Below are positions 1 to 64,000 of a stretch of DNA of 64,000 nucleotides, one piece after another. The translations under genes and the position numbers were made by a program. The first letter of the stretch is position 1, and the number at the start of each line of letters is the position of its first letter. Where the stretch lies: assembly GCA_025345505.1 (NCBI GenBank), contig JANVCC010000130.1, positions 2,757,350 through 2,821,349 on the forward strand. Reading direction: 5' to 3'. This DNA is from Todiramphus chloris collaris (Eukaryota > Chordata > Aves > Coraciiformes > Alcedinidae). The notes below the pieces were generated by a model that searched no databases, was not told the DNA's origin, and worked only from the letters and a program-made list of their open reading frames with translations.

Positions 1-2303
1 ATCCCAAATGGATTGTGGAGATCTCTTTCAGCAGAAGTGCTGATGATTTAGGGGAGTTATTTTGGAGCGCTCGCTTGCAGGTGTCATGTGCAGTGGTGAT
101 AGATGGCGGCTGCCCCTGCGTTTTGTCCTTCTTGGACAGATTTACCCTGAGGAATAAAGGACTCTGATGGAGTCAGAACAATAAAACCACCAAATAGCAT
201 AGCGTGATTTAATCGTAAGCCAGCTGCATTGATTCTTCCCCTAGGGTGCACTCTCTGTATGTTTGGAGATGGATTTTGTCATGGGGTGAGGATGGGAGAA
301 GAGGAAGAACTTGGGTAGGGGGAGGCATCTTCTTAGATACAATCAAATCAAAGTTTCAGAGGTTCCTCTTAAAATTTTCATGTTTGGGGAATGGATGAGT
401 CTTAGCCAAATAAAAGAACTTCATTCTTCTAGACTTGTCCTTAGACTTGTATGGCTCTGGGGAGCAGAGATACTTGCAGGGCAGTATCTCCATTCTTCCT
501 ATTATAGCTTAATTTACATTAACCAGACAAAACGTGTTTTGTGCTGCCTGCACAGCCCTACTAAAATAAAATGGAAAGCTGCCACTGCTTTGCTCAGCAT
601 GACAAGATCCCAGTGCTTACTGTTTGCTTTCTCTCGTTAGCTCTTTATAACCAGCGTGTAAGTTCAAGATCATGTCTGTAAGAGGTCATTTCTGGCTAGA
701 ACATCTCTGTTAACTTCACCAGTTCATCTGTGGAGAGACATTTCTTTCCAAATACTCATCAAGTGTTTGTATATCAAATGACATGCAGAGCAGTCTAGCA
801 AATCTAGAAAGTGCTTGGGAAGTCCATGTGGGCAACTCCCCAGAGATTTCTTTCCTCTTTGGTAAACAAATTGCATATTGAAAATGGGAGAAAAAAAGCA
901 CCCCTAAACAATAACAAAAAAACCCACAACAGTCTTAAATCTTTAGTTTTAAGGCCTGTGTGTGGTCTTGAAGGTGCCCAAAAAAAAGGCTGACTCTAGC
1001 AATTACACGGTCCTTGCCTTCTCATAGACTTTCTTTTCACTTGATGGGTTAAGGAAGAATTCAGGTTGGCATTTAAAGAAAAGAAATGACACTTAAAAGT
1101 GCATCACACAGGTGGTCAAAGCATCACTCCTAGGAGGCTGAGGCAAGCAGAAGAGGTGGAGTGAATGAGTGGGTAGGTGCTTTTTGAATACTTTGATCTG
1201 TCAATGCTTGCTGTCTTGGAAAGGGACAGAGCAATAAAACTGAACAAATTATACCCTGCCTTGTTTTGTAGCTCTGAGGTTTTGAGGTCATTTTTCTGAC
1301 TAAAGTGTGGAAAGTACCATTTTCTTACCAAGCCATTTTGCAAAGGCGCTTTGCCTTTATAGTTACTGTTGGGCTCAAATTTTACGACTTCTTAGTCCAA
1401 AGCCAAGACAAGTGACTGAGGTTCTTTTTCTTTCTTCTCTCCTGCCAGTCACCTCTGTGGGAGCATTAGCTCTCTCCTCTGGCATATTGGTCTCTCTCTT
1501 ATTCCTCTGCCTTCTTGCTGTACTTTCTCTGTGCACAGATGCCCCTGGCCCGCCCTTTTGACCTGGCCTTGCTGTACCAGTCACTGCTTAGGAATGCCAG
1601 AACGAATTCCCTTGTTTTATCTGTGGAATTGGTAGCTGAAAGTAGTACCTGGAGTCCTTATAAGTTGTGCAGTGGTAATGACTGTTTCCTGTCCCTGGGC
1701 TGACTTGTAAATGTATGAGAAAAGTTAATCAAAGCCATCAGTATGCTGTTCATATATGGATTTTACCATTTAATTATAGATCATCTTCTGGGGTAATGTT
1801 TCTCTCGAAGGGAGCTTGACAGAGCAGATGCCGTTTTGCCTGGGGATGCATTTCTGGTATTGGCCCGGTGAAGAGCTGCCACTTCAGCTGTGGGATTTTG
1901 ATGATTGTATGAACATCCTGCCACATGAGATTAGAGTGGCGGTACTACCTCCCAGCTTCAGGATATGAAAGATCCGCCTCTTCATTAGAGCTTTCATATG
2001 GTGGCAGCTGAAGGAAGGAAGAACAGGGGAAAAGAGAGGAGCAATTTAAAAAAAAATAAAGGCAAATCTACTAAGCTAAAAGGTGGTCTGAGGGGAGGGA
2101 AGCTGGGATCTCATTACTCTTCGCTCATGGAAAGGGAGGGAAAGAACATCAGATCAGTTGTTAAGCGTTGCTGGCTTTATCAAAATAATTGTCAAGAGCT
2201 CAGATACTGCAGTTGCAAGTTTAGTGCTAGCACGTCACAAAGCACATGAAAGGAATTTGTGTGGGTCTTATTCATGCACACACTTTTGTCTTTCCAATTG
2301 CAG
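1..2303 (+). other. RBFOX2: Partial intron of RBFOX2 upstream of the first exon in the window
   Basis: No exon, repeat family or conserved motif is recognised here. Short open frames exist on both strands (for example 311-640 and 1307-1561), but they lack codon bias, domain similarity or splice signals that would tie them to the gene. The stretch ends in a pyrimidine-rich tract and the tandem acceptor CAGCAG at 2301-2306. It is inferred to be intronic because the first exon seen starts in mid-protein at a 3' splice site. Confidence 0.7.
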
Positions 2304-2306
2304 CAG
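2301..2306 (+). promoter_or_regulatory. RBFOX2: Tandem NAGNAG 3' splice site
   Basis: Two CAG triplets follow a pyrimidine-rich tract at 2283-2297. Use of the first gives a protein with one extra Gln before TEGGAQ; use of the second gives one residue fewer without changing frame. NAGNAG acceptors of this kind are commonly alternatively used. Which one dominates cannot be read from DNA. Confidence 0.6.
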
Positions 2307-2450
2307 ACAGAAGGAGGGGCACAGACAGATGGACAGCAATCACAGACACAGAACAGCGAGAATACCGAGAGCAAATCCACTCCAAAACGACTTCATGTGT
2401 CTAACATTCCCTTCCGCTTTCGAGATCCTGACCTTCGGCAGATGTTTGGG
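2304..2450 (+). CDS. RBFOX2: RBFOX2 exon: pre-RRM linker and start of the RRM (147 nt)
   Basis: The exon encodes 49 residues starting [12 protein letters not shown] and ending DPDLRQMFG. About 27 residues are a polar Gln/Ser/Thr linker; from [10 protein letters not shown] onward comes beta-1 (RNP2) and helix 1 of the RRM. It starts and ends in phase 0. The acceptor is the tandem CAGCAG at 2301-2306, so splicing could also start at 2307, giving 144 nt and dropping the first Gln; mammalian protein with LTQTEGG at this junction favours 2304. The donor is a consensus gtaagt at 2451. [15 protein letters not shown] is identical, as I recall it, to mammalian RBFOX proteins and includes the Phe residues used in RNA contact. 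Confidence 0.95.
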
Positions 2451-5400
2451 GTAAGTTACCAGCACCTTTTAAGGAACAGCAAATTCTCCTTCCCCACAGG
2501 TGAGACACACAGTGCTAATGTATTCCTGTGAAGGAAAAGCCCTTTCCCCTCAATTTAGTCAGCACACTATAAAATATTTGCAGGACTAGGACAACTGATA
2601 GTGTTTACCTCAGCTGTTAAATACACATGAAAACTATAACTGTTGTTCATATCAAGATGTTGAGTGTGACCTAACAGTTGGTTTAGGGGGGAAAAAACCC
2701 AACCCAACAACACAAAAAAACAAACCAAAACTTCTATCTTCTTTCCCAAGAAAGAAGACTGGGATTAAACATTGTCTTAATATATCCCTTGTAAAGCACT
2801 GTTTCTCAGTTGCTTAGAAACTTCTTGAAATATTTATGCCTTTCCTCGTGATCTGCTTCTGTGATGAAGAATTGCTAGCTGTTGCATGTGGAAAAGCTAG
2901 TGCAAGTCAGATGGTATTTTACATTGTGTATGATATACATGCTTTTTCTTTTGACCAAATACTTTGTCTTCCCTAATCTTCGTATGCTATTCATCATTCT
3001 CAATTTATAAGCTCTTTGAGGAAGAGTTTGTTCACATGAGTATAGGTGGTGACTGATTCTCTGTTGGACACAAAGATAAATGAATTAGGTGCTTCATGAC
3101 CTAACCTTCAAGTGGAGCTATCTATATATCATCATCATCAGGAATCCTTGACTTGTTGATGCAGTGGTAACATCCTTGGTTGATAGCATGTTTTAAAGTC
3201 TTTGGAAATATTTCTTATTATCTACAAAGTTAACAGACTTTAAACGTCGCTTCCTGTTTAAAATGCAGTGCAGAGGACTCAAGTCAGAAAGACCAAGGCT
3301 AAGGTTCTTCTTCCCACCTTAGGCTTTGAGTATATACCTTAATCCTAACTGCATAGCCAGCTACTCCTCCAAAATCTTGCAGTGTTTCTGTTTCAGTTGT
3401 TGCATCTTGAGCCATCCGTATGGGTGTGTGTATGTGTGCGCACACACGCATTCTCCCATGGATAGTAGCGTTACAGTATGTAAATGTGTCCAGTTCATGG
3501 ACCTCAAGCTTAGACTGCTATAGATATGAGAAGGATTGGGCTTATCTGTTCATAGCTGGGACAGTACAAAGTGAACAGCGTGCTCAGAAATGTTAAAAAT
3601 TTCACTGATGGTCTTCGTGAAGAATCCCTGATTGATATTTATTATGAGAGATCTTTGTTCTTGAAGCTTTTTATGTCCGTAAGAAGCTATTGTGTGGATG
3701 AGATCAAACGGAGAGGACCTGTTATAATGCAGAAGGGCAAGGCTGCTGTTCAGGGGGACCTGGCCAGGCTGAAGAGATGGGCTGACGGGAATCTTAACAT
3801 ACTGAGCAAGATTCAAGCCTTCTACCTGGGAGGGAATAACCTCTGCAGCAGTACAGGCTAGGGGCCAGTTGCCTAGGAAGATGTTCCTTCAGTAAAAGAC
3901 GTGGAGGTCCTGATGGACAATAAATGGAAGACAAGCAGCAGCATGCCCTTGCAGCAAAGGTGGTTGACCCTATCCAGGGCTGTTAATGAGTTGTAGCCAG
4001 CGGACCCAGGGAAGTGATTTACCCCTCATCTTCAGCAGTTGTTGGGCTGCATGTAGAATACTGTGTCCAGTTTGGGCTCTCCTGGGCAAGAAGTGTACTT
4101 CTGCTAAGTGAAATACTGGAGCAAGCCCAGTGGGTACCACTAAGATGGTCAGGGGGCTGGAGGACATGGCATGTAAGCAGAATCTGAGACCTGGGTCTGC
4201 TCAGCTTTGAGAAGAGAAGACCAGGGGGGGAGAGTATTTTTGTTGTCTGCAACTACCTGAACATAGGCTACAGAAAAGATGTAGCCAGATTCTTTTTGAT
4301 TGTGTGTAACGATGAGATGACAACAAACACAATTTGGAACGTGGGAAATTTCAGCTAGGTATTGGGAAGTTTTTACTTTGAGGGTGGTTAAATAGTGGAA
4401 CATGTTGCCCAGAGAGGTGGAACCTCCATTCTGGAAGATACTTGGCTTGACTGGACACAGCCTGGCCAACTAGATCTCATTAGAACTGCTTTGAGCTGGG
4501 GCAGCACTAAATGACCTCTGGAGGTAGGTAGGTTCCAGCCAAAATTACGATTCTGTGATTGTATTGCAAGAGGCTTGGGTTTGCTCCTGTGTTGTTCATA
4601 CATTAGATTGTCACACTCTTGACATCTGTGGGAATGTTTTCAGAGTGAAACTCATCTCCTGGCAATCTGTGATTGCAGAATTTTCTCAGTCGCCTGTTCT
4701 GCTTTTGTGTTCTCTAGCTTGGTTTTTGCTGTCACAGGGCTGTTGCAGTAGGCAGTTCCGTCCGGTTTGGATAGACCGGTTGCTGAAATCACAGCCAGTT
4801 CTTGGACCACCTGCTACAATCTGTGTTTAGCATGTCTTGCTCTCTGCTACTGCTGCTCCACTCTCCTGGGAGCTGCATGACTTACATAGACTGTTCCACA
4901 TTGTTGCTGCCCCTTTGCCTTGGGAGCAGTGCTTGACTTGAGGACTGTCCCCTTTCACACTCACTTTGATGCTGTTCATCCCGGTGCCGCTGGTGTGGGG
5001 GGCATGGATGAGATGGAAATGTCAAGATCATCCTTGTCCTGGTGACTCTTACCTTTGCGTTACAGACTGGGAGACCTATGCAATTCAAATGAACTGCTGT
5101 CCTGAGAAGTGGCTTGTAGAAAATGCAGCCTAACTGCTCACCTTAAGGTTTCCCATCCCTTTTTTTTGGCCCATATAGTGCCACTTACTGTACATAGAAG
5201 GGGTGGGGAAATAAGCTGTAGGAGCTGGTTTCTGGTGTTCCTCAAGTTATTTGTTGTTTGTTATTTTTTTCTCTAAATATTGTCTCAAGTTCCAGCACTG
5301 TGATGTGATTTTTAACCAGGGTAAATGGTATATTCCCTGTAAAACCTTTTGCTAGTTCATCTGGCCCTAGGTTTTCTGGGAGCTATGCCTACCAGAAGAG

Positions 5401-8400
5401 CGTTCATCTTTTGGGGCACACAGCTCCCACGTGCCATTTTCCTGTGGTAGAGGACTTTGCTGCTTTGCCAAAGAAATAATCAATGGTTCTTGTGTGTCTC
5501 CCTTTTTCTCTCGGTGCTGCTTCTCTCAGAATGGTCGGAGCCTCAAGCAGGAGAGCGCTTCTCTCCGAATCCTCCTTGCTCCTATTTCTTTTTCAGGATC
5601 AGGATGCTTTCCCTTGGGTGACTCAATGAAACCAACCCTTTCTCCTACAGGGGACTCATGGTTGTCTGAGTCTTCAGCTCTGGCTAGCCTGTAACCCCCA
5701 TCTTCTCCTGCGCCCTTCTGTGTGTCAGGTCACATCTCCTCAACGTCATATCTGAGAGACTCAAAATCCTTGCCTGGAGTGATTTTTCCCAAGCTACTGT
5801 ACAAAGAGAGGAATTGGGTAGACAGCAAAGCTGTGGAGGAAGAAATAAAAGTGATGGTAGGGAGGGAATAAAGAAGTCCCCTGAGGATGGAACAGCATGC
5901 GAGAGGTCAGCGCAGTCCTGGGGCGCAGAACATTAGCTAATGCTTTCGTCCAGACTTGAGTAGAGGTGGACTTCGGATGTGTTGTTCCATGTGTGATTAA
6001 ATGGATATTATATAATGCTTTCTAAACCCTCACCATTTGTGAGAACTGCAGACATCAGGATTTCCTGACAAGTTCAAGTTATTCAGGTTTCAAACCATCT
6101 CTCACCTATTACATGTTTTTAACAACTCCATGAGAGATCCTCAGGAATGGAACAAACATTTCCTTATGTGTATGCTTCTTACAGGGAGGCAAATAAAGTA
6201 GGCTGCTTAAAACAGGTAATATTTACTTGACATTTCATGATGCCAATAAAAAGACTTCCAGAAAGCTTCTAGAAAGAATAGGTCATTTTTTAATGCACAC
6301 AGTTCTGCACCCACTGTGGAATAAATCAATAGTTGACCTTGTTCTAGCAGATAAAGAAGAGTTAATAGCTGACCTGAAATCCCACGGTTGCCTAGGTACC
6401 AGTGATTGTTATTTGTCTGTATTTGCTTTGTGCAAACAGAATATGGCATCAGGCAGTAATGTAAGGAGCTTTAGGAGAGTCTGTTTCTTCAAGTTTAAAC
6501 AATTGGCAGGATACCTGCCAGGGAAGGTACCTTTAAAAGGGGAGCGTTAATGGAAGCTGTGAAGTATTCCACAAAATCATACTGATGGTCAAAAAGGCAT
6601 GATTCCCCAGTCACTGGAACAGGGTTAATAAAACACAGAGCATTCTGCATGTTAGGCAGGGAGGATGAAGAGGAGGAGGAAGTAAATGATAGTGAATATA
6701 ATTTCTAACTTGAAACAGGTGAGAAAGGAAATGTGCTAATTGTGGAGATACCTGTGATGTAGGTTCAGAGAAGGCATCCATCTTTTACATGCAAAGAGAA
6801 AAAGATGTAAGCGTAGGTACAATATAAAATTAGAAAGTAGTTGTGTGTTTTTTTTGGGGGGGGAACCCCACTAATAGCAACAACAAAAAAAATGCAACAA
6901 AACAAACAAAAAAACCCCCACAAAAAAAACAAAAGGAAAAAAAAAAAAAGGGCACCATAAAAACCCTAACAAAGGACCCCAATTGTCTGTGGTTATGAAT
7001 TAAGAGGAGGTATTTGTACCATACCTGGTTTTGTGTATAGTTTATAACAAAGGAGGAAGAGACAGTGCTCACTAATATTTAATAACAGGGGGCTGGACTA
7101 GCTGACCTTCAGAGGTCCCTTCCAGCCCTCGCCATTCTGTGACTCTATGATTTAAAAACTAGTAGATCACTACAAGGCAGGTCCAAAGACAACAGCCAAA
7201 GCAAGGAGCAATTTTATTCATTAATGTTAATTTTTAGCCAATTCTTGTAAGCTAGGGGAGCTGCAGAAGGCTGGAATGCTGCCCATTGGGATTCAGTATT
7301 GAAAAAATCAGAAGGGATGACCCAAAGAGCTACAAACTATCTATCCATATGTTGATCCGAGAGAAAAATAATTTTGGAAAGTTTAAGGAAAAACATTAGA
7401 ATCTGAAGGAATGATTTAATATCTATTCATCGCAGCTTTGTTTAAGGCAATATACATCTTTTCAGACAAAACTGTCTCTTGCCTATTTTGGCAAGATGAT
7501 ACAAAGCAATACTGATATAATTGAACATTGCTCAACCAATTGAGTTTGTCCAAGTGAACAATGTTGATTTTTTAAGAAAAAGCATACTTCCCTCAAACAC
7601 AACACACATTAGAGGAACTAAAGAGCATTTTTACTGATAGATTAAAAAAAAAAAGCAGTAGTTATTGGGAAGGCATCAGTGATCAAGACTTCCTAGTGTC
7701 ATTTTCCCCAGGGATCTGTTTCAGTTGCAGTCCTGTTCAGTTATCTGTATCAACCCATGGAGACAGTGCCATTAAAACCTCGCCAGAGAGGTTCGTGGTT
7801 AAAAAACTGAGGAGGAGAAAAGAGAAAGATAAGGGTACTGTTAGAGAATGACTTGACATGCCTGATTAACTGACAATAATTCCAGCAAAAATGTGTTTGA
7901 TGCAGCTCAGTGCAGAGTACTGAGTATGTGGGGACCAGGCTGTGCTTGTAGGAGGAAAAGCTTTCTTTGGTTTTGCACTGTTTTGGGAGGGTAGCAGTGA
8001 TTGTTGAAGATAGTTGCTTCAACAATACGAAGGGGAGTATCTGGTAGAAGAGGGGATGCGATCTTGCTGGTGTTCAAAGCTGAAAAGACTGTAACTGCAT
8101 CATTTTGTTTAGTTCTGAGATCAGTTTAGGACCACAAAAAACAAAACAAAAAATCTAGGGCTTTGAAGCTGAGTGGCTTTTCAACTGTGTAAAGTGTTGA
8201 GTACATGATTTGCTTACCTTGTTAAAGAGAGGTTGGGGGATGACAAGTCTGTTTTGTACAGGTGCTTATGCATGGATGATACTAATAGGGGGTTTAGGTC
8301 TTGTTTACAGTCATAATAGGATTTTCCAGTTGGAAGCTGAGATTTAACACAATTAACCTTGAAATAAGAGAAAAATTCGAAGTCGTTTAGGCTAATTTAA

Positions 8401-11400
8401 ACAGTTGAACAACTTACTAGGGAGTAGGAGAGTTGTGTGCAGGAGGGCTTTGTCCTCTTGAAAGACCTACTTGGAGGAATCCCTTGGGCTAAGACTCTAG
8501 AAGGTAAGGGGGCCCAAGAGAGCTGGTTGATATTCAAACATCGCTTCCTCCAAGCTCAAGACAGGTGCATTCCTTTGAGTAAAAAAGTCAAGTAGAGGAG
8601 TCTGGAGACCTGTGTGGATGAGCAAGGAGCTGCTAAAAAAACTCAAGTGGAAGAATGAAGTTCACAGCATGTGGAAAAAGGGACTGGTCTCCTGGGACAA
8701 TTACAGGAATGCTGTCAGGGTTTGTAGGGATGCAACAACAAAGGCCAAGGCCCTCTTGGAATTAACTCTGGCAAAGGAGAACAGGAAGGGCTTCTTCAAA
8801 TACATCAATGGTAAAAGGAAGACTAGTGAAAATGTGGTCCCACTGCTGAATGAGGTGGAAGACCTGGTGACAGAAATGCAGAGAAGGCAGAGTTACTGAA
8901 TGCCTTCTTTGCTTCAGTCTTCACTGCTAAGACCAGTCCTCGGGAATCCCTGACACTGGAAGTAAGAGTGAAAGCCTGGAAGGAGGAAGTCTCTCCAGTG
9001 GTCAGTGAGGATTGGGCTAGAAATCACTTGCATAAACTGAATGCATACGAATCCATGAGCCCCTATGGGCTGCACCCCTGAGTGCTGACGGATCTGGCTG
9101 ATGTTGCTCTACCATTTTTGAAAGATCTCCATCATTTTTGAAAGATGATGGATAACAGGTGAGGTGCCTGAGGACTGGAGGAAAGCCAATGTCACTCCAC
9201 TCTTCAAAAAAGGCAAGAAGAAAGACCCTGGAAATTACAGACCAGTCAGCCTCACCTCCATCCCTGGGAAGGTAATGGAGCATCTCATTCTAGAGATCAT
9301 ATCTTAGCATGTGGAAGAAAAGGAGGTTATCAGGAGTGGCCAGCATGGATTTACTAAAGGGAAGTCATGTCTGCATAATCTGAGAGCCTTCTGTGATGGT
9401 GTGACTGAATGGGTAGATGCAGGAAGAAAGGTGCATGTTATCTACCTTGACTTCAGCAGGGCTTTTGATACTGCCTCCCATAACATCCTTGTGGGTAAGC
9501 TCAGGAAGTGTGCGTTAGAAGAGCAGTGAGATGGGTTGAGAATTTGCTGAACAATAGAGCTCAGAGGGTTGTGATCAGTGGTGCAGAGTCCAGCTGGCAA
9601 CCTGTAAGTAGTGGTGTTCCCCAGGGATCAGTTCTGGGTCCAGTCAACATCTTGATCAATGACCTGGATGAAGGGATAGAGTGTACCCTCAGCAAGTGTG
9701 CTGATGATACTAAACTGGGAGGAGTGGCCGATACACCGGAAGGCTGTGCTGCCATCCAGCGAGATCCGGAGAGCTGGGCAAATGTAAACCTAATGAAGTT
9801 CAACAAGGATGAGTGTAGAGTCCTACACCTGGGGAGGAACAACACCATGTACTGGTACAGGTTATGGGTAGACCCGCTGGAAAGCAGCTTCATAGAGAAG
9901 TATCTTGGTGTCCCGGTAGACAATAAGTTATCCCTGGGACAGTAATGTGCCCTTCTGGCCAGGAAGGCCAATGGTCTCCTGGGGTGCATAAAGAAGAGTG
10001 TGTCCAACAGGTCGAGGGAGGTTCTCCTCCCCCTCTACTCTGCACTGGTGAGACCACATCTGGAGTATTGTGTTCAGTTCTGGGCTCCCCAGTTCAAGAG
10101 GGACACAGAAATACTAGAGAGAATCCAAAAGAAAGTTACGAAGATGATGGAGGGACGGGAACATCTCTCCTATGAGGAAAGGCTGAGAGCCCTGGAACTG
10201 TTTAGCCTGGAAAAGAGAAGACTGAGAGGGGATCTTATTAATACAAATATCTGAAGGGTGGGTGTCAAGTAGAAGGGGCTGGTCTCTTTTAAGTTGTTCT
10301 TTGTAATAGGACAATAGGTAATGGTAGCAAGGTGAAACACAGGAAGTTCTACCTCAACACAAGGAAAAACTTTCCTGTGAGGGTGACAGAGACTGGAGCA
10401 GGCTGCCCAGAGAGGCTGTGGCTCCTGCTGTGGAGACTTTCAAGACCTGCCTGGATCCGTTCCTGTGTGGCCTGCCCTGGGTGTTTCTGCACTGGCAGCG
10501 GGGTTGGACTCGATGATCTCCAGAGGTCCCTTCCAACCCCTAACATTCTCTGATTCTATCAGTGTTAAAAACAGTTAGCAATTCTTTTTTTTCAGAGTCT
10601 TACTATCCAGTTTGAGGAACATTTTGTGGCTGTTGTGTGTAAGGATTCTGATATGATTGTAGTAGTCTTCTCCTTAACTGCTGGCAGGCTGTCCCCTTCC
10701 TTATTGAGCTATATGTGCAGAAGAAACCTTGTGTTTCCCTCAACATGTTTCCGGTCTTTTCATCTTTGTGCTATGATAGCGTCTGTGCTTGTACCTCATG
10801 GTGGAGAGTTTCAGTCCTTCTGTCTTAGGCTTCAAGAAGCAGTTTGCCTTCCAGTACAAAATTGTTTGGGATACTCTGGTCAGTTCTTGACTTCAGAGTC
10901 AGATGGACTTCAGAGTCTCCTGGGGAAGACAAAGACCAGGTTGGGCCACCTCCATCTGTTCTCAGGCCGAGTCATCGTTTGGTAGTTCATATGGGTATCT
11001 ATGCACTAGATCCTTCTTACCTGTTGTGAGAGCAACAGTATGATGAGTCAGAATTGACGTTCCTCAGAATGTACCGTGGTGAGATACTCTTTACTCAAGA
11101 TGCTTCAACTATTTTTAAAAAAGGGAGATAGTGTAAGATAAAAATAAGGACTATGTTGATGACAATTGCAGATGAAGGTGGGATAGCACAGTACAGGGTG
11201 CGAATTCTCTCAGATCTGCCTTCAGATGGAAACATTGCCACTTCTTACAACATACTCACTGCACGGCTACTGGTTCTAAGCTGTTAACTGCATCTGGTAG
11301 GGAATGTCATCATCCCAGCTGATAAAGGGGTTTTGTGCGTTATCAGCTACAGGAGTAATAAGCATGGCTGTTTTCTATAAAGATGACCATTCTGTCACAT

Positions 11401-14400
11401 TTAGTAACTTTCTGATAATGAAGTTGTTAATAACTTCATTTATTAAAGGTGACAGAATAGTAGCTGCTTTTCTTTTTTAACATGGTCTTTTAAAGCAGGT
11501 AATGTTGTTACCCTTTTCCTTTTCTAAGCATAATTCATATCTCTACTGCAAAGTTCTTCACAGTGTATGTTTGTGATAGATCACTGCTTTGTATGACCCA
11601 ATCAACTCAGCTCTGGGAGCTCAGATATTTTTGGAAGCTCTTGTAGCCTTCAGATCTCGGCCTCTGGGGAAACATTTTGGCACTTTGCACTTCCTAAAAT
11701 ATCTCAGTGGATGTAATTTCTCATCCAACTTCATTCTGGTGTCAAGAGTGCAAAACACCTCCATGAGACTATAGTTTGAGGCTAAAGCAATAACAAGCTC
11801 TTTCCCACCAAGAGTTTGTTAGAATTTTAAGTCTGTATTTGCCAGCATATAAATTTAAATACACAAGTAATTTTTGATACACAAGTATTGGCAATGGCAG
11901 AAAGCTGCTCATTAGGCATTAAGGAAAGTAGGTAAATAATATGATAGACCAAGAAGCTCTGACCTTCAGGTGTTGATGCAGCAAGGCCTGACGTACATCA
12001 GTAGGAAAGTTGTCTAAAGGGACTCTGCTTTCTGAGTGGATCGGACATCTGAAGGAGGAAATCCTGTCTTCTGGCTATCAGGATGTATTTTAGTTTTTCC
12101 ATCTCAATACATGTAACAAGTCCTGTGTGCCAGTACTGGAGAACAAACATTCTGACACAAGGTGGCCCCTGTGACAAGTCTTGTTTCCAAGCTCTTGTGG
12201 TGATGAGAGAGCGCTCCAGCTCTGTCACAGGGCAGGACTTTGTTCCTGCTGCTGTTGGGGAGAGTTAGAAGAGGCACTGCTGAATATCCTGATGTGTTTC
12301 ACCAGTGTGATTTCTGGAGTCATCTTTTGCAAGTGAGCTGCACACTCGGTGCTGCTTGAGCATCCTACTTTGCTTGGCTTCAGTGGGGACTGTGGTACTT
12401 CTATGTGGGTGTATTTGTGCTGCTGCAGCTGTCAGCAGCTGCTGTACTGTCTGTCTTGCTCTGCAAAAATTGTGCTCGCATCACAGGACGCAAAAACTTC
12501 TGTAGTGACCATCTGGTGGAAGGCAGCGATGGCTGGATCACATTATTACCTAAGATTTGTTTAGGCTTTCATGTGAGTTACTGGAAGAGTCTGCAGTGAG
12601 AATGGTCTGAACATCATTTGGGAAACAGTGTTGTGCTGTAGCTGGATTTACTTGCATAAGAGACCCGAGTAAAATTAGATGGAGTTGTCTTGTATAACCC
12701 AGTTTTATACGGATTCAGTTGACGCGTGTGAGTCCTCTTGAAGTGACCTTTGAATGTGTGCTGCTTTTCTGGACACGGGTCCAAGTGCCTTTCCTGTGGC
12801 AGCAGTACCAGGTTATGGTGTGGTCACAGCTCTGGGGATGGCACAGGTCGGGAACAAGGAGCTGGAAGTGTACATCTGGAAGTTGACCTGGTGTTAAGGT
12901 TTCTGGAATGATACCCTGTGGTACTGTTCACCCCCATCTCACTGGTTTGTCTGAAAACCTTCTGTTTGTGAGTCAGAGGATAATAAATAACTGAGAAACT
13001 ATGTTTGTCGCCGCTTTGTTTGCTGGGATGGCTGCAATCTGTAAATCCTGTTAGAAATCTCTATTCTGTGTGGCTTCCTTTTAAAGTCTGCTTTCTTAGA
13101 AAACGTGTTTTGTTGGGCAACAGCGCAGCCCTAATAAGGCCTTGTCGATGCTTGTTTACTGTCTGTTCACTTGGTAATCTGTAGTAGTGCTTTGGTTTAT
13201 AAATCCTTGGTGCTTCAATGTCCCTGTCAGCAGAGCATACCAGTGGCGCTTGGCTGAAAAGGGTTGGCTGCAGCAGGGTAGATCCCACTGTTTTGAAGTG
13301 GTGTGACCCAGTTGTAGGTGAGGAAGTTCACATACTGATAGCAACCTAGCTCTGGCAGACCCCATGCTGATGTAACTAAGCACTGACTAATACACGCTAG
13401 GATGGAGGCAGCTGTTCTCAGCTGGAAGTACATCCCATGTTGCTGGGAGCTAGGGTGGGGACTCTTTCTGCAGCATGGACCTATCCTGCATATGAAATGC
13501 TCTTCCTTATGCACCTCAGGCCTGAGGACCTGAAATGTTTTCTTGCATAGAAGGTTGGTTTCCTGGCTATTTTGAATTTCAGCCGTCTTTGAGAATGGAT
13601 TGCCTGGCACCTTTGAGGTTTAGCAAGTTCACTTCACTTGGCTCTTAAGTAAATGGTGTAAGGCCAGTGCAAAGCTGCTTGGGCATACGGAGTTGTTTCA
13701 TAGGGATGCAAAATTGTTGAATGGTGGCTCGCATTACCTCTTGTTCCACGATTTCTAGAGAATTCGCCTTGCACTTCCTTTTGTTTACTTCTCTAGGGTG
13801 AAGTTATTTGTCTGGCGCGTTTTGGAGCTGATTTTGAAAGCTCTAGATAGGGAAGGGAGTCAGGGCCAGCTGGAACAGAGAATACAGGAGAGGCCCTAGC
13901 AAACTGTCAGTACCTTGGAAGGCAAAAGCTCTCTGGTGCCAGATCTCTCAAATTTATTATGTACAATGTAGTTATGGCCTCTGCTGGAAAAAATCTGTTG
14001 CCTTCGTATCATCTGGGTGGAAGGAAATGCACAGCATGCAAATGCCCTTCCTTGCACAATGCCCTTGCATCTGTGATAAGGTATATCGTGTTCAAGCAAG
14101 AAAACTGAGTTCTGGTCATAGCTGTTGTCTGTTAATACCTTTATACCTCTTTAGACTGTTATTTCAAACAGCCCCTGCTACCATTATAGAGGAGATGATC
14201 CTCATTTACCTGCTTTACAGAAAAATATCTAAAAGCTGGTACACGGTCACTCCAGGGAATGGAAGACTAAGATAGAACAAGGTGCTCTAGCTCCTGTGCC
14301 ATGACATGAGTGGAAGTGTGTGAGAGAATAGCTATCAGTTATGTGGTGTGTGGATAACGAGTTCGTGGAGGAGGCTTCTTGCACAACCTGACATGTGGTG

Positions 14401-17400
14401 AGGGATGCTGGTTTCTTGGTCACATGGTAAGCTTTTTAAGTCCTGGTGGGGAGCTCTTGGGCTGTGTAGTTCTGCAGTGCCTTCTCAGAGGATGTGGACT
14501 CTGCTGAGGACTTTTTTTTAATCCTTGCTGCTGTGCAGGGCTGTAAGTAGAAGTTCTTGGTAATCACTGAGTGAACAAAACAGGTCTATGAGAAGAGCAA
14601 TTCTTCTCTTCAAGGTTAGAGATTAGAGGGTTAGTCCTCATGGATAACCTAAGCATGGATATTGTTTTTTTTGGCCAGACCCTTTGTCTGCTTGAAAATA
14701 CAAACATGCTTGTTTACATGATTAAAAAAATTACTGTAGAGGCATTTGGTGTTGACCCTTGTATTCAGACAGCCTAGCATTTTCCATACAAAAATTGTGA
14801 CCTTTCACTAAGGACCTCTTAAAACTTCAATTGTTTGCAGTAGGCTGTTGACATTTGGTAGGGGAAGCACCATCAGAGAACAAAGTGCCTTTTTATGTTC
14901 CACTAAATTAGATTCAGCTATGAAGGAGATATAAACTGTTAAAATGAACTAGTTCTTTTTTTTTTCTTGCTTTCATTGGTCAGGAAAATTCTGGCACGCT
15001 CCCAAAAAAATAAAATCAAATGCCTCCAGTGCTGGACCTGCTGTAGCTGTTGCAGCAGTGAGGACAGGAGCCGTGGTGTTGGGATCTGTCAGAGCAGCTG
15101 TGGCAACAGCGGCAGCGGAGTCTGGAAGAGCCCAGCGAGCATCCTCTCGCCTCGCGGCCACTCCGCTTTCTTCCGGGGAATTCCACAGAGCGGGAAACCC
15201 CTTCTCGGCAAACCTCAGTTCAGCAGTTAGCCCCGGTTGTCTCTGTTCCTTCTCTCCTAAGCAGATCCTTCCCTCCTGCCTCTTGAAACACTCACAGTTC
15301 CTAGGTAGAAAAGAGATTGGGGCGGTTTGCCTGGGTGTTTGTAGCCCCTTGCAGTAGACACGCAGCATGCGCTTGCTGCAGACACAGGATTTGGTGATCT
15401 TTTTTTTCTTTCCTCTAGGAAACAAGGTACCTCCATCATCTACAGAGCAGGAAAGCAGCCCTGCCACCTCTCGTGGAGCTAGCTCACACCACCCGCATTC
15501 ACGTTACCGCCAGTTTCTTGGCAGCGATGAGAAATTAAAACACACAAGACAGGATTTCCTGTCGGTGTGGAAACCCTGCGCAGTGAGCTCGGCCGAACGG
15601 GGCTGGCAGGCAGCTCTGGCAGTCATAGCTGAGGATCCAGGCCCAGCTGGGTGTGGAGAAAGGGGAAGATGGCACGGCATAATTGTGCACCAGACACTGC
15701 ACAGTTTGTGCTCTTTCAAGATGATTCTAATGAGGTAGAAAACGGTGATTTTTCATGGCTTTGAAGAGTCTGAAAATAATGCTGGCATTTGCAGTTATCG
15801 AGAGCCCGGCTGTTCCAGCATGTGTGGCAAGGCTAGGGAGCTGAGCTGATCTGGCAGGGACAGATCCTGCTCTCGGGCAGGGTGTACTGCTTTCCACTCC
15901 CTTTTCCTTCTCAGAGCCCTAGTGCTCATCTGACCTTTTGAGCCACTTCAGTAAACAGTCAAAAACTTTGTATTTATTTCTTTTGTTGGGGTGGCTTTTC
16001 ACAGGATTGGTGATCTGTATCGGTGTATCTGCAGGTTAGAATGACAACCGGGGCCAGCTTTAGGAAGGTGGGGAGACCAGACAAGGAAGGACAAGGTACC
16101 AGGGACAGCCCTTCAGCAGCAAGGAGCTGTTAAATTGGTTCAGCCCCTGTTGTGTAATGACACTGAAACAGTCTACCAAGGAAGCAGTCATGACCAATTT
16201 CTTTCATGGTAGTGCCCAAGCCATATGCAACAAAGATGACAAAAAGCAATCAACAGCTAATCTCCGTTATAGACAAGCCCACACCAGGCATGGGGTAGAC
16301 ATAGACATGTATTTTAGTTGTGAGTGGCACAGCAGCGGTGAAAAGAGGATCCAGTGTGGATCAAGCCTAAGCTGTTGAGATGTTGAGGTTTCAAGGAAGA
16401 TGCACGTTTACATTAGCATTATTCAGACTTCGCATAACGTGGGATGTCATGGATTCAGTTCTTCTTGGGATGAATAGAAGATCAAGTATTGTTCTTAAAC
16501 AATGGAATAGTAGAAACAACATCTGTGAACCAACATTTATGAAAGAATGCAACCATCTCCTTTTTATGAAGAGTGAATAGAAGCAGGCAGAAACCATAGC
16601 TAAAATTGTTGGAAGCATTTTGTTTGCTTAAAAACACTTGTGGAATACTTGTTCAAGGGACTTAATAGCTTGTTATTGCTTTACGTATTCAGAGCTTCTT
16701 CTCAGCCATCATGGCTCACTGTTGTAAATATTTCATGTTTGCAAATCTGGCCACAGGTCTTTCAAGCAGGGCACCCACAAAATTAGCTTTATACCCATTT
16801 GATTCCAAATTGAAATATTAATTAAAAAAAAAGGCAGATACTATATTAAGAGCACCATGGCAAAGTGGAGAGGCTCCCAGTGCCCAGAGGCTCTGTGCTC
16901 GTCGTCTTTCCTAACTGTGAAACCATCCTTTCTTTTCTTGTTGACACTTCCTTCATTTGCTACCACCTTTTAAATCTTCTGCAAGCAGTGAGATCAAAAC
17001 CGTGTTGACGGAAGCTTTTGTAAATAATGGCATAGGAAAAGCTCTCAGATACAGCATTTGTCTGAGTGCAGTATGCATCTCTAGAATGGAGACTTCATAT
17101 ATGTGCTCCTGAAAATGAGATTTTAGAGCTGTCTTTCAGGAGAGCAGTCTCCAGTATGGAAATACAATGCTGACACTTGTAGAGGATGGAGCATTGCAGG
17201 GCTCCTTTGGAGTGGTGATGCTTTTACCTATAGGTTACTGGTTTGAATCTGACCAGTTCAATAAAAATACTTTTAACAGGTTCCAAGGTGAGGGATGTGA
17301 TCCATGTATATGTGGAACTCTGGTTCCAAGGGGTGTAGTAAGTCTCCTTACTAGCTTGTTGCTCTCATTTCCCATTTTTTTCCTCTGTGCTAAGTAGGTA

Positions 17401-20400
17401 CCTCTTCGGAACCAGTTGTTGACATAGTAGTAGGGCCCTGCTCTCCTCGGTGTCTCCAGGCTGAGGCAGAGGTTGGAATTCTATGATATATGATAAACTC
17501 AAAATACATTATTGACAGCCTGCTGTATGTCACAGGTTAAATGACCTTTCTTCTGAAAAACAGACTGTTGAGAGTCGGTCATTTTCATGGTTTCTGAATC
17601 TGCTGTCAGTTCTTTTGAAGGCTTGGAGTTTTGGGAACTAAAGGGAGCTGGGAAGAAAGGAGATTAAAGAGTTTGGAATCCCTGAGGTTGGGAGTCTTGT
17701 GTAACTATCCCCTCCTGAGAAACAACGTCACCTTTAAGTTCCATTTTGTGATAGCCGCTTTAGGAGGAACATGAAATGATTAATTATATTTGAGAAATGT
17801 TGTTAGATGTCTGAGATGAAATCATGTAACCATGTCGTAGATGAAATAGGAGAGGGAAGAAAGAGTTGTTTAGATTAAAAGGGGGGAAAGAAAAGCCATC
17901 TTAAATACTAAAACTCCTCTGGAGATTGTTTTTCTTCCTTTAGACATCAGTGAGAAAACCTGGGGTCTGTGACCGAGAGCATCCATGTGTCCTAAACCAA
18001 GAGAACCGGGTCATGTCAGTGGCATATTATGCCTCTTCTTGCATGCTAGAAATGGAAATATTCTCACCTCCCTTTGTGCACTAAGCCATCCCCCAAAAGG
18101 TAGGAAAAATGGATTGTCAAAAATAAATCTTTTTCTTCCCCCCCCCCCCCTTGTCTCTCTGCAGCAATTCGGCAAAATCCTTGATGTAGAGATAATCTTT
18201 AATGAGCGTGGCTCGAAGGTAAGTCCTGTTTCTGTACCTGCTTCTCTTGTTTTGATTGCAGAGTAAAAGGCAGTTCATTGCCTAGAGAATATACTCTGTA
18301 GAGATAAGCAGGAATTAGTGTGATGGGGGAAGGGAAAAGCTATTTTGGGGGCTGTCTCCTATTCCCCCTGACTCCAGACTGGAGTATGGTCATTTCTGGG
18401 CAGCACGTACCAATGCTCCTAGACACTCCTGTCTGTAATGTGGGATCGGGTTCCCCAGCCTTTGGACAAGCAGGGAGTCAGTTACTTGAGCCTTCACACC
18501 AACACGCTCCTGTTGCAGTAGCAACGGGTGCCCTGTGGGGAAGGCAGAAAAAGGTAAACCAGCTTTTTGAGATGGGAGACTGTAAGAACAAAGCCTAAGT
18601 CACTCCCACCCCTACCCCCAGTGACATTTTCATTGCATTAAAATACTTCTGCAGAAAAACTGACATATCTCATATGTGAAAGGATTTGATTTACTTTATT
18701 TTGCAGACTTACTCGGCACTTCTGAGATACTGACCTTTCATGTTTGAGATATTTGGTGCCTAATATAAGCATCCTCATTCCACTTGCCCTGCCCTGTGTG
18801 GACCTCTCCCCACTGAATTTGCATTCACACACCTATTTTCATCCTCCAGATATATTAAAAGGGAGGTTTTGGTGAGGGTTAATGGTAACTAATTTCTCTG
18901 GAGACAAGATGTAAAATGTCGCTCAGGTCAGCTGCAGAGAGATTCAGTGCTCTTTGTCCTAATTGGCAATCGGTTCTCGTCACGTAACCAGTATCACCAC
19001 AATGACAAATTGATGTGATTCTCTCTCTGCCCAGGAGGTTCAGCACTGGAATAGCAGGGAGTTTTGCAGGTCAGGAGCAAGGTGCATCGCCAAAGCTCTG
19101 TGGGGGAAGCTTGCACAGTGCATGTCTATACTCTGCTTGACTTAATCAATGCTAAGATTCCCATTTTCAATTAAAACAAAATTTCCCTCCTCCCCACACA
19201 CACGTGTGTGCACATGTGTGCATGCACACAAGAGATTTTGAGATTGCAATTCAGCTAAACTGTTTTGGTTTCGAGTCTACGCCTTTCGCTTGGATTTGAG
19301 GTTCACAGTCTTAAGGTGGCCTCTTTGCTTCAACATATATTCCCGGGTATGTTCATGTTCGGAGCCCTCTGCAAATTTCCACCTGTGGTGCCCACGATGC
19401 ATTCTGAAATTCTTCAGTCTCTGTATTAGCTGGAAACCAGAAAGCAGTCGATACGTATACAAAACAAAGAAGGTGTTAGCCCTTTCCCCATCCTTTGTGT
19501 TTAATACCATGGTTTTGTGTTTTGGTTTGGGTTCTTTTTGTTTGTTTGTTGTTTTTTGGTTTGTTTTTTTTTTTTTAATAAGACAGTCTAAACGAGTAAA
19601 TGTTTATATTGCTTAGTTAGAGAGTTTTACTTCCCTGTGTGGATGAAAATCTATATGCTTTACCAAAACAATCTTCTATGCTGAGTTTGTAAATATTTAT
19701 TCTGCTTTCTACTGTTCTTCTGATATTTATAGGCCAGAGCTATCTGTGAAATAGTCTTGATTTTCGTCATTTCTGTCTGGCTTTGGGAATAACCTCTGGC
19801 CTCTATCAAATCCCTACTTGTTTGGATGTAATTGCAAAAGAAAGAACGAAAATAACTGGCCTGGCAGAGTGGTGAGCTCTAGCCTTCATCCCCCACTGCC
19901 TGTGCTTTTCTAGAGCAGTGTTTTCCTCTCCACACATGAACTTCACTCTCTCTCCCCCATCCATACAGCCCTGTTCTGAATGCCCACGGCTGCCCTTTCC
20001 CTCCTAGGCAGCGCTGGCATTGGAGGCTTTCAGTGAAGACTTGATTTATGACTACATACCTTCCTGTGCAGTTGTTAAAGCCCAAGGCTTCTGGTTTTCA
20101 GTTAAAACAAAAATTATTGCTGAAGAGTTCCATGATGAATTTTATCCTTTACCCTTAATGAATATATGAAAAAAAAGAAAGTTGATCTAAAGAGATTTTA
20201 TCCAGCCCTTGACCATGCAGTTTTCTACTGCTTTTTTTGTCATTTTACAGCAAAAAGCGGTTGCAAAACTGATAGCCTGTATGAGCGATGGGACAGAATC
20301 TGAACAGAGAAAGAGAACACCCAAAGAGTAATTTAGCGGTATCTTTGCATCCTTCTCTGCCCAAAATAATTCCTCTTTTAAAAAGAATGCAAGATTATTC

Positions 20401-23400
20401 CTGCTTAGCATGAAAATGGGAGGCCCCAGTGTTTGAGTGGGGTGTAGCTGCACAAAGCACCTGGTATTCACATAGTAATGGAAAAACAACTGTTTGGTGA
20501 TCTGATGGTGAAGCAAAGGAAATGGATCTTTCTGGAGGCCACTCACTCACTCTTGGGTTCTTCCTCCACCTTAGGAAAGAAAAAAAATCTGAATGCATTT
20601 TCCTGCCCTGTGGTTTCCATTCTAATCTAATGATATGAAACCTCTCTCTCTTCTTCTTCTCCTCCTCTCTCTTGGGAATCCGAAAGCAGATGCTCCTGCT
20701 GCCTGCCTTGTGCTGTGTTCTCAATGCTCCCTTCCCTTCCCCGGGTTCCTAAGGGTTGTAGAGTTTTGTGTATATGTTTTGTAAATATTTCTAAGGTACA
20801 GTGGTAAATCCCAAACTGCCCTGGGTTCACCCCCACCCAGTGTATGATGGGGTCGAGCAGCGCTTTGTCCCTGCCAAGCTGTGGCAGGAGATCTCTGCTG
20901 GGATCGCTCCAGTGCTGGTCAGTAGGAGGGACTGGAGGAAGCGTGCGAGTTGCATTCTTCCTTTTGAATCCACCTGAGATGACCAGGCAGTTTTCTTCAA
21001 CAGCCTGAGGGAACTGTATCAAACCAGCTGCATCTTCAGGATCTCTGTGTATTTAGTGTGTTTGGTCACCAGAGAGAGAGCAGCATGTGTTCCTCACGGC
21101 AACCTCACACCTCAGGTTCTTGCAGTTGGCTTAGAAAACGTTACTTGTTGACTTTCTGTATCACAGCAGAGAGGAGGCAGTTCATAATTAGTTTTGATGA
21201 TTCTCTTCTCAAAGCGATGTGAATTCTTGTTTCCTAACTAGATTTCTGCCCAGATTCAATCTTTTTGGTAGGATTATATGGGCCCTGGTAGACTTCACGC
21301 TGATACTGCTTTGCTCAATATGAGAAACAAGATACAAACTCCAAACAGCCCTTGAATTTCATTTTGGTTTATTCTTCTTTAATAGAATGACATCAGCCTT
21401 CCCTTGATGTGTTTGGGTTTTTTGCTTGCTTCCAGGAAAACAACTGTTTGTTTCATTTATCCTGTTTACCATTACATGTCTAGTTCTGACCCCCGTTAAG
21501 TGCCTTTAAATAGCATGCTGCTCGTGGTTGCAGTTTGCTATGCACTTCACTGAATCGTGAATAAAACACCTCCAGAGGAAGCTGAGAGAGAGGATTCCTG
21601 CTCCTGTAGTTAGCGGAGACACACCCTCTCGATCCGCATTTTGGCAGCATTGTGCTGAACCCAACAAGTGGACATATTTGCAGAATTAATGCAGTCTGCC
21701 TGCGTGACGAGTGCCCTGTGTCATTTGTAAAGCTGCAGGGGAAGGGAATCCAAGCTCTTTGCTCATCAGCTGCATACCATGTGGCGTTCCATGATGTGCC
21801 CTCAATGACATTCAGAGACCAAGAGTGCATAAACACACAGCAAAATCTTGGCCAAAGAGGAAGCATTTTTTAAAAATTTTTTTTTAATTTTTTTTAGATT
21901 TTTAAATGGTAAGAGGTCACATTAGTGCAGCTTGCCAGCTCGTGGTTTCGAGTTAGTGTAACTTGATGTCCCTCACTGCATACAACTTGGGGAGACATGG
22001 ATCTCCACATTCTTGTGTAGGACTGAAGTGTCTAGAAGCACTTCATATTTAATTAAAAATTCATTTGCATAGGAGCTTACATCTTATTTTTCACAAAGAA
22101 ATTGCATCTCTTGGTGAGTAGACTAAGTAAGTAAACATGATAACTAAAAATGAAAGCCCTGTGGAAACACTTAAGGCTTTTTTATATTTCTGGTGAACTG
22201 TAGGTTAAAATAAAAATATGAATTTAGGTTTTGATAACTAAAAGGCTATGTTTGCATGTGCATTAACATTTCTCCTTTGAATGGATTAGGTGCTTTGAGT
22301 TGAGCCACACTTGTTCTGGACTTGGTTTCCACTCAGTGAAATAGATGCAACCACTTTTTACATAAAATAAATTCGATGTCTTGTTTTCATTTTAATTCTA
22401 TTTTTATATTTTTTTTGTTCAGATGTCATCATTTGAGCCTGAAATACAAATACTGGTATTTACACAGAGGCTTAATAACAAATTAAGAACCAGCAAACAG
22501 TATTGCTATCTGAGGTTACCAGATCCCTTTGTAATGCCAATGGCATTAGGGAGACAGGACCCATGTCCCTGTATCATAGTTCAGTGATACTCTGTGATAC
22601 TAAACTAACGAATTAAATTAGTCCATACGCTGAACTGGTTTATTTAAACTTGAATAATTAAGGCTGAAATTGATGGCTTGATAGTATAAGCTGATTTGCT
22701 TGCTCCTTTGGGAGTCCCTTCCTAGTAGTTCTGGTTCACTGCGTAGGGAGTTGAATCCAGGGTGCTAAATTAGCAAAAAACTGCTGCAGCAGGGAGAGAG
22801 AGGCAGAAATGAGCTTGTCATCTTCCAGTTTAGCGTGCTGAACTCACAGACCACACAGTAAGATCCACCATCAGTTGAGGGGAAGAGGAGGAGCACACAA
22901 GTGGGCACACCATGGGGCCATGAAGCCCCTGACCTGAGTTGGCTGGAGCTGCTCTGAAGCCCCCAGCTTTCTGTGCTGCCTGGGCTCCTGCGGGACAGGC
23001 TGGCAGGGGAACAACACAACAAGCTGCACTGAGGGAATGATCCGGCTTAAATATAGACCTGCAGGTTTTGGTTGAATAGTCCTTTATGGGTTTTTAGCCA
23101 GATTAACTCCCGCATCCAATTCACAGGTGCTTTATGTGCACGTGCCGTAATGCACTCAAAGTGTGGCACGGAGGAGCTGGAAGAGCTGCTGAAATGGTGG
23201 CAGCTTGGCTTACACCGATTCCATCACCCGATTTAAAGTGTGCATTTGTGTGTGTAATTTCAGTAATGTGTTTCTGAATTTTCTGCTGTGTTTCTGTCAG
23301 TGCGTTCAGCCCTGCTCATCTCAGGTGGATTATAGCTGAAACCCTCCTACTCTCTTCAAATGCCTTGGAAACAGGTAGCCTAAACTGCTGTCTCCTTGGC

Positions 23401-23725
23401 CATTTTTCGAGGCTCCTAAAAGTTTGTTTGTTATGGAAATAAGGGGTGGGGGATAAACCAAAAAACCTGGTTAAAAAAAATGAGCACAGCAGCAGATGAG
23501 GGCAAGGCCGGGTGCTGGCTGCGTGCTCCAGCGGTGTAAGGCAAAGACGCTGCTGCTGAGGTGACTGGTCTAAACTTCGTTGGCAAACGAAGGGTTAACA
23601 ATGCATGGATTTCAAGGGGCTCTGTTTAGTTTCCTTTGGGTGTTTTTTTGGTTGTTGGCTCTTGTTTTGGTTGTTGTTTTTTGTTTGTTTGGGTTTTTTG
23701 GGTTTTCTTTTTGTTTGTTTTTTTT

Positions 23726-23760
<35 letters not shown>

Positions 23761-26700
23761 NNNNNNNNNNNNNNNNNNNNNNNNNNNNNNNNNNNNNNNN
23801 NNNNNNNNNNNNNNNNNNNNNNNNNNNNNNNNNNNNNNNNNNNNNNNNNNNNNNNNNNNNTTTTTTTTTTTTTTTTTTTTTTTTTTCACTGCTCATCATG
23901 TTGCTTGTTATTTATTGCAGAGTCTGAGGCCAGACTAAAAGGGTGGCAGTTACTCGGTCTCTTCAGGCCTTTTGAATAAACCTTTGGGTAAAAAAGGGTT
24001 AGTCTGGCACTGCAAATTACTCACCAGTCCTAAAAATGCTTGCTGGGTTTATTTAGTGTTTGCTGGGTACACTGAGGCTTAAGTTTGTTTTCTGCTTGGG
24101 AGAAGTTCCTGGCAGTTGCTGGTGGAGAGGAACTATTGAAAATGTGGAATCTAAATTTTAGAGACAGCAAGTCTTCCCCCCCCACCCCCCAATTGTATCT
24201 TCCCTTCCTCTGGCTCCATACCTACTACTGTGGAGCAAACCAGTACCTGCTCTAAAGCTAATCTAGTAAATACTAGACATCTGCCACCACGGTTTTTTTT
24301 GTTGTTGTTCTTTCTTTCTTTCCTTTTTTTCCCCCCCCCTTTTGTTTTTTTTTGTTTTGTTTTGTTTTGGTTTTTTTCTTTTTTTTTTTTTCAAGGGCAA
24401 GACAACCTTGGGAGTGAAGACTGAGAATTGTTCATTATATATGCATTTAGGTACAAATTAATACCTATTCTTTACAGGTCATCTGTGAGAAGGAATTAAA
24501 AATATGTGTATGTGCTTTTTCCCCCCCCCACCCTCCTGTATAAAAAATATGTATATATAATTGCTAGTTTTTAAACTTAGAAATAACAAAAATGTCAAGC
24601 GTGATTCACCTGTTTTTCCTGATGAAAATGTGGATGTCTAAGAGATGCATTAAGAAGACAAACCACAGGGGCACAAATACTGACTGCCTTAGTCAACTAT
24701 GTAAAGCATTAATTCAGCATGGTTATTAAGTGGTTCTCAACAAAAGAGAGTTGCACAAGCTAAGGACTGATCTGTCAATGAAACAAAACTTGTGGTTAAT
24801 TAGATATGTTGTTCAGAATCAGATTAATTCTAATTCACATTGGTAATTATTTTCGTACAGTCTGCATGTGGATTGTACCTTGCCTTGAGTTACTAAAAAT
24901 ATTGAAAATTCCTATTCAGTTTAAAGGCGTTTAATGATAATGTGGTTTTTAAAATCCCATACAGACTTTGCTAATTGCAAACAAATGTGAATTAAAATAG
25001 CCTTAGTTTGGTTCTAGCCTGCACAGATTGATGTCTGAAAAATTACCTTCCCTTTGCTCTCCAGCTTTCAGTTAACATCATCACCAAAGACATAAATTTC
25101 ATTTGGACTCCACAGGCTTGTCTAGAACAAACAGAAATTTTAATGTGAAAAGAGAAGAGGGAAATAGAGATTCCTGTTGCAGTCTTTACCTCCCCTCCGC
25201 CTCTGCCCTTTTGAAGACGCTTTTTCCCCTTTTATAGAACCAGAGGAAAAGGTGTTGCTCTATTTCTCAGTCTTGCCTTTCTCTGTAGGGGTTGAGGCAG
25301 ACACGATACCCTCTCCCTTCATAATCAGCTTCGCTATTACACACCCTTCATTCCCCCAGTTCCCTGCAACGTATTTGAGAGTTCTGTGTGAATTGGCTGT
25401 TCTATTGTCCCCTATCTCCTGTAGTTCCAGTTTTAATTCAGTTAAACAGAAAACTTGTATGCTGTTCTGAAAAAGGCCTAAGTTCATTATTTATACAGCT
25501 TTTTATTTAGAGCTGTAGAAACAAAATTATCTGAAGCTTTAGATTATTGTGTTGGAGCCCAAAGGAGCACTCTCATTGGTCTCAACATTGCAGTACTTGG
25601 CTAAGTTCTTTTATTATTGCTGTTCAGGGGAAGAAAAGAGAAAAAACCAAAACCAACCAACCCTGCATTTTACAAACGTGTAGCAGTTTTGTGCTGGAAA
25701 CCTAGCTGTGGATGAGAAAGGCCAGCATGTGCAAATGGCTTGAGCTTTTTAAGATTAGTATTGTAAAGACCTTTAAAAAGCACTCGAAGAATGATGGCTT
25801 GCTTGTGTCCTGTTGCTAGCAGTGCTTAGAAATCAAGATACTATTTTTTGGGGCAGGGGGGGAGTCCAGTCCATGCATATTGTCCCTGAGCTGCACGGAG
25901 GGGGCCGAGAAGCTCGCATGCCCTTTCCCTGACAAGGCATAGCTGTGGATCGCTCTCATCACCTCGCTCTCCAGTTAATGTCAGGAGTTTCCATTGCATC
26001 AAATGCAAACGTTGTTCTTCCTGTTCCTGAGGGTACCGGAGCCGGCAGAGATCGCTCTCTGTACGTTAAGCCAGCGTTTGTTCCTATATCAAACCCCAAG
26101 AGCCAGTTACTCCTGTTCTTAAGATATCCTACAAGCAGAATGCAACAAAGTTAGTTGTTTGGCCCTGCTCTGTGTGATGGCATGAAGAATATCCTCACGG
26201 TTGTCTGTAGTAAGGTGCCATTTGTTACTAGCTGAAATCCTAGTTCCCTTAGTCACGTTGGCTCTGTTTTAATGTCAGCTCACTCATCTCCATGGAAGGA
26301 AGCACGATCTCTTTGCCCCGTTACGTGACTGCATGAGTTGGCAGCAGCATGAGCATGTAGGACGGACACGTTGCATGTGCCTTCATGGATGCGGTAGACC
26401 TAAGTTTGTTTAACTAAAGGGACATTTTAGTAGTCCTCGAGCCTTTGTGTGATTGCTTCAAGCAGGGCACATGAATTTTTCTCGACCTTCGTGGCATGAT
26501 GAGGCAGAGATTTGTTGCTGTCCACGGTGCAGAGGTTGCCATCTCAGAACAAAGCCAAGTAAGATAGGTAGCAGGGCGGGAGGTAGGTAGCAGTGGGTCA
26601 GCAGTGTCAGACAAAACCCATGTTTACCCACAAATTGGTGTATAATTGCTTAGATGTGCATTCCAACACAGTCCTCATAGGAAAATTTTGGAACTAGAAT

Positions 26701-27815
26701 ATGTGATACCCTGAATCTTCACACTGAGTAACGTTTATTTGATGGTGCCACCTAGAAGCCCTGCTTGCTTTCAGGGCCCCTTGCATTATTAGCGAAGTTA
26801 CAGGCATAGGACTAGACATGAGCTGTGCCCCGAAGAGCTTACAAGGGATGCTTTACAAACAGCCCTTCCTCTCAACAGTTTTCTAAGGTAGGTAATTATT
26901 ATTGTCTCCATTTTACAGGTGGGAAAAGCAAGGTTCAGTGTTTGATTTGCCCAAAGCTTCGCAGAATTCCTGGTGCCAGGCGTGAACTCAGATTGCTGCT
27001 CGCTCTCGTAGCAGTTTCTCAAGAGAACGAAGTGCTGCTCAGTGTCGATGTCCTGTACTGTGTCTGGGGGGGCGGGGGGTCCCACAAAGCATGCGTGTTC
27101 ATTAGCAGAGGAGAGAGATGCCCCGCTTGGGCTTGACCAGCTTGCCTATGTTGGAGCAGGTTTTAGTGTTCATAAGCAAACAAAACAAACCAAAAAATTG
27201 TCTCGAGTAACTTTGTACTTCTTTTTTGGTCTGGCCTCAATTGCTTTTATGTTTTCTTTCTTGGTTTTTATTTCTTTTGGTTTTTTGTTGTTTGTTTTTT
27301 TTTTTAATTACTCTTATTATGATTACAGTTCCTTTATTTTATCGAATTTAATTTCTTTCATTTATGAAACATGCATGAACCAACAATGTGACTCTAGGAG
27401 GTTATTGCTGAGTTGTGCTGATGTTGATTTCATACTGTGATATTTTTTCTCTATTTACCTAGAGATCAGTATTTCAATATATAACGATGTGCATGTTTTC
27501 CCCCCTTCTCCCGCTGCATGCAGGGATTCGGGTTCGTAACTTTCGAGAATAGTGCTGATGCAGACAGGGCCAGGGAGAAATTACACGGCACCGTGGTAGA
27601 GGGCCGTAAAATCGAGGTGCATGTCTTCAGTAATTCAATTTCTTCTTTATATTTATTCTTTTGATTTCTTTTTGTGTCTTGCCTCACTTATTTCACATTT
27701 GGATCCCAGTCTCGTGTGTGCGTGTGTGTTTGTGTCAGTGTCCTTCACCTCCCTGCACTGAAATGTATAAAAGTTTACACCCCTTACAGAATATTTTTAT
27801 TGTTGTTTTGGGTAT

Positions 27816-27846
<31 letters not shown>

Positions 27847-29259
27847 CTTTTTTTTTTTATTAAGTTTCTGGTTTGTTTTTTTTTCCCCACCCACTCCGAA
27901 TTTTTGCCCTTCTGCTGTCTTGATTTTTCCTTTGCTTCAGTTTGCGAGGCTCCGATTTCCTGTTACCAGGCCTGAACAAAAACTAACTGAAAGAGTACTG
28001 TCCGACTTCTAACTCTGTGTCCAAAAAAGAAAGCAGGGGGCCAGCCAGTATCCTCTCTTTCCTCTGAGGCCAGTTCTCCTCCATGCAAGTGTGAGATGAT
28101 GCCTGTGGTGGGAGGGGAAGGGAGGGGAGACACGGGGCAGAGCCCCGAGTGAGCTTTTTTTATCCACGCTGTTAGTTTCTTGACCTGCTTACGGTCAATA
28201 ATTGACTCGGTGAAAGCTAATCCTTAAAGTTTCTAGCTCTCACCGTGGGGGAGTGGAGAGTTAATGTTGACTGGCCAACGTGGCCGTATATTGGGTGTGC
28301 CTGGTTTTGACCAGTTTGGTGTTCCACTGTGTTGAAGGCTAACTGGCATCTTCCCTCTCTCCCTCTTTCTTTGGAAAAAAAAAAAAAAAAAAGTGCAAAT
28401 ATTAAAACAAAAAGCCGCCGTTTTTGAGTAAGATGTCTGCATATTTTGCTTTTTTTTGTTTTGTTTTTTTTATTTCCCTTTTCGATGGTTTAGCGTTTAG
28501 GGCCCTTCACTTGACTCACTCTTTCCATGGTAACTATACACAATGCTGGCGATGGTACGAGTTGGCGGTAAGTGAAACAAAAGCGCTAGAGAAGAAGCTT
28601 TTTTTTTTTCTTTTTTTCTTTTTTTTTTTCCTCTTTAATTTTTCTTAAAAGTACAAAATAAAAAAAAAATTAAATAAGAAAGAAAAAAATCCATCTGCCA
28701 TCTCACATTAACACTACGAAATGTGATTTGACTTGTTGTCCCCACCCACCTCCTTCCCCCTTCTCCCCCTTTTATTTTCAATGCTGTTGAGTAATGCCGC
28801 CTGGACTTTGGATGTACATATCGTTTTGTAGCAGTCTGAGCTGTTTGATACTGACTTCATGGTGATTTACCCTTGCACATCTTACTCAGAGTTACTGAAC
28901 TCCAGTTTGGCTGGTTTTTATTAATGCACCCATTTCCTTTTCTCTCTCTCCTGCCCCTTCTTTCTGCTGCTCTCTCTTTCTGAGACCTGTTTGTAGCTGT
29001 TACTGTTCGTTTTCTCTTTTTCTTTCTTTCTTTCCCTCCCACTCCCCCGTTTATTTCTTTACTTGGTTAAATGCAGCTGTTGGTCTCTTGCTGACTGGTG
29101 GTTTCTGATCAGTTCTGGCAATTTTTCCTTTAAGTGCTTGTGTTGCACTTTGCTGTAGCAGCTGATTTCAGGCACTCGCTCCATCTTAATGATTGTCTGT
29201 GAGACCCTATCTCCTCCCTCCTCCCCTCCCTACCCTCTGAATCAATTGTGGTTGTTCGG

Positions 29260-29291
<32 letters not shown>

Positions 29292-32200
29292 CTTTCTGTT
29301 TTTTTCTATTGTGGTTGTTCGGTCTTTTTTTTTTTTTTTTCTTTTCTTTTATCTGTGTGTGTTTAACTGCATGCTCTCAGTCTCATCATTGTTGTTTTCC
29401 ATTCTTTCTTTTTAAATGTGTAATGTTTCTATTGTTTGGGGGCTGAAACGAGAGTAAAATGTAGCTCCAGACTCCCCACCCAGCTTACGCTCACCATCCA
29501 TAAGTCTCAAGGGCCTGAGGCAGCTTTTCTTTTTATATCAGCTTTTTTTTTGGTCTTCACCCTGGCCACAGTACCCATTTGGTATGGGTTTTGATAAATT
29601 ATTGATGTTGTACAAAGACTTCACCCTCCTTGCAAGAACTTTGAGGCTGTCTGACACAAGGCTGTGCAGTAACTTGGCTTCCAAACTGGTCCATCTTTTC
29701 TTTATCAGCACCATCTCTGTGGTAACACCCCACTTGCTTGAGCAATCAAACTGCTTGGAACTATGCAGAGCTCTGTAAAGAGGGTGGAGGGCACAATAAA
29801 ACAAAAAAAAAACCTCCCAGGTCTACTGCCTTGTATTTCTTCTTTTTGCTCAGTGAGGTTTGTGACAAGGAAAAAATAATCTAGAAAAAGATCTGAAAAT
29901 TATGAGGAGGAAATTGGTGAACACAGACCGTCAAAACACTTGGTGGCATACCAAAAATCTCCTCAAGCCTTGGGAGTCCAAATCTAAAGCTGATGGACTC
30001 CAGGCTACCCTTTTTCTCCATGCCTGCCAGTGACCTGCTGGGCCCCAATCCCAACGGTGAGCCTGATGAACAGGTCAGTTTGTGCATCGCCTGGTTCAGT
30101 TCCCCTGCCCTGGGCTGCAGAAATTGTCACTGCCTCTTGAGTAGAACCTGGACAAAACCTCCAAAGTTTTGCCCTTTTGATCCATGAGCTGAAAATAAGC
30201 ACGCACCAAGAGGTGATAGGGTGGTGGAGAGTCTGCACTTTACTCTTGTTGGCCTTTTGTTTAATGCATAATTTTAAAGTGCCACATTTAGCTGTAACTT
30301 TTATAATTAAATGAGAACTGTTACAAGTAATTTAAAGATTGCATTCTTGTAAAATTAGTTGTTTAATATTTTTTTTTGCTTAGAGAAGTATAGTGTGTGT
30401 GTGTATGTGTGTGTGTGTGTTATCTGAGAACTTTCCACCATCTTTCCTAACGTTCTATGCTTCCTTCCCTCTCCTCCCCCTCCCCTTTCTTACTTTTAGG
30501 TTAACAACGCCACTGCGCGAGTGATGACCAATAAGAAGATGGTCACACCTTATGCAAATGGTAAGAGAGACTGTTTGTACTAATGATGAGCTGACAGGTT
30601 TGAAGAAACACAAAAGGGAAAAGTCAACTCTCCTCAGGACCAAAAAAAATCCCAAAAGAAGCCAATAAAGCCCCACAAACCCTAATTTATAGCATTATTC
30701 CTTATTGTAACCCTTAAGCATTTATGGAGGAATACCATTTTACAGATGAAGAAGTGGGGACAGAGAGAAGTAGTAATATGCCCAACATGGCCAAGCTGGG
30801 GAAAGAAGCCGAGGACTGACGGGTTGCCTGCCACTCCTGGAAGCTGATGCTGTACAGTGGGATGTGCAGTACTCCTGAATCTTGTTGCCGTCACGTAGAT
30901 ACCTAAATATGAATGTACTAGCATAACTTAAGATACATAATTGGATATGTCTCAGTTTAGTTTCTAACTGTGAAAGTACAGCTGTCCCCGAGCAGCTGAG
31001 AAGAACAGAGGCATTGCACCTACTGTTTGCTTGCTTTTTGTTTCAGGCTGTAGCCTGTGCTTAGTCATTTTCCAGTGAACCTGAACAGAGAAAGGCCAAG
31101 TTGTTTGGGCAATGAAGAATCCTGTTTCACTGGGATACCCTGATGGTTCTGTCTGTGCAGTAGTTTTATTGCATAGGCATATACAGCATAAGAAGTCATT
31201 CTCCCAATGGAACTGAATGCTTCCTTGATAAGGATTTTGAATCTGAGTCTTTTCCCTGAAAGAGGCAGAAGAGTTCTTTTTGGTCTGAAAGTGTTCCCGA
31301 ACAGCTTCAGCAAGGCAGGAATGTGCATGTAGGTAGTTGCTAGCATGAGAATCCATTTTGCTTACAATGTAAGACTCAGAAGTCAGAAGATGCAAATTTT
31401 ATTTGTGGCTCTGCCACTGACTTGTGTGGCTCTTGGCAAATAGATCTTATATCTTGGTTACAGAACTGGAGAAACAGGGCCAGGCAGGAAGGCTGTGATT
31501 CTGAATCTCCGTGTCTGAAAGAAACTGGGAGATTTTGTACCAGAAGGCAACGCAACCGTGTTACATTGTCCTGAAAACAAGGGCAGAAAACATGCATGAC
31601 TATTTGATAACAAAACCTGGCTTATTGGTGAAACCCTGGTAACAGGCAGGAATATTTTGCCTTCTCAGCCAGCAATTTAAAGCCAGCTTTAAAGCTGCTC
31701 GAAGGAGTTTAGTGTTAGATCAGACTTAAGGCTTACGGATGAGTGGTCGTACGACTGTTAGCGAATTTGAGGGTCATTCTGTCTTCTCATTGCTACCACT
31801 CACTTCAGTGTTTTGCCATCAAGGTGGGCAGAATAGCAGCAGTGTGCCCAGTCTTGTGGAGGGAGCATGAATTACATCTCGATACTTTCCTAGCAGATGG
31901 AGGGATGGTGTTGATGGGCTGCAGTTCACAAAGTTGTTCATATGGTTTCTAGGCTGATCAGAGGTGTTAAAGTGCGTTAAGTGCATCAGGACTCCCAAGA
32001 CACAGGAAGGATATGGATTTATTTTAAGTAAAAATAGCCATGTGACTGATAGCTGAACAGATGAGGTCTTTCCTGAAACGAGTGCTTTGTGGAGGCCATT
32101 CCAGATTGTGCTGTTAGCTTTACACCCCTTCTCTTCCTCAATAGAAGGCGGTGGGCGAGGGGAGAACAGAGGTTTCCAGAGCTGACTGGAAACGTGTTCT

Positions 32201-35200
32201 TTCTCATACCCCAGTAATGACTTCTTTAAGCACTATTCTCTTGTAGGTTTTATGTTGATGATTTGCAGTGCTTGCCAGTTACCCGGATGATATTAAAATC
32301 AATTGTCTGTGAAGGATTTTGCCTGAAAAGCAGCATAAAGAAGACAGGAAACACCAAAATAACAGAGAGGAGAAAGTGTGAGAAGAATAGGCTGAATTGC
32401 TTTTCTCCACCATAGTCACGTAATTCAGTTAGTGAGAAAATTCAGACGCTGTTGGTTTCTAGCAGATCTCTAGCAAATTAGACAGAAGGGTGTTTTGAGA
32501 ATTTGAGGCGATAAATTGACTTGCCTGGGATGACAGCCTGGGTCGGTGGCTTTAGAGCGGTTTTGGATCCACAGCGTTCCCAGTGAAAGCAGGGAGCAGC
32601 TGGAGGAGCTGGCAGCAAGGTTCATGCAGGGAACGCAGGGTCGCAAGGTGCTCGTGGCAAATATGCATATAAGGTAGTTGGCATTCCCTCAGCAGGCGCC
32701 TTTGCCGCGCTGCAGATCAGCTGATGTTTTGCTGTTCCCTCCAGTACAGCGACCTGTGCCTAGAACTTGACATTAGAAAAAGGCAGTTGGCCTCCATCTA
32801 CACCAAGGGGGATTGAGGCGAAGCAAAAACTGGAAAGAGCTGTGCATGTGAAGTTGGGGCGCATGCAAGGGACCGTTTCCCCTACCCACGCTGCCCGCTC
32901 CTTCTCTTGGTGTAGATTTTGGCATTCACTGCAGTCTTTGTTGTTTCAGGTTGGAAGTTGAGTCCTGTGGTTGGAGCGGTGTACGGCCCTGAGTTATATG
33001 CAGGTAGAGCTTAAGTAGACACTTCCACTTCTGCCATTTAACTGCAGTGGTGTTTGTTTATGTTCTCAATCTGCTGTTTCTTTATAACCTTTTTTACTTC
33101 TTTTTTTTTTTTATTCTTTTTAACGTTAAATTAGCGTCCAGCTTTCAAGCAGATGTCTCGCTGGGCAATGACGCCGCAGTGCCCCTGTCAGGAAGGGGGG
33201 GTATTAACACTTACATTCCTTTAATCAGTAAGTAGCCCCTGTTGGCCCCCTGTATTGTTGCTGTGCTTGAGTTAACGATGACCCGTTACCCTTCTTCCCT
33301 TCAGTCTGTATAATATATACTTGAAAGGATGGGTCTCGCTGGGTATGAGTTTACCTTGAGCCGAGGTATACTGCGCTGTAACTTGTTTATCAGTAATGTG
33401 TTTCTGTACTGGGTCTCTCTGAGCGACGAGGCGGCTGCAGAACAAGGGGAGGGTACGTGTGAGGAATAGGCTATTCCCTTTCCCCTCTCCCCCTTTTGAA
33501 ATCAAAGAAACCAAACGGACAAGTCCCTAAAGTACATATTATACAAGCTGCTAAACCGCGAGTCTGCAGGGCCTCTCGTGGCATGCACCTGGACGCACGT
33601 TGGGTTGGGTTTGTGCCCTGGGACTCCTGCCCTCTCGGTATCTGTTTATTACGTGTTTGCAGATGCCTCTGAGGTTTTACGTCATTTCATCGTGAGCCGG
33701 TTTACTCCAGCGCAAAGCGTAATAAAGCAGGCCCCACTGTATGTAGAGCCACTTATTGGTCACGCTGGTTAAATGAAGGTGGGCTCTCAGTAAACTGGCA
33801 CTTTGTGGGAAATTTCTGCTGCTGTTATATGGGATATCTTGTCTTTCAGGCTTTAAAATGAACATACAGAGGATTGGGTGGCAAAGAGTGGGAGGGGAAA
33901 GGAGGGAAGAGACTGATGTAAGTTGGTTGACTTTAAGGGCCTCTTGACAAATTATTTTAAAGAGCCTCTGCAGTTTTGGAAGAGCCGCCTGCTATATTGA
34001 TAGTAACTCTCTGCGCTTCTCAGACTCTAACTAGACTGCATGGCGGTGTCAGAAGGCGGGGGGATTTGTACCCTGTTTGTGGTGGGTGAGGCATGCCAAA
34101 GCATTAACCTCTTGCATGCCAAACCTCTCTGCAACCCCTCTTCCCCCAAAGGCCATGGTGTGGCAGGAAGTATGTATGGGATGCTTGCTGGGTTATAAGC
34201 ATGCCCCTCTGCAGGACTGATGCAAAATGTCCCACCGCTGTGGAGCTATGGTGTCACTTTGTTTGAAGCAGACGGTTGTTCCCCGGGCATGAGCTTCGGC
34301 CCTCTTCACCCTCCACCTTGTCTGTCTTTACAGTTCCAGGCTTCCCCTATCCAACTGCAGCCACCACAGCAGCCGCGTTTCGGGGAGCCCATCTGAGGGG
34401 CCGAGGAAGGACAGTATATGGGGCAGTCCGGGCAGTACCTCCCACAGCCATCCCTGCCTACCCAGGGTAAGCACTGGTCATGAGAGCAGAGTGCTCTGCA
34501 CAACCGTGTCAAATAGCTAATCAGTTAACCAAAAAATAACTAAAATTGTCTGGATGGTGAGAGTCGGGTATTGCTAGTGCCAGAGCATTCTGCACACAGG
34601 GGCTTCCAGTGGGCGCCAATCTAAATTTTTCCGTGTCAAGTTCTTGACTGAAACAATTTTCAGTACTTGCAGCAGCTTAAAGCGCTGATGGATTCCTTCT
34701 CATAGTTTCTCAATTTGTCTACGTGGTATTCGTCATCCATTGACCCAGTATGTGACAGTGCTGCTGAGAAGGATACAAAAAGAGAAGGTCTAAAATTTCT
34801 GAAAAAGGTTCTGCTCTTTGCACCCCATTTGCATTTTCATATCCAGGAATGAGGAATATTATCCATTACCTTCATGCCTCACCATCTGGCAGTAGGACAC
34901 AGAAGAGCCAGTTACCCACAATGGATTTGCTTTCTTTGTTGGAGACGGTTTAAAAAGGTTTAAAACAAAGATTAATCAAGTCCATTAATTTAAAGCTGGG
35001 AGTGTTTGGGATGCAGGGAGAAGGAAAGTGCACCGTTCTTCTAACTGTTGTATGAAGCAGTGGTGAATGCGTGGCCTTAGCGTTCTTTGCCCTCTCACTC
35101 TTCACTAGTAATGCAGTGGAATAGATGTCGTTACAAAAGAGTATTTTGCTGCTTAAAAGTACAGACAACTAGGTTTGTAAGTGAGTTTTGGTTTGGGTTT

Positions 35201-38200
35201 TTGTTTGTTTTAAGTGTGATGGAATGACAGATAATCCCTTTCAAACTGTCTTTTTTTTAAATTTTCTTTTCTTTCTTTGTTTTTTTTTTTGCTTTTTGTT
35301 TTTGGTTTTTTTTGGTTGTGATTTCGAGGGTGCTTTATTATTTATTACTTGCCATGTTTTCCAGGCAACATTTTTAGAAAGAATAGGTGTAGGAATGAAT
35401 CCTCCAACACAAAAAAGTGGACTGACCCCTTTTTGCTCTAGATTAGCCCCAAAAGGGAAGAAAAGAAATTTCTTTTCTTAAAAAGGGAGGTGGAAGTCAC
35501 CACACACATGAGTGCAAGGAGCTGGCCTCAGACATGCTGGCTAAACTTGCAGTACCTTCTATAGCAGACTAAGTGGTGAGAGCTGTCGTGGCCCTTTCTT
35601 TTTCATGAGTCCACTCTGATGCTTAAAGTAGAACTCAAGGAAGCAAGCTGCAGTGGTCATGTATCTGTCTAGCTTTGCTCTCCGGTAAATGTGTCAGTGT
35701 TTGTATTTAGTTCACTTAAAGACTTTAAATGAAACCTCTTGTATGAACGCATTGGCCTTCCAAACAGAGCGTTTCTTCTGAGTTTTCAGATCCACCTTTT
35801 TTTGCCACCACTCCTAGTTCATCTTGTATATCCTCCAACCATAGCATCTGACCTGCAACTTGTCTGTCTGTTGCTTTAAAAACGACCTAGTCCAGTGTTA
35901 CTAGGAAGTGATCCACAGAGAAGCAAAGCTGAGCTGAGTGCTGCCATCTAGCAAGATTTTAAATACTTGCACCAGAGAGTGGGGATGTGCTCTTCATCCC
36001 TCGGAGTAGTGGCTGGAGGGGTGCACTGGGAGGGACTCCAGGCTTGTCTGATAAAAACCCAGCCTGCGTCCCACATAAAAGGTTTATTTCCATTTGGAAC
36101 ATGGGCAAGGCTCCAATGATTATCCCTTCCAATTACTGTCTCATGACTCTGTTTACTTACGTTACATTGAGTTTGTCTGACCCTGTTGACTGATTTCATG
36201 TCTTCATGGGCAGCGTACTATCCAGTAAACATTTGCAGGGGAGCAGTAAGCCAGGCAGGCTCACAAATGGCCCAGAACTGTCCCTGGCCCCAAGCACTGT
36301 GATGTAATTAAATCTGGTGCTTGTTGTCGTCTTAGTCTAAATCTCTGCAAGGTATTTTGATGGAATTTGAATAACCCAAAATGTGCTATTCAGATCCACG
36401 CTGCAGCAACCTGTAGGAGGCTCTGCTGCATGTGGGCACTGTTGACCTCCACACATTCAGGGGCAGGCACACACTCCTGACACCTTACTCTTCAGTAGTT
36501 GCTTTCTTGGCCGATGGAAAGACGACATCGTAAGATCAGTCAGCAACACTAGTGATCCAAGACATAGTCAGTAATGTTGAAGAAGACAGTAAAGTAAGCT
36601 GCAGGTTAACTCAGACCTGGTAGCATTGGTTTTCAGAAACCTTAGTGGTGTTTAAGTTACAAAACTTAGTGGTATCACTGCATTTGAGGGCTTAGCAAAA
36701 CTTCAAAAAGACAGAAGGTACCTTAATAAAAGCTTGTTGGAATTGCCATACTGGATCAGACCTGAGGACCATTCTGGTTAGAGTAAGTTTTGACAGTGTC
36801 TAGTGCTAGATACTCCAGAGGAAGGTGAAAGAAATCGTACCTTTCTTAACAGTTTTAACATTTATTTCAAGAACTCCAACTGCGGTTTACTAATGCATGT
36901 GTAGAATGCCCATAGCTGTGTATGGACATGGACGTTTATCCAGGGAAGGCTTTGATACCTCAGAAAGCAATTGCTCAGACCACTGGGGAGGATGTTCGAT
37001 AGTCATCTGAGCCTGACCTCAGAATACAAATTCAACCTTCAATTTATAATGGAGGCAGCATTCAGTAGAAGTAAGGAGACATTATAACCTCTGATATATG
37101 GCATGAGTAAAACCTGTACTGGAATATTGCCCTGATTTGTGGCAGCCAAGCTTTCTAAACAGCGGCGCTGACAAATGACACCTCAGACCAAAAGCCATAA
37201 GAATTAAGTGAGTCTGAAAAAAAACCTGCCTACTGCAAAACTCTCAAAACTAAATAAGCTTGATCAATTTTATTTCTCAAACTGTAGGTTAGGCATTGAC
37301 TTGTTCATGGTCATTAAGTTCCTATATAAAGAGTAGGCTTGCCATAGTAAAGAATAATTTAGTCTAGGAGTGTAAATATATAGAGGATTCAGTGACTCGA
37401 AGCCAAAAGTAGATAAAAGTCAGACTTAGATATAAGGCAGTAGGGAGCTCTGGGGGTTTGGAGCAGTTTTTTTGGTTCCTTTTACACTACATTCAACTGT
37501 TGGTACACCTAAATGATATGATGGCTGCTTTACAAAACCAGCGTATTTCTTTTTCTCATGGATGTGTTTTAGCTCAGCTGGTGGGCTTTTTGCAGATGCC
37601 ACTGAGAACTGCTGAGCTGCTTTATGCTTCTGGTCAGTCTGCTGCACCAGAATGGGCTCTGTGGTTCTCAAAGGAAGGAATTCTTTCAGTTTTTGCTAGC
37701 ATTAAGAATCATATATATGGATATTCTAGCATATAAATAAACATTGCTAAATTTCAGCCCTGGCAGTCGGTGTCGGTCAAGTCCTCACTGAAGGAGAGAC
37801 GGAGGATGCACGTACGCATGGTTGTTTGGACCCCAAGGGTCTTACTCTTACCTGCTATTAGCGTTCCTTGCGGTTTTCTCTGGAGAGCTGCTGCTAGCAT
37901 CTCTTGCTGACAGGATTCTGAGTTACAGGAATAGTGGCCTGATCCAATGTGGTAATGCTTATATTCATCCAACTGATTGTGTTCAGAATAACTGTTCAAA
38001 CTGCTAACCTGTTCATGAACCAACAGTCACTTCCTCTGTCATGCGTTTGCCTTTCCTGCAGGAGCAGGTGGAGTATCACTGGTAAAACACACTCCTGGTC
38101 CTAGATAGAGATCCCAGCAATGTAAGTCACTGCCCCAGGAGCCAAATTCTTTGTTATGTGGTTGTAAAAATTTAGCTTCAAACAACATGATCCTGTGGCC

Positions 38201-41200
38201 TGCTTCTACCCTGCTGAAGTGGCTCCCCTTTTCCTCTAACAAGGGTCTCTATCTTCACATCTGCTCCCAACGCTCTTGGAGACCATAGTAACTTTGTCCA
38301 TTGGGAATGGAGTGTCCTTTTCCTGGGGAAGACAGCAAGACTAAATTATTCAAGCAGTAGCTAACACTGCAACGGATTTATATTTTTATTTTACTTTTTA
38401 GTAATAGCATGCAGAATTTTGGCAAGATCTGCTGGGCTTTTTTTTGTGTGTGCGTGCCTTACAATAGGTGGGTGTCTGAGGGTGGCAGGCTCTTGGCAGC
38501 ATTTCACGTTCCATCTGATGAGTAAAAAAGGATAATCAAAAGGAAAGCTAGTGTTACATACCTTCTTTTTCCTTAACGCTACTGGTAAGTCGCGCACATC
38601 AGATCCACGAACATCACAGATGGTGGGGTTAATGCTTTTCAAAGCCTCGAGCAAGTTTGTGTGGTGCTATTCAGAGGACAGAGCAGGAGGAAATGCCTCA
38701 GTATGAAGCACATGCTGAATTCAAATGGGTGGGGGGCATCCCCTCTCTTCCCTCATCCCTCCCCGACCCCTGTACCCAAAGTGAGCTGCGTAGTCTTATG
38801 CTAGTGAATGCTCTTTTAGGAGTGCCTTTTTGGGAACCCCAGGCTCTGGTTTAACAGTTTTCCTGCTTGAAGTTCTGAGAGAAAGAAAATTACGGCTTAA
38901 AGCAGAAAAACGCACCATCCCATGGAAACCCTTCCAGTTCCTCCTCTCTGCTACAGAATAGGTCGTTACTACCGGGGACTCCCACTGCACCTTTCAATTC
39001 TCGGACCTTGAACCAGTCACCTAACCTTTTTAGCTCATTATCTCTGCTTGTGAAAGCAATGCATTGTGGGTATTTTTGGTTTTTTCTTTTTAATTACATT
39101 TCTCTGTGTTTACTTTGATCAGAATTGATTGACGTGTTTTCCTGAGGTGTTGCATCGGTTCTTTAAGATGCTGAATAATAATATTTTGCATGCTTGTGTG
39201 ATCAGCCAAATCTTATCGCATGTCTAATGTGCAGGGTAAAAGCAGGTGATGTATGGATGTCAGAAACAAAGTCATGCAGCCCTGTGAAGCTCGAAATAAC
39301 GTAATCGTACGCAACTCTCTGAAACGTGCTTCTGACATAGGTGACTCCAGCCCCTGTGGGATGCCTTCTGAAGGGCTCCTCGATTTCACAAGCCCACTTC
39401 ATGAAGCCAATGTTTTCCATGTGTTTAGGGGGTGTAACTAAAACAATTCCAGGAGAATAACCAGAGTGGAGGTTTCTAAACCCTTGCTTCTCTTCTTCAG
39501 GACATCAGATCTTTTTGAGTCTATTTTTATTGTACAAGATGGTGGTTCCCCTCCCTCTCTCCTTTGCATACTGTCTCCCCCTCTGCCCGCCCCTTCCCCC
39601 TTTGCATGCCATGGAAGATGACTTGGAGCCGTCTAGCGTGCGTGCGCACACACATTCTCTCGCTGATTTGCTCCTGCCAAAAAGCCCAGGTTGTGGATTC
39701 ATACATCACCTGCCTGTGTAAAACGCATGTGCATGCTGCCGTCCTCAATAACCGGAATGTGTTTTCTGTTCTTTTGTTTTTTGTTTTTTGTTTTTTTGTT
39801 TTTGTTTTGTTTTTGTGTGGATTTTCTGCAGTGTGGTTTACCAGGACGGATTTTACGGTGCTGACCTCTATGTAAGTACACACACCGGAGCCTTCTCGTC
39901 CCCAACCCCTGACAAGCCAGCCTTTTTTTTTTATTTATTTTCTTTTAATTTTTTTTTGGTTTTTTTGTTTTTCCTCTTTTGGTTTGTTTGTTTGGTTTGG
40001 TTTGTTTTTTTAAAATATAATTTACTTTAATTTTCTTCTTCCTTGTGGATATATATATATTTATATATTTAGGAATGCAAGCATGCTTCTCTGTCACTGC
40101 GCTTGCCCCTGGGTGCAAGACCTAAGCCTTTGGGTTTCCTGATCATTGCCAGGGTCAGTTTACTGGGTGTCCTGTTCCCCACATGCACACTGCTACTAAT
40201 CAACCTGAGAGATGATCAGCAAATTAAAATTTCTCTCAACACTTCTCGTTTACATAATTTGGATATAAAAATAACAGGACTGGTTTAGCCTCAGACCTTC
40301 CTTTTCCTTCTCCCCCTCCGCCCTCCCCTTTCTCTCTCCTCTTGGGGCCCTTTCAGGTTTGATTTGTACAGCCCACACTAACTGAGCGAGCTGTATGTTT
40401 AAAAGTGTTCCATGTGCCACTGGGACGTAGAGATTATCCCTTTGGGGAAGGCACTGGGGCTGATTAAAAATGGAGACCGAGATGCTAGAGTGAAAACTGA
40501 CATCTCATTTTGCTGGTAGAAATGGTACCTAAATAGGCTAGATTCTCTCGCCTCTTTGGGGAATTGTCAAGTACAAATATGTGGAGATGTTCGGTTAGAA
40601 GTGTCAGCAGCCTCCTCCTGTCTGGGAATTAGCTCTGGTACCACAGGAGACTTTGTCCTCTCATTGTCTTTGTCCTACCCAGCCAGTCTGTGTCGTAAAT
40701 CTCTGGGGCCTCCGCGTATGTGTAGGTGGGTCGTGGATGGAGGGATTGGCCAGTGAGAAAAGCCATTCCCTCTCCGATGTCGCAGAGAAGCTTTCAAGGC
40801 CAAAACATTCGGGTCCGCTACTGCCATTGGACCTTGTGGCCTGCCTAGCTCTAGTGGAGTTCCATTTTGTGGAGCTGGGGAAGTTTTGTACTGACTAGTG
40901 GCACAGCCGTCAGTGTGGATTTCACATCCCGCTTCCTTTGAAGGTGCTACTTCTGACGTTTATAAAGAGGACCCTGGAGTTAGACTCAAAATAACGGAGG
41001 GAATTAGCTTTTGGATTTTGTTGGCTTATATGGAGGGTAAAGTCTTGTAAAGGTGCTTTTCCCAGCACTGTTGGCGGCAGTTGGAAGACACGCTCTCCGA
41101 GCACAGAGATATTGGGTGCCTTTCTTCATTCTTACATATACTACCGTGTACGCAGTCCTTTAAAAATTGATCTGCTGCCTAGTCAAGTGTTCCTTTATAA

Positions 41201-42720
41201 AACTGTGTCAAGGACTTTGGAGGCTTCTGGGTTTTCCCGCCTCTCTTCTAAAACACCAGCTGTACAGGCGACTGGGTTTGCTACAGCAGAGCCAGCGAAC
41301 GTGCAATGCTTAGCACCTCTTCCTTCAGAGTATGGCACAAAAGAGGCTGTCGTGTTGAAAGGAGTGACTGGCCAGGGTTACTCCCTGTTTCTTCCGAGAA
41401 AGCTCCTTCAGAGCTTCCATTGCAGGTGGAGAGGAGAGGCTTATTTAACACGTTTTAAGGAGAGAGACTTCAATAATGAGGAATCCCCTAAAGCGCTTGG
41501 TGCTGCGGTGCTGTAGCATCACGTAATACAAAACGAAGCCCCTAAGCCAAGTTAGCACCCGAGGACTTAAGCAGACTTCTGACAACTTCGCTGTTCAAGG
41601 CTCTAGTCTTACCTCCAGAAAGCAGGATGATAGTAGAGAGGACTCATGATAACATGACTCTATGTTATTGCTGCCTAGAGTCCTCTAATGGAGCTTAAGA
41701 AAGTTACCGTAATCCAAAAGGGAAGTGCCTCTTGCGAGCAGTTTGCTTGGCACGGGTGGAATGATTACAGAGTCCCTGGCCCCCACCGATTTGCTGTACT
41801 TTTCACTGCGGTGCTTCCATCCCTCTGGTTGCTGTGAAAGCCTTGTCCAGACCGTGGAAGGCATAGCAGAGGGTACTTCAGTTAGGATTAGGGGAAAGTT
41901 AAATAGAGGTTCCCTGAGGTCTTCCGAGTCCGTGGTGTTGTGTCAAGGAAGGGTGGAAAGGAGCTGAGCTGGCACGTAGTGGTTAGTGGTTGGCAAGATG
42001 AAGCTAAAGAGTCTGAAGTAGGGGCCTCTTTTTCTGCATACATGTTTATGCACCGATTTCTCATTTTCCTCCTCCTCCTCTTCCTCACTCCTATTTTTTC
42101 TTTCCTGGGGCAACCATCCTGCTAGCCATTTCTTCTGTGAAGGCGGCATTCCATCTCTTGTTGGATGCGTCCCACTCTGGCAAGACACCTGAATTCATAA
42201 AACAACCTGCCCCAGGATGCAGAGGGCTTCATTTTGGAACATAAGAAAGGTTATCTTTCTTCTACAATGGGGTCAATCTGGGTGGTGGGGGGGAAACCCA
42301 AACAAACCCACCCGTGCGAAGACCGCTCCTGCCTGTGAAAAGCGTGCTTGCATCCACTGGAAAGAAAAGGCTGGTGAGCCCCACCGCGGGCTGTTTGTAT
42401 GATTGTTTCTTTCCACAGCTCTGTTTTTTTGAACTGCTCTTCCTGTGTTCTGTTATAGAATAGTCTTACAGGAACCAATCATTAGCGCTAAAATACCTCA
42501 GGTAGGAGTGCCAGTGTGACCTGCCAACCGATCAGATTGTGGATTGCAGTGGAAAAAACTGAATTATACTAACCATTCCAGCACCACGTTAGAGATGGGA
42601 ACAGAGGCTTTTTTTAGGGCAGCGCAGACTCCCGTGTGATCCAAGCCCCTGCTGTAGCAGGGCGGCGTGTGTCCAGATTTCACACCGAGTGGCATTTCAT
42701 TCAAAAAAGAAAAAAAAGAG

Positions 42721-42751
<31 letters not shown>

Positions 42752-44174
42752 AGGAAAAAAAAAATTTCAAAATTAAATAATAATAATGATAAAAAAAAGT
42801 AAATTCAATGGAAGGGTTAACAAGGTCATGCTTGTCCCATTACCATGTAGAAGCACCTGCTGCAATGGACACCGTTGTCCTGTCACCTCTTTAATTCATT
42901 CATGCTCATTCCTGGTGCACACATGCCACCCTTCTAATACAGAAATACTGGGAACGGTTCTGGCCCTTTCTGCTTCTTAACTTCTGTTCTAGGGCAGTTT
43001 GGGGGTGGAGTAGGCACATTTGAGATATGACAAAGAGAAGATGCTAAAATTGGGCTGGCTGCCTAAACCCGGGAGGTGCTCAAATATATTGGACTGTTAC
43101 CATGAAATACAAATTTCTCCAGGGGTGTGGGAACGCTTGCGTCTTAGTGGCGTAACGGCTCTTTGAAGTAAAGAGGGCCAGCAACACACATTGTGCGCCC
43201 ATCTAAGGCAGCAAGGGAAAAAGAAAAGGCAGGCTTATACATAGAGTACACTGATAGAGCTGTAGTTTTGGATTTCCTCATGTTCTTGTCGGATTGATCA
43301 CCTGATACGGACCTGAAGAGTGGAAGAGAAGATGGACTACTTTGAGCTGAACTCTGTAGCTTTAAAGTGCTCATTTATTTACATGAACATGCTCAGTGAT
43401 TGGAAGGCTGCTGTAGTTGGGATTGCAGCTTCCTGTATATGTTGTTTTGCTATGTTTGTGTTATTTCAGAGAATATATGACAATACTGAAAACGTTATCA
43501 TCTAATGTTAAAGAAGGAATTAAAAAAAAAAATTAATACTTGCTTTGTTGATGAGCTAAGGATGGTAACATCACAGAAAAGTCATTTTAAATTTGGGCTC
43601 TTGTGAATCCCTGGGCAAATACGGTTGTTTGACAGTTGAGATCTATAGGCTCAAGTGTTACATATTCACGTGGGGAACTAAGTTTACCACAGCTACAGCA
43701 ACACTGGCAGGATATTCAGAGAACTTGAATTAAGATAAACAACATTTAGGGTTGTGTTCATCTCTCTCACATGCTCCCTTAGACAATCCAGAAGTCTGTA
43801 CCAAAAGGAGCAATCTTGATTCAGACAGTCCTTTGGTAGTTACTTACTGCCCAGTAAAAATGCATAAACCTTTTGCTTAGCTCCCCTATTTCCTTGTCAA
43901 AGCAATGTTTAAATTGTCCCTTTGACAGAAACATCTCTGACTCAACATCTTTGCAAGCTCAGCCACACTCATTTCTTTTGAGATGAGACTAAAGATTTTA
44001 GAATTTGAACTTAGGTTGGGTAAACCTGTCCCCATGGAATCACTTCACTTAAATAGATGGAGTGGGAGTTTGCATGACTGTCCTGGGTTTCAGGGAATAT
44101 GCCACTCAGTGGTATCCTCTGTTGTGGTTTGCCTGTGGCACTGGAGGAGTGTGGTGCAGCTAGCAAGGGCTTTT

Positions 44175-44208
<34 letters not shown>

Positions 44209-47200
44209 CTTTTTTTTTTCTTGTTTTGTTTTTTTTTTTTTTTTTGTTTTTTTTTTTAATTCTTTTGTTGGGAAGCACAATTTGTTCATGTTTGAGAATG
44301 TTCTACTCTGTTACAGTTTATATTTACTAGAGCGCTCAAATTGAGTGGCATCAGAAATCACTAGAGGTGGTAGGACCATGTAGCTGAGGTTACAGCTGAG
44401 CTCTGCATACCAGTTAAAGCTGTGTGTGAACAGGAATAGCAGGAAAAACAAACTGGTGCTTTGGGCAAGCTGAGCAGGGCTTTAGATGCATTGATGGAAT
44501 TATAGGTGGATCCTGGGTTATGGAGAAATAGGAGCAACAGCTGGGTAAGGCAACCTGCACAGTGTCTTCTTTGCTCTGTACTGGTCCCAGAGCTTTGTGA
44601 AAGCATTTAAGAAGTAACAAGTAATAGTCACAATGTTCTTCCTCTTTCCTTCACCCTGTTTTGGTGTATTTGGACCTGCTGGTCGTGCTAAATGCATCCC
44701 CGTGTCAGAAATCCCCCAGCTGTCCACACTCATTGCTCCTATGACAGGAACGTACCATGGCCATTATAATCCCCATTTTTGGTTTTATTTGAAGTACACA
44801 CAAGTAGAATTTGCAGACTGCTTTGAACTGAGTGGTTCTGCCCCTGTGTGTGTACCTCTATCCTGTGACTTTTCTTTTTGGTTTTTTTTTTCCCCTTTTT
44901 TTTTCNNNNNNNNNNNNNNNNNNNNNNNNNNNNNNNNNNNNNNNNNNNNNNNNNNNNNNNNNNNNNNNNNNNNNNNNNNNNNNNNNNNNNNNNNNNNNNN
45001 NNNNNTTGCATCAGTGCATGGTTGAAAAAGCAATACACATGTCAGCTATTTCTTAACTTCATTTCTCCAATGAATTATTTCTCCTGTTTTTGTTTTTTTT
45101 TTTGTTTGTTGTGCAGTTGACTGAAGAAATGTTAACATCCCGCTCTAAATCTCTCAGTGGAGTCTCTGTTCCCTTCTCTGATATAACAGATGGGTTATTG
45201 CTTGTTATAATTATTAACATTGTGGTGTGGGCCAGGGCTAGGGTGGGAGCCATTTCGGGGGGCGAGGGCGGGAGGCTGCGGGGAGTCGTTAAGGTTGGAA
45301 TGTTAACTCCAGTGGTGACTGACTGTTTCCGTAATAGCAGGTTGTTGTGGCTGCACGCTCTAGTACTTGAGGCTGTGTACTTCACTGAGCTTGTGGTAGA
45401 GCCTAGGGCGAACTGCTGTCCCAAGAGAATGCTGGGATGGATAGAACTAGCCAATATGAGTCTGAACGTGGTGACTTTGCTGGTTGTTCTAGCTCCAGAT
45501 GTCGGCATGCTTAGTTTTTAATTTTGATTAATAAATGTTACGCCATTCCCCCTCCCACACCTGATTCCAGCCCTTCTTTTCTTTTCTTCTTTCTTTTCTT
45601 CTTCTTTTTTTTTTTTTTGTTTTGGTTTTTTAATTTGTTTTGTTTTGTTTTCATTTTGTTTCATTTTCTTTTACGAGAGACATGAGTTAAAAGAGAATTA
45701 CATGATAACCCTTTTTGGTTTCAAACTGCATCTTGCTGTCATGTTCAGATTACGTGCCAGGCACATTTGGAATGGCTTCTGGTCTGAAATGTGGCTGGCA
45801 AGCATGGGGCAGAGCGGGAATCTGGGTGCGCACTGAAACTGGCTGCCCTACAGAGGGTGGCACCAGAAAAAAATGCCTGGTATGCCGTGCCCAAGTGACA
45901 GACCCCATCAGGACTTCAGGAAGCTCATAAACTTAAGGGAATACCACAATGACATTCATTCATATGAAGTTCTGTCTTAATTTGGTGAGGTTGATGAAGG
46001 TTTGATTTGTAGTAAGGCTGCACCTCATTCCTCTCATCTCCACGTTCTGGAGGTGGGAGTATTGGTGATGCAAGACAAAACTAAGCTAAACCTCCCCAAA
46101 CCATCAATCCAAAATGCAGGGATTGAAACAGCTAGATGAGATTAAAAGGGCTGAACTGTAACGTGACGTCTCTTTTGGGCCATGTGGTGATGTTTCAGAC
46201 GTGTAGATTCTTCTGTTAACTAGAAGTTTGAAGAGGCTCCAAGTCCCTCTCCTCTAGCGTAGGAAAGGGTCCTCAGGCATGTTTTAGACAGCACATTAGC
46301 TTTCATGGGGCTAATGTCACGGGGCTAACACAACCCCCCCCTCCTCACCACAAGCAACCAAAATTAATTTAAAATCATTACTTCTAATTTAAAAGCTACC
46401 TAGCCCAAAGCTGAGCACTGCTGAGCAAACACAAAGTCCTGTAGTAGAGCTGATCTTGCGCTCTTAGTTACAGAAGATGTATAGGGAAGAAATGCTAGAG
46501 GTACATTGAGCTGATTCTGGAGGTGGAGAGCATTAAGTCTGCCTTCTGGTCCTTCAAATTCTGAAATGTCAATTGGAAGGAAAAATAAAGCCAGAAGTAA
46601 TCTGGAATTTTCTGATGTTATTTATGGCTCATTGTGTTTATAGCGAATCTAAATCACAGTTCGTTTACAATTCCTCCCCCAAAACATGTGTACAATAAGG
46701 AAAGATCTGACCTGGGCTTCAGAGCCTTCTTTGCTCCCTGTCATGCAGCCTTTGCCCTTGGTCTGAAGGGTGGCTGGCCTCCATCCTTCATTGCTGCGGG
46801 GTGTTCAGAGATGCATGTCTGAGCCACATCTTCCTCTGCCTCAAGAGCTCCCTGTGGGAGTTCCAGGAGGAGACACACAGGTCTTCCTCTGGGTCAGGAT
46901 TCACATTTTGCTAACCCAACTGTAAGTGATCAGGGTAGTCATTTTAAAGACTTTTACTACAGGTCTGTAGCACAGGCAGAAATAAGCAGCAATGCAGACT
47001 GTTCTGGCATAATTTGTTTCTTTCTTACATGGAGGGAGGGGAGGACAGTCTGGTTGGTATCGATGGCAGCTTCCTGGCTGTCAGCCCTGAGACCACCAGG
47101 GACCGTTTTCTCTGACCATCTTTTCCTGATGGCTTTTTACCTTCTCTGGCTGTTGCTACTTTTATGCACCCGGACCAAATGAAATTCTAGCCTTTTGGGT

Positions 47201-50026
47201 TTCTCAGACTTAAAAAAAAAAAAAGATAGAGGGGGTGGAAAAGGTAGGAATTTCTCTGATGGGCCCCTTTCTAAAGTACACACTTCACAGAAAGCACCCA
47301 CCTCTAATTTCCCCTGCGTAAGAGGAAGGGGACATAAAATTTACATTGCATGCAAGATTTCATCTCTCTTCCGGTTTTCAGTTCCTCCATGCCAAATTTA
47401 ATTTCCTGCAGGGATAAAACCATGCTCAGGCTTGCTTTAGTTTATTCCTTCTGCTAAACGGGGTAATGGAAGTGTCTCCCTGGTCCTTCTGAGGAAAGGC
47501 ATGTACATGAGTTACGGGCGATGCTTGCGATGGACGTGACATGGGAGCTGATGCAGTTTGAAACACTTCCTCTCCTTGTGATGTGTGTGACTTTTTTTTT
47601 GTTTTGTTTTTTGTTTTGTTTTTTGTTAGTATTTTTTTTCCCCGTTTTATTTTTTGATGCTCTGCGTGGGTGGACAGGTATCTGTAAAGTCAGTTCTCTT
47701 CTCTCCTGCAGGGTGGATACGCAGCCTACAGATATGCACAGCCTGCTACTGCAACAGCAGCCACAGCCGCTGCAGCCGCTGCAGCAGCTTACAGCGATGG
47801 GTATGTAAGGGGCAGGTGTCCATGGGGGCTAGCTTGCTCTGCTCAGGGATTCAGGGAGCACTGATCCATTACAGTACTTCTTTCCCTGATTCTTTGTCTT
47901 TCTTGCACTGGCACGTGCATACATGCATGCACGACCCAACGTGAAAGACCTGAATGCACCATTTGTCTCTCTGCTCCTGGGCAGTGTTGCCCTCCCCTGT
48001 GTGTGAGCTGGCACAAATCCTGGCCTCTTCCCTATCCTTGTCGTCCCCTGTACAAAGGAGGCAGTGTGGTTACGGCCTCAGAGTTAAAAGACCTGGCTTG
48101 CCTTGCCAGCTGCTTGCTCTGGGTGGGCTGTTTCATCACTGGGTGCATTTCTCTCCCCATCCATAAAGTAAAAATTACTCGGCTCGTACAGTACTTTAGG
48201 ATGCTTTAATGTGTAGCTCTGTATAGATACAAAGGGTTAGCATCATCAGAGTGCTCACCTGAAGATTTTTTTTTTTATGTCCTATGCGGTGAGGCCGTGT
48301 TTTAATCCTAGCACATGCAAGACCATTAAATTTTATACTCTGTTCTCATTCTGGAGAATCCCTCCCTGCTGTCCATTTAGCAGCCGTTACCGTGCCAGTG
48401 GCACTAGCGCCAGCAGTTGCTCTCCTCCCAAATTGCATCACGCGAGGTAAAGGATGCACTAGCTGTCATCTCAAAGGTGCTGACCCCTTTCTTACAGGTC
48501 GAGCTCATGTCTTCTGCCACATTCCTTCTTTGCAGGCCATTCTCTCACACATTTCATACGATGCATGGAAGCAGGCCCGTAGGATCTCTTCAGAGAGGGG
48601 CTGCCTGTATGCATGCGTGTGCATGTATGCATACATGTGTGTAGAAGGGCATGCTGCTTCTTCCATTGCCTGTGGTCCGACAGCTGTTTCTCTGCCCCTC
48701 TAAAGTGACACTTGTTTTTCTCTCTCTTCCCCCCCCTCTCTTCAGTTATGGCAGGGTGTACACAGCAGATCCTTACCACGCCCTTGCCCCTGCCGCTAGC
48801 TACGGAGTTGGCGCTGTGGTAAGTGGGATATTCTTTCTTGTGGTGTTTCTCATTCACAACATGCAGAACTGCTGCTCACTGGGTGTCAAGTCATGAAACC
48901 TCACCCAGAAAAACCTTTTTGTTGAGGAAGGAGGTCCTTACCTGCGGTGCTGCATTCCCAGTTCTGCATTTGTACATTTGTGTGCGCATGCTGGGAAAGG
49001 AGACAGGTTGCAGGACACCGGTTGTTGCTTGGTCTTGCACAGCACCAAGTACAAAGGAGGTGGTAAAAGAATGACCAGAAATGCCAGGAACCAGAACATC
49101 GTTGGTGAATTGGTAGAACTGTATTAAGGTCATGTGTAGAGCAAAAATCAGGAATAGTTAGAGATGCAAGACACCCTTTCATGCCATTTTCATTGAGTTT
49201 AAAGGCTCCTGTTGCATGTTGAGAAATCAGTTCTAGGAAGCAAGGGAATAAGTTGTTCTCATGACATCTTGCAGCAAAGCTGCTCCACTTGGTTCTCTCT
49301 TCCACTAGTGGAAGAATGCGGTGTCCTGCCTGCCAGCAGTAGTTATGCAAGGGCAGGAATGAGGTAAGCTGTCATTGGAGGGGAGTGGAGCTGCTTGCTG
49401 AAAACACATGCTTGCCCATCTGCTAGCCAGCACAGTATCTGTATTCCAGCAAAGGCTGGAATACAAATGTGTGCAGAGAAAAAGACACCTAAATATAGAT
49501 ATCTGCAGTGTAGCACCTCGGTTTGAGCCTCAGCTTATCATGTGGGTTCTCTTTAGGGTCAATGAAGGAAAAGCAGGTACTTCTAGGATACCGAGGCACC
49601 GTGTCTATTTTAGACCTTTACCTTAAGGTGAGGTGAAGAGCATCCCAGAAGTCCTGGTCTCTGCTATCTGTAAAGACAGCCTAGACAGCTGGCTCAGAGA
49701 TGAGGACTTGTGAGTCCCCTCTCTGATACTGAACTGAACTGCCTTACTGAGACTTGCCAAACTTCACCTCCTGCTGTCTGGCCATGAGCATGTTCTCCTG
49801 AGCCATGACTTTGGTTTTGCAGGCAACGTTCTCCTCTCTTGTTTCTTAGAGGTGCTGATGGTGGTGGGTCAATGCCAGGACATGTCTGTTAGTACTTCTG
49901 AGGTCATTCGGGTGCTGTCCTGAGAATTTCTTCACAGTTCTCTTCCTAACCACCTCTTCTTCTCTCATTTAATTTCTACAGGCGAGTTTATACCGAGGCG
50001 GCTACAGCCGATTTGCCCCCTATTGA
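2304..50026 (+). CDS. RBFOX2: RBFOX2 coding region, 11 exons joined (5' part of gene off-window)
   Basis: RBFOX2 is a nuclear splicing regulator that binds (U)GCAUG through one RRM and promotes or represses nearby exons depending on position. The eleven exons listed separately join without a frame break into 882 nt, coding 293 residues and a stop. In order they give a Gln/Ser/Thr-rich linker, the RRM (RNP2 LHVSNI, RNP1 GFGFVTF), then a C-terminal region rich in Ala, Gly, Tyr and Arg that ends in RFAPY. RBFOX2 is chosen over RBFOX1 and RBFOX3 because of the [15 protein letters not shown] linker, the long Ala run before [14 protein letters not shown], and the [12 protein letters not shown] ending. 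The family is about 350-450 residues, so roughly 100 N-terminal residues and the promoters lie upstream of base 1. All donors are GT and all acceptors AG. The family assignment is near certain; the paralog choice rests on remembered protein sequences. Confidence 0.94.
3740..4558 (+). mobile_element. Degraded CR1 LINE, 3' part
   Basis: The segment follows the CR1 ORF2 C-terminal consensus: a 'ctgttcagggggacctggcc' stretch, a 'ctgggagggaataacctctg' stretch, then 'atactgtgtccagtttgggc', and the untranslated tail with 'ttgcccagagaggtgg' ending in 'attctgtgattg'. Stops and frameshifts break every frame, so it is dead. Sense is the same as the host gene. The 5' limit is approximate; divergence is clearly greater than in the copy at 8430-10562, suggesting an older insertion. 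Confidence 0.8.
6206..6530 (+). mobile_element. CR1-like LINE fragment, end of endonuclease domain and linker
   Basis: Frame +2 reads [14 protein letters not shown]..., then [20 protein letters not shown] and [11 protein letters not shown]. This is the pattern at the end of the CR1 endonuclease region (RRFLE, LLDLVLTNREGLVGDV, GSLGCSDHEM), followed by SFRR...[10 protein letters not shown], which fits the linker before the reverse transcriptase. The His of the SDH motif is replaced (SDC), in keeping with decay. The fragment is truncated on both sides and not contiguous with the next CR1 piece. Confidence 0.7.
7085..7152 (+). mobile_element. CR1 3' terminal fragment
   Basis: The sequence matches the CR1 end: a 'ggctggactagctgacctt' stretch, 'cagaggtcccttccagccct', then 'ccattctgtgactctatga', including the octamer-like terminal repeats typical of CR1. 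It is only about 70 bp, the usual 5'-truncated form. Confidence 0.8.
8430..10562 (+). mobile_element. CR1 LINE, about 2.1 kb, with broken ORF2 (reverse transcriptase)
   Basis: The copy starts in the linker before the reverse transcriptase ([11 protein letters not shown]..., [17 protein letters not shown]) and runs through [16 protein letters not shown] (8612 on), [14 protein letters not shown] (near 9215-9255), [11 protein letters not shown] (9608-9640), a CADDTKLGG catalytic block (about 9695-9720) and [16 protein letters not shown] to the 3' tail, ending near 10562 with 'ccaacccctaacattctctg'. The frame changes near 8880-8900, 9500-9530 and 9945-10000, and an in-frame stop follows GLHP near 9081, so it cannot make protein. 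The usual FADD is CADD here. It is 5'-truncated, in gene sense and intronic. Confidence 0.9.
10563..15040 (+). other. Intronic stretch without recognised features
   Basis: No exon, RNA gene or repeat family could be identified over these 4.5 kb. Open frames are all under about 130 codons and overlap on both strands without similarity to known domains. Occasional AATAAA and T-rich runs are unremarkable. Confidence 0.5.
15070..15610. promoter_or_regulatory. CpG-rich patch inside the large intron
   Basis: I count about 25 CpG dinucleotides in roughly 540 bp, in GC-rich sequence including 'ctctcgcctcgcggcc', while the intron on either side is AT-rich and CpG-poor. It could be an intragenic CpG island (an alternative promoter or an enhancer) or a chance GC-rich block. 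No TATA box or first exon is evident. Open frames cross it on both strands, as expected of GC-rich DNA with few stops. Confidence 0.35.
18040..18045 (+). promoter_or_regulatory. TGCATG (RBFOX binding motif) upstream of the 54-nt RRM exon
   Basis: The hexamer lies 120 nt before the acceptor at 18164/18165. RBFOX binding upstream of an exon usually favours skipping, so this is a possible autoregulatory site. A single hexamer is expected by chance about every 4 kb, so the evidence is positional only. Confidence 0.35.
18165..18218 (+). CDS. RBFOX2: RBFOX2 exon: RRM beta-2 segment (54 nt)
   Basis: Eighteen codons give [18 protein letters not shown], the RRM segment from helix 1 through beta-2 into the loop before RNP1. 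It is phase 0 at both ends, so skipping would remove 18 residues without a frameshift but would destroy the fold. The acceptor is 'tctctctgcag' behind a run of 13 C (18138-18150); the donor is gtaagt at 18219. The residues agree, as I recall them, with all vertebrate RBFOX paralogs. Confidence 0.96.
19194..19230. repeat. CA/TG-type simple repeat
   Basis: Alternating purine-pyrimidine tract of CA and TG units with interruptions, containing one TGCATG at 19219-19224. It is probably an old microsatellite. Confidence 0.7.
23761..23860. other. Assembly gap (100 N)
   Basis: Exactly 100 N, flanked by more than 30 T on the left and 26 T on the right. A round 100 usually marks a gap of unknown size; the poly-T edges suggest that reads collapsed in a long homopolymer. 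Confidence 0.98.
24290..24392. repeat. T-rich low-complexity tract
   Basis: Runs of T broken by short C and G blocks. No transposon end is recognised, so it is probably simple low-complexity DNA. Confidence 0.7.
26825..27005 (-). mobile_element. MIR-type SINE
   Basis: The + strand reads like the reverse complement of the MIR core: 'gaagagcttacaa', 'attattgtctccattttaca', 'gtgggaaaagcaaggttcag', 'gatttgcccaaagc' and 'aggcgtgaactcag' occur in the expected order (tattatccccattttacag, tgaggaaactgaggc, cttgcccaag, gattcgaac). Many substitutions indicate an ancient copy, as is usual for MIR in sauropsids. Limits are approximate. Confidence 0.7.
27372..27377 (+). promoter_or_regulatory. TGCATG upstream of the autoregulated 93-nt exon
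   Basis: The hexamer lies about 150 nt before the exon. It belongs to a group of four (27372, 27490, 27515, 27618) within 252 nt. Confidence 0.5.
27490..27495 (+). promoter_or_regulatory. TGCATG 28 nt before the 3' splice site
   Basis: The motif sits just upstream of the polypyrimidine tract (27496-27512), a position from which a bound RBFOX protein could hinder branch point or U2AF recognition. Confidence 0.65.
27515..27520 (+). promoter_or_regulatory. TGCATG abutting the 3' splice site of the 93-nt exon
   Basis: The hexamer ends directly before the terminal CAG (27521-27523). RBFOX bound here would cover the acceptor. The position agrees with the autoregulation described for mammalian Fox genes, in which Fox protein represses its own RRM exon. 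Confidence 0.75.
27524..27616 (+). CDS. RBFOX2: RBFOX2 exon: RRM RNP1 segment, autoregulated cassette (93 nt)
   Basis: Thirty-one codons from [14 protein letters not shown] to VEGRKIE carry RNP1 with the aromatic residues that stack on RNA, helix 2 and beta-4. Both ends are phase 0, so skipping keeps the reading frame and yields an RBFOX2 protein with a crippled RRM. Mammalian Fox genes do this, and the short form acts as a dominant negative (Damianov and Black). The sequence supports the same here: TGCATG copies at 27490 and 27515 upstream and at 27618 over the donor. The donor is a weak gtgcat (27617) rather than gtaagt, because the TGCATG replaces the consensus. The coding call is certain; regulation is inferred from motif position. 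Confidence 0.96.
27618..27623 (+). promoter_or_regulatory. TGCATG overlapping the 5' splice site of the 93-nt exon
   Basis: The exon/intron junction reads GAG|gtgcatg. The motif begins at the T of the intron's first GT, so U1 pairing and RBFOX binding are mutually exclusive at this site. Confidence 0.75.
29245..29324. repeat. Two-copy tandem duplication with 63-bp spacing
   Basis: The 17-mer attgtggttgttcggtc occurs at 29245-29261 and again at 29308-29324, each followed by a T run of about 20-30. This looks like slippage or unequal crossover within T-rich DNA, or a local assembly error. Confidence 0.8.
30393..30421 (+). repeat. TG dinucleotide repeat upstream of the 61-nt exon
   Basis: About 14 TG units with one TATG interruption, ending some 80 nt before the acceptor at 30499. 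As RNA this is a UG-rich tract of the kind bound by CELF/TDP-43-type proteins; any role is speculative. Confidence 0.8.
30500..30560 (+). CDS. RBFOX2: RBFOX2 exon: end of the RRM (61 nt)
   Basis: The exon encodes [20 protein letters not shown] plus the first base of a Gly codon. It closes the RRM at [10 protein letters not shown] and starts the C-terminal domain. Phase is 0 at the start and 1 at the end. The acceptor is 'ttacttttag' and the donor gtaaga at 30561. The residues match vertebrate RBFOX proteins throughout. Confidence 0.95.
30725..30850 (-). mobile_element. MIR-type SINE fragment
   Basis: The + strand 'taccattttacagatgaaga', 'gtggggacagagagaag' and 'atgcccaacatggccaagc' follow the reverse-complement MIR core (ccattttacagatgaggaa, ggcacagagaggttaag, cttgcccaaggtcac). 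Ancient and diverged; limits approximate. Confidence 0.6.
31375..31480 (+). mobile_element. Possible MIR fragment
   Basis: 'gtggctctgccactgacttg' followed by 'gtggctcttggcaaat' resembles the MIR core (ctctgccacttactagctg, tgggcaagt), and a weak match to the tail follows. Lower confidence than the other copies. Confidence 0.45.
32950..33003 (+). CDS. RBFOX2: RBFOX2 exon: start of the C-terminal domain (54 nt)
   Basis: With the carried base it encodes [18 protein letters not shown], phase 1 at both ends, so skipping keeps frame. The acceptor is 'ttgtttcag' and the donor gtagag at 33004. The segment is shared by all vertebrate RBFOX proteins and links the RRM to the low-complexity C-terminal region. 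Confidence 0.95.
33004..33134 (+). other. RBFOX2: Short RBFOX2 intron (131 bp)
   Basis: This is the shortest intron of the gene in the window. Retention would add an in-frame TAA within a few codons (GGT AGA GCT TAA). It contains an 11-T pyrimidine run (33101-33111) and ends at a modest acceptor, 'acgttaaattag'. Confidence 0.85.
33135..33227 (+). CDS. RBFOX2: RBFOX2 exon: C-terminal domain (93 nt)
   Basis: With the carried base the exon encodes [20 protein letters not shown] and then [11 protein letters not shown], phase 1 at both ends. It is a second 93-nt in-frame exon, unrelated to the autoregulated one. The donor is gtaagt at 33228. Asp in GNDAAV versus Glu in some mammals is a conservative change. 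Confidence 0.95.
33228..34333 (+). other. RBFOX2: RBFOX2 intron of 1.1 kb
   Basis: No exon or transposon is recognised. It is fairly GC-rich near the 3' end and has one TGCATG at 34113. Confidence 0.7.
34334..34466 (+). CDS. RBFOX2: RBFOX2 exon: Ala/Arg-rich C-terminal segment (133 nt)
   Basis: The exon encodes [20 protein letters not shown], then [20 protein letters not shown] and PAYPG, phase 1 in and 2 out. RGRGR is an arginine-glycine patch common in hnRNP-type proteins. The acceptor is 'tctgtctttacag' and the donor gtaagc at 34467. Because it ends two bases into a Gly codon, the choice of next exon sets the frame of the whole C terminus (see the 40-nt exon). Confidence 0.95.
36733..36843 (+). 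repeat. Ancient interspersed repeat, unclassified
   Basis: The start 'ggaattgccatactggatca' and the end 'tactccagaggaaggtgaaa' match, as I remember it, a repeat widespread in turtle and bird DNA (gccatactggatcagaccagtg ... cttcagaggaaggtg). I cannot assign the family by eye. Confidence 0.5.
37090..37440 (+). mobile_element. Old CR1-type LINE fragment
   Basis: 'acctgtactggaatattgcc' corresponds to the CR1 ORF2 'ctggagtattg' block. Later 'actaaataagcttgatcaat', 'tcatggtcattaagttccta' and 'agtcagacttagatataagg' follow the C-terminal and 3' region of ancient CR1/L3-type elements. It has many stops and is clearly older than the 8430-10562 copy. Confidence 0.6.
39730..39735 (+). promoter_or_regulatory. 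TGCATG upstream of the 40-nt exon, with a GCATG next to it
   Basis: The stretch acgcatgtgcatg (39723-39735) holds an overlapping GCATG (39725-39729) and a full TGCATG (39730-39735), about 97 nt before the acceptor. A paired upstream site is a plausible repressor of the tissue-specific exon. Confidence 0.5.
39832..39871 (+). CDS. RBFOX2: RBFOX2 40-nt exon (neural B40 type)
   Basis: The exon completes the Gly codon and encodes [13 protein letters not shown], phase 2 in and 0 out. Its length and peptide match the neural B40 exon of mammalian Fox-2, which alternates with a 43-nt muscle exon (M43). Because 40 is not a multiple of 3, skipping it moves all later exons into another frame. The acceptor is 'ttttctgcag' and the donor gtaagt at 39872. 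A T-rich tract of about 50 nt precedes it. No M43 counterpart was found by eye in the following intron, which contains a gap. Confidence 0.94.
44172..44262. repeat. Poly-T tract, about 90 bp
   Basis: Runs of 8-30 T broken by single C or G. No LINE or SINE body is attached, so it is probably simple repeat expansion. Confidence 0.8.
44906..45005. other. Assembly gap (100 N)
   Basis: Exactly 100 N after a T/C-rich run. The true length is unknown, so a small exon could be hidden here. Confidence 0.98.
45117..45521 (+). CDS. Candidate alternative terminal exon of RBFOX2 (speculative)
   Basis: A T-rich tract ending in 'gtttgttgtgcag' (to 45116) is followed by 134 open codons and a TAA at 45519-45521, then AATAAA at 45530-45535. 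The open frame is in phase 0, the phase in which the 40-nt exon ends, so splicing from 39871 to 45117 would append a 134-residue tail starting [15 protein letters not shown]. The tail has three hydrophobic stretches (near 45189-45225, 45336-45390 and 45438-45510) and resembles no domain I know, which is odd for an RNA-binding protein. The opposite strand is also open across most of it, so chance low stop density is a real alternative. I found no match to mitochondrial genes or a known transposon. Confidence 0.25.
   Translation: MTEEMLTSRSKSLSGVSVPFSDITDGLLLVIIINIVVWARARVGAISGGEGGRLRGVVKVGMLTPVVTDCFRNSRLLWLHALVLEAVYFTELVVEPRANCCPKRMLGWIELANMSLNVVTLLVVLAPDVGMLSF
45530..45535 (+). promoter_or_regulatory. 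AATAAA after the candidate terminal exon
   Basis: The hexamer lies 9 nt after the TAA of the candidate exon. C- and T-rich sequence follows. By itself AATAAA is common; it matters only through its position. Confidence 0.35.
47712..47800 (+). CDS. RBFOX2: RBFOX2 exon: Ala-rich C-terminal segment (89 nt)
   Basis: The exon encodes [20 protein letters not shown] and then an Ala run and YSDG, phase 0 in and 2 out. The Ala codons form a GCA/GCC/GCT-rich stretch, a likely site of length variation between species. In the alternative frame used when the 40-nt exon is skipped, the same bases read [16 protein letters not shown] and on without a stop. The acceptor is 'tctcctgcag'; the donor is gtatgt at 47801. 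Confidence 0.95.
48055..48255 (+). mobile_element. MIR-type SINE
   Basis: 'aggcagtgtggttacggcct', 'gttaaaagacctggcttgcc', 'ttgctctgggtgggctgttt', 'tctctccccatccataaagt' and 'cagtactttaggatgcttta' appear in the order of the sauropsid MIR consensus (tagtggttagagc, gacctgggttc, gaccttgggcaagtca, tttccccatctgtaaa, aagcgctttgaga). Confidence 0.7.
48610..48625 (+). promoter_or_regulatory. Two TGCATG motifs 10 nt apart upstream of the 73-nt exon
   Basis: The stretch tgcatgcgtgtgcatg (48610-48625) holds two full RBFOX motifs about 120 nt before the acceptor at 48745, in a purine-pyrimidine alternating tract; a further TGCATG lies at 48562. It may be a microsatellite by origin, but as RNA it is a multivalent RBFOX site. 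Confidence 0.45.
48746..48818 (+). CDS. RBFOX2: RBFOX2 exon: [15 protein letters not shown] segment (73 nt)
   Basis: Together with the two carried bases this exon encodes [20 protein letters not shown] and GVGAV, phase 2 in and 0 out. [14 protein letters not shown] is specific to RBFOX2 as I recall it; RBFOX1 has a different stretch here. The acceptor is 'ccctctcttcag' and the donor gtaagt at 48819. The alternative frame reads [20 protein letters not shown] and on, open to the end. Confidence 0.95.
48819..49981 (+). other. RBFOX2: Last RBFOX2 intron (1.2 kb)
   Basis: The intron has one TGCATG (49213) and a perfect 10-bp hairpin at 49441-49464. No exon or transposon is recognised. It ends in 'ttctctcatttaatttctac' plus ag. 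Confidence 0.75.
49441..49464. other. Perfect 10-bp inverted repeat (hairpin)
   Basis: GTATTCCAGC and GCTGGAATAC flank the 4-base loop AAAG. The stem is perfect. It is short for a microRNA precursor, and the flanking bases do not extend the pairing noticeably. Confidence 0.8.
49982..50026 (+). CDS. RBFOX2: RBFOX2 last coding exon, C terminus [14 protein letters not shown] and stop
   Basis: Fourteen codons and TGA (50024-50026). The RFAPY end is the conserved nuclear-localising C terminus of nuclear RBFOX isoforms. Phase 0 in. In the alternative frame, reached by skipping the 40-nt exon, the sequence reads [17 protein letters not shown] and stops at 50034-50036, so the two isoforms terminate ten bases apart and only one carries RFAPY. 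Confidence 0.96.
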   Translation, partial: ASLYRGGYSRFAPY

Positions 50027-50125
50027 AGTGACGTGAGCCCCCTGCAAGTGGGACAGCCCCCCCAGTTCATGAGGCCTGGCTATTGCAATATTTACTAGTA
50101 GAGGAACTCTATAGCAAGATGAGGA

Positions 50126-50192
50126 GGAAAAACAAAAAAAGGAAAAAAAAAAAACAAAAAAAGGAAAAAAAAAAAACAAACAAAAGAGAAAA
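50126..50192 (+). repeat. A-rich direct repeat in the 3'UTR
   Basis: Two near copies of an A-run unit (acaaaaaaagg followed by about 12 A). In oligo-dT cDNA libraries this is a likely internal priming site and may look like a false proximal 3' end. Confidence 0.8.
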
Positions 50193-52239
50193 TACTTTTT
50201 TATACCTCACTATGTTCTTTGAATATGTATTTTTTTTTTTTCCTTTAAATTTCTGCCTTTAATTCTTTTGTTCCAAAGATTGTGCTTTTTTTTTTTTTGT
50301 TTTGTTTTGTTTCTGTTTTGGGGTTTTTTTTAACTGTGGTAAAAATAATGCATTTCCGTGTCTGTATGTTGGTGCATAGCTTATCCTACCAATCACGGAA
50401 AAGGCAATTAGTGATAAGAAAAGCAACTGATATCATGCAGTTAATCAGGAACACGCAGACAGAGTTACTTCCCTGGGTCTGGTGCTTGGTGCCTGTGAGG
50501 CAGGAGAACGTGAGGGGAGAAGTCTCTACCTGCTATGTTTCTGGTCTGCAGAAGGAAGCACTCTTTGGCTGTGGCTGGGACCTAAAATGCTAGTGGGAAA
50601 TAGTCATTTACATTTGGAAATGGGGAAAATGTAAAGACTTTCCGAATTTTTATCACCATCTGACGCACACAGGTTTTGGGACAGTTTCAGCAGTGTCAGG
50701 ATTTTAGACTTTGCAAGAGAAGATTTCCTCAACCTGCCCAAAGACTTTGGCTGTTATCTGCCGTATAGGGAACATGACTTCGAAAGAATTTTTTGATGAG
50801 GATGATCTTTCTCCACACACACACAGCTTATTCTAGCTGATTGTTGTCCATTACTTCTGGCTGTAATTATCTTGGTTTTTGTTCCTCCTTTTCGAGGTTT
50901 TTCTCCCTTGCTGTCCCTTTCCTCCCACTATTTCCTCGAGGAATGACAGATGCAATGCAGCATCACACAGAGCACCTCTGTTGCGGACAGCAGACGGTTA
51001 AACTTGTGGAGGTGAAGCACATGCAGCCTTGCAGAGGAAGAAAGCTAGCAGACAACCACTGTGCATCAGTGCCGTGCTCAGGCACTCTGAGGTCCAGCAT
51101 GCAAGGTTTCTCCTCCTTTTCATCCTGAGCTGCTCAGGTGCTTCTGGAAGTCATCTCTTTCAGATAACATGAATGAGGAAAAACAAGTCTTGTATAAGCT
51201 GCTTGAGGTGACAGGCAAGCCTGTGGGTTTTGTGAGCGAGAAGAGGGTCTTTAAACATGATTCTGAAGTAGTTTTGTTTCTGTCAGGAGTTCAAGGGGAG
51301 GCAGAATCAGTTTGTGCAAGCTCTGAATTTATTGGAACTGCCCACCACAAGATATGTCAGTCCCTTAAATAGTTGCATTGGAGCTCCTGGGTCTGCTTTG
51401 CCCAGGTTCTCATAGCAAGTTGCACACCTGGTCTGCTAAGTCCATATAGACACTACATAATAGAAGATTTGGAAGCAGGGAGACTGTTTAGAAGAGGGCT
51501 TCACAGCTCCCAAAACCGTCTCCGTTCTGCTCTCACATACAGTGATTTCACTGTGTTTTCAAAGTCAGGATTTTTAGACTTGTGTGAGCTGTGCTGTTAT
51601 GGGGAGTTGCTGCTCTCCAGACCTCCCCACTCAAGATGCTGGCTCCTAGAGTGCTGCACCCAGTGGTAAGAAGCAGAGTCTCTAACCACGTTAACCACAG
51701 GGTAGAGAAATGCAGAAGCACGGTTTTATTAGGCTGCCTACACTCCCTCAATTGATACTGGGCTGAGCGTGCTGCCCCTGGAAGGGCTGCTTGGAGTGTG
51801 GGTTGGTTGGCGGAGCTTCTCCAAATCCTGTCGTTCACCTGGTTCTCCATCCACCTCTGAAACCAGAACAGGAAACCTCCTGCATTTAACACTAAGTGAT
51901 ACCAACAAGCAGAGCTCCTCGGGAGGTGTCCTGGCCCAGCCACGCACAATCACGCTTGGTTTTTTTTTCCTCTTCCCCAGGGATATACGTAGCCTCTCTG
52001 CACAGCAGAGAGGAGGCACCTCAAATGGGAAGAATGGGGAAGCCATTAGTTAAGCTAAAGACCCTGAAGCTATTGATACTCTGGAGGAATAGCTAGATAA
52101 AGGGGACACCAAACTGCCAGCCTGTTGGCCACCTTTAATTATTTTTTTTTTCTGGTTTTATTGTTGAGTTTTGACTTTTGGGTTTTTTTTTCCAAGCCAA
52201 AGTTTGGTTTGTTGCAGTTATGACAATTTTTTTGTTGCT

Positions 52240-52247
52240 TGTATATA
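52240..52247 (+). promoter_or_regulatory. Pumilio-type motif TGTATATA in the 3'UTR
   Basis: Exact match to the UGUANAUA consensus of PUM1/PUM2, within a T-rich segment. PUM binding usually lowers mRNA stability or translation. Presence of the motif is certain; function is inferred. Confidence 0.45.
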
Positions 52248-54059
52248 AATATTTTAGTTAGCTTGAAAATGGGGAGGGGGGGAACAGGGTGTTGGGGCTT
52301 TCACAAAATCTAGGAAATGAGGGGGGCTTGAGATGTTTGGGGCTTTTACTGCCTGAATTGGGGTAGAGGAGGGAGGACTTCTGGTAGAAATAGTCATATT
52401 CAAGGAGAGCCATTTCCACCGCAGGGCAGCCAGGGGACTTCTGGAGCTGGGATGCAGCAAAAGCCTCTACTCTTGTTCTACCCACCTGTGGGCAAAGGGG
52501 CTGAGTGAGGCTGTCGCTTCCCTTGCCCGCAGGCAGTTCCCCACGCAGCAGATCTGCAGGCCGGGAGCGAGAGGAGCGCAGCTTGCAGAGCCCGGCAGGG
52601 GCAGCCGCTCGCCCCTCTGTCCCTTTCCTACATTTCAGTTCAGCTGGTTCTGACTGCAGCTCCTGAAAAGCTGGGTTCTCCCTCCCCCAGTGCCCTCCAC
52701 CACCCTGGCTGTGCCACCTGCGATCTCCCCCTTGCCGCTTGGCCGCTCTGGGAGTAGGGAGGCCAGCCCTGTTTCTGCCTCCGAGCAGTGTCTATGCATG
52801 GCAGCTTCAGCCCACCTTGAGTACATTAGGAGCGTGAGGGCTTTAGTGCAGAAGCTCCCAGCCCTTGCAGGGCCACAGTCCCTCGCTGTATGACGTCTGA
52901 GTAATAGCTGCTGTAGACCATCCAGCCTGATTCCTCCTGTTTCCCAGCCCAGCCTGCTCCAGTCGCTCCCTGCCAGGCTTCTCTGGTACGTCAACCAGGC
53001 AATCTCTCCTCGGCTCAGTCAGTGTGGCCAGATCCCCGCTGAGGCAGCTCACTGATAGCCTGCCTGCCTGCTCTCAGAGGGGACACTGGGACACTTGCAC
53101 AGCTGGGGACCAGAGGTAGTTCACTGGTTCCTGGTCTCCAGACCACCAGACCTCCCAAAAACTTGTACCCCAGCTGGAATTTTGCAGTGAGGTTTCTCAA
53201 GTGAGTGTTGTGCCGTGCGGGGAGAGCTCTTCAGCCTTTCTTCCCTCTTGGCAAACACCAGCTCTGGTTTCACTCAGGTGCGTTATGAACTGGCTTGAGA
53301 TGAATTCAGAGTAGCCAAGCTGTGGCTATATCCGTATTCTGAAGAAGTGAGGACAAAGCCTATATCTCCCTATGCAAAATGAATTACACTTAATGAATTA
53401 AATTGGGTCCTGGCTTATTTGACCAATGGCAGCTAGTGCTTGTCCCCAGGATGGGCCTGCGGTCACAGGTCCCTCGCAAAGCAGAGCTTGGCTTTCTGAG
53501 GGAAACCGCACAGGCAGCCTGGCAGATAGCTTGCTGTTTGTCACCTAGTCTGGTGGCATCTGGGATTCCTCTTGATGTAGAGGAAAAGGTGTTTCTTTAA
53601 GTGTTGCTGTTTGTACTGTCTTGCAATAGGTCAGGCCAGCACATGATACTACGCTAGTAAGATTTTGGATTGAAGAGTTGATTTATTTCCATGTGCTGAT
53701 CTATCTTTCCTTGTGGGTACAGTTGTGCTGGGACAATGATGACTTCTACTGGTATAGAATATTCTCTACTGGGAATAAGTTATATTGATGCCCAGCACGT
53801 TAACAAACTATTGTCACAGCCCCCGTGGCAGGGAGGCTGCACTGTTGTAGGTGGGTCAGCTTTTCTAAGAAAAGCCACGACAAGGACCTGGAGACAACAG
53901 GGAGCTCAGTCCGAGCCTGCTATAGCCAGCTTTTTCCGGGTTAAGCAGTTACGTGGGTCCTGTGTCAAGAGTTCAGATAGACAAAGCCATGTTTTAAAAT
54001 AGCTGTGGCCTGTCTGTTCCAGTGCCTGAGAGAGAGCAGACGTGCCCAGCGAGAAAGAG

Positions 54060-54265
54060 CTGCTAGCTCAGGAGTCTGAGACCTGTGTTTTGGGCAGGGC
54101 TCTGCCAGTGATCCTCAAGGGTCATCATGGAGCAGTCGTGTCACTACTCTAGACTTTGCTTCCCCATCCCTAAAGTGAAGTGAAAGTTCATCCCCTGTTC
54201 TCACCCGTTTTGAGATCTGTGGCTGTGAAGTAGACAGCAAGAGCTGAGGAGGGTTATCTGAACAG
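54060..54265 (+). mobile_element. MIR-type SINE inside the 3'UTR
   Basis: 'aggagtctgagacctgtgtt', 'cagggctctgccagtga', 'gtgtcactactctagacttt', 'gcttccccatccctaaagtg' and 'cccgttttgagatctgtggc' follow the MIR order (gagtcagaagacctgg, agctctgccactgacc, gtcacttcacctct, tttccccatctgtaaaatg, cgctttgagatctactg). Confidence 0.7.
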
Positions 54266-54506
54266 CTGACACGAGTGCTCGCTGCGAAATGGTTAATGAA
54301 ACCATTTCCTTGCCCAAAAAGAGATGCTGGCTGCTGGAGTTTCAATTCCTGCACCCCGATCTTTGGCAGCAGGGAATACAAAGCAGAGCCTCCCAGATCC
54401 TACGCATGTTTTTCCCCATCCCATCCCATCCCTGTCTGTATCTTCCCATCCTGTCCCCAGAGAAGGAGGCAAGTGGAGAACGGCTTTGGGGAGCACTTAG
54501 GAACTC

Positions 54507-54512
54507 AATAAA
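54507..54512 (+). promoter_or_regulatory. Possible internal poly(A) signal AATAAA
   Basis: Exact hexamer within the 3'UTR, with a GT-containing stretch about 30 nt downstream. Candidate for a shorter 3'UTR isoform. Confidence 0.35.
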
Positions 54513-55453
54513 GGGAAACCCAAACAACAGCTCTGGGGAGTGCTTTTGCTGAGTCTGGCTCCAAAGGGAAAGCACGCGGGCAGCGTGGCAGGTGGCCTGC
54601 AGCCCCTGGCCCTGCAGCCTGGTGGGGTCTCGGGAATGCTGTCCTTAGTGCAGAGGGGCGATTTTTTAAAGTGTGTTACCTGTTTGCACTGTTTTAAAAT
54701 AGGAGGGGGGGAGGGGGGAAAGAAAAAAAACCTAGAGAACAAGATGAACATCCAATGTAAACTTCTTTGTGTTTTTATTTTGTCATGCTCTTGGAAAATG
54801 TCAAACATTCTGTAGTATACACCAGTGAGACTTGATTCTTTGTTGCATAAAACACTATTTTTGGTGATGTTAATGTCTGAAAAGCCCCTTCCCTCCACCC
54901 CTATCTTACTGATTGCCCTCTCCGCCCTCCAACCTCAGTAAACTTCTCTTCTACAATGAAAACTCCAGTCAACAAGGCAAGCAGGAGTCTGATAGCCAGA
55001 GCGTGAAATGGGGCCCTTTCCAAGCAGGTTCAGGGGTTTCTCCCTGGCACGCTTTGCTCTCGCCACGAGTTGGCAGGATAGCCCCTGTCCCTCTGCAGTG
55101 TGTGCATCCGTGGCAGCCTACACGGGACTTGGGGTGCCCAGGTCCCGTCTCTGTTGCCACCGCTAACCCTGGAAGTCAAGGTCTTGCCAGCGGTTGTCCT
55201 CTGTGGGTAGGGGGCTGCAGCTGGCCCAGGCTTGCGCAGGAGACAAGCTTCCCACGCTGCCTCTCAGCTCGTGGTAGAGCAAGAACGCATCAGCCAAAAG
55301 TCTTGCCTGATTTCACCAGGAGACTGCTGGTGTCTAAAGCCGTCCACCCGAATATTCATTTGGCTGGCAATCAGCAAAATGACCGTTAATCTTAGGAATG
55401 GTTTTTCTTTTTTGGTTTTTTTTGTTGTTGTTGTTGTTGTTCTGAAGTGGGTC

Positions 55454-55459
55454 AATAAA
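55454..55459 (+). promoter_or_regulatory. Possible internal poly(A) signal AATAAA
   Basis: Exact hexamer (gtcaataaat) shortly after a TTG repeat (55423-55440). A second candidate for an intermediate 3'UTR. Confidence 0.35.
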
Positions 55460-55782
55460 TCTCTTGCCAGCTTCCCAGTTCTCTGCTGGTGAAGGGGCTT
55501 GTTGCTTCTCCGAGGAGTGAATTCCTTACAGGAATCAAGCCTCCCACGTTAGTAGTCTCAGTTTTGGTCATGTTTTTCTATTTTTTCTGTTCACAGTATT
55601 TTGTGTGTGCGCGCGTGTTGTAGTTTTGGCAGCTTGATCTGGCTGCGTTATCAAGTGACGAAATAATCCTCTTTTACCCCAGGGGATATGATTTGGTTTT
55701 GGAGTTTTTTGGGTTTTTTGTTGTTGGTTGGGTTCCCCCCCCCCCTCCTTTTTTTTTTTTTTAATATGATAAAAGTCCTGCT

Positions 55783-55790
55783 TGTAAATA
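55783..55790 (+). promoter_or_regulatory. Pumilio-type motif TGTAAATA in the 3'UTR
   Basis: Second exact match to UGUANAUA, after a long T run (55749-55762). With the site at 52240 it suggests PUM control of the long 3'UTR form only. Confidence 0.45.
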
Positions 55791-56410
55791 GCTGGAGCTA
55801 AAACCTGGGGCTGATAGCAAATGAGAACCAGGGCTGTAGAGCGATACGGAGCTGGTGGAGTATTTTACTGACCTCACAGGCTGATCTACTTGAGACTTGG
55901 AGATTTTCAGTGCAAGGCTGAGATGCCCCAGCACCTCCAATGGCAGCGACGGACTTGCCCCTTCACGCGGTCTCCCCAGCACCTCCCATTGCCAGGTACC
56001 GCCAGGGAGCAGGACGTGTCCCTTATGGGATGCGTTCTCCCTTCCCCTGGATCATTTCCTAGGACGCCCGAGCCGCTTGCCCAGGGTCCCATTTCCCTGC
56101 TGACTCTGGAGAAGCAGTATCTGCATCCCAGGGCTTTGTGACAGCCTCTAACTTCCCGCCCTCCCTCGTTAAGTATCATATTGTATAGTAGCTTTCAGAC
56201 CATACAGTATTCATTGGGTTATTCCTATTATTATCAAGTAGCTGGAATTGTGAAGGTCGGAGTAGTTAGATCTTTAGCTTTTATTCCTTTTTTTTGTATT
56301 ACTATCCATGTGTATAAATTATTGATCATGTTGCTGGCTTTTATAAACTCTAAGCAAGGGGGGAAAACCCTTCCTAACCCTTTGCAAATGGTAATGAAGC
56401 ACTGTTTTTA

Positions 56411-56416
56411 AATAAA
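56411..56416 (+). promoter_or_regulatory. RBFOX2: Likely distal poly(A) signal of RBFOX2
   Basis: AATAAA follows an AT-rich stretch with little low-complexity sequence, and a T/GT-rich downstream element (ctcttgtctgtttttcag) begins about 30 nt later. Cleavage is expected near 56430. It is the last good AATAAA before clearly different, GC-richer sequence. Confidence 0.55.
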
Positions 56417-58339
56417 AGAGAGAAACACCAGTCTGCTGGCTCCCGTCTCTTGTCTGTTTTTCAGTGCATCTGGATGAATTTCGCGAGCGCGTCTCCCTGG
56501 CAGGTAAAACGCAAAGAAGGGAAATTGGTTTGAAGAATGAGCTGGGAGATAGCATCTTCTCAACAGTGATAAAGGGTGAAGCCTTGGCAAGTAATGCTGG
56601 CAGGATCCCAGCCCTGTCTGTGCACCAAGCTCTCCGTAGCCACGCACCTTTCCCTGCCATTCCTTCCTATTGCTGCTTATTGGCAGAAAAGGGCTGTTTG
56701 CTTCGTATTTGAGAAGGAGCCTTTTTATTTTCTCTCCAAGTCTAATCTGTGTTTGAACCTGTTAGTGTGGAAGGAGAGGCAACCAGTTCAAATTAATGGT
56801 ATCGGCGTTTCCTTTAATGCCCGTGTAGCCAGCCTCCCGCTGCCTGTGTTAGCACAGGTTTAATAGTTAACACACACAACTGGAAGCCGCTGTTCCTGTG
56901 CTTGGCATAAATTTCCTCTGGGAGTTTGGACACGTCTTTTAATCACTGCTCCTGTTGTCCTGACTATAAAAGGAGCATTGCTGCAGATGAGCAGAAATTC
57001 ATTCATATTCTATGAAGAGCTTAGAGATCCTGAAGTGAAAGATGTCATGCAAATACATATCCATATAATCAGCCGCCTTTTCCGCTGGAATGATCCTAAA
57101 AATAACAAATAATAAATCCCTCTGGCCAATTTGCAAGTAATTATGGAAACTGATAAGTGAGTGAAATGATACAGCGAAATACGCCTGGTACGGCTGAGGC
57201 CAAGGCAGGATTTTATTGCCGTTGGGTGTGCAAGGTGCTGGGCAGAAAAAGGGTGGGATAAGGTGTGTCCCCGGGTGGTAGGATCGTTGATAACGATGCA
57301 GGAAGGCACATGAGCTCCTTCAGCATTCCTTCCCGGTGTTTACCAAGGAGCTGCAATGTGTTCCTGTCAGATGATCCTCATTTCATTCTAACAATAACTC
57401 AAGAGGATGTTCAACAGCAACTGCTAAAATTAGATGCCTGGAAATCAGGGCTGAATAATTGTTGCGGAAGAGCTGGTTACAAGATTCTGCATCGGTGAGA
57501 CTGGGAGAGGACTTGGACCAAAGCTCCGCTGTGCTGGGAGAGAGGTAATGCAGAGACATGCTTCAGAAGTGAAGCAGAGATGCACTTAAGTCTTTCAGCT
57601 TACTTCCATTTCCATGCAGAGCCGTAAAATAGCTGATGCTGGAGCTCACAAAGAAGTCATTAAAAGTGTTGTAATATTACTGCCTTTCTCAGCATGGGTT
57701 TATCACAAGTAGAGCTTGTCAAAGGAAGTGAATACAGGTTCTTTGAATGGGCTGCAAGTTGGATAAGGAATCAAACGCTGCGGATTTAATAAATTCCCTT
57801 TCTCTAAGCTGTAAATAATTATAATAAATAATTGTGAAATCACCCTGAGTCATTAGCTGATTGCAAGCCCCAGTGCCCGTTTCAGCACGTGTAGGTAGCA
57901 TCCCCTGAGAGTCAGGGTACTGCCGTCAGTCATGTCAGGAAGCAGCTCAGAAGAGGCTTTGGTAACAACCTTGATACGGGCTCCAGGCCATGGGGCTTGA
58001 TGCCAGCCTGAGGTCCGCTGGCACGGTTGCTGAGCGAGAATCCCTGTGCCATGTGGCTGTGTTTGGCAGCTGTGTGGCCAAATTGCTTTAGGGTGAGGTC
58101 AGTGTGGCTGCTAAGGCAGAGCATTGATAAGCTGCAGCAGGAGATCGGAGCCTGGAAGCCCTGATCCCTGTACCAGTGGCGAAGCCAACCTGTTCTCGGG
58201 ATTTTGCTGCTGACTTCTATCGACTCCACTGGCTCAGGGATTGCTGCCTGAACATCCTTCTGACAGGATAACTTAGCAGTTGGTGTGGGAGGGAGAGTTA
58301 TTTGCATGTTTCCTTTCTGTTTTTTATAGAGAAAATTAC

Positions 58340-58420
58340 AAAGACAGAATAATTTGGGTTGGAAGAGATCCCTGGAGGTCATCTAGTCCCACATCTTGCG
58401 CAAAGGTCAGTCAAGTTCAT
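58340..58420 (-). mobile_element. CR1 3' end remnant, reverse orientation
   Basis: 'cagaataatttgggttggaa' followed by 'gagatccctggaggtcatct' and 'agtcccacatc' is the reverse complement of the CR1 3' end (ccaacccaaattattctg). About 80 bp remain. Confidence 0.7.
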
Positions 58421-60454
58421 GTAGCTGTAGCATCTTCAACATGAGCTTGGAAATGAAATGCACTCTGGAGTGCAAACAACTTCATCGCATCTTGGGAGAT
58501 GAGAGGTGACCCATGACCTGTGCTTGCCTACAGCCCTGTTCCCTTCCCTGCACGGGCTGGGGTTGGCTGTTGCTTGCAGCTATTTCACTGAGCTGTGGAG
58601 AAGAAAACTGCGATGCAGTTACCTTTGATTCAGACAAGGTGTACTTTTTATGGTTACTCTCAGCTTGCTTGAAGTGTGATCATTTCTGGCAGCATGTCCA
58701 GTGCTGGCTCCTGCAGCTCCACATGAGCTGGGAGTGGTTCACTGAAGAGTTTCCATCGAGGAGAGAGGGGAAACAGGGAAACAACTGCAAGAGCTCATCT
58801 GTTTATTTGTCAAGAAGGACGATTAATTGCTTTCTAGAAGTACCTTGCAAGGAACAAAGATCTGACTTTCTAGGGGTTTCCTACCAATCAGTGTCATAAC
58901 ACACCCCAGTGCTTGGAAGGTGAAGCCAGACAGCTCCAGTCTTACCCGTAGGGTAAGGGACTCATTGCAATTAGTTAATTCTGAAGCATTTCTAGATGTC
59001 AAATCCTAATCCAGGTGCTTCCAGTGACTTGAACTGGCCAGCCCTGTTGCTAACCTCACTGGGGATAAACCATCTACTGACCTGGGTGCTCTCTGTTCCA
59101 CCTGGGCTCTCACTGACCATTCAGTGACAGCCCAAAACCTGTAACCCTTGGGTGCTGCTCCTCTTCTCTCTGCTGGCTGATGGAGATGGTCCCACAAACC
59201 AAATCCTTATTCATGGGGCCAGCCCAAGCACGCTGCAACCAGCATGCCCTCATGTCTTCTCCTACAGCAGAAGTGAAGGCTCCTGGCTTGTCTGAGCCCT
59301 GTGACCTATGAAGCAAAGAGGTTACTGGAGTTGGAACCGGAGGATTTTTGTTACTGGGAAGAGGCTGGTCTCTGAAAGTGGGGCAGGGACTGTTTGGCTC
59401 CTGAGTTGCAGTGGCCACCAGCCCATGACCAAGCTGTAGGCATCAGCCTTCTCACTTGGAGAAGCTTATCCACTTTTGGCTCCTTCCCCACTGCAACGTG
59501 CTGATGCTGGGAGCCCCTGCGTGTGCTGGGAAGAGGATGCGCCCAGTCGGCACCAGGAGCAGCTGTCCCAGTTTGTGGAAACTTTCTTGCCTTTTTAAGG
59601 ACATGCTGAGTGCTGGGCTCTAACTTTAGCACAAAGGTATGGTTGACTTGGCTTCTTTTATTAATGGATGGGTATAAATACATTGCTCTCGCTGCCTGTC
59701 TTGTTTTTCCACGTGTAAACACTGAGCTCTGTCCTGGCTCCTTTTGATGATAAATTCCTCATCTTTTGAATCACAAATCACCTTTTTATGTGTCAGGAGG
59801 AAGTGTCAAAGCCCAAAGTCACTTTGTTTGTTATAGCAGCAGCGCTCTCCAGCTGAACTCCACTCAGAAATCACGGATTTCACAGAGTTCTGCAACAACA
59901 GCAGATCTGGCATGTTTACATTTTATTGAAATAGCCTTTGCATTCATCTGGAGCCCTCCTGCCACAGAGCGCTGCAGTCCTCTCTTTATTTTCATAAGGA
60001 TGTCTCCCCTCCTCCCTGGCAGGAGCCTGGGAAGCCCCTCTTTGCCTTCGAGACACCTGGGCTTTTCTTTTTCAGTCAGCACACCCCAATTCTGCCGCCT
60101 CTGCTCCGAGAGAAGCTGCTCTCCAGAAATAGCTCCTGCTTTTGGCCGAGCACTGCTTGTATGGGTGAGGTGCCGCCGGCTGTCCCCGCTGGGCACGGAG
60201 GCAGGTCTCCCCCCGGTGAAGGGCAGCCACAGACCATGGTGCCCCGAGTGCGGGGGGCTGGGGACGGCTTTCTCTTCACCCTGACGTGAGCTGCCTGCTC
60301 TTCCAGCCCAGCCACAGGGCTCAGGGGCTGAGAAAAGGAAAGGAAAAACTGGAGCCACTCTTGGCAAAGCTTTGCACAGGTAGTAGGAAGCTTCACACCC
60401 GTGTCATGGGGAGTTGAAATAAAAGGTTTGGGGGGAAAGGAGAAGTTCAGAGCT

Positions 60455-60594
60455 TGGGAAAAGCCAGTGGCTCCTGAGCTTGCATGTTTGCCGTGGGGAG
60501 TGAGCTGGCTGCAGGGCTGTGACCTGGGAAAAGCCAGTGGCCCTTGAGCTTGCATGCTTGCCATGGGGAGTGAGCTGGCTGCAGGGCTGTGACC
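60455..60594. repeat. Two-copy tandem repeat, 70-bp unit
   Basis: Copy 1 (60455-60524) and copy 2 (60525-60594) both start tgggaaaagccagtgg and include 'gagtgagctggctgcagggc'. They differ at only a few bases, so the duplication is recent or homogenised. Confidence 0.9.
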
Positions 60595-60654
60595 TGGGGA
60601 TAACACCCTTATTTCTCCTCCGTGAACCAGTGTCAGGGTTCAGACCCACCCTCA

Positions 60655-61440
60655 CTCACCATTAATGCTACAGTGCACTCAGCTGAGAGATGGCGCAGCC
60701 AGAAATCTGGAGAGACACAGTCCTCAGGGTCAAACTGGGTGAGCCTCAGCCCTGGAGCAATGGAGATGACAGCTGGTAGTGAAGCCAACTCATCCCTGGT
60801 TAAGATCCAGGTCCTGCTGTAGCTGAGAGGGCTGTTAGCTCCGTTGGGGAGCCCAGCTTGGCAATTCGGGTCACTTGAGTAGCTGTGCAAAATATCCATT
60901 CAGCCGTGGGCTCTTGAATAGCTTTGACTTGAAAGGAGCAAATACCTGGACTAACTGCAGGGTTGAAGGAAACATGCCATTCCCGCAGGCTTGTTAGTGA
61001 CATTAAATACCTCTTGCAAGGTGGCGTTGGGACCTGGCAACACCAGCACACGTAAGTACCAGGGGCCTTTCTGCTGAGCAGCATGAATGTCATCAGGTCG
61101 CTGGTCCCCACCGTTACTGGCAAGCTGTGGGATCCAATGAAACAATTCCTTTCCGTCAGCCAGTGTTCTCAGGCCAAAACTGTACAAATCCCCCACATGT
61201 AGAGCTAACGGAGCTTGCTCAGGTTGTCCCCTGGGGACCAATGTGTAGGAGGTGGCTGTAAGGCACCGCTGGCACTGAGGGGGATAATAAGTAACCCCAG
61301 GGACAAGATGTCAGACCTCCAGCTTTTGCTGCAACCAAGCCTGGCACCTGCAGAAAACCTGCTGTGACTTGCAGGTCAGGTATGACCCAGAACTGCGGCA
61401 GGGAACTGGGCAGATTTTCTCTTTGATGGTGATGAATCAC
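60655..61440 (-). other. Protein-like minus-strand segment, unidentified
   Basis: Reading the minus strand from 61440 to 60655 gives consecutive open stretches in shifting frames: one with LTSCPWGYLLSPSVPAV, one with LHVGDLYSFGLRTLADGKEL and then VLPGPNATLQEVFNVTNKPA, one with EWIFCTATQVTRIAKLGSP, and one with LTQFDPEDCVSPDFWL that ends before a donor-like gtgagt (60659-60654). N-glycosylation sequons (NAT, NVT) occur in the second. The composition looks protein-coding with about two frameshifts, suggesting a decayed gene or an old retroelement-derived gene. I cannot name the family. Confidence 0.3.
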
Positions 61441-64000
61441 TGCTTTCTAGGCAGGGAGCTTTGGTCACCATTTTTCTTTGCCCGTGTGTCTAAATGTTTC
61501 TCTTTTTGGGGGAGAAAAAGCATTTGGAGTGTTTGAGTTGTGGCTAGGGGTGAGTGGCAAGCCTCCCTTGGTTTCTTGTGTTGGGAAAAAGCGACCAACC
61601 CCCCTTCCCTACCAGGCGGGCAATCAAAACACTTGTAGAAAAATGAATGACCCTTCTGGAGCCTTGCCCATCTTTGATGTGATCTCATCCTGCTTTCAAG
61701 TCCCCAGCAGCTGTTTTTCCCCAAGCCTCTCTACTAGAAACGGAACACCTTGACAAAAATGATGGGGTCCTGTGAGAAACACCGTGGCTGAGCACCCCTC
61801 TTCCTGCCTGTGGCTGAGGACACTAGAGGCAAGTCCCATGTGGCCACAGCGCAGAGCCGAGAGCCACTGTGTCCCTGTGAGGCAGGAGTCTCTGGCTTTA
61901 TTAGAGCTGGGCAGACGTGTGGTGGGTTTATACTCGGGTCTCCTTGAGAAGATGAGGTACTTGATTCTCCAGTGCCCTTGTGTGGCTTCATGTCCACTTA
62001 CTGGGGACCTTCACAGATGAGAGACCCCAAAGGCACAGAGGAGCATCCTTACAGGCACTGCCACTGCTGAGATCCCAGCAAGCCTAGGCACGCAGAAAGC
62101 ATGTCTTGAAAAACAGCCTGGTACAGCACATCCCTGGCACAGCGCATCCCTGAAGTGAACCCTTGAGATTTTGCTCGCTACGTGCGTCCAACCCCATTCT
62201 CTCCCACAACTGCAGCTACGTATGTCTCCTGGGACCATGTGTTTCTACACTGGTTACCAGATATGAATCTGAGCATCTGTGCCCAAAATGCAGCGAGAAT
62301 TGCCAGGAGGAGAGAAGAGACAATGAGTGAATTTTCTCGATTCTGCTCTGCAAATGATCAGGTCCTGAGCTTTGAGCTCTGCTACGCTGCCCCAACTCCT
62401 TGGCTCTTTGGTACGTGTCAGCTTGGGGAGTGCTGCAGAGCAGGACTTACCTTTTCCAAACCCTTTGCTTCTGCCTTTTGACAGCCAGGCAGTCCCCACA
62501 GGACAAAGTCCTAACATGCCCAGAGCCAAGTTTCATGCCCAGAAATATTTCTGGCTTCAATTTCACTTCAGGCTTTGGGGAAAATAGGAGTGCTTTGAAA
62601 GACTGCCATTTCATCATCTATGTCACAGAAAACTTGTGCAGTGAATGTGCCCAAAGGAATGACCCACAGGAATGACAGGGCTTGAGCAGACAGGATGATC
62701 CAAGGCAGTGAAAGCAAAAAGTCACATTTTGAGGAGTGTTTTAATAGTCTGCAGATAATTAAAAGGAGACCCCAGGACCAATAAAGCTGGGTCTAGCCTG
62801 TCTCCCAGGATGTGGACCATCCTCTCTTGACCTGCTCTGCATGTGAATTGCCTGGATGTGGCTGCAGGATTCTGCAGTGCCTTGAATACCCAGAGAAGTG
62901 TCTTACCCAGCAGGACAGTCAGGGCTTTGACATTTCTGAGACTCCTCTATGCAGGACTGTTATTATTCCCCTTCATTTTACAATTTATTTTTTTAACACC
63001 TCTTTTCTTTTGTTAGTGTTTCTACAAACAGTCTGGAGAGGCCCCAGAGCTTGGAGTTACCAGCCATCGCCTTTCAAAACCATGGTAAAGTACCTGGGTC
63101 TGATAGCTGAGGGATCTCCTGGCTCTCTGTTTGCAGGAAGGCCATTTCCAGAACCAGAACTGTGGGTCTGCACTCACACCAGGATCAGGACTGGCTTCTC
63201 CTCTTCTCTGGCCTTGCAACAGACAATGTGAGACCAGTGAAGAGCAACAAACCCAGGACGGAGTCTCAGACCTGGGCTGCTGGTGGTCTGATTACAGCTG
63301 CTTCATGCAACCAGAACAAGCCCCTGGGTGGGAAATCTGGAGGACCAAAGGGCTACCAGCACTATTCTAATGCTAAAAATTAGGTCAAAAGGGTACCCAA
63401 AGGATGAAGGGACCACATAGCCTGGCAAGTGTGGCAGGGTAGCCTTGGAGAGGCATCCTGGCACTGAGTCCTGCAGGAAGGATCAGGAGGAAAGGGGGTC
63501 TCTGAAGTTTCATCCCAAACCTGGGGCACAGGGGAGCAGTGACAGCCCTGTTTTCCTTGGTGACTGCTGAGGGGTGGAGGCTGGTGTGGAAGAATTAATG
63601 GGGTGCAGACTGTGGGTGGTATCATCACCTCCTCCTGCCCACATGACTGCTTGATGCCTCCTCTTCATCACTTCCATTTGAAAAAATGAGGGTAGTGCCT
63701 CATGCTTGAAGTTGGTTTCATTAATATCTGTGCTCTAGAGAACATTTCTGTGAGGAGACATCGATGTTCATGTTTTCATTGCCATCGCTGCAATTCTGTG
63801 TATCTCTGGTATCAAAACCCATGGGCTGTTAGACATCAGGATGACCTCATGGAGACTCTGCTGCTTAATGTCATTCCCTGGATGTGGGTGCAGTAACCCA
63901 ATAGTATAGTGTGATTTACTCACTTAGGTTTTCCCCTCCCAGAGCTACTTCCTTTAGGATTTTCCTCCTGTATCTAACCCCATAAATGCCCTGCTCGTTT

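Follow-up and report, generated by a model that had tools for sequence, protein, structure and literature searches.

The window, by which we mean the whole stretch of 64,000 nucleotides that was analysed, contains the RBFOX2 gene on the + strand, in a genome of 1.17 Gb and 889 contigs. Among the coding exons that we located in the window, the first encodes RLHVSNIPF (about 2388) and the last ends with the stop that follows FAPY (near 50020). The best matches among solved structures were Fox RRMs, and one of these, RNA-binding protein 9 (2cq3), which we take to be an older name for RBFOX2, covers residues 1-61. The residues past the RRM read MVTPYAN here, versus TVNPYTN in the RBFOX1 structure 4zka, and we therefore assigned the gene to RBFOX2 and not to RBFOX1. 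A run of about 100 N lies at about 44,900-45,010, and is seen as X in the translations.

We observed that the RRM exon at 27524..27616 (+ strand), exon 6, is 93 nt long with phase 0 to 0 and encodes 31 residues, including RNP1 (GFGFVTF), in agreement with what an earlier note on this DNA had proposed. Its acceptor reads ...cgcTGCATGcag/GGA and its donor GAG/gTGCATGtc, the slash marking the exon boundary. The upstream RRM exon (numbered 5 in PMC3126832) spans 18165..18218 on the + strand (54 nt, 18 residues) and has the donor AAG/gtaagt, while the downstream exon 7 spans 30500..30560 on the + strand (61 nt). The flanking exon ends had been placed correctly at 18218 and 30500, and joining these two positions, with exon 6 skipped, keeps the reading frame. 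The Pfam RRM match is lost upon skipping: the 69-residue stretch that includes exon 6 matched RRM_1 at E 4e-13, and no Pfam family match was obtained for the 38-residue stretch without it.

Four copies of TGCATG had been described around this exon, and all four were found exactly as described on the + strand. The first, at 27372..27377, lies 152 nt 5' of the exon 6 start, and the second, at 27490..27495, lies 34 nt 5' of it. The third, at 27515..27520, abuts the CAG acceptor on its upstream side, and the fourth, at 27618..27623, lies over the donor, at intron positions +2 to +7. In their 2010 study, Damianov and Black reportedly placed Fox elements over these same splice sites in the Fox-1 and Fox-2 genes of mammals. 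The note had offered the close packing of motif and both splice sites as what this lineage adds, a reading that finds no support here.

We estimated how often such a cluster arises by chance, using shuffles of the window that preserve dinucleotides. Three + strand TGCATG within 134 nt were seen in 7 of the 200 shuffles, and four within 252 nt in one of the 200. Since seven shuffles reach three copies in 134 nt, the clustering alone is only moderately unusual. The window as a whole is enriched in the motif: its two strands together hold 72 copies, whereas 100 shuffles had 46.7 on average and 66 at most. Its tightest triple lies elsewhere, at 48562-48625 (three TGCATG in 64 nt), unrelated to exon 6 and about 120-185 nt upstream of a coding exon. 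Given the seven shuffles and this tighter triple, clustering was rejected as sufficient proof.

The placement of the motifs at the splice sites is the stronger point. When we compared 12 donors in the window (those of 10 coding exons and two candidate cryptic exons), only that of exon 6 had a TGCATG nearby, with the motif start allowed from -19 to +25 nt of the last base of the exon. Similarly, exon 6 was the only one with a TGCATG within 20 nt of its acceptor among the four acceptors compared (those of exon 5, exon 6, the 6* candidate and exon 7). The donor of exon 6 was also weak. With approximate splice-site frequencies, its log-odds score was 0.32, the lowest among the 12 donors, although it still scored above 90.7% of the 3894 GT dinucleotides in the window. 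Its predicted duplex with U1 (-5.4 kcal/mol) was the third weakest of the 12, and only the exons encoding DGFYGADLY (-4.9) and SFQADVSLG (-5.1) paired more weakly.

Exon 6 therefore belongs by its features with the autoregulated RRM exons of the Rbfox genes. It is part of a Fox gene and contributes 31 RRM residues including RNP1, its in-frame skipping breaks the RRM, and it carries Fox elements at its splice sites, which is reportedly a feature of the class.

The class itself has been described in several papers. In 293T cells, variants of Rbfox3 repress exon 6 of Rbfox2, whose inclusion falls from 92% to 39-48% (PMC3126832), and the skipping of this exon is an in-frame RRM deletion that yields a dominant-negative product (PMC3126832). 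Rbfox1 and Rbfox3 each have an equivalent of exon 6, as does the homologous gene of the fly (PMC3126832). The same delta-RRM isoform is treated in PMC5577181 and PMC11380049, the former recording the -93 isoform in rat brain and the latter stating that exon 6 encodes 31 of the 73 RRM residues. For the repression of this exon by Rbfox proteins and the resulting delta-RRM protein, all three papers cite Damianov & Black 2010 (PMC3126832, PMC5577181, PMC11380049), and a general dominant-negative feedback of Fox proteins is cited by PMC6884704. No other mechanism for exon 6 was met in the passages of the literature examined.

Taken together, these observations make us confident that the exon at 27524-27616 is orthologous to the autoregulated RRM exon of Rbfox2, in which RBFOX binding across the splice sites leads to skipping and to a dominant-negative product. 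RBFOX2 (or RBFOX1 or RBFOX3) would bind the UGCAUG copies that lie upstream of exon 6 and over its two splice sites, and the bound protein would most likely keep the 3' splice site and the weak 5' splice site from being recognised. Exon 5 would then be joined to exon 7, in frame, and the skipped product would lose RNP1 together with the rest of the second RRM half. This RRM-defective product is expected to act as a dominant negative and to damp Fox activity. We infer that Fox-driven skipping operates in the present species, and the block is probably exerted by direct occlusion of the splice sites. The claim that RBFOX2 protein skips the exon to make an RRM-defective isoform thus stands as far as the layout goes, which fits it; the mechanism itself was published for mammals, as the note had acknowledged.

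The note had also held that the layout predicts a loop. We folded the RNA, and its minimum-energy fold does pair the motif at 27490 with the motif at the donor, TGCATG being able to pair with itself through wobbles. However, the fold was no better than those of shuffled sequences (z 0.11), as 109 of the 200 shuffles folded at least equally well. A loop or hairpin spanning exon 6 was accordingly rejected as evidence, and direct occlusion of the splice sites suffices without one.

One could also argue that RBFOX sitting over the weak donor aids U1 and so raises the inclusion of exon 6 rather than its skipping. Such an activity is documented for MYH9 exon A2, which Rbfox activates at a weak 5' splice site (PMC13158602). 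For Rbfox2 exon 6 itself, however, PMC3126832 reports the opposite, a drop in inclusion with Rbfox3 overexpression, and further motifs are located here on the acceptor and 5' of it. We consider this explanation very improbable. Even less credit is due to a coincidence in which the splice-site sequence happens to spell TGCATG and has no role here, since, for all that the shuffle counts for three motifs in 134 nt and the enrichment across the window speak for it, the sole motif-bearing donor of the 12 is that of the very exon that is Fox-repressed in mammals.

We also evaluated a paralogous exon of the same genome. A protein search of the bird's own genome listed three places, the window's own exon not being among them, and the absence of RBFOX1 from these three is uninformative. 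One of them (L001, G000:C89:553243-553335) is an exon that we call RBFOX3-like. It is likewise 93 nt long, and is 87% identical to RBFOX2 exon 6 in protein and identical at 70 of 93 nt. Its donor, GAG/gtgctc, has a log-odds score of -1.22 and a U1 duplex of -5.4, and is as poor as that of RBFOX2 exon 6, both starting with gtgc. Unlike RBFOX2 exon 6, the RBFOX3-like exon has TGCATG at neither splice site, and the only sense-strand copy in its 3,093-nt locus begins 269 nt past the exon start.

These results bear on the proposal that the exon 6 donor is poor as the motif takes its place. As the RBFOX3-like donor is equally poor and free of the motif, this proposal was not supported, and the motif need not be the cause of the weak donor. 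It is possible that the motif was lost secondarily at the RBFOX3-like exon from an ancestral state. Alternatively, the paralogues may be wired asymmetrically, with a weak gtgc donor common to RBFOX2 and RBFOX3 and the Fox word over the splice sites only in RBFOX2, a view that we put forward tentatively and rather doubt. If it were true, RBFOX2 would directly sense the total Fox level and RBFOX3 would not, and in evolution the weak donor and the overlapping motif would be steps that can be separated.

Rbfox2 also has cryptic NMD exons. According to PMC3126832, there are two of these: 5* has 41 nt, and 6* measures 74 nt in human and 71 nt in mouse. They are said there to be conserved in birds, and the joining 5-5*-7 leads to two adjacent stops in exon 7. 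We searched for their counterparts by length, splice score and frame. With strict thresholds, no 41-nt exon was found in intron 5; with relaxed thresholds, the best of 34 AG..GT pairs at this length, chosen post hoc, was a candidate 5* at 22073..22113 (+ strand, 41 nt), with a weak acceptor (0.5) and a fair donor (4.7). A TGCATG lies at 22253, 140 nt 3' of it. Within intron 6, a single pair in the length range 68-77 nt passed the threshold, a candidate 6* at 28494..28567 (+ strand, 74 nt), and no GCATG was found within 300 nt of it. With these candidates, both 5-5*-7 and 5-6*-7 run into a pair of adjacent stops within exon 7. The 6* candidate differs from the published 6* in having an additional in-frame stop inside it, and the absence of a nearby GCATG is a second difference.

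The mechanism is already known, and its presence in this genome is expected, the exon being an ordinary orthologue of a known element. The work confirms, for one more genome, an autoregulatory exon that was already published, and this is useful for annotation. It makes two small additions, namely the paralogue comparison, which speaks against the weak donor being due to the motif alone, and the positions of the two NMD exon candidates. These candidates agree with the published Rbfox2 5* and 6* in length (41 and 74 nt) and in their host introns. As for exon 6, a comparison of exon length, reading frame and encoded RNP1 showed no difference from the mammalian Rbfox2 exon, which is Fox-repressed. 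The two share a 31-codon (93 nt) RRM exon, in-frame skipping and the loss of RNP1.
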